Source: Dryococelus australis (lineage: Eukaryota; Arthropoda; Insecta; Phasmatodea; Phasmatidae). Taken from it: a stretch of 64,000 nt of DNA. Shown here in pieces: positions 1-64,000 of this stretch. A model generated the notes under the pieces. It ran no database searches, was not told the origin of the DNA, and was given only the letters and a program-made list of their open reading frames with translations. The translations under genes were made by a program, and so were the position numbers. The stretch covers positions 288,062,966 to 288,126,965 of the forward strand of contig CM057009.1 in assembly GCA_029891345.1 (NCBI GenBank), read 5' to 3'. Position 1 is the stretch's first letter; every line of letters starts with the position of its first letter.

Positions 1-656
1 AAAGAATGAAATACTGAGTGTCAAAGTTCTAATGCACGTGAAAAATTGAGTGACAGAAAACTGTTTACAAAGTTATTTCCCAAGACGGATCCACAATGGA
101 TTTCTGAGATATTTCTGTTTTAAAGGTTGGCTGATGTGTTTATACTGTTGTGTTGTAGTAATAAACCAATAATGTAGTTTATATATAAGTTTTGTGTTTT
201 AAGACAATAATATAATTTTCGGGTCACATTGACCCGAACAGTACGAATGTATTGTGAACGTGAACAGAACAGCAGAAAATCAATTGCGTTGGAGTGTTTT
301 TAGTAACAACCTTAAAATACGACTGCAGCTAATTAAAATGGCTGTATAAAACTGTATTTTATGCTCTTGGGAAAAAAATACAATTTTTGAGTCATATTGA
401 CCCGAACAGTAAAAGTATATAGTATAACTGAACAGAACAGCAGTGTTAAAGACTACCACCGCCATATTAGATGCAGACTATCCCGACCTTGACCACATGA
501 CCTTGAATGACCTTGAAAACAAAGTCTCGAGAAAAAGTACATAAAAGTCAGCAAACATATTATGTTACAGGCAACTAACACTATATTAGATGCAGTTTAC
601 CTTGACAATATATATTTATGTAACTAAACCAAACCCATCATACTTATAGTGACCAA
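1..656. other. AT-rich non-coding with duplicated 70-bp segment
   Basis: No gene is seen. A segment at 211-275 with TGACCCGAACAGTA and AACAGAACAGCAG is repeated at 380-443. The first copy holds the perfect inverted repeat CGGGTCACATTGACCCG (220-236). ACCTTGA motifs occur three times at 480-520. Confidence 0.6.
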
Positions 657-809
657 ATGCACGAGTATGTTAAAATCATGGTATGGATCAGCATTTTTAT
701 AGGCTTAACTAGTGTTAAATTTAAAAGTCTGTACTGCGGGGTCCCTGGAGACTTGGAATGTATGAGGGCAGCTAGGGCGATAATAATACATGCTCTTCTC
801 AGACACCAA

Positions 810-948
810 TCCGCCACCATTCCTCCTCAATCCTCACCAATCCTACTCTTCAATCCTCCTCAATCATCACCAATCCTCACCAATCCTCCTCAGTCCTCAC
901 TAATCCTCCCCAATCCTCCTCAATCCTCACCATTCCTTCTCAGTCTCT
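810..948 (+). repeat. CAATCCTCCT minisatellite
   Basis: Tandem degenerate units of CAATCCTCCT and CAATCCTCAC (about 10 bp, roughly 14 units) form a pyrimidine-rich tract. It produces a repetitive Pro-Gln-Ser-Ser-Pro-Ile-Leu reading frame on the plus strand that I regard as non-coding. Confidence 0.85.
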
Positions 949-1229
949 AGAAATCAATGGTATTGCCGGAGGCCTCTACCCATACATATAAGAAAAAAAG
1001 ATTCACCTATTGTCTCCAAAATTTTTACATGCCGACAGTATTAATGTTTGTGTATCTAATCAACTGTCCGTATATTTTTATACTAAAGTACTTATTATCA
1101 TTATATTTACACTTCTTGACGTTTATAAGCGAGTGCTCATAGCACCGCTTTAAAGTTGTGAGGGATAAAAGGATACGACACACGAAAAAATTAAGGAAAA
1201 AACATTTCATTCATAATAATAATTTGTTA

Positions 1230-1677
1230 TTATTTTGTATTCATATTTACAGAAGAAAGCAATTCTTTACATCCTTTGATATAACCCCGATTATTAAGTT
1301 CTCTTATGATCGAAACCACCTCTTTCATCGCCCTGTAATCCCCACGTTGTTGCCTATCAAGCAAATAGTTACGTCTGGCGACACTTTTGTTGAGACCTTC
1401 AGTAAACATATCGTCAGTATACTCGATGTCTTCTGCCTTCTTCACTTCACTTGTCGAAGGAAACTAGGGGGAAATGTGCAGGACTGTCGAGGGAATAATC
1501 ATCGTCTTCAAAACTATCACTGTCGCCATAGTCATCATCAATGCTGTCTTCATGATCGTCTTCACTTCCTGCTGCATCCTCAAATTCAAGTTTACGTTTC
1601 TGTATAGCAGGAGTTGTATGTTCATTAGTATTTAGAGCTGATGATCGTTTATTTTGAAGTTCGTCAACTTCAAGCAA
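1230..1677 (-). pseudogene. Broken acidic ORF pair, unidentified
   Basis: Two minus-strand reading frames abut at 1,445-1,447. The first (1,677-1,447, also open upstream) has a basic KRKLEFE motif followed by a strongly acidic Asp/Glu/Ser stretch. The second (1,445-1,230, GTG-led, so not a true start) contains NYLLDRQQRGDYRAMKEVVS and ends in an amphipathic stretch. The frame change at the junction and the similar base composition suggest one ancestral coding unit with a frameshift or lost intron. I do not recognise the family. A retrocopy of a host gene or a TE-encoded DNA-binding protein are both possible. Confidence 0.35.
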
Positions 1678-1779
1678 ACATCTTTTGCAAGTGTACGTTC
1701 AGCACAAACCTACTGAAATGCACTCATTCCGACATTCCCGATGTCCTTGCGCTCAATTTCCCATAATCCTACTACTGAC

Positions 1780-1895
1780 ATTGTCCGGCACGATTCTCAC
1801 ATACGAAAATCCGGAATCGACCCCGCCGGGAAACGAACCCGGTTGGCTCAGGTGGAAGCGTGTAGTCTAACCACCATATCACCGCGGCCGCCATA
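1780..1895 (-). repeat. tRNA-derived SINE (family 1) fragment
   Basis: Read on the minus strand, GCGGCCGCGGTGATATGGTGG leads to an A-box-like region and then CCGGGTTCGTTTCCC, a B box (GGTTCG). It is the same family as the copies at 1,966 and 30,008 but diverged, and ends shortly after the head. Confidence 0.6.
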
Positions 1896-1965
1896 CAAGC
1901 AGAGTAGCTTATAAATGAGCACTGCGTCCGAATATACAACGTGCGAATTTTTTTTTAAAATGGGA

Positions 1966-2195
1966 CCGCGGTGGCTGAGCGGTTAGCCTTCTTGCCTCCT
2001 ACCAAGGTGAACCGGGTTCAATCCCCAACTGGGTCAGTCCGTGGGAATTGTGCCGGGCTATGCCGCTGGTTGATGGGTTTTCTCGGGGATCTCCCTTTTC
2101 CAGCGCTGCTTCCATACTCACCTCAATCACCTCGTCGGCTTTCAAGACATCGCTGTTAATAGCCACCCAAATCACTTCACTCACTCACACTTTGT
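1966..2195 (+). repeat. tRNA-derived SINE (family 1)
   Basis: The head GACCGCGGTGGCTGAGCGGT is an A-box leucine/serine-tRNA-like sequence and GGTTCAATCCCC is a B box. The body (CCGCTGGTTGATGGGTTTTC and so on) is shared with the 30,008 and 30,290-30,575 copies, including GACATCGCTGTTAATAGCCA near the end. The overlapping short ORFs are frame shadows of the SINE. Confidence 0.85.
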
Positions 2196-2295
2196 ATTGT
2201 CAAACAAGTACGATTTATACTCCATATAAAAGAAGAAGCTTGAACTTTAGAAAACAAAAATATTTCGTTGGAATATATTTTTTTAATATTTAAAA

Positions 2296-5200
2296 AATTA
2301 AATTATAATATTATATTTATAATGAAAACATGAGCATGTTTCCAACCGGATTGTATAGAAGGTACATTATGTAAAAAAAAAAAAAAAAAAAACACGAACG
2401 AAAACAAAACGTTCATAGAACTTTCCGAAGCACCCAGAACAGAAATAAGATTACATTTTTTTACTTTCATTACATTCCCATATACCGAAGAAAATGTTGC
2501 CGTCTAACACAGATATATTCACGTGAAACCCAGGGCTGTGTTTCCGACGCAGACACAACACGGTTTTTTTCTCCTTTCGTTTTTAGTATATTTTACGTTT
2601 TCGCGACATGATAGGCCTGCAGGTCGGGGCACAAAAGACATACAATTTAAAAATGTAAATCTACAAGTCATTTTATGGAATTTAAATTGCTAACTGTCTT
2701 GTTAGAGGAACTGGTTCGCCATTTTATTAAACAGCATTAATTTATCAACCATTAGAAGTCTATACATATCAGCCATATTTGTGTTGGAGTGACACGCAAA
2801 AATAAACACACTGAGAGGAAGATTTGTTTCAGCAAACAAAATTTTTGTTTGTATAGTACCAAAATTATACTTAGTTATCCACAAAAAATATTTTTTTGAG
2901 TAAACAAAGCGTGTGAAACAATAAAATTAATTTGTATATCAAACAAAATACACGCTTCCTCCATGTTGGGCCGAAATTAATTAGACTGTCAGCAATATAT
3001 TTAGTTGAGTCAACTGTAGGTATATATTTCATTGACTACTCGAACGATTTTCCTTTTCGAAAATACACCTCGAGAGTTTGCTTGTAATTTTTGTGACAGT
3101 TAGGATAGTATCATGGTTGTTAGAACATTTGTTAAGAATTATTAACGGTATAAGCATCCTAACAAGACTACTTCAACATGGAACTCAAGTTTAAGGTATA
3201 TATTCTAAAACATTATTTTGACATCAGTAATCACATTAGCGGAGGTTGCAAGGCCGTAGCGCTCGGGCATGAGCAAACTAGGTTCGAATCTCTGTTGGGT
3301 ATCCAAATCTATTTATATAAGTCGAATCTGTTTAATGTACACATAGCCAAGCAAATCGTTAGTTGCACTAACGAAACCTGTGTTTGGGGCAACCAAATAA
3401 GAGCACAGTATAATAATTTAGTTTCAGCGACATAATGTTTCACTGACCCTGTACAAACATGTGGTTGACTAAATCGAAACCGTTCTTTCAGTGTAACGGT
3501 AGTGCCAAGTAATTTTTGGGGGAAAGCTGTACGGGCTGCCGTCCATATCGTCTGGCGCTTTCGCACATGTGACTGAACAGGCCGCCATACATTATGACGT
3601 GCGCCGTTTTTTATGTGGAACTGCCGATACGATAAAGCAATGCAGATCTCAGCAGTGGAACAGACGGCGATGGACGGCCGTCAATATGTCGTTTTGTAAA
3701 ACAGCTGTACAGAGTCCTGTATAATCAGTGAATTACACGAAAATTTTCTCAAAATACATACGATGTTCATATGTTAAGGACTTCCTTTCTGGACGAGTTT
3801 GCTTTTTCGCGTGAATTAAAAATGATTAAAAAAAAACCGTGCTCCTATGCAATACCCACCTCTGTACTGTACGCTTGCAATAGATTATGTACGTCGGACA
3901 TAAAAAGTAATTTAATATTCGTGTTCAATGTTCAACTTGCACAAATTACGAATGCCATTCTTAGAGATTTGAATATAATTGCTCTGCAAAATACTTGTTA
4001 TTGTGCAATACAAACGATAAATAAGAAATCACTATCAGAAATAAATATGAACTATAAAAAAATCTCAATTTTTTTTTTTTAAATACTAATATGAGCAAAT
4101 TTCTGGTACTATTCAAAATATATCAAAAATATTTGCAGCTGGCACTGAATTTTTAAATTAATTCTTCTGGTCACTTATTTCAATGAATCAAGACAATACC
4201 TTCAAAAATATCCATATCAACTTTTTATATATTTGATTTAAGTGAATATTTTTTTACTTTTATTTGGCTATAGCTGCAAATATAATTTCAAAACTTTCTC
4301 CAATGCTAATGATAAATATTTTAACTTTAAATTTCATGCTACAATAAAAAAATATATATTATTTATATACAAAGTTTTATTTCAACTACAGTGATTCCTC
4401 AAGTCGTACAATTGCCTAAAGAAGTACTTTGCTATCCCGAATTTAGTTCACCTGCAATTACGGTTTAAATTCTCGCTCTTATAACTGAGATTTTATCTAG
4501 AATATTAAAATGGTACCACAGGCGAACCACATGCTTAGAACCCAAGAAATTTCGTTAAACTATTCCAGGAGCATAAAAAATAATTTTGAGCTGCACGATA
4601 TATACATTATAAATCCCCTTAACCCTGCATTTAAATTAAATTTGAATTTTAATATCCACATGTTTTAAAACTGTTTGATGTTATACTACTAAGGTATAAA
4701 GTAAAGTATCACTCATAATTTTTTGAGCATTTGAGCGGCTTAAAGGCGTACTATACAGTAAAAAATTTTTTATTTTGTATAATTACTGCCAAACTTGTAT
4801 ATAGTACTCGTAAAATCATTCCCACGATGCAAAAAACTGGTCCCATAAATGTTACGCTATAGTATGTTTAATTCATTAATTGTTATTATATATATCAACA
4901 ATTAATTGAAGTAAAACATTTGAAATATAACCAGAGAGAATATTTGATTCTTTGTAATAAGTGCTTAGCCAAATTGATATACAAAGTCAAGAATTGCAGG
5001 GAGAGCTAAAAATAAAAAAAAATTGTCAAATTTTTCTCATGTTCAGCTACTTAAATGTTGCCAAAATTTTTGCCGGTGCTATATTTTAAATATCATAAAA
5101 TGTCTAATCGTACTATTTAAAACGAAAATTCTCTGTTAATTTGTACGAAACAAATACAACAAACTTGCGTTATTGATTTACAATTATTTTTAAGTATTGA

Positions 5201-5690
5201 ACTAAACGCTGAATGCCATATGCAGTGTGTGTGAGTTTGTACTGTCTGACACAAATATTAAATAATTGATTTTTATGTTCGCCATACATAAATATTTGAG
5301 AGCTTCCAGCACGAAGGTCACGTTAAAGAGGAAGCAGTTTTTTTTAAATATTTGCACAACAAGGCAATCCCTACCTGCCGAGGAAGTCCTTCGCAAAGGA
5401 ATGGCGTGATTTGTTATTGAGAATTTTTTTTTATAAAACCCTGAAATCGCTGCTGCGATAATTGTCGAGTACTGTGAATCAACGGTGAACATATATGACA
5501 GCTCCGCACACAACGTTTGTTCATCGCAGCAATTTGAAGAATATATTTATCTGCGACAGAAAATTGGTTTTATAGTTCTTCCAAATAATGTACACCTTGC
5601 AGATAATACAGACGTCTGTGTCAATCCCAGTAAACAAAATATTTAAATCCGCTGTTTAGCATTTCTTGAGTAAACATATAGCCAAAGTCA
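2296..5690. other. AT-rich intergenic or intronic sequence
   Basis: No gene is recognised on either strand. There is a 20-bp A run near 2,372 and several T/A homopolymers. ORFs here are short, of low complexity and lack conserved motifs. A tRNA-like fragment at 3,236-3,305 is listed separately. Confidence 0.6.
3236..3305 (+). repeat. tRNA-like fragment
   Basis: GGAGGTTGCAAGGCCGTAGC, followed by an anticodon-like arm and a B box (AGGTTCGAATCTC), resembles a decayed tRNA or SINE head. The acceptor-stem halves do not pair well, so I do not call a functional tRNA. Confidence 0.4.
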
Positions 5691-5699
5691 AAATACCCT

Positions 5700-7985
5700 C
5701 AGAAATGAGGTAATGTTTAGCCTAGGCTTGGGAATTCGTTTTCCTGTCTGTGCGTCTGTGTGTATATGTGTGTAGGTGTGTGTGTGTCTGTGAGTGTCTG
5801 TGCATGCGTGTGCCCCACTTACAATTTTTGAACGCTTCAACCGAATTTCACCAAACTCGGTACACATATAATACTTCGTAAGGAAACCTGGCTTCATTTT
5901 ACAACCACGCCGGGCTCTTACTTTTAAAATGGCTGCCATTTTTTTAAATTTTGGGTGAATTGCCATATTTCGGAAAACATTCGACCGATTTAATGTAATC
6001 TTTGTAAGCTGGTAGAGCATTCTGAAAGCATTCAATATTGAGATGGATATTGTTGTTAGTCCTCCATTTTGTAAGATAGCACCAACTGAAATATTACGAT
6101 TTTACATTATATCTCGAAAACTATTCAACCAATTGTCACCCAATTTGGCATGTTCGTAATACTGTTGTAGGCAATTCAAACGTAAGTAATTGAACTATGT
6201 TAGTAACTTCTTTTTAAGATGGCGGCCACACAATCGTTTAAAGTTTATTTGAGTTTATTTACTTTCTTTTATCTACGAGTTTATGTTATTTATTTAAACT
6301 TATCTTCCATAACATTTAACCAATTTCGACCAAATTTTGTACACTGAAAGTATATAATACGAGCATCATATACACCAACAAATGACAACGTTTGTAGGCC
6401 ATTTTGGAATATAGCGCCATACGAATAAATAAAGTTATGTCATAACTCAGTAAATAATTAACCGATTACTACCAAGTTTGGCAAACAAGTAGTGCTGAAG
6501 CAGACGATGTTTATTGATGTTTTTAGCATGTCAGACACTTAGTTCCAAAATGGCTATCATATAACAATTTAAACTTAGAATGCCAGATCGTCTAAACTAT
6601 GTAATGAATTCTGAACATAACTTCGTATGCTGGCAGTAGACATTACGGCAAACAACTGTATGTACACAGAGTATCTTTTGCCCGCCATTTTGTAAGTTAA
6701 CGCAATGCGAGTTACTAAATTTTTTTGTCTTATCTCGGAAACAGTTGACAGATTCCTTCCAAATTTGGCAAACAAAGCGTATTGCAGCAGGTGGTGTATA
6801 GTGGGTCCGGCATTTTTTTTAAAAATGGTGGAGATATAACTTTTTTAGCTACGTATATTTTACAAACGAAACAAATTCCAACTTAATTTTGTATGTTGGC
6901 TGTACCTATTCCAACAACAAAATTTGTCTATGCAAAGACTACTTTCTCTGCTATTTTGTAAGATATTCCTACCAATAAAAACAAAGATTTTATCTCGCAT
7001 CTCAGGAAACAATCAAATCATGAAGATTTGCTGTGGCAGTCCATAATAATAAATGGATGGTCTTATGTAAGAAACTCTTATTTTTATAATGGCGGCTATA
7101 AAATCATTTTAATTTTGTGTGATATATCAACGAAACTATGTAATAATTTTTAACTCAACTTTGCATATTTGCAATTAACAATCATCGAAAATGCTATTAC
7201 ATTCCTTTTTTTGTCCTCCATTTACGAAGATCGCCAAATGAAACATATGGAGGTTTTATGCCATTGCTCGGGGATCAATCAACCGGTTCCCACCAAAAGT
7301 TACACTGGAACATTTCAAATAAATTTGAACAAAGTTCAATGGTTCAGACGATGTTCAAAATGGTCGCTTCATAAATAATTTCGGTTGGTTTGACATATAT
7401 ATTAAACAGTTTAACCAAATGCGACCATAATTTTATGTAGACAGTATACATTAGAAGTTTCGTGTATATAGCCTCTTTTCAGGCAGTTTTTTTTACAATA
7501 GCATGAAATAAGAAAATAAGACTTTTATATCATATCTCACAGGCCAAACAAACGATTTCCAATCAAATTATTCACACAAGTATCACTACGGTAAGCCATG
7601 CAAACTTATATATTTTATATGGCTTAGTCACTGACTTTCAAATAAAGGACCTGTGAATATTTTAAGTTAGTAAATCCTATCACTCGAAATATAAGACTGA
7701 TTAAATCCGAAGTTGAGGCTCTGAATCCGACCTCCGTAATGCAGCGGACTGCACGCTAGCTTCTAGTACGAAGTTTTATGGGTTCAAGTCCCGGATGAGG
7801 CATGTGTGTATTTGTAATTGTCCCTCGGCTATCACATTCGTTTCTGGTTTCATTTGTAAAGTATTTGCTTTTAAAGAGAATTGAAGTCCTACCTACCAAC
7901 ACGGCTTTTAACAAATTAATAAAAAATTAATGGCACCCATGTAAAGGAAAGTAGGCTCTCTACTTATATCAATAACTTATTGTTT
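5700..7985 (+). repeat. Complex tandem repeat, copy 1
   Basis: The copy opens with a TG-rich microsatellite (about 5,745-5,815) and continues as degenerate units of about 145 bp marked by a phrase like ATATCTCGGAAAC, then CAACCGATTTC, then CCAAATTTGGCA. Unit landmarks fall near 5,957, 6,107, 6,300, 6,434, 6,580, 6,725, 6,850, 6,985, 7,118, 7,255, 7,390 and 7,535. Each unit pair carries ATGGCGGCC-like or GCCATTTTGTAAG motifs. It closes with a tRNA-like segment (7,722-7,802, GGGTTCAAGTCCCGG) and a tail with GGCACCCATGTAAAGGAAAG. No long ORF runs through it. Confidence 0.8.
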
Positions 7986-8084
7986 ACTAGAAAAATTTTC
8001 AGCACGTGTTTTATAGGCAGAATCACAAAACATTTAATTTTTTTACGGACACTTTTGCTTATTAGCCTACTTTCCGAGGGAAAG

Positions 8085-10905
8085 AAAAGCTTATGAGGTT
8101 TCTTTCCTGTGTGTGTTTGCATTTGTAGGTGTGTTTCTGTGCGTGAGTGTGTGACCCCCCCCCCCCCCCACACTCACACACCTTTTTCTCTTTAAAATTT
8201 TAAACGCATAAACCGAATTTCACCAAACTCGGTAAACATATGGCACCTTGTAAGGACACCTGGCTTTTATAATTTTAGACCACGCCAGTCAGTCACTTTC
8301 TAAATATCGGCCATTTTAATGTTTAGGTAGATAAGTCTTATCTCGGAAACCACTCTACCGATTTTAACCAAATTTTGTATGCTGCAACGTAAGTTGTAAG
8401 CATTGAATTCAGAGTTCAATATTGTAGTTGGTTTGCCATTTTGGAAGAGAGCATCACATTAAAAATTAAGCTTTTACTTTATATCTCGAAGATTACTCAA
8501 CTAATTTTCGCCAAATTTGGCAAGTATGATAGGCCAGGTAAGTGTAAGCGACTAAACGGAATTAGCACTTATTAATTTAAAAAATGGTGGTCATACAAAA
8601 AATTTTTGTATATTTGGAATAAGTACTATAACGTTTAACACATTTGTAACAAATTTTGTACTCTGAAAGCATATATTGCAAGCGGCATACAAACCAAAGA
8701 ACACCCACTTTTTCCGCCATTTTGTAAGAGAGTGCTAAATTAATTAATACATTTTGTGTAATATCTCAGAAACAATTGACAGATTGCTATGTAATTTGGC
8801 AAACAAGTAGTGCTTAGGCATTTTGTATGTACAAAAATGTTTATTACATGTCAGACGTTTGTTTCAAAATTTCGGCCACCTATCAGTTTTAGCATAGTGT
8901 GCCATATCTTCGAAAGTATGTAATCAATTCCTACTCAACTTTGTAAGCTGGGAGTACACATAACAGACATGATATGTATTTACACAGAGCCTCTTTTTCC
9001 CTCCATTTTGTAAGATATAACTACACGAATAAATTAAATATTTATTTAATATCACGGGAAATATTTGAACGATTCCTAGCAAAACGGGAAATAATCAGTA
9101 CTGCGATAGGTGATGTTAACTGATATGTTTTATGTATGAGAAAATATTTTTATCTAAATGGTAGCAATGTTGCTAGTTTATCTTCTATCGTCGAAACCAT
9201 GTAGTTAATGCAAATGAAACTTTGTATAGCTGGCTGTATATATTACAGACATCAAATGTGTCCACACAAAATTACTTTAATCCGGCATTTTAGGAAATTG
9301 TATCACATAACTAATTACAATTAGGCGAGATCTCCCAAAAACAACCGATTTCTACCGAATTTGGAAAATATGTAGTACTATGGCAAACCATGTAAACTGA
9401 TAAACTTTCAGAGGGCCAGTAACACATATTTTTAAAATGGTGGCCATATAAAAATTTTTGATCGCAAATTTTTACCTACGAAACTGCAAAACAAAGTTCA
9501 ACCAACCCTTGTATGCTGACAGATACTGTATATCCCTCAAAATTGCCTATGCAAGGCTTAATTTCTCCGTCATTCTGTAAGATAGCCCCCACAATAGATA
9601 ATACTGTTTTTATGCTGTATCTCGGGAAAAAAATAAACCAATTTCTTTCAGGTTTGGCGAAGAGGTTGTACTGTGTTTGGCCATATTAATTTATGTGTTT
9701 TAAGTGTCTAAGTCTCTTACTTTCCGAACGACGCCTATATAAACATTCTATCTTAGTGTGCTATATCTACGAAACTATGTTACAAATTTAAATTTAACTT
9801 CGTATTTCGCATATATGACAATAATCGAATGTACTATTATATAAACTTTTTATCCTCCACTTATGAAGATCGTCAAATAAACAATGCAGTTTTTATGCCA
9901 TATCTTGAAGGCCAATTATCTGATTTGTGTGAAAATTTCAGGAAGTATAGCTACATTAGGGTGTTAATTAACACGTGTTATGTGAGGCAGTCATGTTTTA
10001 TTGGTGTTTGAATAAAATATTAAGATTTATTTGTTATATCTATGAAGTATTAAACACAATTCAACCAACTTTCGTATGCAAAATTTATTAATTAAAAGAT
10101 CATTTGTGCATACAGAAATCCTCTATTGCAGATTATTTTGCAAAAAAGTTTCGGGTGAGTAAATTGAATATTTTGCAATAATTCCGGAACAATTCAACTT
10201 ATTTCTACCAAATTTTGCACAACTACATGAGCCACGTAAAGTTACATAATTAAAATAGTGCAGACATTAATTTTTGTAGTGGTGGCCATACAACTATTTA
10301 GATATGTTTGTCACAACTATTTAACAATTTAAACAGATTCAATTAAAATGTTATTCTCATAGTATATATTGGAAATGAATTATACAGAGTCTCTTTTAAG
10401 ATAATTTTTATAATATATCCCTGTTTAAAAAATAAAGTTTTCACCCCATACCTCGGAAATCAATCAACCGAATTCTATAAAATTGTTTACATAAGTGGCA
10501 TTATGGTGGGCCCTGAAAACGCATGTGTTGTTAGTAGCTCATACACTTATTTTCATAATGATGGCCGTGTAAATATTGCAGGTTAGTGAACCCTATCATT
10601 CAAAACATTAGCCTGGTTACATCCGAAGTTGATACTTCGAATCCGACCTCCGTGATGCAGTTGATTGGACGCAATATTAATTTTGCAATTTTTTTTATTT
10701 CTACGCCCAGGTAAGTCATTCGTGTATTTTAATTGTATTGGTACAGTTTCGCATGTTTCTGGTTTCATCTCTAATGATATTGCTGTCAATGAGACGTCAA
10801 CGCATACCACCCATATAAGATTTTGAGAACTTCAATTAAATGTTTTTGCACCCATGTAGAGGAAAGGAGACTCATTAGTTATCAGTCATTTATTGTTTTG
10901 ATTTG
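8085..10905 (+). repeat. Complex tandem repeat, copy 2
   Basis: This repeats the organisation of the copy at 5,700: a TG-rich start (8,105-8,155) followed by a 14-bp C run, the phrase CCGAATTTCACCAAACTCGG, then a long series of about 145-bp degenerate units with ATGGTGGCCATA and GCCATTTTGTAAG. It ends in a tRNA-like remnant (10,641-10,720, GAATCCGACCTCCGTGATGC) and GCACCCATGTAGAGGAAAGG. The two copies are colinear over their full length but clearly diverged, so the large duplication is old. Confidence 0.8.
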
Positions 10906-11875
10906 TGACAGGCCTCGGATTATTGTAACATTAATTCACATAGCAAAATACCTTTTGTTTTTCGTCATTAGTGCACTAATATTATTGGTTCTGTTTATTT
11001 GTGTTGTGTAATTCAATTATACTTCAATATGATTGCACAAATCTCATAATATTTATTTCTTAGCATTCCTGAATATGGCATCACATGAGTTGTATCAACA
11101 ACAAATCCACCGTGTGCATACGTTTATTTTTGTTAACAACACCGAAACTTAGCACAAGTGTACACGACTGATTGTATTATACAAAAATCAAGAGAATCCC
11201 AGTGAAAATTAAAATTAAAAGGAAAAAAAAAAGGTCACACCCTATCACGCATGAACAGTTGCACTAACTACGACCAACATTTATAATTTTATTTCTATTT
11301 CTTTGACCTGTCTTTCAAAAATACGTTTTTTAAAGGCAGTTAACAAAAGAACAGAGGATTTTGGCCGGCAAGAAAACTAAATTCTGTGTTTCCTAGAACC
11401 TGTGTATGTCATCTTTTACTTCAAAACGCCGCAATTTCAAGCTACATTTATGAATTTATTATTATTATTATTTTTATTGACCGTAGCAGTTTTCACAACA
11501 AAAATGTAATTTTTAATGCAAGATAAGCATAATTACTACTGGCATGTTGCAAAAAAGTTAGAGATGTTTTCTTTTGTCCTAAATTTCAAACTAGCGCATT
11601 TCTTCCACTGTAGTGCACAGGAAGGCCATTTTTTAAGGTCATTCATTTCCTTGAAACAAGTGTAATCTGGATCTTATAACGTGGTGAGGAAAGAAAAAAT
11701 GTGATGTCGACTAATGGACCCAACCCAACATTTGTCTGTAAAGTGGTTGCATGACAGAGGAGGGGGGAGAGGAGATTCCGCCGGATGTTATCGAACACAC
11801 TCTCTACAATGTGGCTTCAGGCACGACGAAACTATTTCTAAACAGTTTCGCGAGAAGGCTGCAAGCTCGACTTAC
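10906..11875. other. Intron sequence downstream of the sif linker exon
   Basis: No gene is seen. A (TTA)n-like stretch lies at 11,457-11,475. The plus-strand ORF at 11,714-12,091 is the antisense shadow of the sif exon. Confidence 0.6.
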
Positions 11876-11985
11876 CTTCAGCAGGTTTTCAATCTCGAAA
11901 GAGTTCGTCCTCGAGGTGGACTTGCCACCTGGTTCGCTGGATGTAACCGGCGAGCTCTCTGCCTCTGGCGAGTACAACTCCTTGC
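11876..11985 (-). CDS. sif: still life (sif/TIAM) exon: PDZ-DH linker
   Basis: The acceptor CGACTGTTGCAG is followed by GC, which completes a serine codon with the lone A left by the exon ending at 41,146. Thirty-six codons follow, beginning KELYSPEAESSPVTSSEPGG and ending in SFEIENLLK before a consensus donor (CTGAAG then GTAAGT). The product reads PGW-S-KELYSPE across the junction. The segment is serine/threonine-rich and probably disordered, as expected for the linker before the DH (RhoGEF) domain. It ends in phase 0. I find no DH-domain exon between here and position 1, so it probably lies outside the window. Phase and splice sites are direct; gene membership is inferred from phase, strand and composition. 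Confidence 0.82.
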
Positions 11986-12157
11986 CTGCAACAGTCGCAC
12001 CGATATTGACGCACTGCACTGCACAACACCCTCAAACCATAGTACATACATTGCTGTACTTACAACATTTCAGAAGTCCTACCAATGTTAATTCTACTCA
12101 AGTTAGGAACAAAACGAATTTTCTTACGGTACAGTTTGGTACAGGGAAAATTTTCGC

Positions 12158-12465
12158 CAGTAGTGGGATCACCTGACATTTGAACTTTACCTTGACCTAT
12201 ATATGGATGAACTCATAACCTACTGATCTACTTTTGTCGGATTAATCGATTGGATTACCTCATGTGGATTAATTTGCGGCTTTTACGATGCATCGGATTT
12301 AGGGATTAACACTTAATACGATACATCAGATTAGCAGCAATTTAATCCACATGAGATAATCCAATTCATTAATCTGACAAAAAGTTCGCCAAGAGTTCAT
12401 CCATATATAGGCCAATGTCAAGGTCAAAGGTCAAATGATGCAGAAGGCCCCTGCTCCCACTACTG
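12158..12465. repeat. Fold-back (long inverted repeat) element
   Basis: Two arms of about 130 bp (12,158-12,300 and 12,310-12,465) are imperfect inverted copies. Both contain CCTATATATGGATGAACTC and a GGATTA-rich segment around TCATGTGGATTAA. Outer ends share CAGTAGTGGGA. The central spacer is only some 10 bp. It looks like a palindromic MITE. It lies about 170 bp upstream of the sif exon acceptor at 11,986. Confidence 0.75.
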
Positions 12466-13239
12466 CCGCCACTAGGTGTGCATTGTTCTAAAGAGGTAAC
12501 TTTAAACTAAAATTTTAATCTATGTGAATAATAAAAGAGAATGATTTTACTAAGCTACGAAGTTTCATATATATGTGAATTATGATTATAGCAACTATTT
12601 TGTCTTTTATCATAAGAAATACAGAAAATCCGGTACACATGCGACACTAGCGCTTGCCTGGTGGTGAAAAAATTTAGTTGCCAAACTAAAAGCATTGAGC
12701 TTCCCAATCTCAGTAGAATAAACTTTACTCCTGCTAAAGTTCTAATTCCATTGCATTCCTCCACCACATGGAAACAAGGCTTCACAATGTAAATGTTTAT
12801 TCTACACAAGTTAGGAATCAAACGATGTTTACAATCGAAAGTTTGCCATACTCCATTCACGAGTACTTCCAAATTCTCTGAAATCCTGTTAAATAAGATC
12901 TTCCAGGATATTCCTCAGCTTCATACAAACCAAGCTTGGAAAATTACACCAGATGGCCATTGCACCACATTCAAGCATACTCAGTGTAATAATATTTTTG
13001 CATAAGAACTATTCCCTGTTAGGTATTGCCAAAACACCGATTTTCACTCTTTCTTTATTTTTATTAGTTATAAATGAATTATTATAATTTATGCACAAAT
13101 TATAATTTAAAGTTCAATTTAGCCAAAAGTCAGGTACTTTTATATTAAAACAAGTATAAAACTCATGAATGCATTACATATTTAGGAAACAACGAAACAC
13201 TTTATATATGGGATGTTTTCTTAATATTTGATTCCAAAA

Positions 13240-13640
13240 GTGTGAAGATACTGGGTATAAACTTCAGAATAAGGCCAAGATCTCCCTTTTCTAAAGCTTT
13301 CGCGAGATTTCATTTTTTAAAAATCTAAGCAGGAGCCGATATTGTAAAATGCTCTTACGGTTTTGATACAAATAGCTTTTATTGTGTAGTCAAATTTTTT
13401 CAACAAAAAAGTGTATACATCTATCCAATTAATTAACTATCGAAAATATTGTTTATTTGATATTTAGATAAAATTATACATTTTCTGCATTGAAAGATTT
13501 TTACTACAGAGTAAATCCATTTGTAACAAACCTGTAAGGGGATTTAACAATATTGGCTCCCATTTGGGTTCAAAAAATTTACTCTCGCAAAAGCTGTAGA
13601 AATGGGAGATCTTGGCCTTAATGCCAGAAGCATCGTTAAA
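13240..13640. repeat. Fold-back element with about 37-bp near-perfect core
   Basis: AAGGCCAAGATCTCCCTTTT at 13,272 reappears inverted at 13,599-13,618, and the match extends inward through GGAGCCGATATTGT and its inverted partner near 13,545. Arms are about 110-130 bp with a spacer of roughly 120 bp. The short ORF over the right arm is not convincing. Confidence 0.7.
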
Positions 13641-14158
13641 TACCGTACTCAGTCGAGTATAATGAAAACGTTTGTTCCAATATTCTATATGAAAAAAATG
13701 CGGAAGTGTCTGATTTTCGCATGCAAAGTTTATAGAGTTCAAAATTTTAGCTTGAATAGTAGAAAGTGATAAGTCAATGTTTTTATTTTACTAGACTCAT
13801 TTCATAACAGTAAAAATCCATTTAATAAAATTAAAAAATAAAGCAGGTATGACACGATGGAAGATTTCTTAGAGGATTCTATGCAAGCCTGCATGGCTGC
13901 TTGTATGGATGGTTCTATGTGAGATTTGGCCGACTGCTGGCCCACTTTATAGACGTTTTCGTAATTGGTCGTGTGCAATGTATGATGGAAGGTTCCCTAC
14001 AAGGTTGAAATTTTAGCCAGTCAGAGAGAGGGTGGTAGAGTCAATATGTTTATTTTATTTTGAGAAAGAACTTAGGTAATACTATTAAAAACGAATAAAT
14101 GGTAAACAAAAAACCACGGAAATATCTATTGTTTCTACTGTGTGAAATTTAAGTTATA

Positions 14159-14575
14159 GGCTGTTCACGGTAAAATGAGCACTTTTGAAAGTCCAGCTTA
14201 AGATCTACTTGTACGCACGTTGTGTATTCTTCCACCTTATGCAAAATTAACATTGCCATGGGCCTCATCACTTTATTCGTATGGTGGCAAAGTAAAATTG
14301 TGAAATTATTAGACAAGTAAATAGTTTACAAATCTGCAAATTTATACACTTCGATTCATTACAAAAACATAAAGGGAAAGAAGTAATTTCAGCTATCACA
14401 AATGGTTACCTAACACTTTTTATCTGTCGTTAAGATATGGAACTACTTTCTATTCTTCGTTAGCAACTTTACTGGTCGCATGTCACTCAGTTAATCCATG
14501 AAATTATATGCAGACAGGGGCAGTGACCATTTTCAAAGGTTCGTTTCAAAAGTGGTCACTTTATCGTGAACAGCC
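14159..14575. mobile_element. MITE family A, full-length (about 417 bp)
   Basis: Terminal inverted repeats of about 30 bp: AGGCTGTTCACGGTAAAATG at the left, and its complement (ATCGTGAACAGCC) at the right. Flanking bases are TA-rich, consistent with a TA-type target. There is no coding capacity, so it must be mobilised in trans. The same internal sequence recurs at 27,695, 31,090, 43,101, 46,829, 50,393, 51,946 and 63,775. Confidence 0.85.
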
Positions 14576-15330
14576 TGTAAACATTCGTGTTTATTTAACA
14601 TACAAATAGCAGTTACAACAAGAAAACTCTGCACATAAACACATATGCGAAGTCGTAAGTTAAAAGCATTCTTGAACCACAGTTGCAGAAGTAAATAATA
14701 AGAAATGCATTTGCCTTTATTCCTGCGGCGACAAGTACCATTTGATAGGTTACTCCAAATATCCTTCGATAACTGTGTGCAAGCAGGGTCGAGTATCATA
14801 TATCATGGAGGCTTCTGCCAGAGCCTGTATGGAAAATTTTTATCATGGCGTAAGGACTTACATCTCGTCGACAACGAGGTCATTAGAAACGGAGCAAGTG
14901 AAGAATCTGCCATGAAAGAACCATCCCGGCATTCGCATGCAGTGACTTCGGGAAATAATTGAAAACCGACATCGTAAACGCCACACTGGGAAACAAACTC
15001 GGGTCCTTTCGAATGCGATTCCAGCATGTAACCTCTGCCCCACCGCGATCGGTAAACATATGGGCGAATAAATAATGTGTGACTTACATGGGTTTTAATG
15101 TATTTGAGTTGTAGCACACAGTTTATAAGGAAATTTAATGAATTTGGCTATGTTAAAATTATAATTTAGTTCTAAGATAAAATAATTCTCCTAAATTAGA
15201 TTCCTAAATTATTTTCTGAGATAAAAGTTTTCCATACAGAGCAGAGTAAAAAGAAGGTGGTCGATTTCCTCTCTCGTGACAGAGTTATTTTTGAGGTGGT
15301 CCTATATTCGGGTATATATGGTAAACCAAA
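14576..15330. other. Intron sequence, no gene recognised
   Basis: Overlapping antisense ORFs at 14,533-15,117 occur on both strands but show no motif. A CATGGAGGCTTCTGCCAGAG region is slightly GC-richer. Nothing supports a gene. Confidence 0.5.
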
Positions 15331-15439
15331 CTGGAAAGGGTACCTTCATATTGCTGTGAGCATCACCGGACCAAGCGTTGCCAGGCTGTGCGAGCAGTGA
15401 GAAGGAAGTTGGACATGGCGATGTTAGTTGTGGCAATAG

Positions 15440-15650
15440 CCGGAGGAAAGGTTTCCTAAACAAGGCCGGGTGGAGAAGTATAAATGGTGCGAGTGCTGGA
15501 GGCTCGCAGTCATATTTGTTCCTGCCGACGCCAGAGGGCCGCCTGCGTTAACATCGCAGTGAGGGCCGCCAGTCCAGAGGAGCAGAGTTGAACGCCATGC
15601 GGGTGTAGCTACCGAGATGAGCCTGAGCGAGACCGAATCGTCTATAGTGG
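15440..15650 (+). promoter_or_regulatory. Promoter-like GC island with possible first exon
   Basis: In a GC-rich patch (about 15,330-15,660) within AT-rich intron, a TATAAA at 15,479 is followed about 30 bp later by CAGTCAT, a plausible initiator. Downstream are a 3-codon upstream ORF (ATG at 15,597) and an ATG at 15,617 in the context ACCGAG-ATG opening 11 codons (MSLSETESSIV) that run into a donor-like GTAAAT at 15,651. Spacing is that expected of an insect core promoter. It is on the strand opposite sif. It may equally be a TE promoter, such as a solo LTR or a Pol II unit. No downstream exon is recognised. Confidence 0.3.
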
Positions 15651-16443
15651 GTAAATATCCTTCCTGATAGGGTGTGTTCAGGTACCGGGAGGCAAAGACA
15701 AGTGAGGCATTTCTAATAGCTCCTTCAAGGCAATCTTTGCATCCTTTGATTAGTATAGCCTTCCAGTTAATTGAGTTAATTGATAATCTTGTATTGAGTA
15801 AAGTGATAATGTAACGACATAAAAATTTAATGATTGTAGTCTTGAAAGAATCAGTAAACCCAGTGTTTGCAATAAAAGGTATTCGCTATACTAGACTATG
15901 CCAACCTCCTTTAAATGAATGCATGACCTGTAGGCTTAGAGCAGGGTCACAGCAGTATGCTCGTAGCGCCATTGTGCGAAAAGAGAGTAAATATTAAATG
16001 TCACAATTTCTAAGAAAGTCAACAAGATTACCCTCAGCCCAGATAGCCTCTGGTGTAAATGAAAATTTAAAAAACTTAAATAATTTTTACAAAGTATTGA
16101 TTTGCAAATAATGTGATAAGCCATCAATTATACATACACATCTAAAATTTAAAATTAGCATGCATTTACAATTTTATATCAGTACTGGATAGTACATTTA
16201 ATTAAAATTTTGGCTCATCTTTTTTTTTTTTTTTTTTTTTTGCAATTAACCATTTCCATGATTAATCTCAACTGAATTTATTATGTCTTTATTTTTCTCA
16301 GTATTTGTTTAATATATGATTCTTTGATTTATTTTTAATAATAGGCATTCACAAAAGTTTCAATTATCATAATAACTTTGTTAAAAGCCATTATCCATAC
16401 ATCAAGCGTGTATGCCAATTAAACAATAAAAACTTCTGATACA

Positions 16444-16676
16444 CGCTGTTTACGGTAAAGTGCGCACTTTTTAAAGCCCTCTCGTTAGGAATAATAGTCA
16501 ACAAATAAATTTTTTTGTAACATTTAACGTTAATTTTCGAGTACAATGAAATATATACACTGTGTTTATTACTTATATGGCAATTTTCCTTTTAATAATT
16601 GTTGTAAGGATAAAAAATGACTGGTAAGAAACAAATAACTAGGATCGCAAAAGTGCTAAATTTACCATGCACAGCC
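16444..16676. mobile_element. MITE family A, short subfamily (about 233 bp)
   Basis: Ends GCTGTTTACGGTAAAGTGCG and, inverted, AAGTGCTAAATTTACCATGC then ACAGCC match the family A termini. The interior differs from the 417-bp form and matches the copy at 42,855-43,085, so it is a distinct subfamily. Confidence 0.75.
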
Positions 16677-16679
16677 TAT

Positions 16680-19590
16680 TATTAATAATATTTAATTTCA
16701 AACTCGTTTTTAAATATACTACTGGTATATACTTTTTAATATTTTAGTGAAATCTTCCTATAATTTTAGATATTAATAAATATAACCTCAATCAATCTTA
16801 CTTTTAAATTAAATAATAAATAAATATGATTAACTTAGAATTCTGAATATCTAAATATATACAAATACTTTTTAAGATTCTGAAGAATATGCAAACAATC
16901 ATTATTACGCAAATCAATTACATTAATTTTCTATAAATAACTTATTTTATAAATATTTAACCAATAAACTAAGGGTTTTTAATTCTCCTTTAACATGCAG
17001 ATAAATTTTTATGTTAGAACAAAACCAAAATTAATTTTAAAAATTAATGTATGGTCTTTAAGTCATATTTGTTCTCCGGACATATAGACAAATAGACATA
17101 TAGATAAAAATAGTTTTATAAAATGTTTTGTTGATGTTTGATTTTTAAAATAAATTTCCTACCAAATTAATGTGTTATTCTCTCACAAAATTTTTTAATA
17201 AACGTTAGCATTCTGAAATTTTACACAATTAAAAAAGTTTCCTATATTTTTTAAAATCTAAAAGTTCATCTTGTAGATAAAATTTGTGATGATTGTACTG
17301 AATTTCTTATATGTTTTGTCATGTAAAAAATACATTTTTATATTTGTTACCACATTTTTTAAAAATTAATTTAAAAATTGTTTAAATAAAATGTATTTAT
17401 CCCCATAATGTTTACATTTTTTTGCATGGTATTTTCACTAACGGAATTAAAGTGTAGTATTTTAATATTACATTGGATTATTTTTATTTTATATGATATT
17501 TCAATTGTGTATTTATTAAAGAATTACACAGGAAGTATTTAACGTTTATATTAACATTAAATACAAAAGTTTTGGTTTTATAGTGCTTTTAAATAAAGGA
17601 AAATTCTTTACAATGTGAGGAGATTTTTTAAAGTTATTCTTGAACAATTTCAAGAACTCAAGGTCAACACCGAGGAGAATTTCGAAATGACATAATTTTT
17701 AAAATGTTAAATACTTTTTACATATAATTGCAATGAAAAATTTGTTTTATTGGCCTGTTTTCATTTATAAGTATTTTTGTTAGTGATTTTTTTACAAAAA
17801 TAATGCGGTTTGATTTGTTTTCTCAGGAATTTTCTTAAATTTTCTTCTACTTAGGAATGATACCTTTCACTGATCTTTTTTTTTTTACCAGCGTACAGCT
17901 TATTAAGCACATTTTGGAACTATGGCCTAGTTTTGGTAACAGCATTTTCAAATAAATTTTTCGTGTTTTGACAACATTGACTATTAGATTGAATAAATGC
18001 TTGCTTAAAAAGCAGCCATAACTATTGTAGGAATATTCTATACAAGTATGTAAAAGAGTGACACTAAAAATGAAGGCTTCAAACAAGAACTTTTACTTTC
18101 ATTTAGTCGGCAGGGATTCAGCTTTAGCTGTCATTGAACGAAAACCAATTTTTTTACAGTGCCTAACAATTTTCACATGAGGTATCCCTTCATTATTATA
18201 CTTACGCGACGGGTAGTAATAGGTATATACTGCTAGTCTTTTGAGCACAAATCACCTGTCTAGCAAGGAAAAGCGAGATGCATATTCTCACATGTTTTGA
18301 AATATTTCCAGGTGAGATTGCAGTGAGTATGGACACTGCTAGTATCACAAATATAATCCACTCGCGAGTATTTACATCTTTTCTAAACCCCTTTTGAAGT
18401 ATAAAAAATTACACCAAAAGGACAATGAAACGCATTCGTGCGCAGTCAGTGCAGTAATCATTGGCATAAGATCTCTTTGTTGCTAGGTGTTACAACCTTC
18501 AAAATTCTCCCTGTTTTATACGTACTAATTACAAAAATTTAATATATTAACTTATAAAAGTATATAATTAAAAGTTAGATTAAATAAAAATAAGTGGTTT
18601 TTATGTTAACACAAGTATAAAGCGATTGCGATACTTGACATAATTATGACACAACCAAGCACGTCATGCATTGGGTGATTTTTTAAAGGTTTGATTAAAT
18701 AAGTGTGAAGAAACAGTGTATAGAGTATAGCTCAGTAAGGAGTTCGTGCATTATAATCTCGTCCCCAAACTGATACAAATATTTTGCAGATATATCAAGG
18801 GACCGACATGTTTTTAGTAACTAAAAATTAATATTTAGTGGGCAAAAAACTTAGTGGTGGCAAGTAACTAATGTTGTGCTTAACGCTACAAAAAATTGGG
18901 TTTAGCTGCGTTGGGGAGACAGCCGCTTGTTTTGCGTGAATACGTCTATGTCGACGCGCTCCGACGCCTTGATGTTATTTATTACGTTCCCTGTATCGCT
19001 TCACTCGATCATATGGGATTGTATGGGTATCACTCGATTGCTTTTGCAATACTCTTTCCAACTATATACGATATCTGCATTTCGACTTGGCTTTTTGACG
19101 AATATAGGCTGAAAATGTGCTAAGTTTTTAAATTTTTTATATTAAACTCATACAATATCACGATAACCAAGCCACACAAATGTTTTTATAGACACAATCG
19201 ATTGATACAATAACATGACGAGAGCTGTCGATTTCCACCTAAACGAGCTTCGCAGCTTCTCCTAGTCAAATGTTATACTACGCGAAAGTTATGAGACGCG
19301 GCGAAACGAACTCAAAATTTCGTTTCTCCCCCACCCCCCCCCCTCCACAATCTAAGGAACTCGTGATGCTACGCAGTTCTCACTCAACGTAACATATTCT
19401 TTGATTCTTTGGCAATCGAGTGGTGTAATTTAATTTTGAATGTAAACAATAGATCAGGAGCTGCAATGCCAAACTGTTAACCCCGATTTTATATTCATCG
19501 GATTTTCTGGATTGCTTCCCAATATGGTCACAAATTTAAAGACGTATTTAAGTCCAAATTTGGCAAGGCGAATCCCAGGAAATCATTTTG
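16680..19590. other. Very AT-rich intron sequence
   Basis: No gene is recognised. The stretch 16,680-17,830 is exceptionally AT-rich. ORFs near 17,847-18,086 and 18,896-19,123 lack conserved motifs. A C-rich run lies at 19,328-19,345. Confidence 0.6.
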
Positions 19591-19596
19591 TGACAT

Positions 19597-20150
19597 TAGA
19601 TGACTATTACAGATCCTAGCGCAACTCAATAATTAGACTAAAATTCAAGCAATTTCAAGCCGAATTCAAATAAGTTTCTAATTTCCTGTAAATCTTCCAA
19701 GTGTAATTCGAAATCAATCAAATTTAAGGTCAAAATCAAAATTAATTTTCGGCTTATGTTCATTCATTGTGAGGTTTTTTTTTAAAGCTTTATTTGCAAA
19801 GTAATTAATCATATTTTTGATGAAATTCCAAGAGTTTTCATACTTTTCTTGTGATATTATTTTTGAGTAATTGATTTAGCTTGCAAATTTAGAGTTAATT
19901 TAGCCTTTTCGAACATAAATTTGGCCTCATTCATTCCTGAGAAGGACACTGATCAAAGAGTGAACGAAGCATGTTTTTAAATGCGCCTTATTGAGAATGA
20001 AGATTTGGGTCAAATTAGCTTGATTTTGGGGGTGAAATTGAAGAGATGAATCATATTTTCTGAAGAAATTGAAAAAAGTTGCTTGAAAGTGATAAATTTT
20101 CTTTAATTTTAGTCTAATTATATTGCGCCAAGATCTGCAATATACATCTA
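19597..20150 (+). mobile_element. MITE family B, left copy (about 554 bp)
   Basis: It has inverted ends of about 40-48 bp: GATCCTAGCGCAACTCAATA near the start and, inverted, TTGCGCCAAGATCTGCAATA ending at CATCTA. Internal GAGAAGGACACTGATCAAAG is shared with the copy at 24,823. The two copies are in the same orientation and directly flank the Polinton relic. Confidence 0.8.
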
Positions 20151-20599
20151 CTTATATAAAAAATGTTTACATAAAAACACAATTGTCCCCTTTAAAAAAA
20201 ATGCTCAAATAAAATTGGCCCAAATTAAGTTAAAAGAAAAAATCTCACTTAGATTTAAAAAAAAAGATTTTTTATTCGATCAATCACTTTAACAATGCAT
20301 CTAAAAAAATGGTATTAAAATATCGAAACAGTTTCTTGTTTCAGTAAAAACATTTATATCCCCCATTTAATAAAATAAAAAAATTATTTGACTTTAGTAA
20401 TCCGTTTTTAAAACACCATATGTTAAATTCCGTTGGCTAATTAAAATATAATTACAAATGGCATTAGCTTCAACAACTATATCAAAATCAACACAAATTT
20501 TTATATTTGTTTTTTGTTTAAGTACAATTGTTTTACTATATAAGCAATCAATAATATACAAAGGTATTCGACCCTAAAATGAATAATAATTGGTTTTAA

Positions 20600-21667
20600 C
20601 ATCAAGTTTAGAACCGGCTTATAATAAAGTAATTATTTCTATATACAGTAGCCAGTGTTGTTTGAGTAATTCGAAAATCGTTATAACCAAGAAACGCTTT
20701 ATCGAAAAAATTCTTGCCAATATTTAGATTCCAATTTTCTTTTGGAATAATTTTATTTCCACCATTTTTAACACAAATATTTTTCGCATTACAATGGTCA
20801 AACATAGAAGCGTGGACATGCTGTACAACAAGATTTTTTCAAATTGTTTGAAACCCTACAACTACATAATCAGGCATGTCAAATTGTAAATTATTAAACT
20901 GATATTTGATATCAAAGTTAAAAACAGCTGTTGCAGTAGGAACTTATTTTACTAAAAATTGCCAACAAACAAAAGTAATAGGTATTTTATGGTTTTTGTG
21001 TTTTTTTTAATTGCAATGGCTGTATTAGTTTGGGCATTCAACAATAGACCACATAATTTATAACATTTGAATAACAATTTTACCCAGATCAGCATAATAT
21101 ATATCTAGTGTACCACCTGCTTTCTTATTTTGAAAGACAAATAAAAAGTTGTTGTGGGATGAATTATGATTAAAAATAATTTTATAACCACCTTCCCAAT
21201 AAATTTCATTGTTATCTCGAATAAAAACCACACAGATATCTCAGTGGATAAATTATTTCATATGGGTTAGCACTATGAGTAGCTTTTACTCGATAATAAT
21301 CATCAACACAAGATAATTCTAAATAATTTTGTTCACCTGGAGATCTTAACAAAGTATTCATCACTGTCGAAGTTATACCCGGATTATCAATAGCCTCAAT
21401 AATATGTCCATGTTTTGAGATTTCTACTCTCGAAAACTGAAAAGGAAAAAAGTTACAACAAACATCAATGCTATCTAACTTATCATAGTTTGCCGTGTTT
21501 CCTTCTTTATCCGTTTTGAGTAATTTATATTGCTCATAAAAATAAGCATCATTTGAAAAAGAAAAGTCATCTCCTATAGGAATACCAAACTCAATTCTAT
21601 TATTGTAAACATTTAAATTCTCATAAAAAAAACCTATGTAACATTTAACCAGCCTATATGTTGGCAT
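20600..21667 (-). pseudogene. Polinton major capsid protein relic
   Basis: The N-terminal part is a 151-codon open frame (21,667-21,212) containing NNRIEFGIPIGDDFSF and NPGITSTVMNTLL, which match the first jelly-roll of Polinton major capsid proteins. After several stops, the second part resumes near 20,900 with DYVVVGFQT and then FDHCNAKNICVK and WNLNIGKNFF (20,805-20,608), a hallmark block of the family (usually FDHC followed by a short loop). Family proteins are about 500-650 residues, so the middle and the far C-terminus are lost or scrambled. Its start codon lies 4 bp from the polymerase fragment on the other strand, marking a deletion junction. Confidence 0.8.
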
Positions 21668-21671
21668 GTCA

Positions 21672-22196
21672 ATTTTAGATGTATCGAAGGAATTGATGTA
21701 TGATTTCCATTATAAAGTGACGTAAGTCAGATATATAGATAAAATTGAATTGTGCTTTCAAGATACAGATAGCTTTATACATATGTATATAATATTTAAA
21801 CAGGTGATTTTTATGAAGACATGAAATCGATATTAGATTAAAAAAATAATGTAAAAAGTTTTAGACAAAATGCATGATGAATGTAATGGTAAAATAATTT
21901 AAGAATTTGTTGGCTTAAGAGCAAAAATGTATGTATATAGAGTTGAGGATAGAGAAAACAAAAGATCAAAAGATGTAAAGAAGTGTATAGTCAATAATTT
22001 AATTACATTTGACGATTATAAAAAATGTGTGTTTGATGAGAAAATTCAATATAGAACAGTGAATTTAATAAGAAGCGAGAAACACAAAATATATGTACTC
22101 TAAATTAATAAAATACCTTGAAGTCATTGCGATAACAAGATAATTATATTACAAAATAAAATATATGCACTGCCATATGGGTATCGAAATCTATAA
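21672..22196 (+). pseudogene. Polinton DNA polymerase B, C-terminal relic
   Basis: The translation begins ILDVSKELMYDFHYK and reaches FQDTDS near 21,760, which corresponds to polymerase motif C (usually YTDTDS). Next come stops and a gap, then EFVGLRAKMYVYRVEDRENK, DDYKKCVFD, VNLIRSEKH and a closing LPYGY. This order and spacing are those of the protein-primed family B polymerase of Polintons. The exonuclease domain and motifs A and B are absent. In-frame stops, including one in NKIP, show that it is dead. Confidence 0.82.
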
Positions 22197-22384
22197 TTTT
22201 ATAAATGTGAGGTGGTATCTGTTTTGGATACCAAATATTTCTGAAAGAAAAGTTTTATATTTTATGCACTTATTAAGAGATCTATAGCACAGACCCTATT
22301 GATATTTTCTAATAAAATCTAACCCCATCTTGTAGACAGGGTTTTAAATTTCCAAGCTAGTTTTGTCTTCAAATTTCAAACTTC

Positions 22385-23086
22385 TTTAATCTTCAAAACA
22401 ATGTTATATCAGCTCCATCAAAATTAATTAATTTACCGTTTTGTCTCTAATTTCAAAAACTATGTGATTAAACCACTCATTATTTATTTTATAGAAAATT
22501 GGATATGGGAGCTCATAGCTAATGTAATCTCCAAAACCAAGCATAGTTTTTGGGGGAAAACTAGCAATTATATAAATTTCTAAATGGTTAGATTCGTCAT
22601 ACTTTATGAACATACTATATGCCAAGTTACAATAAACATTTATTGTTTTAATTGGATTAGAATTAAGCAGTTTAGTACTGGTGCTTCTTTTGTATTTTTC
22701 AATAGTCATATTTCCTTCAAAACCAAGAATATCAGATAAGTGATCTTCAAGTTTAATAATAAACTTAGTTTTAATCATTATTCTATTTTTTACACTGCCT
22801 TCTGTTATTTCAATGCTTTTTGTTGAAAATGGATCGAATGAATTTATAGTTTGCTTTAAAGTATCAAAATTGTATTGACCTTGGGAATGGTTATAACTTT
22901 GTTTTTATCAACTATGGTACTCATTTTTTTGATTGTAATTATAGTGTTATTGCTTATATTTGGTGTTAAAAATGTTACATCAAAAATAATTAATAATATA
23001 GATTTATCTATTTGAATTATATCATAGTGAAGTTTCTTATTAAGAATAGAATTATTATATGTTAACTTGAATACTTTATTCTCCAT
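22385..23086 (-). pseudogene. Polinton minor capsid (penton-like) protein relic
   Basis: Three successive frames read as one protein: an N-terminal ORF (23,086-22,856, MENKVFKLTYNNSILNKKLH), a bridging segment with QYNFDTLKQTINSF, and the ORF 22,778-22,428 with INVYCNLAYSMFIKYDESN and YELPYPIFYKINN, closing after a frameshift with LINFDGADITL. The ending is typical of Polinton minor capsid proteins (a single jelly-roll). At least two frameshifts are present. It sits between the polymerase fragment and the ATPase. Confidence 0.7.
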
Positions 23087-23109
23087 TTATTGCAAATTTT
23101 ATGTTATTA

Positions 23110-23730
23110 AATGAGTAAAGTCGGTTAGGGTGTTGGTGTTTTAATTTCTGAAGGAGATGCTAAAAAAATGGTGAACTTTTGCCTGATGATATTAGAGGTA
23201 TAGTTATAGACCCGAGCAATTGTGGGAAGATAAATTTGATTTATAAGACAGATTGGTTAAATTTGAATAAGAAACTAATGTGTGTTCAAAAATTTTGAAT
23301 CAACCCAAATATATTCAGTTACAATATGAACTTGATGTGGTATCCAGCAAATTTTAATGAAAATATGGCATACTCTTTAATAATCCTGAGGAAATGATTC
23401 CACTAGACCAATGTGAAAGCAAGTCCATAGTTATTATTGATGATGTAATTTTAGATGAACAAAATGTAGTCCGTTAGTAATTTACTAGATATCGGCATAA
23501 AAATAATGTTGTAATTTATCTTGCACAAACATATTCCAGAGGTCCCAAACAATTGATACGATACAGTGCAAATTTTCTATTTATATTTGACAAGGTGACA
23601 CAAACCTCAAGCATCTATATTGCGATTTTGTTGGTGGCGACATGTCATATGAGAAATTGAAAGAAATTTGTCCAAAATTCTGGAATATAGATTATGGTTT
23701 TTTAACATTATATTAGAGTAGATAAATGGA
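23110..23730 (+). pseudogene. Polinton packaging ATPase relic
   Basis: The remnants occur in order: SEGDAKKMV, a Walker A-like DPSNCGKINLIY (canonical GxxxxGKT/S, so the terminal Thr/Ser is lost), IVIIDDVILDEQN (Walker B), VIYLAQTYSRGPKQLIRYSA, and GGDMSYEKLKEICPKFWNID followed by YGFLT. This is the A32/FtsK-HerA-like genome-packaging ATPase. Several frame changes and stops break it. The element's right inverted repeat lies about 1 kb further on. Confidence 0.8.
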
Positions 23731-24778
23731 GAGTGGTAAGTACAGAAACCAGATTCAATATTTTTTAATATAAAATTTTGCCTAGTGTATCATTTTGAAT
23801 ACACTTAAAACATTATATTGTTTAAAACTGTTTTCAATAACTCAGATGTTTGTAAATAAGTTTTAACTGTTTCAAAATATTCACATCTTTTTTAAGCACG
23901 TGTTTTTCTTATCTACTTCGATGACTGCTGCACACACTCATAGCAATATTACAAAGTTTATCAGTACACTCGTGCATGCCCAACCACAGCAAACTCTGTC
24001 TGCAACAGGAAGCATGTTATCACACAACTGAGCTGATATCTACTCCAGCTGCTGGGAACTCACACTGAGCATGATAACAGACATAAGTTCACCACATCCC
24101 TCCACAAGATGCAGTAAAATTGTTGCCTTGCTCGCTCGACCACTCCGGCTCAGTGGTTGCATGCTTGTCTTGTAACTCGAAATTCGGGGTTCGACCCCGC
24201 CAGTTGAGAAAATAATTTAATGATGCGTATATGTGGTGTCCATATTTGTTTTGTTAAATTATCACCAAGACATTCTAAATTAGGGGAAAAAAACATTTTA
24301 TTGCTCTTGCTCATATATTCTGTATAGGAGTATTGACACAAAGAAATGGTACTTGAATCTCCAACCAAAAATTCTCTCTATGCTATACTGTAGTATATCA
24401 TATGTATAGGGTGGAGTGATTCATATAGTGGAAGGCGCCCCACTATATGAATCGGGAGTACCATAAAAATAACAAATAAAAAAATCCTCTCTTAACAATT
24501 TAAAAATTATAAAAATAGGCCATCCAGTGGAGAAGTAAGGGGTTTCTCCAATTTGAGTTTTGTTGGTGCTTAATATGGCTGGAAAAGTTAAAAAGATTGA
24601 GTCACTGGAATTGGCATTAACTTGCTCGTAAACTCAAAAAATAAACAGGTCCCTGGCATTGGCATTACCTTGCTCGCAAATCGTTTATAGTTTTTAAGAA
24701 GGTTGATCAAGAGGATAAACATTTACCCACATAGAATTCTGAGAAGTGCTGAATTATTATCAAGATATTGATTTTTCA
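23731..24778 (+). other. Polinton relic right interior with tRNA-like segment
   Basis: No gene is seen. A tRNA-like stretch at 24,142-24,215 (GGCTCAGTGGTTGCATGCTT, then GGGGTTCGACCCCGCC) looks like a third SINE head type inserted here. A short internal duplication (CCTGGCATTGGCATTACCTTG against GGAATTGGCATTAACTTG) occurs at 24,608-24,672. Confidence 0.5.
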
Positions 24779-24822
24779 AAAGGGGTAATTGTGTTTATAT
24801 GTAAACTTTTTTTAAAATTCAG

Positions 24823-25380
24823 TAGATGTATATTGCAGATCCTAGCGCAACTCAATAATTTGACTAAAATTCAAAGAATTTAAAGCCAAATTCAAGCAAA
24901 TTTTTATTTTCCTGTAAAATCTTTCAAAGCGCAACTCAAAATCAATCAAATTTAAGGTAAAAATCAAAATCAATTTTCAACTTGTGTTCACTCTTTGTGA
25001 GGGGTTCTTTACAGTCTTATTTGCAAGCGAAAGCATCATATTTTTGTTGACATTCCAAGAATTTTTATACTTTTCTTGTGAATTTTTTGGCTAATGGATT
25101 TGGCTTACAAATTTAGCATAAATTTAGCCTTTTTCGACCAAAATTTAGCCTCATTCACTCCCGAGAAGGACACTGATCAAAGAGTGAATGAGGCATGTTT
25201 TTATGAAAAAGTGTGCCTAATTGAGAATGCAGATTTGGATGAAATTAGCATGATTTTGGGAGCGAAATTGATGAGATGAATCATGTTTTCATAAGAAGTT
25301 GAAAAATGTTGCTTGGGAGTGAGAAATTCGATGGAATTTTAGTGAAATTATTTAGTTCCGCCAAGATCTGCAATATACAT
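24823..25380 (+). mobile_element. MITE family B, right copy (about 558 bp)
   Basis: Same orientation and architecture as 19,597-20,150: TAGATGTATATTGCAGATCC at the left and, inverted, CCAAGATCTGCAATATACAT at the right. The internal short plus-strand ORF is not conserved as a protein in the other copy. Confidence 0.8.
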
Positions 25381-25570
25381 ATAATTGTGACTACCATGAA
25401 ACATATTTTTTAGTGTGGGGGTAAGACAGGATTTTCTGCAATAAGCTAACTTCTCCTTTTGTATGTGGACTTCCCACGTTCTCACTTCGCGTCTTTTATG
25501 GCGTTAGTAAACTTGGCGAAAGCACTGGAATATCATTTGTTTTTGAGATGTGATTAGTAAGTGTGTGATA

Positions 25571-25931
25571 GTCATAGACTATAGTTGAGGTAGACCAATA
25601 TCCGTGTCCTAACCTTGAACTGCTTGTCCAGCAATACGCCTTATCCAAACGGCGTGAATTATATTTGAGTTTATAAAACTGTTTAGTAAACAAGTGCTTT
25701 GATTGTTTGTATAATTCCGGCCACTAAATTGTAATGCAATTTCGGGAAGTTCAAAACGGCGAATGTATTTTATTGATGTAAAATTTCTTGTCATTGAAAA
25801 CTAAGATTTAAAGAAACACGTTCATCAGTGTTGACCATCTGACATTGACATTTTTGTTCCTTTGGGGAAGGTCAATGTAAGGTACGTGTGCAGAAGACGA
25901 ATAAGCAGTCTACCCCATATTTAGTCTATGG
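25571..25931. mobile_element. MITE family C (TAGACC ends), about 360 bp
   Basis: The inverted ends are CATAGACTATAGTTGAGGTA and, inverted, CATAGACTAAATATGGGGTA, each followed by GACC or GACT. Internal GTTGACCATCTGAC and GCAGAAGACGAATAAGC are shared with elements at 44,880, 52,475 and 52,900. It is non-coding. Confidence 0.7.
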
Positions 25932-27694
25932 TGGGAGTGTTTGATGCATTCGACTCCTGGTATCTTTAACTAGTTCCTCGCACATCTGTGTATTCGCATT
26001 AGAGAGCCCCGAAGGTGAATAATTTTCGGACTTAGTGAACTAGATCCTCTTCTGAACTGAAGACATCGTGAGCTTGAATAAATTACACGGGCTTTCGCAC
26101 AGACTCCGAGCTGTTGATTAAGGTGTGGATTTGGGAAAGAGGAATAGAAGCGATTTAATAGCTGAGATGTCACGTAAGTGTACATAGGGGCCTTGTTACG
26201 TTCGCTTAATTCACGCACGATGCTAAACAGTTGTTTTTCCGATTATCCGCATAGACACATCAGGGTGCGTCAATTACACGCAAACGAAAATTCCGGCTGA
26301 TCCAGTGCGTTTGCCAGGTGTGGCTAGGAGCTAGATATACTACGTGCCGCTGTGTCTTAAATTCAGTGGTTTCGCAGCATATCTTGAGTTGAAATCTGTC
26401 ATAGAAGTGCTGTGGATGGACAAAATGATAGTCAGTTTCGGGAACTTGTGGGGACAGTAGGAGCATATGTTTTCACACTCTAAACGCGTATCAGTGATAT
26501 CAGCAAGTGAGATTGTAGTAACCGAATATATTTAATATGCCAGTAACGACCGGCAAATCAGATGAATTAAATGTGAATCAGTCACTGAAATTCAGTCCAA
26601 TTCAGCAAGTGTAATAAATTGGCGACTGGTTTAAGGGCTCCGATTGCCCATACAGCGAACAGAGCTTTGAATTTTAGTTGCAAATTTACCATTTAAAAAT
26701 TGTTCAATGTTTCTGAGCGGCGTAATTTTTCTACGAATGATAGTTTGTATATCTATTTCCAAAGCAATGACCATACGATTAAAACATATATCCTCTAAAT
26801 ATATCGCTGTAGCGGCTAACAGACAGAAAATAGGTATAAATGAACATTGTGCCCGAGTGTCAAAACATACATTTCGAAACATCTTGTAAATGAACAACAA
26901 TGCCGAAAGAGATATACGGACGTATCATTAATCACATAACATTACATATCAAGTGCTTATTATCCCGGAAGATTGTTTTGTATTATTGTGAGCGCCAACT
27001 ACCCCAAAGGGAGATGAGACTTGGTATCGGAAATTCGCTAGTGTAGAAGAGTCGCAACTGTGTGTGTAGTGTAGAGGCGTGCAATAATTTTTACGGCGCC
27101 AGAAGTTATGAAAATATCACACTTGTTAGAAATGTTAGGTGGTGCTATACCTAATTTTGTTCTGATACTTCGTCAATTTGTAGAATGAACGAGTAGTATT
27201 ATATTCATAGAATTAAAAATTTTACATGATCATTGCATGTTTAGCTTCAAAGATAACAGCATTATTTTTCCCGTGAAGCAAGGATCCGTAAAACTAAATG
27301 TATTACTGAAATGAAACACATTAGACGGAAAACATGTCATAAACGGATGAAAATATTATTTCGAAGCAACTACCCTAATACGAAAACAATCTGAGTAAAT
27401 GAAATATCTTTATACAGGTTAGAGACGTGAGGACCAAACTAAGACACAGACCTGTGATCTGTCGGATTCAGAAAAACACGACTGTCACGATTTCAGCAAG
27501 ACTGCAGCAAGACGCCACATCGGGAAATGTCAGTTATACAAACAATGTGATATAATCATGGTTCATGGTTACTTCCAAATTTTCTGGAGCCCTCCTAATT
27601 TATAATGTTAGGCTAATACCTACTTATGTAAACAAAGCTTAACCGAGTCAAGACAATTACATCAAAGCTACAACGCACCGGTTTTTAGCACATA
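25932..27694. other. Intron sequence, no gene recognised
   Basis: Both strands have only short ORFs without motifs. Composition is moderately AT-rich. Nothing supports a gene or a named repeat. Confidence 0.5.
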
Positions 27695-28110
27695 GGTTGT
27701 TCATGGTATAACGAGCACTTTTGAAAACCCGGCTTAGTATCTACTTATATGAACGTTGTGTATTGTTCTGCTTCATGGAAAATAATGTTGTCATTGGCCT
27801 CATCACTTTAGTCATGCGTAGGTGAAGTGAAACTGTGAAATTATGAGAAAAGGTAAATTTCACAAATCTGTTCATTTTACACTTCGGTGCATTAAAAAAT
27901 AACAGAAAAAGAAAGAAATAATTGATGTCATTATAAATGTTTACCTACACTTTTCATTCCATGTTAAGATATGGAACTTCTTTTCCCTCCATCGTTACCA
28001 ACTTTACTGGGCACATGTCACTCAGTGCGACCGTTAAAATATATGCAGGCAGGGGCAGTGACTTTTTTGTACAGTTGATTTCAAAAGTGCTCACTTTATC
28101 GTGAACAGTC
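27695..28110. mobile_element. MITE family A copy (about 416 bp)
   Basis: Ends GGTTGTTCATGGTATAACGA and, inverted, ATCGTGAACAGTC, with the same internal sequence (CTTCATGGAAAATAATGTTG, GCAGGCAGGGGCAGTGAC) as 14,159-14,575. The orientation is the same. Confidence 0.85.
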
Positions 28111-29640
28111 TTTACTCAATTTAATATATTATGTTGTATGAGAACTTTTTATTACTAAGCCCTACCAACACAGCTACATTTTATTTGTTCTTTAATAGTA
28201 TTAATTGTAAATTAAAACTATATTTTATATATAAAATAATGTAAGTAAAATTTCATTAAAACAAAAAAAAATGTAAACAGATGTACAAAACGCTTGTGGT
28301 ACATCACTTATTTAGGGAAGAATCAAATACATCATATACGGGGAGATTTTTCAAAGGTTCTACTCGGAAAGTGTGAAGATAATGCGAATAGACAATAGTC
28401 ATATAAACCAATCCTGATCCAGCACAATAATGTGGTGTACGATTCAGTTTCCCAGAGGGAAGTTCGTTGACCACCGGACATCACAGCGTACCACACTTGC
28501 AAAAAATAATAATTTTGTGTACACTGGTGTCTAGGTGCGTTTGTCATACTGGCAACGATTCATGACTATTTTTTGTCTTATTAAATCTCCAACGCTAATT
28601 TATTTAATGATTTTCCTAAGACCAATTAAGACATGACCATGCAATAATAAAGACCTATCCTCTTAATATATCGCGTGACCGAAAGAAATTGCTGAACCAA
28701 AAAATAGGTGAATGAGCATGTTGAAATTATACACTCTATCCACTAGACTTGTTTAATTTTGTTGATGCAGTTGAAGAAGGCCACAGTCTCTAACACAGAG
28801 GACCATAAACAGACAATTGGCGGTATAACTGGTTGGTTTTATGTGGACAAGTGAAGTGAAGACATAGCGAAAGAAAATAATTGTGACAAACTAATTAAAT
28901 GATCCTCTCTCTAATTGGGCTCATATATGTTTCAAAGTCTAGCCTGTTGAAAACATTGATTTAGCTCAAGAATTGCGTTATGTGTTGAAAGTATTAATAT
29001 CGGCTGTGACCGATTCTTCCCCCGTTCCTGAACTTCTAGTAGGGATGGATAGTAATTATTGTCACAGCAACTTTGTCACTGCTCCAGGGTTGTCACTGTC
29101 ACGTGTCGTAACTGAAGATGCCAATTCTCAATTATATCGACTGCGTCGACTGGTTTTCGCGTGCCGGGGCAGCCAAAAAATCTGCAAATATGTAATTTCT
29201 GACATTTAAAACAACTTTAATTTTCAAATCAGAAAATGAAATTTAATACGCATGTACGTTTCTGTAAAATATTAAATATTAACTTCTGGAATATTTCGAA
29301 ATAAGTTTAAATAAAAAAAATCTTACGTAGAACAATCACATAAAATTCTAAGTATAAAATTTTATGGCAATTATACATACTTAAGTGATTTATTTTGTGG
29401 AATTTGTAACATGAAGTATGTTTGTATATATAATGAACGTCTCTATCCGTAGTGCATAAGCGGCTCTATCGTTCTGAAGCAGATGCCTCAAATTCCGGCG
29501 AAGGTTTGCTGTTTCGTAATTAGACAAATTGAATGTGCACTGAATTCTATAGAAACAAGTTATAAAGTTTTAGCTGTGATTTAAATGCTACCCAAACTGT
29601 TTATTATCTCGGTTTACAAAGAAAGCATTCAAAAGAGGAG
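28111..29640. other. Intron sequence, no gene recognised
   Basis: A segment at 28,290-28,400 (GAAAGTGTGAAGATAATGCG) resembles 13,200-13,260 and is probably a low-copy repeat. Nothing else is recognised. The ORF at 28,973-29,209 has no known motif. Confidence 0.5.
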
Positions 29641-29645
29641 GTACG

Positions 29646-29735
29646 ATGAATATGTCACTCTCATTGGTTTTCACCGTAGCTGTTATGTTGTCACTACCCC
29701 CACAAGTATTGTCTAGTGCCCCGCTGCCGTCCGAG
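29646..29735 (+). CDS. Candidate signal-peptide exon, unidentified
   Basis: An ATG is followed by about 30 codons shaped like a signal peptide: MNMSLSLVFTVAVMLSLPP, then a small-residue region (VLSSAPLPSE) suitable for cleavage. It ends at GAG followed by GTAAGG, a good donor. If not spliced, the frame runs to a stop after 58 codons. SINE-body sequence starts about 85 bp downstream. I cannot assign a family. It could be the first coding exon of a small secreted protein nested in the sif intron on the opposite strand, or chance. Confidence 0.3.
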
Positions 29736-29814
29736 GTAAGGTTCATTTCCGCCGCTAGAAGCGCAGTGATTGAAAAGGTAACTTTCAAAGGTAATTTTTT
29801 TAGATTAGAAGTTA

Positions 29815-30007
29815 AATTTTAAGCTACGTGAATAACGAAGGAGAAATACTTCACTTAGTTAATGACATTTTTTATTTAATTTATGAATATAGCAATAATC
29901 TTATTTTTTTTAACGTGGAAAATAGAGAACAATCTGGTACCTTGCCGACACCAGCGCTTATCTAGTAGCGAAAATTATCCATTTGCCAAATTTTTTAAAC
30001 TGATCTT
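29815..30007 (+). repeat. Composite repeat segment shared with 40.3-41.05 kb
   Basis: AAGCTACGTGAATAAC at 29,821, GAATATAGCAAT near 29,886 and CCTTGCCGACAC near 29,941 recur in the same order, inverted, between 41,030 and 40,310. There an additional 500-bp segment interrupts them. A SINE head follows immediately in both places. Confidence 0.7.
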
Positions 30008-30290
30008 GGGGCCGCGGTGGCCAAGCGGTTAAACTGCTTGCTTCCCACTAAGGCGACCCGGGTTCAATCCCCGGTCGGGTCACTTCCGGACTTTCACACG
30101 TGGAAATCGTGCAGGGCGATGCCGCTGGTTGGTGAGTTTTCCCTGGGATCTACCGTTTCCCCCACCCTTGCATTCCGACGCTGCTCCATTCTCACCTCTT
30201 TTCACCTCATCAGTTCTCAAGACTTCGTTGTTAAGATCCACCCAAATTTTTCATCTTAACTCGACATTGATCTTCCCAAACTGTAGCAAA
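30008..30290 (+). repeat. tRNA-derived SINE (family 1), forward copy
   Basis: GGGGCCGCGGTGGCCAAGCG opens the tRNA-like head and GGGTTCAATCCCCGG is a perfect-looking B box. The body matches 1,966-2,195. An inverted copy adjoins it. Confidence 0.85.
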
Positions 30291-30575
30291 AGTAATTGAA
30301 AACACGGAAGGATAAAGAGAGTGAGGGAAAATATTTGGGCAGCTCTTAACAGCGAGGTTTTGAGAGCCGATAAGGATGAAGCGAGGTGAGTATGAAGCAG
30401 CGCCGGTATTAAAGGACGGGTAAACGGGAGATCCCAGAGAAAACCCGCCGACCAGCGGCATCGTCTGGCATGATTCCCACGTGCTAAAATCCTTGAGTAG
30501 CCTGTCCGTGAATCGAACCCAGCTCGTGTTGGTGGCAGGTGACTTGTCTAACCTCTAAACGCCCACGGGCCCTAT
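30291..30575 (-). repeat. tRNA-derived SINE (family 1), inverted copy
   Basis: On the minus strand it reads GGGCCCGTGGGCGTTTAGAG, GTTCGATTCACGGACAGGCT and the body with CCGCTGGTCGGCGGGTTTTC. It lies tail to tail with the forward copy, giving a palindrome of about 570 bp. Confidence 0.8.
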
Positions 30576-31089
30576 GGAAGGATAACTCATTCAGTCATGC
30601 ATTATATTATGGTTTTAAGTGATGAAATCAAATAATGCTTTGGTTCATGCTATTCGACACTAGCGTCAATCACACAGTCAGTGAAATTCATGGTCAGTGC
30701 TAAAGAGACAATAGGGTAAGCACTCACAATCAATTCACATGATCCACAGGAAAGAAACTGGCTGCATTGGTTCTTGATCCTAACCGTGATGAGCTCTCAT
30801 AATATGAGTATTCAATATCCAAGGCGTCCCTTGTTCACAAATATAACAATTTCCAATAATGGTCCTGTTTGTTTCCTTTCTAGCCTTTGCTATGGAATGA
30901 CAAATTTTCTACTAGGTCCAAAACAGCGCTAAGACCATTTAAAAACAGTTTTAAAATTCATTCTTTTTCCAAATTAACCCTTGTTTACAAACATCAAATA
31001 CAATTTACTTCATTTTAAGGGGAATGCTTGGTTTCAGAATGCTGTAATTTCTACAGACAATGTTCGTGACCATTAGTAACATCCATAAA

Positions 31090-31498
31090 GGCTGTTCACG
31101 CGAAATTGATCACATGTGAAAGCCCTGCTTAAGACATACTTCTATGCACTTCGTGTATTCTTCCACAGTATGTAGAATTAACGTTACCGTGGGCGTCATC
31201 ACTTTATTCATCGATCAGTCAAGTATAAATGTCAGTTTATGAGCAAATAAAATATCTTACATATTCGCTATTTCTTACTATCATGTAAATAAAAAAACCA
31301 GAAAGAAAAATATATTACTGCTGTATTCACAAATGTTTATCAAACACATTTCATTCTACGTTAAGACACAGAACAACTTTCCCTTGGCCGTTGGAGGCAG
31401 GCATGACACATTGTGCGCCCGATAAAATATATGCAGGAAGGAGCAACGACATTTCTCAAAGGTTGATTTCAATAGTGCTCAATCTACTGTGAACAGCC
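31090..31498. mobile_element. MITE family A copy (about 409 bp)
   Basis: Ends GGCTGTTCACGCGAAATTGA and, inverted, CTACTGTGAACAGCC. The interior matches other long copies (TGGGCGTCATCACTTTATTC) but is among the more diverged. Confidence 0.8.
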
Positions 31499-33249
31499 TT
31501 TACCAAAGTTCATAGAGCTCCATTAAGAAATACATTGCATATACTATATTTTTCGCTGTTTCCCGACATTCAATTGTGGTGCCCGAGCGGTCTAGGGCTC
31601 AACACAAACACTTAATAAGAAATAATCTAAGTCAATTTAACACTTTTAATTAAATCAAACAGTGAAACTGTTACACTTTTAGTTATACATCTACTTACTT
31701 GGCGATGAGGCGGAATACTACATGGGAATTGTTAATATAGAATATAATATGAACGATGGAAGCAAAAACATCATATAATAATGGTGGTGCAAGAGAGTGG
31801 AGGCTCAGCGCAGCTCAGGCGAGTCGTCCCTGGCGGTGATTTGCAGTCTCTGGCGTCCTCTGCTGAAGTCTTTCTCCTCAGGCCGTGCATGGCATAATAA
31901 AGCAACATGAGTGTAGTGGGGAGAAGTCTCCCTACACCAAGAAGTTATGCATGAGCAGTCTCCCACTAATGAGAAGTCATGGCGAGAAGAGTAGCCAACC
32001 AATGCGAGAGCAAGGTTAGGGCGTCAACCAATGAACTGAAACTTTGCACACGGCCCCAAAGTGTGGTATTGAAATCATGTGACGGGAAAATAGCACGTGA
32101 TACAGTGCGTGATACAGCGCATGATTTCAGGAGTCATGGGACGAAAATATGGTGGAAAACAGGACGAATGTCCCGTCAAACGTGGTTAGCAATCGTAGTC
32201 ACGCGGTGTTGAAATCAACGCAGGCAGTACTAGAGTGGATTCAGCTTCCTGTTGCAGGCACTGCAGAACCTGATAAATTGCGAAAATACTTCATTAAAAT
32301 GTGTTTCTATGAACTGGAATGATGCAGAGTACCCGCAGCACTACGTCATTCCCTCTTTTAGAAAAGTTTTGTTCGGGGTGAGCAAAACTTTAGAAAGATA
32401 TATGGCTGAAGCTATATGTGAGTTGGTCATCAAAGTGAAGCTGGTTGAAGTATGGTGTCCGAGAGTGTAACTGCTCCATCAGAAACAACAGGATGTGGGC
32501 TCGCCAGCAACGGAAATTCAGGTTTCCGGTAGACCAACTAACAGATATTGGTGTAGCAGCAATGTTGACACAGGTGTCTTCTTTCTTGAAGCTTTATGAA
32601 ATTGCTTCCATACTTGCGGTCAACTGAATCATAAAAGTTAATAAAAGGGAATGAGTTAATTACTATTCCATTAAATAATTTTAAAATTAACTGAACTCAA
32701 TATGGGGAGTACCATGTCACCTTCCTCATTATTTAAGTTCGCCTTTGTAATTTTCCAAAGTGCAGCTGAAACAAATCTGGTACACAATATGCATATTGGA
32801 TAATATTACACATAAACACTTAATTACAAATATTTGTTACAGCTCCGTCTTGCGAACCAAGACTATTAAATAGTTCGATCTTTATTTATTTGTAATGTTC
32901 ATGGAGTAATTGAACAAAGAAATATCATTTTGTGGAATATATATGTTCATAACACAACGTATCTTGTGTTCATTGATTACATTTTAAATGTCTCTCGTTT
33001 TCATTCATTATGCTTACAATAAAAAAAGTTTTTATATTTGAGTTAAATTATCTTCAAAAAAATTAATAAATCATTGCATCGCAATCAAACAATTGAATAA
33101 ACACATTGAGACACTTTATTTGTTGCTCTCTGGAATGTCGGATTCCTAGTGTAATATTACTTGCTGTAGCATTAAATTTTCAAAATTCCGCGCACTATGC
33201 TCTGCTTTTCACTGACTCTACTTTAGTTTTTGCCTCTAGACATCAACAT
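31499..33249. other. Flank downstream of the provirus env; no LTR identified
   Basis: An A-box-like GGTGCCCGAGCGGTCTAGGG occurs at 31,579. The 31,980-32,200 segment is GC-richer and has two CCAAT motifs (CAACCAATGCG and CAACCAATGAA) plus a CACGTG. If the provirus has a 3' LTR it should lie here, but with no second LTR to compare I cannot delimit it. No protein is recognised. Confidence 0.45.
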
Positions 33250-34990
33250 TTAATCACTTCGACGTATAATGGAATTCTTAAAGCAAGTAGTGACAGTCAT
33301 CTTCGTCGGCTGCGGGGTTGGAACTGTGCTCGAAACAGCACACATCTCCATGGCATCTGCTTGATCCTCTGGAAGTTGGGCAGGCTCTGTGGTCTCAGCT
33401 ACCTTCCGACGTAGGAGGCATGCGCGTGAACACCTGGTCAGTGTCTCACACAGGCGCCGTTTCAGGAACCACATGACGAGTACCAGACATCCCATCATAA
33501 CGAACCCCACCAAGTAGCGACTGTGGCGTTCGATGTGTTGACTCAGAACCTTTCTATGTTTCAAATCATGAATGTCCGACATGAGATGATTCAACTCTAC
33601 ACCTTCTTCTGTATTTAGCTCTGACAGACTAATATTGAAGTCGGTTTTCATGGATGCAACGAACACTTGTTCACTATTTGTTAATAAGGACTGAACTGGA
33701 GAGAACTTGACGTCATTCACTTTGTATTTTATATGCATTACCTTGTTACTGCGTGATAACAACTGAATTTTCTCATTAATTACCAGAGAACTGCTTACCT
33801 GGGATATGACTCCCTGCGCCGAGATCCACTCCTCCACAACGCATGCTTCACTCTTTTCATAAGGACACATTTTAGTAACTTTCATCTTTCCCGGTACTGA
33901 ATAAATTCAACTATCACCATCTACTGATCTAATGAACACTGGTACGAACGAGTTACCTAGAACTTCTCTTTTACACGTTTTATAATCGTAACCAGGTTGT
34001 GACAATATTACATTCACTAAACGATTCGGAACCTTTATGGAAAACGTCGGGATGTTAACTAGACAAACTATATTATTCCCGCCTTTACATTGACTCATGT
34101 CTGCTTCAAACATTAACTCATAAAACTGCCTGTTCTCTGACAACGCGATATAAGGTGCATGTGGCACTATCTGAATGTATCTCTCTAAATTTCTCTCAAA
34201 CGCGGGAAAAGGGTGAGCTCTATAAATTATGAAATACCTATTCGTGGATCTCAAAGGAAACTCAATTATCAACTGTATACTATCAATTGTAGCAAGTGCA
34301 TGTACCATCGTTACTTCATAATAATTGTAAACCTGATCTAAATCAGTTCCTGCTATCAAAGTCTTGTTCGCGGGTAATTTAAGAGCAATATCTCGAATAA
34401 TTTCTAACAAATTTCTTGGAGGCTATAACGAAGTGGGTAACCTACCAGTCGCTATGATATCCAATGCCACTTTTAATTTTGTTAGCTCTTGGTTATAAGA
34501 CTGAAGTGTTAATTCTAATTCTCTCAGCAAACTACTGTATTTAAGTTCTTCCCCTAAATTGCTAGTCGTTAATCTGTGACTTCTTTCAATTATTAAGGAT
34601 GTTAAATTATTTCAAGCAGTCATGTGTATCAAAGTTTTTATTACTTTCGCTAACTCTTTTGCTAAAGTGCCTACGTACTTCGAGTTTTCTCTACTCTGGC
34701 ATTCATCCCTTTCACAAAAGTTAATTGTTTCTCTACTATATGAATCAATTTTTCTTGTCTCGTCCCCAACTCACTAGTGACTTGGTGAATATAGACATAA
34801 TCATCATTCGTAAGTGTACCGAATAAAAATTTCAGAATACTACCACCTGCATCTATCAAACCTCTCTTTTCGCGAGATGATTTTCTGGGTAATATCAAAG
34901 TTAATTAATTTACTTCCTCCTCTAATTCTGCAACTATTCTATCAAGAACATATATCTCTGAACCTGGTTTTCCGATCTTTTGGTTTCCAG
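33250..34990 (-). pseudogene. Provirus envelope, F-protein-like, fragmented
   Basis: At least four fragments are seen. The most upstream (34,898-34,671) has a basic furin-like REKR site followed directly by a glycine-rich hydrophobic stretch, the arrangement of the fusion peptide in baculovirus F and errantivirus Env proteins. The middle part (34,410-33,907) has paired cysteines of the ectodomain. The last (33,885-33,250) includes YLVGFVMMGCLVLVMWFL, a transmembrane helix, and a basic cytoplasmic tail. Stops and frameshifts in between make it defunct. Confidence 0.78.
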
Positions 34991-35639
34991 AAATCTTCAT
35001 CCCTTTAATTATGTTCAGTTGGTTCCTAAATTCCTTATTAATACTCTCCTATTTTCTTATGGGTATGTCTAGTATTAGTGTCCATCTGTCTCCTGTTATT
35101 ACGACGTCAATTTCTTGGACCAGAATCACGCCAGTGCATATGGTGTGATCATCTGCAATGCAAACCAATATACCTCTTATTTAGTTTTTTGGCATTGAAC
35201 TCGTAGTTATCATCAAATTCTAGGTTACATTATACTCTGAGGCTACGCATCACTTATTTCTGCTTCCTCCTCTTCCACTGACGGGTTTCTTACATTTGAA
35301 TTAAAATTATACCTGACACTATGTTCGCCTACTTTCTCACGAATTTTCCCTTTTAGATAACGCGACGGTTCCCAAATGTTGTTAGTTGCTACATTATCAT
35401 AACACTCACTATCATCGAGGGTGCTGTCATCCCTAGGGCATTCAATACATATTTCCTCTACTTCACCTATTTCTGCTAACTGTTATTTCTGCTAAAATTG
35501 GGCGTGACTTTGAGCCTATTTTTTCTTCAATATTTTACTCACTTGATTCTTTATCACGTTCACTATTGCAAAATTTCTCAACTGTTTCAACTTCATCAAT
35601 AATCCTCTGGGCTTTTTCACTACACGTTGTGTCTCGGCC

Positions 35640-36723
35640 TAGACACGAGTTCCTTGGCTCTATAGAATTTTTTAGACAACTTTAATCTATCACTGTGCAC
35701 AATAACTTTTCTCTTGTCTAATATTACTTCAAATGTGACAGCTCAGTTTTCTCAAAATTTTATAAGTTCCACCCCAAAACTAATGAAACTTAGATACTCT
35801 GCCTTTCTTAACACTTGGCGTGTGTAGATACACGTAATCACTTACCTCAATATCTGGTGATTTTGACTTCTTGTCATAACACTCTTTTTGTCTCTCAAAA
35901 GCTACTTTATTCCTTTCGCTATCTACTTCATGTGCTTCTTTTAACTTATTACTCAATATTTATACATGTTCCTTGGCTGTCATACCTCCCTCTAACACAT
36001 TATGCTGACTATTCAATTCACCTATAGGCGGTAGCCTAACTTCTTTCCTATACAATAAATAATGTGGGCTATTACCCGTCACTGAATGTGGAACCGTCCT
36101 ATATGCGTGCACTGCATATGGCAAATATTCTTCCCAATTACTACCGTATTCATCTACGTAATGAGATATCATGTCCGCTAGGGTTCGATGAAGTCTCTCA
36201 ACACGTCCGATACATTGTGGTCTGAAAGGGGTCGTTTGTAACTTCTTAATTTTTAACACTTTGCACGTCTCTAACATCAACCTAGACACCAAATTTCTCC
36301 CTTGATCTGTCAACAGGCTTTGAGGACAACCATAACTTAAAATAATCTGCTGTACAAAATATTTCGCTACTGTCATTCTGTTTCATCGGGAATTGGTATC
36401 GCTTCACAGTACCTTGTGAAATAATCAATAAATATCAACACATATTTATTCCCTTTCTCACTCATCGGTAAGGGGCCTAAAATATCTAGAGATACCAACT
36501 GAAATGGGGAATTTACTTGCGGTAAAGAAACTAACGGTGCTTTCGTCATTTTCATACTTTTTCTCCCAAGACAATCATCGCACCTCACAATATATTCATC
36601 TACATCTTTATTCACTGTTGGCCACCAGTACAAAGATTTGAGGAGGTTTTGAGTTCGCTTCACGCCTTGGTGAGCAGAAAATGGAGTGATATGGTGATGA
36701 CTAATTACTCTGGTCACGAGCAA
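35640..36723 (-). pseudogene. Provirus integrase
   Basis: Two frames (36,723-36,373 and 36,376-35,960) joined by a frameshift cover a zinc-binding HH-CC segment (SAHQGVKRTQNLLKSLYWWP, CDDC), the first catalytic Asp in SLDILGPLP, the second in LTDQGRNLVS and the Glu in GRVERLHRTLADM. A broken C-terminal tail follows to about 35,640. The DDE residues look preserved. It would insert the cDNA copy into host DNA. Confidence 0.85.
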
Positions 36724-36737
36724 CTTTGGAACAACTA

Positions 36738-37382
36738 CTAAAATTTTATCTTCATCTCTTTTGTGTAGGATGATTTCCTATAAATAAAGAAATTTCCCTT
36801 ATCTGCCTTATTAATTATACTTTGGCATGTTTCGTCTTCCCTCTGTTCTTTCGTAATTATTTCTCTAGTTAAATCTTCTGAATTTATCGTATTTACCATT
36901 CGCGACAAACAATCTGCATTCGCGTGTTTCTTGCCCGATTTATGGACTACTTCAAAATCAAACTCTGCTAAACGAAGTGCCCATCGAGTGAGTCTCGAAC
37001 AAGGGTCTTTCAAATTCAATAACCATCTCAATGCAGCATGGTCAGTAATAACGGTAAATCTACGCCCGTACAAATATGCTCTGAACTGTTTTCTGGCAAA
37101 AACTAAAACGCACAACTCTTTTTCTGTTGTACTGTAATTCCTTTCTGCTGAATTTAACTGTCTACTGGCATAGGCGATCGGTTTCTCGTGTCTGTTCCGC
37201 ATCTGAGACAGGACAGCGCCTATGGCATAATTATTAGCATCTGTACTCACAATAAATGGTTGTGAAAAATCTGAATATACAAGAATCGGATATGAAATTA
37301 ATTTTTCTCTTAACATTTTAAAAGCTTCCTCTTGATCTGCTCCCCAAATGAATGGTTCATCTTTCTTAGTTAATTTCGTCAA
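36738..37382 (-). pseudogene. Provirus RNase H domain
   Basis: A 214-codon open frame reads through the connection and RNase H domains: STDANNYAIGAVLSQ, SRQLNSAERNYSTTEKELC and VITDHAALRWLL, with the expected acidic residues, then HANADCLSR. This is standard for Ty3/Gypsy. Its frame is broken before integrase. Confidence 0.85.
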
Positions 37383-37399
37383 TGGTCTTGCAATGTCTG

Positions 37400-38582
37400 C
37401 GAAATTCGGAACAAATTTCCTATAATACTGAAATTAACTAACCACTGAGCGAACTTCTGTCACATTTTTAGGCCTGGGGAGTTCTTTAATTGCTTGTAGA
37501 TTTTTCTGATTTTGTTCCACGCCTTTTGAACTTACAACATGCCCTAATTATTCTACACTATCATGTACAAATGAACACTTACTAGGCTGGGTTCGCAAAT
37601 TGGCTTCCTCTAGTCTTTCCAGTACTTTACTCATGCGCTCGGCATGTTATCTCACAGTACTACTAAATATTATAATGTCATTAAGGTATACTAAACACTG
37701 ATCACCTAACAAGCCTGTTAGAACATAATTCACCATTAACCTCTCAAATGTAGCTGGGGCATTACACAGTCCAAGCGGGAGTCTATTAGATTCATATTTC
37801 CCAATCAATGTAGCAAAACTCGTTTTCTCCCTATCACTTTCTTCTAACTCAATTTGGAAGTAGCCACTCGCTAAGACTAATGTTGAAAAATATTTCGACC
37901 AGTGCAAGGAAACTAACGTCTCCGTGGCATTCCGAATAGGATAAGGATCCTGTTTTGTAACTTTATTTAACTGACGGAAATCAATACAAAATCTCTTCTT
38001 AAAAGATCCGTCTTTATTAATCTGTTTCACCATCACTACAGGAAACTGCCAATGTGATTTTCTCTCTGAAATAATATTTTTATCAAGCATGTCATTTATT
38101 TGCTCTGCAATTACCGGTTTCAATGCATGCAGTACTCTATATATACTCTGCTTTATTGGTCTGGCCTCTCCTGTACCTATCTTATGTTTCAATAATTTTG
38201 TGCACCCGAAATTCAAACTCTTTTCCACTTGAAATATATACGTAAACTGCATTAACACTGGGAACATTATATTAAAATCACTCTTACTCAAATGTATCAG
38301 TTTATCTCTAACAATTTTCTCTACCTCTATAAATTCATCTTTTGGTAGTTCTGGTAACATTTTACCCTTTTGCTCCACTGCTTCACTATTTTTTGCCGTG
38401 TGAGTTTCACAACTCTGACTACCTTGAGTCTGTACATAATTCGGCTCATTTATTCTCATTTTACGCGAACTATCTAACATCGGTATCGATTTATCATTTA
38501 CGCACGTATTTTTAAAGTTAACTTCTCTATTTCTCCTAATTTTCACATTACTCTGACATCTCAAATTATCTCGACACTTCAA
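37400..38582 (-). pseudogene. Provirus reverse transcriptase with altered catalytic motifs
   Basis: The conserved blocks RFCIDFRQLNKVTKQDPYPI, SGYFQIELEE, SFATLIGKYE and RLPLGLCNAPATFERLM identify a Ty3/Gypsy RT. Motif A reads TLVLASGYF where the family has an aspartate after TL, and motif C reads YLNDIIIFS where the family has two adjacent aspartates. Two of the three metal-binding aspartates are therefore replaced. The frame ends at a stop at 37,647 and continues with stops (CSFVHDSVE, LGHVVSSKG, YYRKFVPNFADIARPL) to about 37,400. It is non-functional as read. Confidence 0.88.
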
Positions 38583-38607
38583 CGTTTTATCATCACATAT
38601 CAGACTT

Positions 38608-39633
38608 TTACGACAGGATCGGGGTTTTCATTTGGAATCGGAACTGCCTCTGCTCGACATACACTCGGCGGATTTTGGGGAGACAGCGACAAAATCTGTC
38701 CTGTTCCGTGACCTCGCTAATTAATTCACTCACTTTATGGCTAACACAACTCGAGGAGATTACTGCTTCGGATCCTGGAAGCGAACACTTTTTATCTTTG
38801 TTTCTAGGGACATCTGCGAGGATTTTCTCCCGTGGTTCTATTTGTGGCAACACTAAATCACTTTGTTCCGACCAAAGACTTATACAACTTCTCTCGGATG
38901 TTCGGGGTACGCTATTTACGCATAGTACTCCAGCAACGTCACTGACAAGTGTGGCAAATCCTATTACCGTACCCTTTGGCACGACGAGCGTCTCATTAGT
39001 AATGTTCACGATTTTTGTCACTGCCCTTACTGGTTTTACTAACGCTCTGTGAGGTTTCCTTGTACCTTCACTGTGAGGTTTCCTTGATTCCTCAAATAAC
39101 ACTTGACCTACCCTGTCAGTAGTCCTCTCGACATGACCGCCTACTTCACATGTCGCTCCTACATCTTCCACACGACTAGGACTCCATGTCCTCTTGCCCC
39201 CTTTTATGTGATTGCTATGAGGAACTAAACACTGGGACGCACCCCTTTGATCCGAAACAAAGGCGATATTACACTGGTCACTCACCCTCATAAGTGCCTT
39301 ATTTTCAACTACACAGGTACCCTGATGGTCGTTCACCCCATCCTCAAGATTCGTCTCACTGAATCTATTACACGTCCCTATAGAATTTGTAGCCATATTG
39401 CTCCTACAACACACCTCGTTCACTGAGAGGCTCTTACCAGTAAGAATTAAGTTACATATTTCCCTTGCCGCATGGATGCCCGGTACATTCGTCAATGTCA
39501 GTTCGATAAGAAGCAATTTCGAGTCAGTGTCCCAACCCACCATGTGCAAAGCAACATCTATCACTGTCTCCGATTTTGGTGGCAGAATCGTGTGCTGTGT
39601 CATTTTCACTTCATTGTATTGATTACCGTTCAC
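38608..39633 (-). pseudogene. Provirus protease-RT spacer
   Basis: An open frame of 341 codons lies between the protease and reverse transcriptase. It contains VNITNETLVVPKGTVIGFAT, typical of the region after the protease in Ty3/Gypsy polyproteins. A frame change of the kind caused by small indels separates it from the RT frame at about 38,600. It includes an internal short duplication (RKPHSEGTRKPHR). Confidence 0.7.
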
Positions 39634-39687
39634 AGATCTGGATACAAGTTCATAGTTGGCCAGGCCCTCAGCATGTTTCCGCTGTTC

Positions 39688-39747
39688 TTTCTCAATTATG
39701 CAAGTTATTGAATTATATGTATTTCAATAACTTGCATAATTGAGAAA
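39688..39747. repeat. Perfect 25-bp hairpin in pol
   Basis: TTTCTCAATTATGCAAGTTA (first 20 of 25 bases) at 39,688-39,712 is repeated in exact inverse at 39,723-39,747, around a 10-base spacer. It interrupts the protease-spacer reading frame with stops. Confidence 0.95.
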
Positions 39748-39749
39748 TG

Positions 39750-40140
39750 TATTTTTGAGATACAACGTCTGTTATTTCAAGTCGATTCTGGCATCATAAT
39801 AACGGAGAAAATCGGTTCCAAGTGTTCCCTCGAAAGGAACCTCTGTTACGCACACAAAGAACCAATATGGGTAACATTGACCATTTACCCATAACTCTAC
39901 ATATTGGGTACCTGCAATCTGGAGAGAGTCTCCAGATACGCCTTTCGTTCCTAACTGAGATTCATCGATAATATTCCTATTGATTCTAGGTCGAACGAGA
40001 GATATATCGGACCCTGTGTCAATTAAGAACGAGTGAGACTGGCCCTCGACGAGAACTGATACTATGGTCTCTTTTACCCCTACAACTATAATTGCCGCCG
40101 TGTGATGCCCGGGGCTGACACTCGGCTTCTCGCGTTTGGG
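39750..40140 (-). pseudogene. Provirus aspartic protease
   Basis: The frame contains SFLIDTGSDISLVRPRIN, the retropepsin active site Asp-Thr-Gly, and further on VPFEGTLGTDFL, the conserved C-terminal LGxDFL-type flap and helix region. Stops occur upstream (no gag zinc knuckle is seen) and immediately after the domain, where a perfect inverted repeat lies. It would mature the Gag-Pol polyprotein. The catalytic triplet looks intact. Confidence 0.8.
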
Positions 40141-40249
40141 TGATTATTACCTACATTATCGCTAGTTTCTCTAATGCCGTGCCCTATGTTCCTATGTACT
40201 TGGGCTAGTTGTGGGGCTTCCAAACTTCGGCATTTTATATCTCATCTGC

Positions 40250-41125
40250 TGACCGGGTCACCATAGTGGGCGGCGAGCAGTCTAACCGCTCAGTCAACCG
40301 CTCAGTCAACCGCGGCCCCAAGATCAGTGTTAAAAGTTTGGCAACTGGAAAATTTTCGTTATTAGATAAGTTCTAGTGTCGGCAAGGTAGCAGATTTTTT
40401 CTATTTTCTACGTTTAAGAAATAGGATAATACTAATTAATCAAGACCGGAAGTTGTTGCACAAAAAACGCTGTTTTGGAGGGCCACTGTGGGCAAAAGGT
40501 TGTGAAGAGGGAGGGGACCGACCCCCCTCACTGATCCCCCATCCTTCCTCTTTGAAACCCTCCTCCGTAATGTGCCGACCCTCCCCCCTGGGAGGAATTA
40601 GAGGGGCAAGGTGGGTATGTTTTCCATTTTGTGGGATTGTAGTGCGTCCCATATATCACCTTTTTGAGCCTCTTTATGGTGAAGCCAGTTTGGGCAAATG
40701 ATAGTCGGCCCGGCCCATGGACAGTTAGGTCATTCGTAAGCCTTACGCCTTAGGCATTTAAGTCTTACGTCTTAATTTTTATGTCTTAAGTTTTAAGTAT
40801 TAAGTCGTACTTTCACTGTAATTGCTACTGCATGTCGGGATGTGTGAGCGAGCACGTGCCGAAGTTCTCAGACGACATTGCACAATAAATACTAATTCGT
40901 ACGGTTACCTGCTTCATCTTTGGTGGCTCAGCGCGACCCCTGGTAATTGCTATATTCAAAAATTAAATATAAATTAACTTCTTAACTAAGTGAAGTCTTT
41001 CCCTTTTGTTATTCACGTAGCTTAAAATTCAACTTTTAATTTTAAAATGCGGAAGTGACCCAGCCGGGGATTGAACCTAGGTCGCCTTAGTAGGAGGCAA
41101 GCAGTGTAACCGCTGACGCAGGGAG
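40250..41125 (-). repeat. Composite SINE-containing repeat
   Basis: Read on the minus strand it has a family 1 SINE head (41,125-41,048, with GGTTCAATCCCCGG), then AAGCTACGTGAATAAC (about 41,030), GAATATAGCAAT (about 40,948), an extra segment of about 500 bp (40,441-40,945), CCTTGCCGACAC (about 40,388) and a second SINE head (40,330-40,250). The second head contains a 12-bp tandem duplication, CCGCTCAGTCAA, at 40,288-40,312. Confidence 0.7.
40736..40808 (+). repeat. Short tandem repeat CTTACG/CTTAAG
   Basis: Degenerate repeats of about 10 bp: CTTACGCCTTAGG, CTTACGTCTTAATT, TATGTCTTAAGTTTTAAG. It lies in the extra segment of the composite repeat. Confidence 0.7.
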
Positions 41126-41145
41126 TGTAAGGATGCAGGACTCAC

Positions 41146-41412
41146 TCCAGCCGGGCGCTGGCACGATCAGCCCGGAGATCATCTCCTCGCTGATGACGGG
41201 CGGCTCGCAGGGGGGCGGCGGGCACACCAGGCTGTCGATGATGTCGTCCGTGGTGCGCATCATGCCCGCCAGGTCGGGCGGCTCGGTGCGCGACGAGCGC
41301 ATCATCATGCACAGCGCCAGCTCCTCCTGCAGCACGCTCTCCAGGTACATCATGTCCAGGTCGCTTACAATCGCTCCGTTGATCACCATGATTTCGTCGC
41401 CTTTGATGATAC
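41146..41412 (-). CDS. sif: still life (sif/TIAM) exon: PDZ second half and linker
   Basis: The acceptor GTGTGCAG precedes GT, which completes the split glycine codon from the previous exon, then [19 protein letters not shown] follows, the rest of the PDZ fold. A linker with [20 protein letters not shown], a four-proline run and [11 protein letters not shown] comes next. The donor is TGGA then GTGAGT, so the exon is exactly 267 bp and leaves phase 1. The linker is highly conserved in insect SIF as I recall it. The downstream intron is about 29 kb. A tRNA-derived SINE head begins about 20 bp past the donor. GC-rich codon use contrasts sharply with the AT-rich flanks. Confidence 0.92.
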
Positions 41413-42854
41413 CTGCACACGCCACCACCAAATACAATAGAGACTAATTACCGGACAGCTGTATACGAACAACACGGGCAAGCGTGTGAACAGCAGCAGC
41501 AGCAGCGAACCTAGCGGCTTGAGGTGGCAAACACCCGCGAACTTTGAATCTGTGTATACGCACAGTGGACATAACGAGTGCATTTGTGAACGAAATGCAG
41601 TATTCCTACAAAGTATTTTGTTTGGAACAAATTTATTTTTATTTTATATTGTAGTACAGGTGTCTTAATGCATTGAAAGAAGTTTTTATTATAAAAAAAA
41701 AACCGGCGTTTAATCCCGAAAATCTCTAATAATAAGTGACCTCTACAATCTTAACAATAATAACTGCAAAATTTATGTTGTAATGTTCGGGACGCATCTG
41801 AAGGCCTGGAACATGCCGTGATTAAACATGATTTGTTATTAATTTTTGTACATGTGTGTATGCTACAGAAAAACAAAATATATACTTGTTTTTCCTCATT
41901 AGTCCTAATACCTAACGTACAACACACATACGTTTTTGACATACTGCTTTGTAAAATCTCTCGCGAATTAATACTATTGTGTTGGTAATTTTTGTATAAG
42001 AATTATGTCCTAAAAAACATTAGTGACTTTCCTCATTACAAAAACAAAAATTATTAAACTACATTTCTTAAATTCCGATTTAATGCGCATCTCCAGCGTA
42101 CAATTATAAAAATTTTAAAATTATCAAATAGCTTTAGTTCCCAAGCAGTAAATTTTTTTTGGAAATTAGATTATTGAAGGCTGTTGTGCTGATTATATGT
42201 TTGTGATCCACGACTTTGTAGTCCTAAACAAGTGAAAATAAATCCTAAATATTTATCACTACATTTTTTTATATCAAGGACATATTAATGTCATATATTT
42301 TTGATTTACTGGCCAGTGTTGGATCTAATCTCGTTTTTTTTTTGGCTTGGGGGAAAAAAAAGGGGGGGGGGGCAAAGTTGTCATCTGCCCGCAGCCCCTT
42401 TTTTTAATTTCAGTTCTAAAGCAAGGTTTTGTTTAGTAAAGTGTTTATACCAGAACATGAATCTCAAGCTTCGGAAACTTGTCTTTCATGTTATGTATGT
42501 GCTGGAAATAACGAGTAAAAATATTACAAAAATATTTGTTGGAGTGGAGAAGCAAATTCGATAATGGAATGCATTTTGTAGAACTAATAGTATAACTGAA
42601 ACAATTATACACAGTGTAAATGCCACGTGCCATGGTAATCCAATGAATGTGAATCACTAAAATCATTAAAACTATATAAAACATAAGCAATTTCCAGTCT
42701 AAAACCCTGGATTGTAAATGTAAACAAATGTGTCGCCACCTCAAGCCGGTAGAGCGCAGGGCAATCACTTTTCGCATGGAAAATCGCCAGATGTATGGTA
42801 TTTATCTCTGTAGTATTTGCCACCACATACTGTCAAAAACATTTTTCTAGTATA
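41413..42854. other. sif intron sequence
   Basis: There is an imperfect CAG/GCT run at 41,490-41,505 near the exon, a 9-11 base G run at 42,362-42,372, and no recognised gene. Confidence 0.55.
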
Positions 42855-43085
42855 GGCTATTCACGGTCAGGTGAGTACTTTTGAAAGCCCTCTCATTTGA
42901 AATACTAGTTAGTAAATATATTTTATTTGAGCCGTAGACGTTAACTTCAGAGTGCGATGGAATATACACAGTGTGTTTATTGGTTACAAAAATATTTATT
43001 TAAAAATGAGGATTTGGGATAAGAAATGGCTTAAAGTAAAAAGTTAACTAGGTCCTCGAAAGTGCTCATTTTACAGTGAACAGCC
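42855..43085. mobile_element. MITE family A, short subfamily
   Basis: Ends GGCTATTCACGGTCAGGTGA and, inverted, CATTTTACAGTGAACAGCC. The interior matches 16,444-16,676. Only 15 bp separate it from the next MITE. Confidence 0.8.
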
Positions 43086-43100
43086 TATTAAGGCTTAATA

Positions 43101-43519
43101 GGCTGCTCACTGTAAATTTAGCACTTTTGAACTCAACCTTTGAAAAAATTGTCACTGGACCTGCCTGCGTATGTTTTAACGGGCGCACTGGATGACACGT
43201 GCCCATTTAAGTTGGTAACGATGGATGGAAAGTAGTTCCGTATCTTAACGTCGAATAAAAAGCGTTAAGTATCAATTTCTGATAGTTTAAATCATTTCTT
43301 TCGCTTCCTGTTTTTTGTAATGCACCGAAGTGAAAAATTTGCAGATTTGTATAATATTTACATTTCTAATGATTCCACATATTCACTTGACCAACGCATG
43401 AATAAAGTGATGAGGCCAATGGCAACTTTAATCTTAAATAAGGCGGAAGAGTACACAACGTACATGCAAGTAGATCTTAAACAGAGTTTTCAAAAGTGCT
43501 CATTTTACTGTTAATAGCC
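43101..43519. mobile_element. MITE family A copy, opposite orientation
   Basis: Ends GGCTGCTCACTGTAAATTTA and, inverted, CATTTTACTGTTAATAGCC. The interior (GTCACTGGACCTGCCTGCG) is the reverse of the 14,159 copy. Confidence 0.85.
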
Positions 43520-44879
43520 TATAAACTTCTTAAACTCCTATGGAACATTTTAACCAATACACTGTATGCAAATAATAACCAAACATCGAGCTGCATATAT
43601 ATAGGAACGTTTACCGTCGCTGCTATACATATTTGGGAACTTCTCTACGAGTTTGACTGTTTCCTGAGTAAATGTAGGAACGCTACAATGACTGTATAAG
43701 GGGAAAAATTACCATTCCTGCTATACACTGGTATAGTATATTTCCGAATAATTTATTAGAGTGCAGGTACAGTGAACATTAGGCGTAGAGTCCCCGTTCC
43801 CCGAACGTTGAGCTGGTTTTCTGCTAGTACGACTATCGTAAACGTTGTTCACAACATTCTAGGATACAACACTGCTTACACTATAAATTCGAATCAGTGG
43901 AAAATCACCCGTTGTTACAGTGAAACATTTACACAAACGGAATAAGTGATGTGAAACATTTTCACTTTCTGAATAAGTGATGGCCAACTGCGTGCGCCGA
44001 ATTAATTGTTTTTTTTTTTTTTTTTATTATTGAATTTAGCCAAATCGTTACGAGCTCTGAGCACATTTACGATAGTCACTTTCTATATTGTGCTATTTAC
44101 GGTAATTTAAAAAAGTAAATAATTCCTCGCTGTGAGTCAGGACTGAGCCCACATCACCCCCAGCTTCGCCCCACTTCTAAACTGGTTCCACACAAATTTT
44201 GCACCAGGTCAAAGTAGACAGCGAAGGGAAAAATATGTATTATAACATGTATCATATCTATGTAGTTTTAAATTGTATTCCCTTTCTTTTCATTTTTTTT
44301 TTAATTGATAATGTTAGGATTTCCACAACTAATAGTACCTGTGAGTGCAATCACTTCATCACATTTAATGCATTTTAAGCCTTCAAACCGAGCACTATTA
44401 TGATGAAGTGAAAACAAAATGAACGACGTAAAGACGGAATGAAAGACTGAATGTTTATGTTACCTCGCAAAATGGCATTATGAAACACGAAAGCCACATT
44501 TAAGAAAGTATTTTTATTGTTTTTTTATTGTTAATGCACTGTTGTTTCTTTTCATACACGTTGTTTATCTGCCAATTGACACACGCCGTTTAAATAACCA
44601 AACAGTCAAAAAAACAAATGACTAAAAAACAGTAAATAACACGGTTAATGAATCAGTAGCTATTTTGACTGAATCAACAAGTGAAGGATAAAAAACATTT
44701 TTTTTCACCAATTCTTCAGATCAATTAACTAAATTAACTGTTCAATCAGTCAGGTACTGTTAACTGATTTTAACTGTGAAATTTTCACTGATTCAGGTTT
44801 AGAGTGCATGCAAGTAAATGCTTTGAGATGTATGTATACTTCTTCTAAAAAATTTTGATTACATTTTTTTAAATAAAGA
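43520..44879. other. sif intron sequence
   Basis: No gene is seen. A 19-base T run lies near 44,010. A segment rich in AACTG/CAGTTA motifs lies at 44,640-44,800. Confidence 0.55.
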
Positions 44880-45270
44880 TATAGGTAAACGCGTTATTCA
44901 ATGTTGACCATGTGATTTTGATAGTTGTGTAGGTGTGGGCTAGGTCAATGTCCGGTACAGGCCTAGAAGACAAAAAACTCGGTCTACATCGCCTTTGTCT
45001 ATACACCAGCATCGCCCTCACCTCATCCGCTACACATTACTTACCTGCAATGTACGCGAGTGTTGCTTCGCCGTGTTATATTACACAGACGAAAAGTATT
45101 TGTTGTATAAAGCTAAGTTTGTTGGACACAACCAAATCAATTGTTTTTATGCGTGTAATGAAATATTTTTGCGATAAAACTTAATTAATTTGTTGATCTT
45201 ATTTGGTTACCTCAACCTTGAACGATTCGTACGACTCTACGTTCATTAAACCGTTCCGGTTATCGTAGAA
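44880..45270. mobile_element. MITE family C-related copy
   Basis: It shares GTTGACCATGTGATTTTG, GGTCAATGTCCGGTACAGGC, CTAGAAGACAAAAAACTCGG and TCTAC with the 25,571 and 52,475 elements. Boundaries are approximate. Confidence 0.5.
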
Positions 45271-45298
45271 AAATAGTGCAAGCACGACCAAGTCTCGA

Positions 45299-45324
45299 AA
45301 ACAGAACTTTCGCGCGAAAGTTCT

Positions 45325-45393
<69 letters not shown>
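45299..45393. repeat. 30-bp perfect palindrome plus (TA)n
   Basis: AACAGAACTTTCGCGCGAAA and the remaining bases form a perfect palindrome at 45,299-45,328, immediately followed by about 64 bp of alternating TA. It is likely to extrude as a cruciform. Nothing shows a function. Confidence 0.95.
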
Positions 45394-45395
<2 letters not shown>

Positions 45396-46828
45396 TTTGC
45401 TCGTAAATGACACGTACTTAAATATTGTCACGTTTCACGGCATTACTTCTTTGTTTCACGTTTATCTTGTTTCATTTAGATTGTCAATACTGTTATTAAA
45501 CAACAATAAAGTCACTAGCAAACACTGTTACTATCCTTATTGTCATAAGAACACAAGCAAAATATCGAGCTGTATTTTCGAACGAAAGCAATGAAATGAC
45601 TCGATTGCTCTGCAGCCAATCAAATAAATGCCAGCATCGGACCAAGCTGATATTTTTCTTTTACAAGTTCTGTGCACTCTATAAAAAATCCGATAAACTT
45701 CCTAAATTGAATGGGAAGTGTTTAACCCATATATCGTATAGAAATAATACCACACATCTGGTTACAAATATGGAATGTTTAGCGTCGCTACTAAGCATAG
45801 TTGGGAAGTTTCCTACGCATTTGAGTGTTTCCTGAGCATTTGCACGAACGCCAGCATGAATGCATGGGATATAACTTTTCCATTCGTGCTTTCTCAATCT
45901 ACTTATACACTCCTATAGTAAATTTGTGAGTAATTTCTTAGTGTGACGTAACAAAAATGTCAGACTGTTCTAGCTAACCAAATGATTATTCACTCTTAAT
46001 AAAATGTAAATTGGGCACTATCTTGATATTAATAACGTTTACGGTAACCAAGTTGACTAGTTCAAAGAACTCGAAACTTATTTGTGTGTAATAATTACGT
46101 GCAGATGATGTTCATCAGACAGACAGTGCAAGTTCTATAGATAACATTGAGTTTGACTGCTTATCTCTCGTCGGTAGTAGCTAAAGGATCAAAAATTTCG
46201 CAGATTCATAAGGCAAAAGTACTTAACCCTGCAATCCTTTGTGTACTGGAGCATCAGTTAGTTGTGTATTGCCTGCTGCTGGTTTCATATACCAGACCGA
46301 GGGCATACGATTCAGTCCTTGTTTCATTGCAGATTGCTATTGGTCGATGGAAGTCCTGGGCATATCTTACAAACTATTGCCCGATAGAGGCAAGAACTCA
46401 CATGTACAAATATTTGAATTTTACAGTGGCATCTAACGAACTCGCGAAATTTCCGGTCGTCTAGTTGTAGCACTCTTGATGGCTGTGAACCTTGAGTATG
46501 TCTGCAGATAGGAGTGTTGGGCTCGTGAAAAATGGCGAAGACTGCCTTGGCCTTTAACTAGAGACCTGCTACATTCGCGTTATAATTAAGTATCGCCCTA
46601 GATTTCATGGCTCTGTAAATACTGGTCTCATCTGTTCACTGGCCGCTGCCTAGACGCAAGCCAAATTCTTCTGACAGAACTGCACATGATTCGGGCGCAC
46701 CACTCTGAAGTATAAAGAATGTTTATAAATTACCCCGACAAACTTCGACCGTAGGTTAATCACGAGAAAAGAAGGTGATAACATATATGACCTAAGGTCT
46801 AAAGTGAATTATAAATGCTGTACATATA
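45394..46828. other. sif intron sequence
   Basis: The segment 46,140-46,480 has a 105-codon plus-strand ORF and is slightly GC-richer, but the product has no motif I know. Nothing else is recognised. Confidence 0.5.
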
Positions 46829-47246
46829 GTCTGTTCACGGTAAAATGATCACTTCTGAAAGCCCTGCTTAAGATCTATTTGTATACACGCTGTGTATTCA
46901 TCCACCTTACGTAAAATTAATATTGCCATGAGGCTCATCTATATATTCATGGGTTGGTTAAGTGAAACTGTGAAATTATTACGAAAGTAAATAACTTTTT
47001 AATCTGTTAATTTTTACACACTGAGGCTAAAAAAAAAACAGAAAGCGTAAGAAATAATTTAAATTATTACTAATGGTTACCTAACACTTTCTATTCGACG
47101 TTAACATATGGAACTACTTTCCATACATCATTGCAAACTTTGCCGGGCCCATGTCACTCAGTGCATCCGTTAAAATATATGCAGGCAAGGACAGCGACAT
47201 TTTTCTAAGGTTGATTTCAAAAGTGCTCACTTTATAGTGAACATCC
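46829..47246. mobile_element. MITE family A copy (about 418 bp)
   Basis: Ends GTCTGTTCACGGTAAAATGA and, inverted, CTTTATAGTGAACATCC. The interior is as in 14,159-14,575. Confidence 0.85.
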
Positions 47247-47477
47247 TATAGAACTACTGGAGATGGGACACTGAGTTTCTGAACAATGTGCAAAGATATT
47301 TTAAATCCCAAGTATGCAACAGCGTGATGGAGATTAAGTTGTAATAACGGCGGTAACCGCGACTACATCTATGACATAATATAATGACGAGAGACACGTG
47401 TTGTGGTGTTTACAGATATTTTAACATTATACAGACAGTGTTACACCTTAAAAATTTTCTCTAATATTTGTCATTAA

Positions 47478-47665
47478 CGTCGACCTCCCGTGTCGCAGTC
47501 GGTTGGTGCGCCACCGATCTCGGGTGCGTGAGGCTCTGGGTTCGAATCCCGGGTAAGGCATGGGTGTTAGTTTAAGTTAGGTCGTTAGTAAGTTTGTAAG
47601 CCGTACCCTGATATGTCTTCAAGCGTGACACCGGGGGGAGTTTAATTAGCCATTACCAATAGAAA
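47478..47665 (+). repeat. tRNA-derived SINE (family 2)
   Basis: GACCTCCCGTGTCGCAGTCG opens the head; GGGTTCGAATCCCGGG is a perfect B box. The tail contains GTAAGCCGTACCC and GACACCGGGGGGAG. An inverted copy is at 57,812, and the head is related to those ending the 5.7-10.9 kb repeats. It sits about 110 bp past the sif donor at 47,775. Confidence 0.85.
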
Positions 47666-47775
47666 AATAATTTAGATGCATCCTGTGTATTCACTGGCGC
47701 AGAGTTATCCAGGGCGTGTCGAGTGGTGTACGGCACAATGGCAAGTGTAGGTCTCCGAACCACCGCACGACTCAC

Positions 47776-47962
47776 CATTGTGCATTGCGACGCTCTTGTC
47801 CTCGACACGACTGACGTAGCAGCACAGCTCGTCCTGCCGGTCTGCGTTCTCTATGAGCTCCGCCTCCACCGAGAACCCCCACATCTGGTCGAGCATCGAG
47901 CGCTGCAGTTCCACCTGGTAGAGGATCTTGGAGCACACCTCTATCACTTCGTGGGTACTGAT
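47776..47962 (-). CDS. sif: still life (sif/TIAM) exon: RBD end and PDZ first half
   Basis: This exon starts in phase 0 ([20 protein letters not shown]) after a strong polypyrimidine tract (about 17 T, then CCCCTGTTTTCAG). It ends CACAATG followed by GTGAGT, leaving one base of a split glycine codon (phase 1). It contains [19 protein letters not shown] and [16 protein letters not shown], the start of the TIAM/SIF PDZ domain, which binds C-terminal peptides of membrane partners. It is 187 bp and joins in frame to the exon ending at 51,743 and the one starting at 41,412. A SINE lies about 110 bp into the downstream intron. Confidence 0.9.
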
Positions 47963-48091
47963 CTGAAAACAGGGGAAAAAAAAAAAAAAAAACTTTAATT
48001 GCTTTTCAGAAGTTGCGATCTTCTCGTCGCGTCAGTTCTTGTGCTCAGCTAGTATTTTTACTGAATAAATGGCCACACTAAATGGATTATA

Positions 48092-48180
48092 AGTTTTTCG
48101 CGGTAAAAATGAGCACTCCTGAAAGCTCTGCTTAAGAGATACTTGTATGCATGTTTTGTATTCATCCACAATATCAACAA
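48092..48180. mobile_element. MITE family A, truncated
   Basis: TTCGCGGTAAAAATGAGCAC and CTCTGCTTAAGAGATACTTG match the left 90 bp of the long form, after which homology stops. Confidence 0.7.
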
Positions 48181-49285
48181 TTGTTAACATTTACGTCAGG
48201 GGCGTAGGAACTGGGAGGTATATGCCCCCCCCCCCCCCAAACTTCTGCACAAGAAGGGGCAGTGCCCCTCCAGTTTATAGTCTCAAACACATGTTCCATT
48301 TTAAATATTGTCTAACGATTCATTTCATATTTACGTCTTTGTATCAAGAAATTTTAACTAAAAATCTTCGTCACTGTGTACACTAGATATAATAATTCCA
48401 TTCTAAATAATTAGTAATGGAGACATGAGTTTTTTGTATGAATGGAAAACCCTTGCTAACAAGTAGTTTTAGTACAGATAGTATATACAACAGAGACAAG
48501 GGTGGCGTGTGGCGACCTCGAAGTCCTCTGTGGCCAACCACCCCACCAGCATTCCTCAGCCTTGCCTTCCCTTCCCTTCAGCAATGGACAGTCGGCAGAT
48601 GCGTGTCTCGGTGTCTCTTAGTGCAGTGTAGTGAGTTTTTTTTTAAAATATTAACAGGAAACTGATCTATGTACGGTAAGTAAATAGAAGTGTGTTTTTT
48701 TTTTTTTTTGCTCTCGGATAATTTTTTGTGGCCCGAAGAATATAGTGTGGTAGTATAAATTTTTTAATGGAATTTCCTATTATCGTATTTGTTTATCGAA
48801 CAAAAGTAAAATTCAAGGAAACAATTCAGATTTTAGCTGAAGTAAATCACGATTGTTTAAAACATTGTTCGATGCAAGATGTTACTAATAATATACCTGT
48901 AAAATGACAATATGAAATCGCTCTTCACGTGTTTATATATTTCGTCCTTTTTCAGTCATCCGTCGTATTTGTTTTGTTACGGATTTTTTTACGTATTGTA
49001 CTTTAATATATCTATAGCTCCAAGTTTTTAAATGCAGTTTGTTTCTTTTTTTTTTCTTTCAGAAAACAAATTTTAAAAAAATTGTATGATTTCCTAGTCA
49101 AATCAAAATCATCACGTTCAGTGCCACCAGAAACTACTGTGTAGAAGAAACTCTCAGCTCAGAACGATCAGCAGACAAAATCCACGGTAAAGAAAATCCA
49201 CGGTCGCGAAGGTTGTACCACAGGCGACAAACCCCATGTTGGTCACAATTCTGTTTGTAATCGTGTTTTAAATGAATCCGAAAAC
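48181..49285. other. sif intron sequence
   Basis: It contains a C run of about 13 bases at 48,226, T runs near 48,695 and 49,045, and no recognised gene. Confidence 0.55.
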
Positions 49286-49289
49286 ATTC

Positions 49290-49630
49290 CCATAATTGAA
49301 GTAAAAAATCATCACCATTAAAATTATAATTTTCCTAAAACAAATTCAAGGTGTTGTGTTGGAAACTGATTTGTGAAGAACCTCTGGTTACACTATGATG
49401 CATTAAGGGATTGTGTTCTTTCTTTTCAGTGCATTGAGGCTTGTCGTATGGTTAAAGATAGGCATTTGAAAGAGGTAGATTTTCTGGTAAATGGTTTCAG
49501 AAACTGGAAAAAAAGGACTACAGAAATTTCAAGAGCATGAAAAAAATCTGTTTCAAGTTACATCAGAGCACATAATTTTCCAAAGAGAAAAGGACGCGAC
49601 TGTAGTATCACAGCTGAATACCCAAGTGTA
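49290..49630 (+). pseudogene. hAT/ZMYM-type transposase TTF zinc-finger fragment
   Basis: One frame reads YNFPKTN, then (after a stop) FVKNLWLHYDALRDCVLSF, CIEACRMVKDR and VDFLVNGFRNWKK. A frame change follows, then LQKFQEHEKN. This is the TTF-type zinc finger found at the N-terminus of hAT-family transposases and of host ZMYM-like proteins (typically WLxY, C-x2-C, GFxNWKK, FxxHE). One of the expected cysteines is not visible. Only the finger remains, with a stop and a frameshift, so it is a decayed transposon piece. Confidence 0.65.
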
Positions 49631-50392
49631 GCGGCCACCAAGGGGCCGCACAAATTTTACTTATGGTACAACTGAGTACTACATCAAAAGATATATGCTT
49701 ATTTATTAAACAGCGCTGCCTGACCCACTCACTGAGGAGTATAAATACAGAGTACGTCACGCCACCCCCCCCCCCCCCCAGATGCAACCAAGTGATCAAT
49801 GCATTATGTCTTATAATTGTCTGAACCGACAACCCAAGACTCAGCGAGGCTGAAGATGAGAGCTACAACGCCATCCAGGCCTAGAGGAGCTCTTGGTCGT
49901 TCTGCAGTACTTCTCATATGGTGACCATAATCTGGCTAGGAAGTTATGTGTAAGGCTACTTATTGAGACCTTGTTATTCAGTTCATTCAGTACCCGCGTA
50001 ATGCGTAGCGTAATGCTAAAACAGCACCTAAAGGGAGTAGTATCAATTCCATCGTCGATTTTTGCTACAAATATTCGTCATGAGAATTTATGACCAGACG
50101 CAAAAAATTAAAGCTAGACATGACATAGAGGACTAGGTAACGATTTTTTTTGTTTAATTTTTACTTTTTTAATTTTACCTGTATTTTCCCATGTGAGATT
50201 GACATTAATAACACTTTCTGACCCGCCTTAATTCACGGCTTCAGGAGTAGCAAACAAGGATTATTTTGATGAGCGCTGTACTTAAATCGACACAATTTTT
50301 GACATGTTGTCACAACCAATGAACTGTAGGTTTCGTGCTCGACTATTGCTGTATGGATCATTCATAAACTAGGAACAGTTAAACAGGTTAAA
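49631..50392. other. sif intron sequence
   Basis: A 14-15 base C run lies at 49,766. No gene is recognised. Confidence 0.5.
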
Positions 50393-50808
50393 GGCTGTTC
50401 AAGATAAAGTGAGCACTATTGAAATGAGCTTTGGAAAAAGTCACTGCCCCTGCCTGAATATATTATAACGGACGCACCAAGTGACATGTGCCTGTAAAGT
50501 TGGTAACGATGTATGGAAAAAACGTTCCACATCTTAAAGTCGAATAAAAAGGGTTAGGTAATCATTTGTGATGTCTTAACTTATTTCTTTCGCTTTCTGT
50601 TTTTTTTAAAGGAGAATTGTAAAAAATTACCAGTTTTGTATAACAATTAGTTTTCTAATAATTCCACACTTTCGCTTGACCGACGCATGTATAAAGCGAT
50701 GAGGCCAATGGCAATGTTAATTTTACATATGGAGGAAGAATACACAACACGCATACAAGTAGATCTTAAGCAAGGCTTTCAAAAGTGCTCATTTTAACGT
50801 GAAAAATT
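50393..50808. mobile_element. MITE family A copy, opposite orientation
   Basis: It starts GGCTGTTCAAGATAAAGTGA and ends GTGCTCATTTTAACGTGAAA. The right terminus has lost the final AACAGCC match. Confidence 0.8.
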
Positions 50809-51742
50809 TATACTAATCGGTCACCGACAGTGAAGATAAATGGCCATTGAACCTCGCAATGTACCGGACCGGCCAAAAATAATTTTCCTGTGCAACATAT
50901 ACACAGTTGTGTACACTGGGTCTGAAAGGGTTTAATATCTTAGTAATAATTTATTACGGTTATAGGTATGTCGCTTTGCCTTGACTACCTTGGTTTTTTT
51001 TAATAATGTCTCCGAAAATTAAGTAACGGAGTAAATTCATAAATACCAATTGACAAGGACACTTCCCCCTTAAGGTGATATTTCTCTTTTTGTTTCTTTT
51101 TTAATTTGGTTATCTGAGAGAGGTTTAGAAACGTGCTCCATTAATGCAGTTGTTAGTTGTCAAATCATTATAGTATTCACAATATGACACTCAAATTCTG
51201 ACACAACTGTGTTATAGAGAGGTCCAGAGTGTTGCATTTGTGTTACAAGCTACAAAAGGAACAAAAACAACTTTTCCTCTACAGTTTACGGTTTAAACTA
51301 TTTATTAAATGAATTTTCACAGTTTCGCTTGAATTAACAAAAACATGTTTACGACAAGTCTGACTCCTATTTTAAAAAGAATTCAAAGTGCCAATACTCG
51401 CTCACCTGTGTATAAATCGCAGTCATACTGAAACAATATGTTCTCCACACCATACATACAGATTGCATTAAATGCAATTTGACTGGAAAAATATATCTAG
51501 GAGCGAAGTCTTGTGTGCTCCAAAAATCGGGAAATTAAGAATTTTGAGTGTTATATTTTGAAAACTATAATGATTTGATAAATAATAACTGCATTAAGGA
51601 GGAACATTTCTAAATCTCTTTCAGATAAGTGAAAGAAAAAAAGTGAAATATCAGGTTAAGCATGCAGGTAGGCAGACGATGCTCCCTGGGCGGCGGCTGC
51701 TGCCAGAGGAGAGGTTTGCAAAGACGCGGAGGGGGAACTCAC
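50809..51742. other. sif intron between MITE and RBD exon donor
   Basis: AT-rich, no gene is recognised; the GC-rich rise from about 51,680 is exon-adjacent sequence on the intron side of the donor. Confidence 0.5.
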
Positions 51743-51913
51743 ATAGGTGTCGATCTGGTCGGTGCGGTGAGGGACGAAGTAGTTGTGGTCCTCCATGTCG
51801 CGCCTCTTTTTCACTCGCACAAAGTGCTCCATGGGGTTGAGGTTGCGGCGCGCGCAGGCGCTCACCAGGAACTCCTCCACCGACATGGCGTCGCGCAGGT
51901 ACACGTGCGCCGT
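51743..51913 (-). CDS. sif: still life (sif/TIAM) exon: Ras-binding domain
   Basis: This exon encodes 57 residues beginning [15 protein letters not shown] and ending TDQIDTY. The sequence matches the Raf-like Ras-binding domain of insect still life, a TIAM-family Rac exchange factor that acts at synaptic and cortical membranes. The acceptor (TTGTTGCAG then ACG) and donor (CACCTAT then GTGAGT) are canonical, and both boundaries are phase 0, so the exon is 171 bp. GC content is far above the flanks. The next exon, at 47,962, begins in phase 0 and continues the domain. Only about 30 bp of intron separates the acceptor from a MITE. Family identity rests on recalled conservation of this block; splice sites and phase are read directly. 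Confidence 0.9.
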
Positions 51914-51945
51914 CTGCAACAACGCACAAGCGACAAGCTCCTGAA

Positions 51946-52362
51946 GGCTGTTCGCGATTAAGCAAGCACTGTTGAAATCAACCTTAGAAAAAGTAACTGC
52001 CCCGGCCTGCATACATTTTAATTGGCGCACTGAGTGGCATACGCCCAGTAAAGTTGATAACGATGGAAGGGAAGTAGTTCCGTATATTAACGTCGAATAA
52101 AAAGTGCTAGGTAACCATTTATGATAACTTAAATTATTTCTTTCGTTTCACGTATTTTTAAATGAATAGAAGGGTAAAAATTAGCAGATTTGTAAAATAT
52201 TTACTTTTATAATAATTTCACTGTTTCACTTGACCGACACATGAATAAAGTGATGAGGCTCATGACAATGTTTATCTTACATAAGGTTGAATAATACACA
52301 ACGTACATGCAAGTAGATCTTAAGCAAGGCTTTCAAAAGTGCTCACTTTACCGTGAATAGCC
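51946..52362. mobile_element. MITE family A copy next to sif acceptor
   Basis: Ends GGCTGTTCGCGATTAAGCAA and, inverted, CTTTACCGTGAATAGCC. It is a full long-form copy in opposite orientation to 14,159. Its left edge is about 30 bp from the first base of the RBD exon at 51,913. Confidence 0.88.
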
Positions 52363-52474
52363 TATACTTCGTGCGCTCTAAGTGGCCGTGAACGAGGACC
52401 TTTGTGCCATACACCATAACCTGGACACCTACGTTGGTCGTAGTCGATTCCGAGGATATAGGACGCTTTTTCAC

Positions 52475-52855
52475 CATATATTATAGATGGGGTAGACCGC
52501 TTACTCGTCTTCTGCTCATCTACCCAACATCGACCTACCCCACTCATACACCACTGTCGAAGTCACGTTTGTTTATATCTTAATTTTTAAATGACGAACG
52601 CTATTATATTAATAAAATACTTTTACCAATTTGAATTTAGTCAAACTATATTACGTATTACTAAGTGGACGTATAATAACACCACTAAGCACTTGTTTAC
52701 AAATCAGTTTTCTAACCTAAAAACCAAACCATGCCGTTCTCGATAGATGTGTTGACAGAAAAGAAGTTCAAGGTTGGAACATTGAATGTTGGTTGTACGC
52801 AGCCAGAGAGATCGGTCTACCTCATCTTAAGTGTATGTTTTTCACACCCTCCGCT
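52475..52855. mobile_element. MITE family C copy
   Basis: Left end CATATATTATAGATGGGGTA then GACCG; right end, inverted, TACACTTAAGATGAGGTAGA then CCG. Internal TGCTCATCTACCCAACATCG is reverse to the 25.8 kb copy. Confidence 0.65.
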
Positions 52856-52899
52856 TCATAGATCCTCATCCAAGTCTGTCACCCCCTTCGATGGGTTTT

Positions 52900-53275
52900 C
52901 ACCATAGAGGAAATATGAGGTAGAGTGCGAGCCCAAGTGGCGCTGTTCCCAATACGTATCCCAACATCACTGGATAGCTATACGTATAACAAGACTCTCA
53001 AAAACGACGTGGAGATGTTTTGAGTTTAAAACACTGTTTATGTGAACAATAGTTATAAAGCAATTTACTTTAACCAGTTTTCAAAGCAATTAGATTAAAT
53101 CAAAATCAGAAGAAGTGTGTTATTCATATATAAGGGCTAGTATTTAGAAAATTAATATATAAACAAACATGTTTATCATTATTTTTGACCACGTTACGTT
53201 GGCAGTTGAATTAATGTGAGGTAGTTCAATGTTCTGTACATGCACAGGTCTACCTCATCTTCAGTGTATGGTTCC
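52900..53275. mobile_element. MITE family C second copy in tandem
   Basis: Left end CCATAGAGGAAATATGAGGT; right end, inverted, CCATACACTGAAGATGAGGT. It starts about 45 bp after the previous copy ends. Confidence 0.6.
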
Positions 53276-54616
53276 AACGACTACTGTGAATTCAAGTCCC
53301 TCATTTCCCAGTACCATATACGCAGGATGTGTTCGAGTCGACCATTTAGTGTAATAGTATTTTAGTATATAATATCATTCAAAGCGGAAGCCGTCGACAG
53401 TCACTTGTTCAGAGTTGTTTGCTGGTTAGTATTTTAATATTTTTGAAATTTTTGTTAGTACTATAAACAAAATAAAAAAATTCAAGTATTCATTATTTAA
53501 GTCCGTCAATTAGAGGCACACGACCTTTTATTAAACTAAAATTGCCGATTCGAACACAGTCTCTGCTTATTTTAGAATTAAACAGTTTTTCTTTATTAAG
53601 ATTCACTGCACAGCCTAACAAAAACTCATACACTTGCAAAATGTTTTAATAATCGTAGCACCCTTTGAAAAAATGTTTATTCTTTCCTAAACAAACACTT
53701 TCTATCCAAATAATTAAATTATTAAGGTTTCTCTCGCAATCCCAAAATAAAATTAGAATACATATTTCCAAGTACAAAAATTTGTCATTAATAATAAACT
53801 GAGAAATGAACGAAACAGTCCTTCATGTAACTTATTAAAGCTAACGATGTTTAAATTTTAAAAAGGAAGTAAGCTTATAGTGGTTTTTTAAAATGTACTT
53901 GCAGATTAACTGCTTGCTATGACATGTTCTAACACATGCTTATAAATGTTTGTTTGAAACTGTGGCTGTATTCCGTTTATGGATTAGTTTATAAGTCTTG
54001 TTAATTAAATGTGTGTATGACATGCGTATATATGACCTTCATTAATTCATGGTGGGTCGAAGATAGAACGTCTCCAAAACATGACTTGTTTTTCGTTTAC
54101 GAAATTTAGGCAATCTTATCTGTACTGCGATGTAAAAAATCTGATTTAGTTTCGATTACGCGTGTTATGTCCACAATAGTATATTTGGGTGCAATGAACG
54201 GCTGTGTTATCAGTATAAATGTCGTAAACAAGTTGCGTGAAATAAGTTTAGCACACTCTATAATGTTACTACACATCTACTAACCGAGCACAACAAAGAT
54301 GTAATCACTTATCGAATTAAGCATTGTGTTTATTTCTTATAGAATTGAGCTCTTTGGGAAAATCAAATAAAGAATGTCACGTTCTTGCGTGTTCACAAGT
54401 GTATGAAAAACTTAAACGAATAATGAGACTATGTTGTAGCGCAAAATATGAAAATTAGTTCATCTGTAAATGTTGTTTACGTTCTCGCTTTTCCTCTTCC
54501 TAGATACTCGTCTTCAAATCCGTTAGATTCACGGATCTTGTACGGATTCTCATCCCACTTTGTCGATGCTTGGCGATCGAGTCCATCGCAACCAAGGATC
54601 TAGGAAACATTCTTAC
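53276..54616. other. AT-rich sequence upstream of the RBD exon
   Basis: No gene or named repeat is recognised. Confidence 0.5.
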
Positions 54617-54794
54617 CTTCGTAATCGATACTGCCGCCTGCGTTGTGTAACGGATGGCGTTGTGCCTCTCCCTTGGAGAAAGCTTGATCGGTTCCCGGCA
54701 GAGACTCTTGGCATTTTTCTAGCAGTCGTGGGGTGCAGTTTGTGTCCATCGTGCAGAAGGTTTCTTCTAACACTACGTCGTACTTAACAGCGCT
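54617..54794 (-). CDS. Candidate exon, unidentified
   Basis: A minus-strand frame stays open from just after a stop at 54,795-54,797 to a consensus donor (GAAG then GTAAGA) at 54,617. It is GC-richer than its surroundings. An in-frame ATG at 54,749 would give 44 codons starting MDTNCTPRLLEKCQESLP and ending in GGSIDYE, phase 1. I do not recognise the sequence. It is on the sif strand upstream of the RBD exon, so it could be an upstream or alternative first exon, but its phase-1 donor does not fit the phase-0 acceptor at 51,913, so another exon would have to lie between them. Upstream AGs lack a good polypyrimidine tract, which favours a first exon. It could be a chance ORF. Confidence 0.35.
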
Positions 54795-54797
54795 TCA

Positions 54798-57700
54798 GTG
54801 CTAGCAATTTCTTCATCAAAACAATTGTTGGCTAGAGAGAGCATGTACCGCGATATCAAACAGAACAGTCTGTTGAGCACAAATCGTGTTGCGCAAACAC
54901 TTGAACTTACGTTAAGAATTAGAGTAATGCGCTTCTAACACAGCCCTTAATAATACATATACATCGTCAGAAATGTGAAACACAGAGATTTATAATACAT
55001 TTTCTTGAAGGTGGAACGTTTTTTTAAGTATAGAAAAAATTTTTTGCTGCGTCACAGAACATTGTTACTTCTTGCATTTTTACTAAGAGAATCTAAAACA
55101 CTTCTACATGTTAAATTCCAAAAAAAAAATTATCTATCCTAAACGGTCGACGTAGAACAAACATTTTGATGTCATACTCTCCCCACTGAATTAGAGTGCT
55201 TAAATGTCTAAATACACTAATACAACAATATTTAGTTTAGCAGAAAGTATCCCACACATTCTCCACTTGATTTTGCATAAGGAATCATTTCTCGAAGTTT
55301 TCCGGTCGAGTTTATATTCTTTGAATTAAGCAGCCGACATGGCTCTATCTACAAAGGTCAGAATTAACATGAAGAACTGCTGCGTGGTTTATCACTTGGC
55401 TGTAAAATGTCATCACTACGAACAAGTCGTCGATTCTGGGTCCTACTACGTTGAACTTTGACAAATATCCGAGTCATTCAAGCCTGTAGGCATGTCAGCA
55501 CATAGAGGTAGTGATGCAGTATTTTATAGATTTCCCTTCTCGTACGAAACACATGTTACGTCATTTTGAGTCCACTGATACCGATGTGGTGAGCAATTCC
55601 ACAGTTTTATGCGCCTAAGTACTTAAGGAAATATGTAGCTAGGAAATATTTTATAACACTTTCAATTACCACAAGGAAATCATTTAGTGTTATTGATGTG
55701 ACATCGGATTTACAACAATGAAATATCTATTTCTTCAGCCGAATATTTTCACAGAAGTGAACTTAGTCGTAACAAACCAACTGGTGACTGAAGAAACTCG
55801 AGTAAATGGGACACATAAAGGTGGAAAGGAGGCTGTCTACGATAACTGTTGTTTGTAAGGAGAAAATAAATATATGTTGAGGAAAACACACTGGTAGGTT
55901 AAAAATCATCATTCCTCGCAGACGTGAACTGGCATACCTTCATGGGTGTTTTTTCTAATAAACAAGGAAGAAATACAATGAACTTGGCTACGAAATAAGC
56001 AAAGTTGTGAAATTATTTCTGCCGCCTTAGGAAATGCATTTATGGAGAAAACAGAAAAACAACGAGAGAGGAAAATGAAGAATCGGAGTGTGTAAAAAAA
56101 AACTGAAGAAGATTAAAATGCCCAAACTTTCCAGTTGCAGTCACAAAGAAATCTGCTCAATAAAAATAGCTCGTATCTCTTATGTGAAAGAGACGATTGC
56201 GACGAGGTTTCGGCTGAAACCTTAATTCCTGTGCAAAAAAACTAACAATTACATACTTACATGAAATCTACACATAATTTATTCCAGAATATGATTTCAA
56301 TGCGCAAATTGTGGTGCAGGTGTCCAGATGCAGTGGAGCAGATTAATATGTAAATAACCATTTCATTACAGAAACTGAAAACCTTATTCATTGGTGTTCT
56401 ATATTTGAGGCACATTTAATAAATATTACCTTTCTACCATATAGTATGCATAGCTTCTTCAATCAATGACCATTGTGTAAACATGTAGATGTTATTGCAC
56501 ATTTAAACTTAAATTTAATAACTTTCTGAAATACATAAAATATGTTTTGTTAGTAACACCATCTCCCTTAAATAAGTAATTTACTATACCCAGAGTCCTG
56601 ACTATATTAAGTCTTAAAACCAACAGCAGATGTTAATTATGTCTAAGAACCTTGTACCTCAATTATATGGTTTTATATATACCCACTTACTGTAATTTAT
56701 TTACTTTTACTTGTTCGTAAAAAGCCATTCAAAAGTTGTGCGCTACAGCCCCGTTTCATTTAACTACATTTCCGCAAAATTAAACGAGTTTAAAATTATA
56801 TCAGACTGCAGACAGCTTTCGGAAACCGATTATAAAAACCGCTGCGGACCTTAGCAAAATGTATGTTTGTAAATATTCTCTAACCGACGTCATTACTAAA
56901 TGCGCGCAGAAATATGTGCCATGAAAATGTGGGCTGCTGTGTGTACCAACACACGTGACAATGCAATAGGATACAGCAGAAGAGCAAATCCCCCGTACAT
57001 AGAATGTGATTCTGAGTTACTTGAACAAAACTTTTTACTTGCTAAGGTGATGTCCGGAGCAATTTCCCAAGCATAAAAAATTATCTGGTACAATTATCTC
57101 CATATATATCTAGTTTAAGAAACGATGGGTATTGCTAAATTCAACATGCGGGGACAATGAAGAATGCCTAAATCCACTGTGTTAAAAAAGTTCTATCGAT
57201 TATGCGAAGCTAAGAATCAAGGCACAGAATCCGTGTCTTTGAACTTTGACAAAAATAAGACACATGGGTTGGGCACGTCATGGGCTATGACGAGCTGACT
57301 AAAGCCACTTTTCAAGCTCCTTTAAAAGGAAAGAATACTAGGCGCAAACCGAGGCAAATATTTTGATAAAATAATCAAGTACCACAGCAGTAGCTTTTAC
57401 ACAGCAACGAACAGATTTTGCAGCCATTGCTATAATTGTTTGCAAAAGAAAATGTGTGGTCGTAATATTTCATGAATGACTTAAGATTTCGAGGTCAAGG
57501 ATCCCAGAACATGAAGAACTGTTCAATTGCGTTGAAGAGGGTCTTTACCGATGCATTTTATATGCCTTTGAAATAAATGATCTTGGAATCTTGAAGTGTG
57601 CGAAAATGTATGAAAAGATATTGTGAAAATTTTTTATGAAGTATGAAATATATTTAAACTGATACTAAATGTTCACTAGTATTATTTTGCCATGGGTCAT

Positions 57701-57811
57701 AGGTAAATATATTCTTTCGATTTGTGTCATGTGTAGTTAAATGCAGAAAATATTTTGCACATACATCTTCGCAGAAATATTCAAATGTTCTTCGAGGTGT
57801 ATTGTATTGTA
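54798..57811. other. AT-rich sequence, nothing recognised
   Basis: Reading frames on both strands are short and without motifs. A segment at 57,180-57,320 has a faint coding look but is not assignable. Confidence 0.5.
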
Positions 57812-57988
57812 AAGGGCTCGTTAACACCCCCCGGTTTTATCCTTGAAAGCTTAGCAGGGTGCGGCTTATACGCTAGCTTATAACCTAACTTAAATTAACG
57901 CCCATGCCATGACCGGTACTCGAGTCAGAGCCTCCCACACCCCAGATCAGTGGCGCACCAATCGACTGCGCCACGGGAGGTCGGCTTT
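57812..57988 (-). repeat. tRNA-derived SINE (family 2), inverted copy
   Basis: On the minus strand it reads CCGACCTCCCGTGGCGCAGT, followed by a decayed B-box region and tail GTATAAGCCGCACCCTGCTA. It matches 47,478-47,665. Confidence 0.8.
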
Positions 57989-60900
57989 TGAGGTGGGCAT
58001 AAGTAATTTACTGAAGTTTAAATTCGTGTGTAAGTAATTTCAGGATATGTGTATTTTTATGTGTGTCGTATTTAAATTATTATCTTATCATTTTCTAACA
58101 TAAGTGAATTATCCAGATTTCCTTGTTTGGTAATGTTTAAATGACGTTTCAGAATGTCTTTTTGCTGAACGAAGAAAACAGCCATGCTCTTTCTTATAAA
58201 CTTAAACTTTCAGTATCGGAATAATATAAAAATGACGAAATGTGCAAATAAATCTGTTTTCGCTAACATGTCCACTACGTACGGGTAAAAACTGGAAATT
58301 AAGTTAGGTTGTCTTTTCATGGGCAGAAATAATTTTAAACGCAACGTTATAAGGACAAATGCAACGAAAGTTGCACGGCCCATCCTAGTCAACAAACTGC
58401 ACAGAAGTTGTACCACTTAATATTTTACAACAACTATACAGTTTCTAAGTAAAACAAATTTTCAAACTGCGTATACATTAGCTGTGCCATTTATTTCTAC
58501 ATCATTTGCATACGTTAAGCTATTGTTAATAATATGTACACTTATGTTTTTTGGAGGTACAGAAGTTCGTACACCTAAGCTGCATTATCAATGATTTAAC
58601 GCATTTCACTATATAAATGAAAATTATACACGTATCACTTTGCGAACGTGTGATTCTATCTGTTCGCATCTTGTGGGAGAAGCACGTGACGAAACTCACT
58701 GCAGAATTGATCAACGCATCGTCGACCTAAACATTGGAAACTAGAATACTCGAAGCATTATATTCACCGTCGTGTTACCCTGCATTGATCGAATTATACT
58801 GCTAGAGCGTTCTGAAAATGAATGCTTGTTGGAACTGATAACTATTGACAGACGTATTCAGCACGTTAGCTAGCTACTTTATGAGCATGGAATAATTGTT
58901 TGAACTGTGTTTTATGGACGTCCCACTATGCCGCTGCGCTAATCATTTGGCGGATAACATACTAAGCTATTTCCAACTATAACTAAAAATGAAAAACTTC
59001 CTTGGATTTCAAACCTAGAACTTTGACATATTAGGGCGACGTGTCAATGATATCGTCGACAGAGGTAGCCTCCACAGAACCATCATATGAAACGAAATAT
59101 TCACATAAATATGGAAACGAAAGCCAAATAGCATAATATCAGTCTGATTCGTAATCAGTACTTACAGTCAAAAAACTCGTATATGGCTTTGCTACGCATC
59201 GAACTCAGGTTATTTTCTATTTCATATAACGTATCGGTGACCTGAAGTATGATATTCGCAGGACAGCTAGAATTTGTGGGAACTTGTTTTAACATTTGGG
59301 ATTTAACTGGAACAGAGTTTTAACGAATAACGGTTTATAATTACTTGATTTTTTTAAATACTTGCCACATGACGTCACAGTTTAAAAATTATAGCAACTG
59401 TTTTAGTTGCTTTTATGGTGTTTTGATGCTGTGGAAGAATGATTACATCGATGTTATAAGTTGTGTATCGGCAGTGGTCTTTGGCGAAAAGACTATCAGT
59501 GGAGCGCTGCGTGAAGAAATACAAGGAGAGTTAGGGATTTAGTATTTTTTATAAGACGAAAATAAATTTACACAGTTCGTACGATGGAGGAATATATTTA
59601 GGGAATTACTATTGAAACTCCAAGGTCTTAGCACAAAAATATCTAACAAAGATGATGAAATGCACTATGTCGACAAGTTGAAAGAATTCACGAAAAATTA
59701 CTCAGAAATTTTTATTTGCAAACCTGAGAATATATTTATGATTTTTAAAAACTTTTCAGCTGAAATAGGCCATTCTTGAGTTGATTCTCAGTAAAGTATG
59801 TATCAGCTTGAAACCTATATTTCAGCAGAAATTGGAGTAACAGTCTCAGTGCAAATTTCATTTTATACTGCTGGTGCCAATATACCCTAGGTGAAAAAGA
59901 ATGCAACAAGAATTTGAAACCAGATCGCCACCGTAATCTTGAGATGAGACTTGTAAGAATGACGGAGTGGCAAAAAAATATTTTTTCTTCAATTTGTAAT
60001 ATGTTTGTTAACTTTTAGAATTTCCAAAATATCGCCAGTTTGTTTTTGGCTTGACAAACATACATCCCACACGAAGAACATCAACTTTATGGATAAAGTT
60101 AGGGAAGAATGTTTAATTTAGTTCGATTTAATCTTTTAATGTTCACACTGGAGGTGATTTTGCGAAGAATTTGAGCACCTACTGCAAAAATTAAGAAATA
60201 ATGTTTAAGTTATAATCATGGATAGCAATTACCTTGGTCCATATTGTGTCTTTGTCAGAAATAATATATTTGTAGGCAGGAAAATCTCAGCAGTCATTAC
60301 CGGTATCAAGAAGTAGGTGTCTAAACAGTTAATTGTAATGTGTTCAGCGATGGAAATTTTCTTTCTGAATACTCAACTGGCTACAGAATAGATGCCAGTA
60401 ACTGTGGCAACGTTAACTGGTAACATTGTTCTAATGATGACACTCAACTAGAAAGTTTTTACGCGCTAACATTTCTCCATGAGCCACAATTGGAAATTCC
60501 AGCGAGGGAAACTCAGCGCCGTACAGTTTTCTAACACCTCGAAAAATCTTCTACGAATGTGTTAATTAGTACAAAAGGAAAATCGATAATTTCGCAAGAT
60601 CTAAAAAGCGAAAACATATTACAAGCCATGGGTTTAAACAATGGAAAATTCTTGAAACAATCAAAGCGTACGTAAGTATAACAAAGAAGACAAAGAAGTC
60701 GAATTTACGAAGGTCTCCCACCAGGCCGAGTGAGGGCATATACGACAGTGACCAGTGAACTAGTTGCAGTGATTTGTATTCTATTCCAACTAGAGTTTGA
60801 ATAAGTTATGAAATATTTGAAAAATTAACAAAATTTCCGAATTGGTGTTGATAGCTTAGAAGACGAAATAGTACACCTTTATAAATTCAGTGAAGATTCA

Positions 60901-63398
60901 TTCTTGTTTTCTTGGAATATTAGCTCTCTTCCCGTTCCACCTGTAATACCAAGATGTAAATTTTCATGTTTATTTGGCAGCCTGTTTTATTTATAAGAAA
61001 TAATTGTTATATATTTCTTCACTGAATGTTGGCCCTACAGAATGAAATAACTCATTTAAGAGAAAGGTAAAGTTTCCAAATTTTAAGCTGAAAATATTTT
61101 TAAAAAAGCAACTGAAACGGCTGGTGGCAAATCACACTGAATGGCTGTCTTAGTTTACCATTGACATACTATTAATAATAAATATCAAATCATAAAGAAA
61201 GTTTCTCTTCGTATTATAACACGCTAAGTACAGTAGTGCTCATTTAAACAACATACAGGGCTGGTTTCACCAGCACATCTTACAATTTAAGCGCTACTTA
61301 AACACTGAATAAGCTGTGCCTAGCGCCCTGTACCGTTTCGCCAACTTTAAGCTCGTCTTAAAATGTTTTAAGCAGCTCTTAGTTTAGGCAGCCGAAATCG
61401 GATGCCTAATTCTTTAAGCTCTGCTTAAATCGTTGTAAACAAATGAAAAGGAAAATGGCTGCTGCTGAAAAAGTTGTGTGTTGATAACCCCAAATGTGCT
61501 ACAAAGTGTTTAGTTCTATAAATGATATTTTTTATAAATAAAAATTAGAAATTATTTTGTATCAAAGTTATTGAGTGTGGGCGTAAGTCCTCATCTGTTG
61601 AAATAACCTATGACGATGGTCGAAAACAAAGCTCGAAGCAGGCATATATTTGTTTATGTACATTTTGCGCGTATTTTTAAGAGGCAAAACCAATATATAC
61701 ATAGGAAATTGAATGTAAAGGCAGGTAGCTGATTGATAAAATATGAATTTATTGAGTACGCATAAGGTGCGAAGTGCCTATTTGAAATAAATGGAAAAAA
61801 GTCTGCCTTCACTACACTGCATGTATGTACAATATGTAGGACTAAAAATATATATGATTACTTTGATAGAATTTGAGACTGGGCATAATATAATGCATTT
61901 ACACCTACGTTTTACTACACATGACAAATTTTCAGTACAAGTTTTGCACACATTCGACCTTGTTTTTAATTAGAAAAATTAACGAGGGCTCAATCAAAGA
62001 ATTTAAACAGGTGTGACGTGATATAATATTTATTCAAATTCGAGCACTGGGAGTTTCTAAATTGCATATGAATATTGTCAATGTTACTATCAACAAACTA
62101 TCACAATATCAAAAAGTTAAATTCCGGTTAGTGATGAAAGCCAAACCGAATCTTTAAAACATAGCAGTAATTTCGTACGTAAAAACATAAAACCGTTCTA
62201 TTAAAGTAGAAAAATTCGGGATAGCCTTGTAGACTGTAGTAAATGTAGGCCCAGTTTTCTTTTCTTGAGGGCAATATAATTTTTACACGGATGATACATT
62301 ACGTTTAGGGAATATTTAATCAGAGCCTAAACAACACAACAGTTTCATTTTAAAAATTCATCATTAACCTAACGTATTATTTTTTATAAAGCATTTCATA
62401 TATAAATGCTTGAAGAAAGCTACTTAAATGTGTGTAACAAGTCAAGAACATTACCCGAGCAGATAAAATATGAAACAATTAACATTCTGACTAGTAAAAA
62501 ACAGCCCAGGCCTAATATAGATCGTAACTTATGCTGCGAAAAATCACACATCTTGGCACTGATAATTAATGAAAACGATCATAAAACATCACAGAATTGC
62601 AACATAACACTTCCACGATAATAAATCAGCCTCGAAAATTTAAAAAGTTATGTATTCACGAACGTAAGTTTAACATAAATAAATATCGGTACGCGTAGTA
62701 AGTTGAACAAATCGAGTACAGATATATTTTTCGTATATGAAGTGAAATTTGTTTCGATTGATTCTTATGATTCGTCAGGCAAACGATAAAGCTGTAACCA
62801 TTTATTATAAAATAAATATTTGGTTAGGATTCGTAATGCTCATTGCAAAAGTAAACATAATATTTCAGGGGATAAAATGTTTCCCCCCCCCCCCCCCACC
62901 CTTTCGTTGAAATAATTCTCATTGGTTCGTTTAGTCACATGATCACAATGCGCCACTACCAATATGAGAATATTTGCAACTTGTTTCTGTAAGCAACGTC
63001 CAGCTAAGACGTGCTTATAAAAGTGAGTTTTATATTGGTGAAACAACTCGACATCCTTAAACGTCACTGAAGCTAAGTATCGCTTTGCCGGAACCTAGCT
63101 TATTCCTTGCTGGTGAAACCACCCCACGAGGTTTTAAAGAGCACGACAGATATGCAACGTGTACGTCATGTGCATAGTAATTTCATCGCCTTCGTAATTA
63201 TTGAAGGGGAATGGTATTGCGAACAGTTCAACTAAATTCAAAATTTCCTTTAAAAAAATTATATTGGACTATGTTGTTTAAAATTTTTACCTTCCTATAT
63301 ATTAAAGAATATAAATAATAATTTTCTTATTCTAAGGTTTTAGACATCCCTCTGTCACAGAGTAGTAAGTATACAGAGGTGAAACAATAGCTAGTGCA
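57989..63398. other. AT-rich sequence, nothing assignable
   Basis: The stretch 59,300-60,800 has many fragmentary open frames and may be a very old coding TE, but I see no diagnostic motif. A C run of about 14 bases lies at 62,883. A GC-richer patch at 61,270-61,480 has repeated TTAAGC motifs. Confidence 0.45.
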
Positions 63399-63620
63399 GT
63401 GAGCTACATCCGCACACGCCAGCAAAATGGTGGCACTGCGCCTGGTAGCTCACTCGTTAGCAGAACAGCCAATAGGGAGTATTTCGCGGTACGCGGTAGT
63501 CAATCGGACACAAGGCCCGTTACCAGAGCCTCGCGGAGCCAATCAGAGAATGGGTACGGCCACATCAAAAGAACCGCCATGCCATTTTATTTCTGTACAT
63601 TTACCTACTCTGTGCCTAAA
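63399..63620. promoter_or_regulatory. CCAAT-rich GC patch
   Basis: In about 200 bp there are three CCAAT-like boxes (GCCAATAGGG, GTCAATCGGA, GCCAATCAGA) with GCGGTACGCGGTA in AT-rich surroundings. It resembles an NF-Y-type promoter or LTR U3 region. No TATA or downstream gene is identified. Confidence 0.3.
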
Positions 63621-63774
63621 CGATGACCAAATACTCATGTTATGACTTCCGTCTCATTCTACGAAAGTAATAACTCCACAACTTTGTAGCAGTTGATGAG
63701 GGACAACACGAACACTGAAGCACTTTTGTGTATATTATACTTACGGTACCGTATGCTGTTTATCGTCTGCCATA

Positions 63775-64000
63775 GGCTGTTCACGGTAATATGAGCTCTT
63801 TTAAAAGCCCTGCTCAAGATTTGCTTGTTTCTACATTGTGTATTCTTCCGCCTTATGTAAAATTAACATTGCCATGGGCCTCATCGCTTTATTTGTGCGT
63901 CTGTCAAGTGAAACTGTGAAAATACTAGAACAATAAATAATTTACAAATCTGGTTATTTTTACACTTCGATATATGAATAAATACAGCGAACGAGAGGGA
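63775..64000. mobile_element. MITE family A copy, cut by window end
   Basis: Left end GGCTGTTCACGGTAATATGA and interior TTGCCATGGGCCTCATCGCT match the long form. The right terminus lies outside the window. Confidence 0.85.

Follow-up and report, generated by a model that had tools for sequence, protein, structure and literature searches.

A Polinton lineage in Dryococelus australis whose long end repeats are direct copies of a module also found singly

In the D. australis genome, the long end repeats of a Polinton lineage are direct copies of one module (hereafter M), which is also found singly, as follows from the target-site duplications around the outer pair of modules, from the recurrent joins of M to the same core and from the rve integrase and double-jelly-roll frames present in the family. 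In the window, i.e. the whole 64-kb stretch of DNA that was analysed, two M modules in the same orientation (M1 and M2, about 560 bp and 82% identical) flank a 4.67-kb core (Table 1). The sequence-only reading had described two MITE copies facing the same way around a Polinton relic of about 4.7 kb with inverted ends of its own, and this was borne out by alignment.

M1 and M2 are direct repeats with 82.2% identity across 572 alignment columns; inverted arms of about 60-85 bp are present within each of them, neither contains an open frame of at least 80 codons, and a third M copy was not found elsewhere in the window. The termini of the modules had also been read as running into the Polinton inverted repeats at both edges, and the inner edges indeed form a single continuous inverted repeat made of M arm and core end; when the core ends are aligned without the modules, 50 of 57 paired bases are identical, with gaps in addition. 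The whole M-core-M element measures 5,791 bp and is bracketed by a perfect 6-bp duplication, and the flanks of M1 and M2 taken singly show no matching duplication. The module boundaries of the sequence-only reading are a few bases off, since the genome copies place the module tips at AGTAGATG...CATCTACT. The outer TGTGAC duplication was absent from that earlier reading.

Table 1. Features of the M-core-M element in the window (positions are those of the window).
Feature	Position	Strand	Basis
Left target-site duplication, TGTGAC	19589..19594	.	6/6 versus right copy
M1, left end module; outer tip ATTAGATG, inner tip CATCTACT	19595..20152	+	tips from genome copies
Left arm of continuous inner inverted repeat (M1 right arm + core end)	20116..20199	+	
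Core: an internal deletion brings together the left ~1.47 kb and the right ~3.2 kb of a longer Polinton-like element	20153..24820	+	
165-codon open frame; other family copies have frames homologous to its portion left of the junction	21212..21709	-	
Deletion junction (~21,618); short ATTC microhomology noted by eye	21610..21625	.	
Decayed frames with homologues L063:4420-5085 and L068:6451-6807	21651..22157	+	sequence homology
158-codon open frame, homologous to L073:3268-3699 and L066:3040-3396	22428..22904	-	sequence homology
Decayed packaging-ATPase-like frames; homologues L073:2597-3001, L066:2199-2579	23071..23677	+	
tRNA-like stretch, in common with four other family copies	24120..24225	+	
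Right arm of continuous inner inverted repeat (core end + M2 left arm)	24772..24860	-	
M2, right end module; inner tip AGTAGATG, outer tip CATATAAT	24821..25385	+	tips from genome copies
Right target-site duplication, TGTGAC	25386..25391	.	6/6 versus left copy

Copies of M were then compared across the 3.4-Gb genome (29 fetched, those of the window excluded; 40 candidates per search were scored). Twenty of the 29 run into the core ends seen in the window, with M the same way round, and the script labelled none of these 20 as inverted. All 20 core left ends sampled by searching with core sequence alone continue into M-arm sequence, one of them (L081) with M reversed; core left ends L087, L088 and L096 score slightly higher for a reversed M arm. 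Wherever an M match adjoins a listed core tip the two are on the same strand (13/13), as are the left and right core tips in all eight pairs, with cores of 4.7-19.6 kb, and the M-to-M length is 18.0 and 19.0 kb in the two elements measured. The copies examined included no circle, concatemer or M-core-M-core-M tandem. Given that these junctions recur genome-wide and that the whole unit shares an outer duplication, the arrangement is not two chance insertions of a MITE, which the sequence-only reading too had held to be unlikely; M is not always solitary, nor do the core ends lead into unrelated repeats, the two findings that together would have made the arrangement look coincidental. That reading had left a choice between an extended Polinton terminus and MITE ends carrying a cassette, and the recurrence of M-core-M supports this pair of options and fits both.

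The outer 6-bp duplications match at 6/6 bases in six of the eight M-core-M elements resolved (the window, C2:72.2, C1:287.9, C4:157.2, C14:44.0 and C3:1.97) and at 4/6 in the other two (C12 and C2:99.1). Solo Ms have a flanking duplication of 5/6 or 6/6 in eight of nine cases, and core-joined Ms are without one of their own, the best match being 3/6 in the 18 tested out of 20. Overall 86 of 96 bases match, whereas 20,000 shuffles gave 31.4 matches on average and never more than 58; none of 240 cross pairs gives a 6/6 match. The duplications flank the outer pair. The tip is AGTAGATG in most fetched copies, with ATTA at some outer tips including that of the window; the outermost tips read 5'-A[GT]TAGATG and are abutted by the 6-bp target duplication. 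The tip motif had no match in viral contigs, and its 28 matches in prokaryote contigs are by estimate near chance level.

In regards to gene content, which was assessed on 77 frames from family copies with matches listed at E <= 0.01, an rve integrase was found in two frames (best E 3.8e-8; none within the window copy) and a DJR-like_dom, the double-jelly-roll major capsid, in three (best E 6.4e-8), the matching frames being broken. Among the same 77 frames no model match to a DNA polymerase was obtained, and neither a reverse transcriptase nor a tyrosine recombinase family was listed. The 6-bp target duplication, the rve integrase, the double-jelly-roll capsid and the AGT-type tips, which resemble the (AGT)2//(ACT)2 ends of vertebrate Mavericks (PMC8097293), are Polinton/Maverick traits, and the M-to-M lengths of 18.0-19.0 kb in two copies are alike as well; however, Polintons are described as linear elements with simple inverted ends (PMC8097293), whereas here only the outer arms of about 60-85 bp are inverted and the modules of about 560 bp are direct, carry both tips each and also occur singly. 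M itself has the traits of a MITE, being short and non-coding with inverted arms, solo copies with 5-6/6 duplications and more than 2,300 first-look candidates, which are not copy numbers.

The same-element M pairs of C2:72.2 and C12 hold ranks 1 and 2 of 465 for excess kinship, with UFboot values of 97 and 85, although the non-pair L033/L043 has a z equal to that of the second true pair. In the window, M1 and M2 lack such an excess (rank 412 of 465), and neither recovers the other among its 40 scored matches. In C4:157.2 the right M is not among the 40 scored matches of the left one, and its two Ms are apparently not close kin. There are no left and right M subfamilies in the tree, where solo Ms are mixed among the core-joined ones. 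Judged from their sequences, the Ms of the two long elements are close kin in the manner of LTRs and those of the window are not.

We consider it probable that M-core-M is a single mobile Polinton-type unit with direct end modules of about 560 bp. The rve-type integrase of the family would itself recognise the tips. As every module is complete with a left and a right tip, M can also exist singly inside a 6-bp duplication of its own: use of the two tips of a single M would give a solo M, and use of the left tip of one module with the right tip of the following one would give M-core-M. The core would be immobile without M, its inner tips facing in the wrong direction. The replicating form could be a circle or concatemer in which each unit has a single M, and this would explain both why the Ms are direct and why they are LTR-like kin in two elements. 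The fuller scenario, in which a Polinton lineage swapped its inverted-repeat ends for a portable module and replicates via circles or concatemers, one integrase producing both the full elements and the swarm of solo copies, is more doubtful.

It is also quite possible that M began as an independent non-autonomous Polinton-type MITE, two copies of which framed a core with failed tips, the composite being subsequently amplified as a unit in the way of bacterial composite transposons. Such a capture would agree with the two full tips of M and its solo copies with 6-bp duplications, with the inverted repeat that the core retains inside the Ms, as expected of older ends, and with the lack of special kinship between the window Ms; however, it demands at the outset two independent insertions exactly at both core tips and, unless homogenisation followed, does not predict the excess M kinship of two elements. 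The solo Ms could perhaps be remnants, like solo LTRs, of recombination between two direct Ms rather than separate transpositions, since direct Ms permit such a deletion and the 6-bp duplication would stay, as observed, and solos mingle with core-joined Ms in the tree. Against this stand the first-look candidates, 2,326-2,612 for M versus 179 and 129 for the core tips, although such candidates do not amount to copy numbers and the short core-tip queries are the less sensitive ones.

Unlikely, in our opinion, is an origin in which M and core end together were ordinary inverted repeats until recombination between M arms flipped one M in a master copy. The arms of M are inverted repeats of one another, L081 has a reversed M at its core left end, and Mavericks normally have inverted repeats of 46-1,447 bp (PMC8097293), but flips look rare (one clear case in 20 left ends, none in 20 core-joined Ms), and a flip by itself would leave the complete inner-side tips of M and the solitary Ms unexplained. 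Independent insertion of the same MITE at both tips of one Polinton, which the four TA junctions initially suggest in the form of nested TA insertions, has practically no chance of being correct, because the genome copies show the same junctions throughout, the solo Ms have 6-bp and not TA duplications, and the joined Ms have none of their own. A nested TA-type insertion into the TA of both Polinton tips is excluded by these solo duplications together with the tips AGTAGATG.

LTR retrotransposons also have direct terminal repeats and leave solo LTRs, and the kin pairs in two elements add to the resemblance; here, however, the tips are AGTAGATG, each repeat has inverted arms, the genes are of Polinton type and no reverse transcriptase was listed. 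Among virus-like elements, Tyrannomonas PLV-56 and PLV-78 are Polinton-like viruses with terminal direct repeats and a tyrosine recombinase, an enzyme that typically leaves no target duplication according to the paper (PMC12747079), in contrast to the 6-bp duplication around the outer pair and to the families listed for our 77 frames, which include no tyrosine recombinase. The pseudo-compound transposons and translocatable units of IS26/IS6 similarly have direct end modules that are also solitary, and a circle with one module would account for the arrangement, but the transposase of IS26 sits inside the module (PMC7986276), whereas M1 and M2 lack any open frame of at least 80 codons. In Teratorn, a piggyBac-herpesvirus fusion, transposon ends likewise move a virus-like genome, although ends and cargo are unrelated and the portion of the source available makes no mention of direct end modules (PMC10175614). 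A literature search over titles and abstract openings, with subscription papers mostly outside its scope, returned no description of a Polinton ended by direct MITE copies.

A Polinton family with direct, mobile or solitary long end repeats would suggest another form of replication, as well as a way for small transposons and virus-like elements to come to share ends, and the question of whether animal Polintons pass through circles or concatemers becomes testable. Repeat annotation may file such end modules as unrelated MITEs.

The window copy itself is an internal deletion derivative of the family in which every gene is decayed. Its frames gave no useful match against Pfam, PDB sequences, phage records, viral contigs or a protein database, and two structure predictions (mean pLDDT 35.8 and 41.1) were too low for use. 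The 165-codon frame has no protein-family match; the decayed frames to the right of the junction, without a match in a Pfam search, may be a polymerase C-terminus, and the 158-codon frame may be a minor capsid. For the packaging-ATPase-like frames, one homologue matches ATPase_2 (L073:2597-3001, E 4e-4) and the other Pox_A32 (L066:2199-2579, E 0.0076), both below the curated cut-off. Rfam had no match within the window and ARAGORN called no tRNA in the tRNA-like stretch, which contains A- and B-box-like sequence.

The two copies of the ~560-bp end module (M; M1 left, M2 right) are 82.2% identical over 572 columns in direct orientation and lie on either side of a Polinton-like core of 4,668 bp, which bears out the sequence-only reading of two same-orientation MITE copies framing such a core. 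As to whether duplications flank the outer pair or the inner element, an exact TGTGAC occurs on both outer sides of the pair (19589-19594 and 25386-25391). At the inner edges, M arm and core end together form a single inverted repeat (20116-20199 vs 24772-24860). A nested TA insertion of Ms into both Polinton tips fitted all four M junctions when the window alone was considered, and proved wrong.

End modules of the window element
Module	Position	Relation	Arms
M1	19595-20152	direct repeat of M2	own inverted arms
M2	24821-25385	direct repeat of M1	own inverted arms

The arrangement recurs in the 3.415-Gb genome assembly, which contains the window: a search with M1 yielded 2,443 first-look candidates; 40 of these were scored and 30 fetched, M1 among them. 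Twenty of the 29 other fetched copies adjoin the core (to the right in 12, to the left in 8) and none was labelled inverted; the other nine, the solos, have no core match of at least 70 bp within 1.4 kb, these proportions being those of the Ms most like M1 and not of the genome. Most fetched copies have the tips AGTAGATG...CATCTACT. When the left core end was searched without M (112 bp; 179 candidates, 40 scored), M-arm sequence continued from all 20 ends fetched from the 39 non-window places, and the arm score gave the usual M orientation at 16, with near ties slightly favouring the reverse arm at L087, L088 and L096. The adjoining M is clearly reversed at L081 (C3:353969828-353969918), the one clear exception in the 20. 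The right core end as query gave 129 candidates, 40 of them scored. Judged by coordinates, 13/13 M matches adjoining a listed core tip, left or right, were on the same strand, as were 8/8 left-right pairs of listed tips within 25 kb, whose cores measure 4.7 to 19.6 kb. The M-to-M span is 19,046 bp in element C2:72.2 and 17,985 bp in C12.

Ten paired elements were inspected for target duplications, with registers at the tips placed by eye, and C2:136.0 and C3:353.97 were left out, a tip being outside the fetched stretch. The outer 6-bp duplication matches 6/6 in six of the eight resolved elements and 4/6 in C12 and C2:99.1, and among the nine solos, one (L057) being without a tip, it is 6/6 in two and 5/6 in six. 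Together 86/96 bases match, against a mean of 31.4 and a maximum of 58 in 20,000 shuffles, and a 6/6 match was seen in 0/240 cross pairs. For core-joined Ms (18 tested of 20), the best match for a duplication of their own was 3/6. Since outer duplications are present and core-joined Ms are without their own, the inserted unit is the outer pair of Ms and not a single M.

The M-core-M unit, its 6-bp duplication, its direct modules and its solo form are thus observed, and the family is a variant combining 6-bp duplications with direct end modules. Mavericks, in passages of PMC8097293, likewise have 6-bp duplications, with AGT-type tips, but their repeats are inverted. Parts of PMC12747079 term direct-repeat Polinton-like viruses rare, and in Tyrannomonas place direct repeats only alongside a tyrosine recombinase. 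An integrase acting on pairs of tips could account for both forms: the left and right tips of one same M would yield a solo, and the M left tip and M right tip of neighbouring units would yield M-core-M; direct ends would follow from a circle or concatemer in which each unit has one M. In its logic this comes nearest to the IS26-type translocatable unit, as portrayed in part of PMC7986276.

Kinship was compared among 31 Ms (465 pairs), whose tree is otherwise star-like. Excess kinship was greatest for the C2:72.2 pair (z -5.2; UFboot 97), then for the C12 pair (z -3.6; UFboot 85), the non-pair L033/L043 likewise reaching z -3.6. The window pair ranked 412 of 465, neither M1 nor M2 was among the other's 40 scored matches, and the partner of the C4:157.2 left M was not among its 40 scored matches. 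Copying from one template is supported in two of the four elements examined and unsupported in the window and C4:157.2 elements, where the missing signal could also stem from decay or a short shared branch.

In other copies the leftmost 1.47 kb and rightmost 3.2 kb of the window core are widely separated, hence the window copy has lost an internal segment at about 21,618, where a short ATTC microhomology is seen by eye. Roughly 10 to 13 kb is absent compared with the 15 to 18 kb cores of several paired copies, and because the 6-bp duplication is still perfect, the deletion may have preceded or followed insertion.

The core parts of the 20 long stretches contain 77 stop-to-stop frames of at least 110 codons, and a scan of all of them gave matches to Bro-N (4), Phospholip_A2_4 (4), DJR-like_dom (3, best E 6.4e-8), rve (2, best E 3.8e-8), Rho_N (2), Peptidase_M10 (2), zf-MYST (2), PIF1 (1), Pox_A32 (1, E 0.0076) and others, and none to a polymerase model; some may come from nested elements. 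Window 23071-23677 is homologous to family frames having weak ATPase matches. Bro-N, a gene type known from large DNA viruses, has frames inside family copies L062, L069 and L077. A tRNA-like stretch close to the core's right end (24120-24225) has motifs resembling A and B boxes and is shared by L063, L073, L076 and L077 at 81-84%; it may travel with the family or represent an old SINE. The core's right part also holds a near-perfect palindrome (24418-24453).

Elsewhere in the window, a decayed Gypsy-type retrotransposon (33250-39723, minus strand) has reverse transcriptase, RNase H and a Baculovirus F-like envelope frame, and a frame with a Raf-like Ras-binding domain (51656-52147) probably represents a host signalling-gene exon. 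Another dispersed inverted repeat pair, 25605-25933 and 52472-52781, is about 67% identical.
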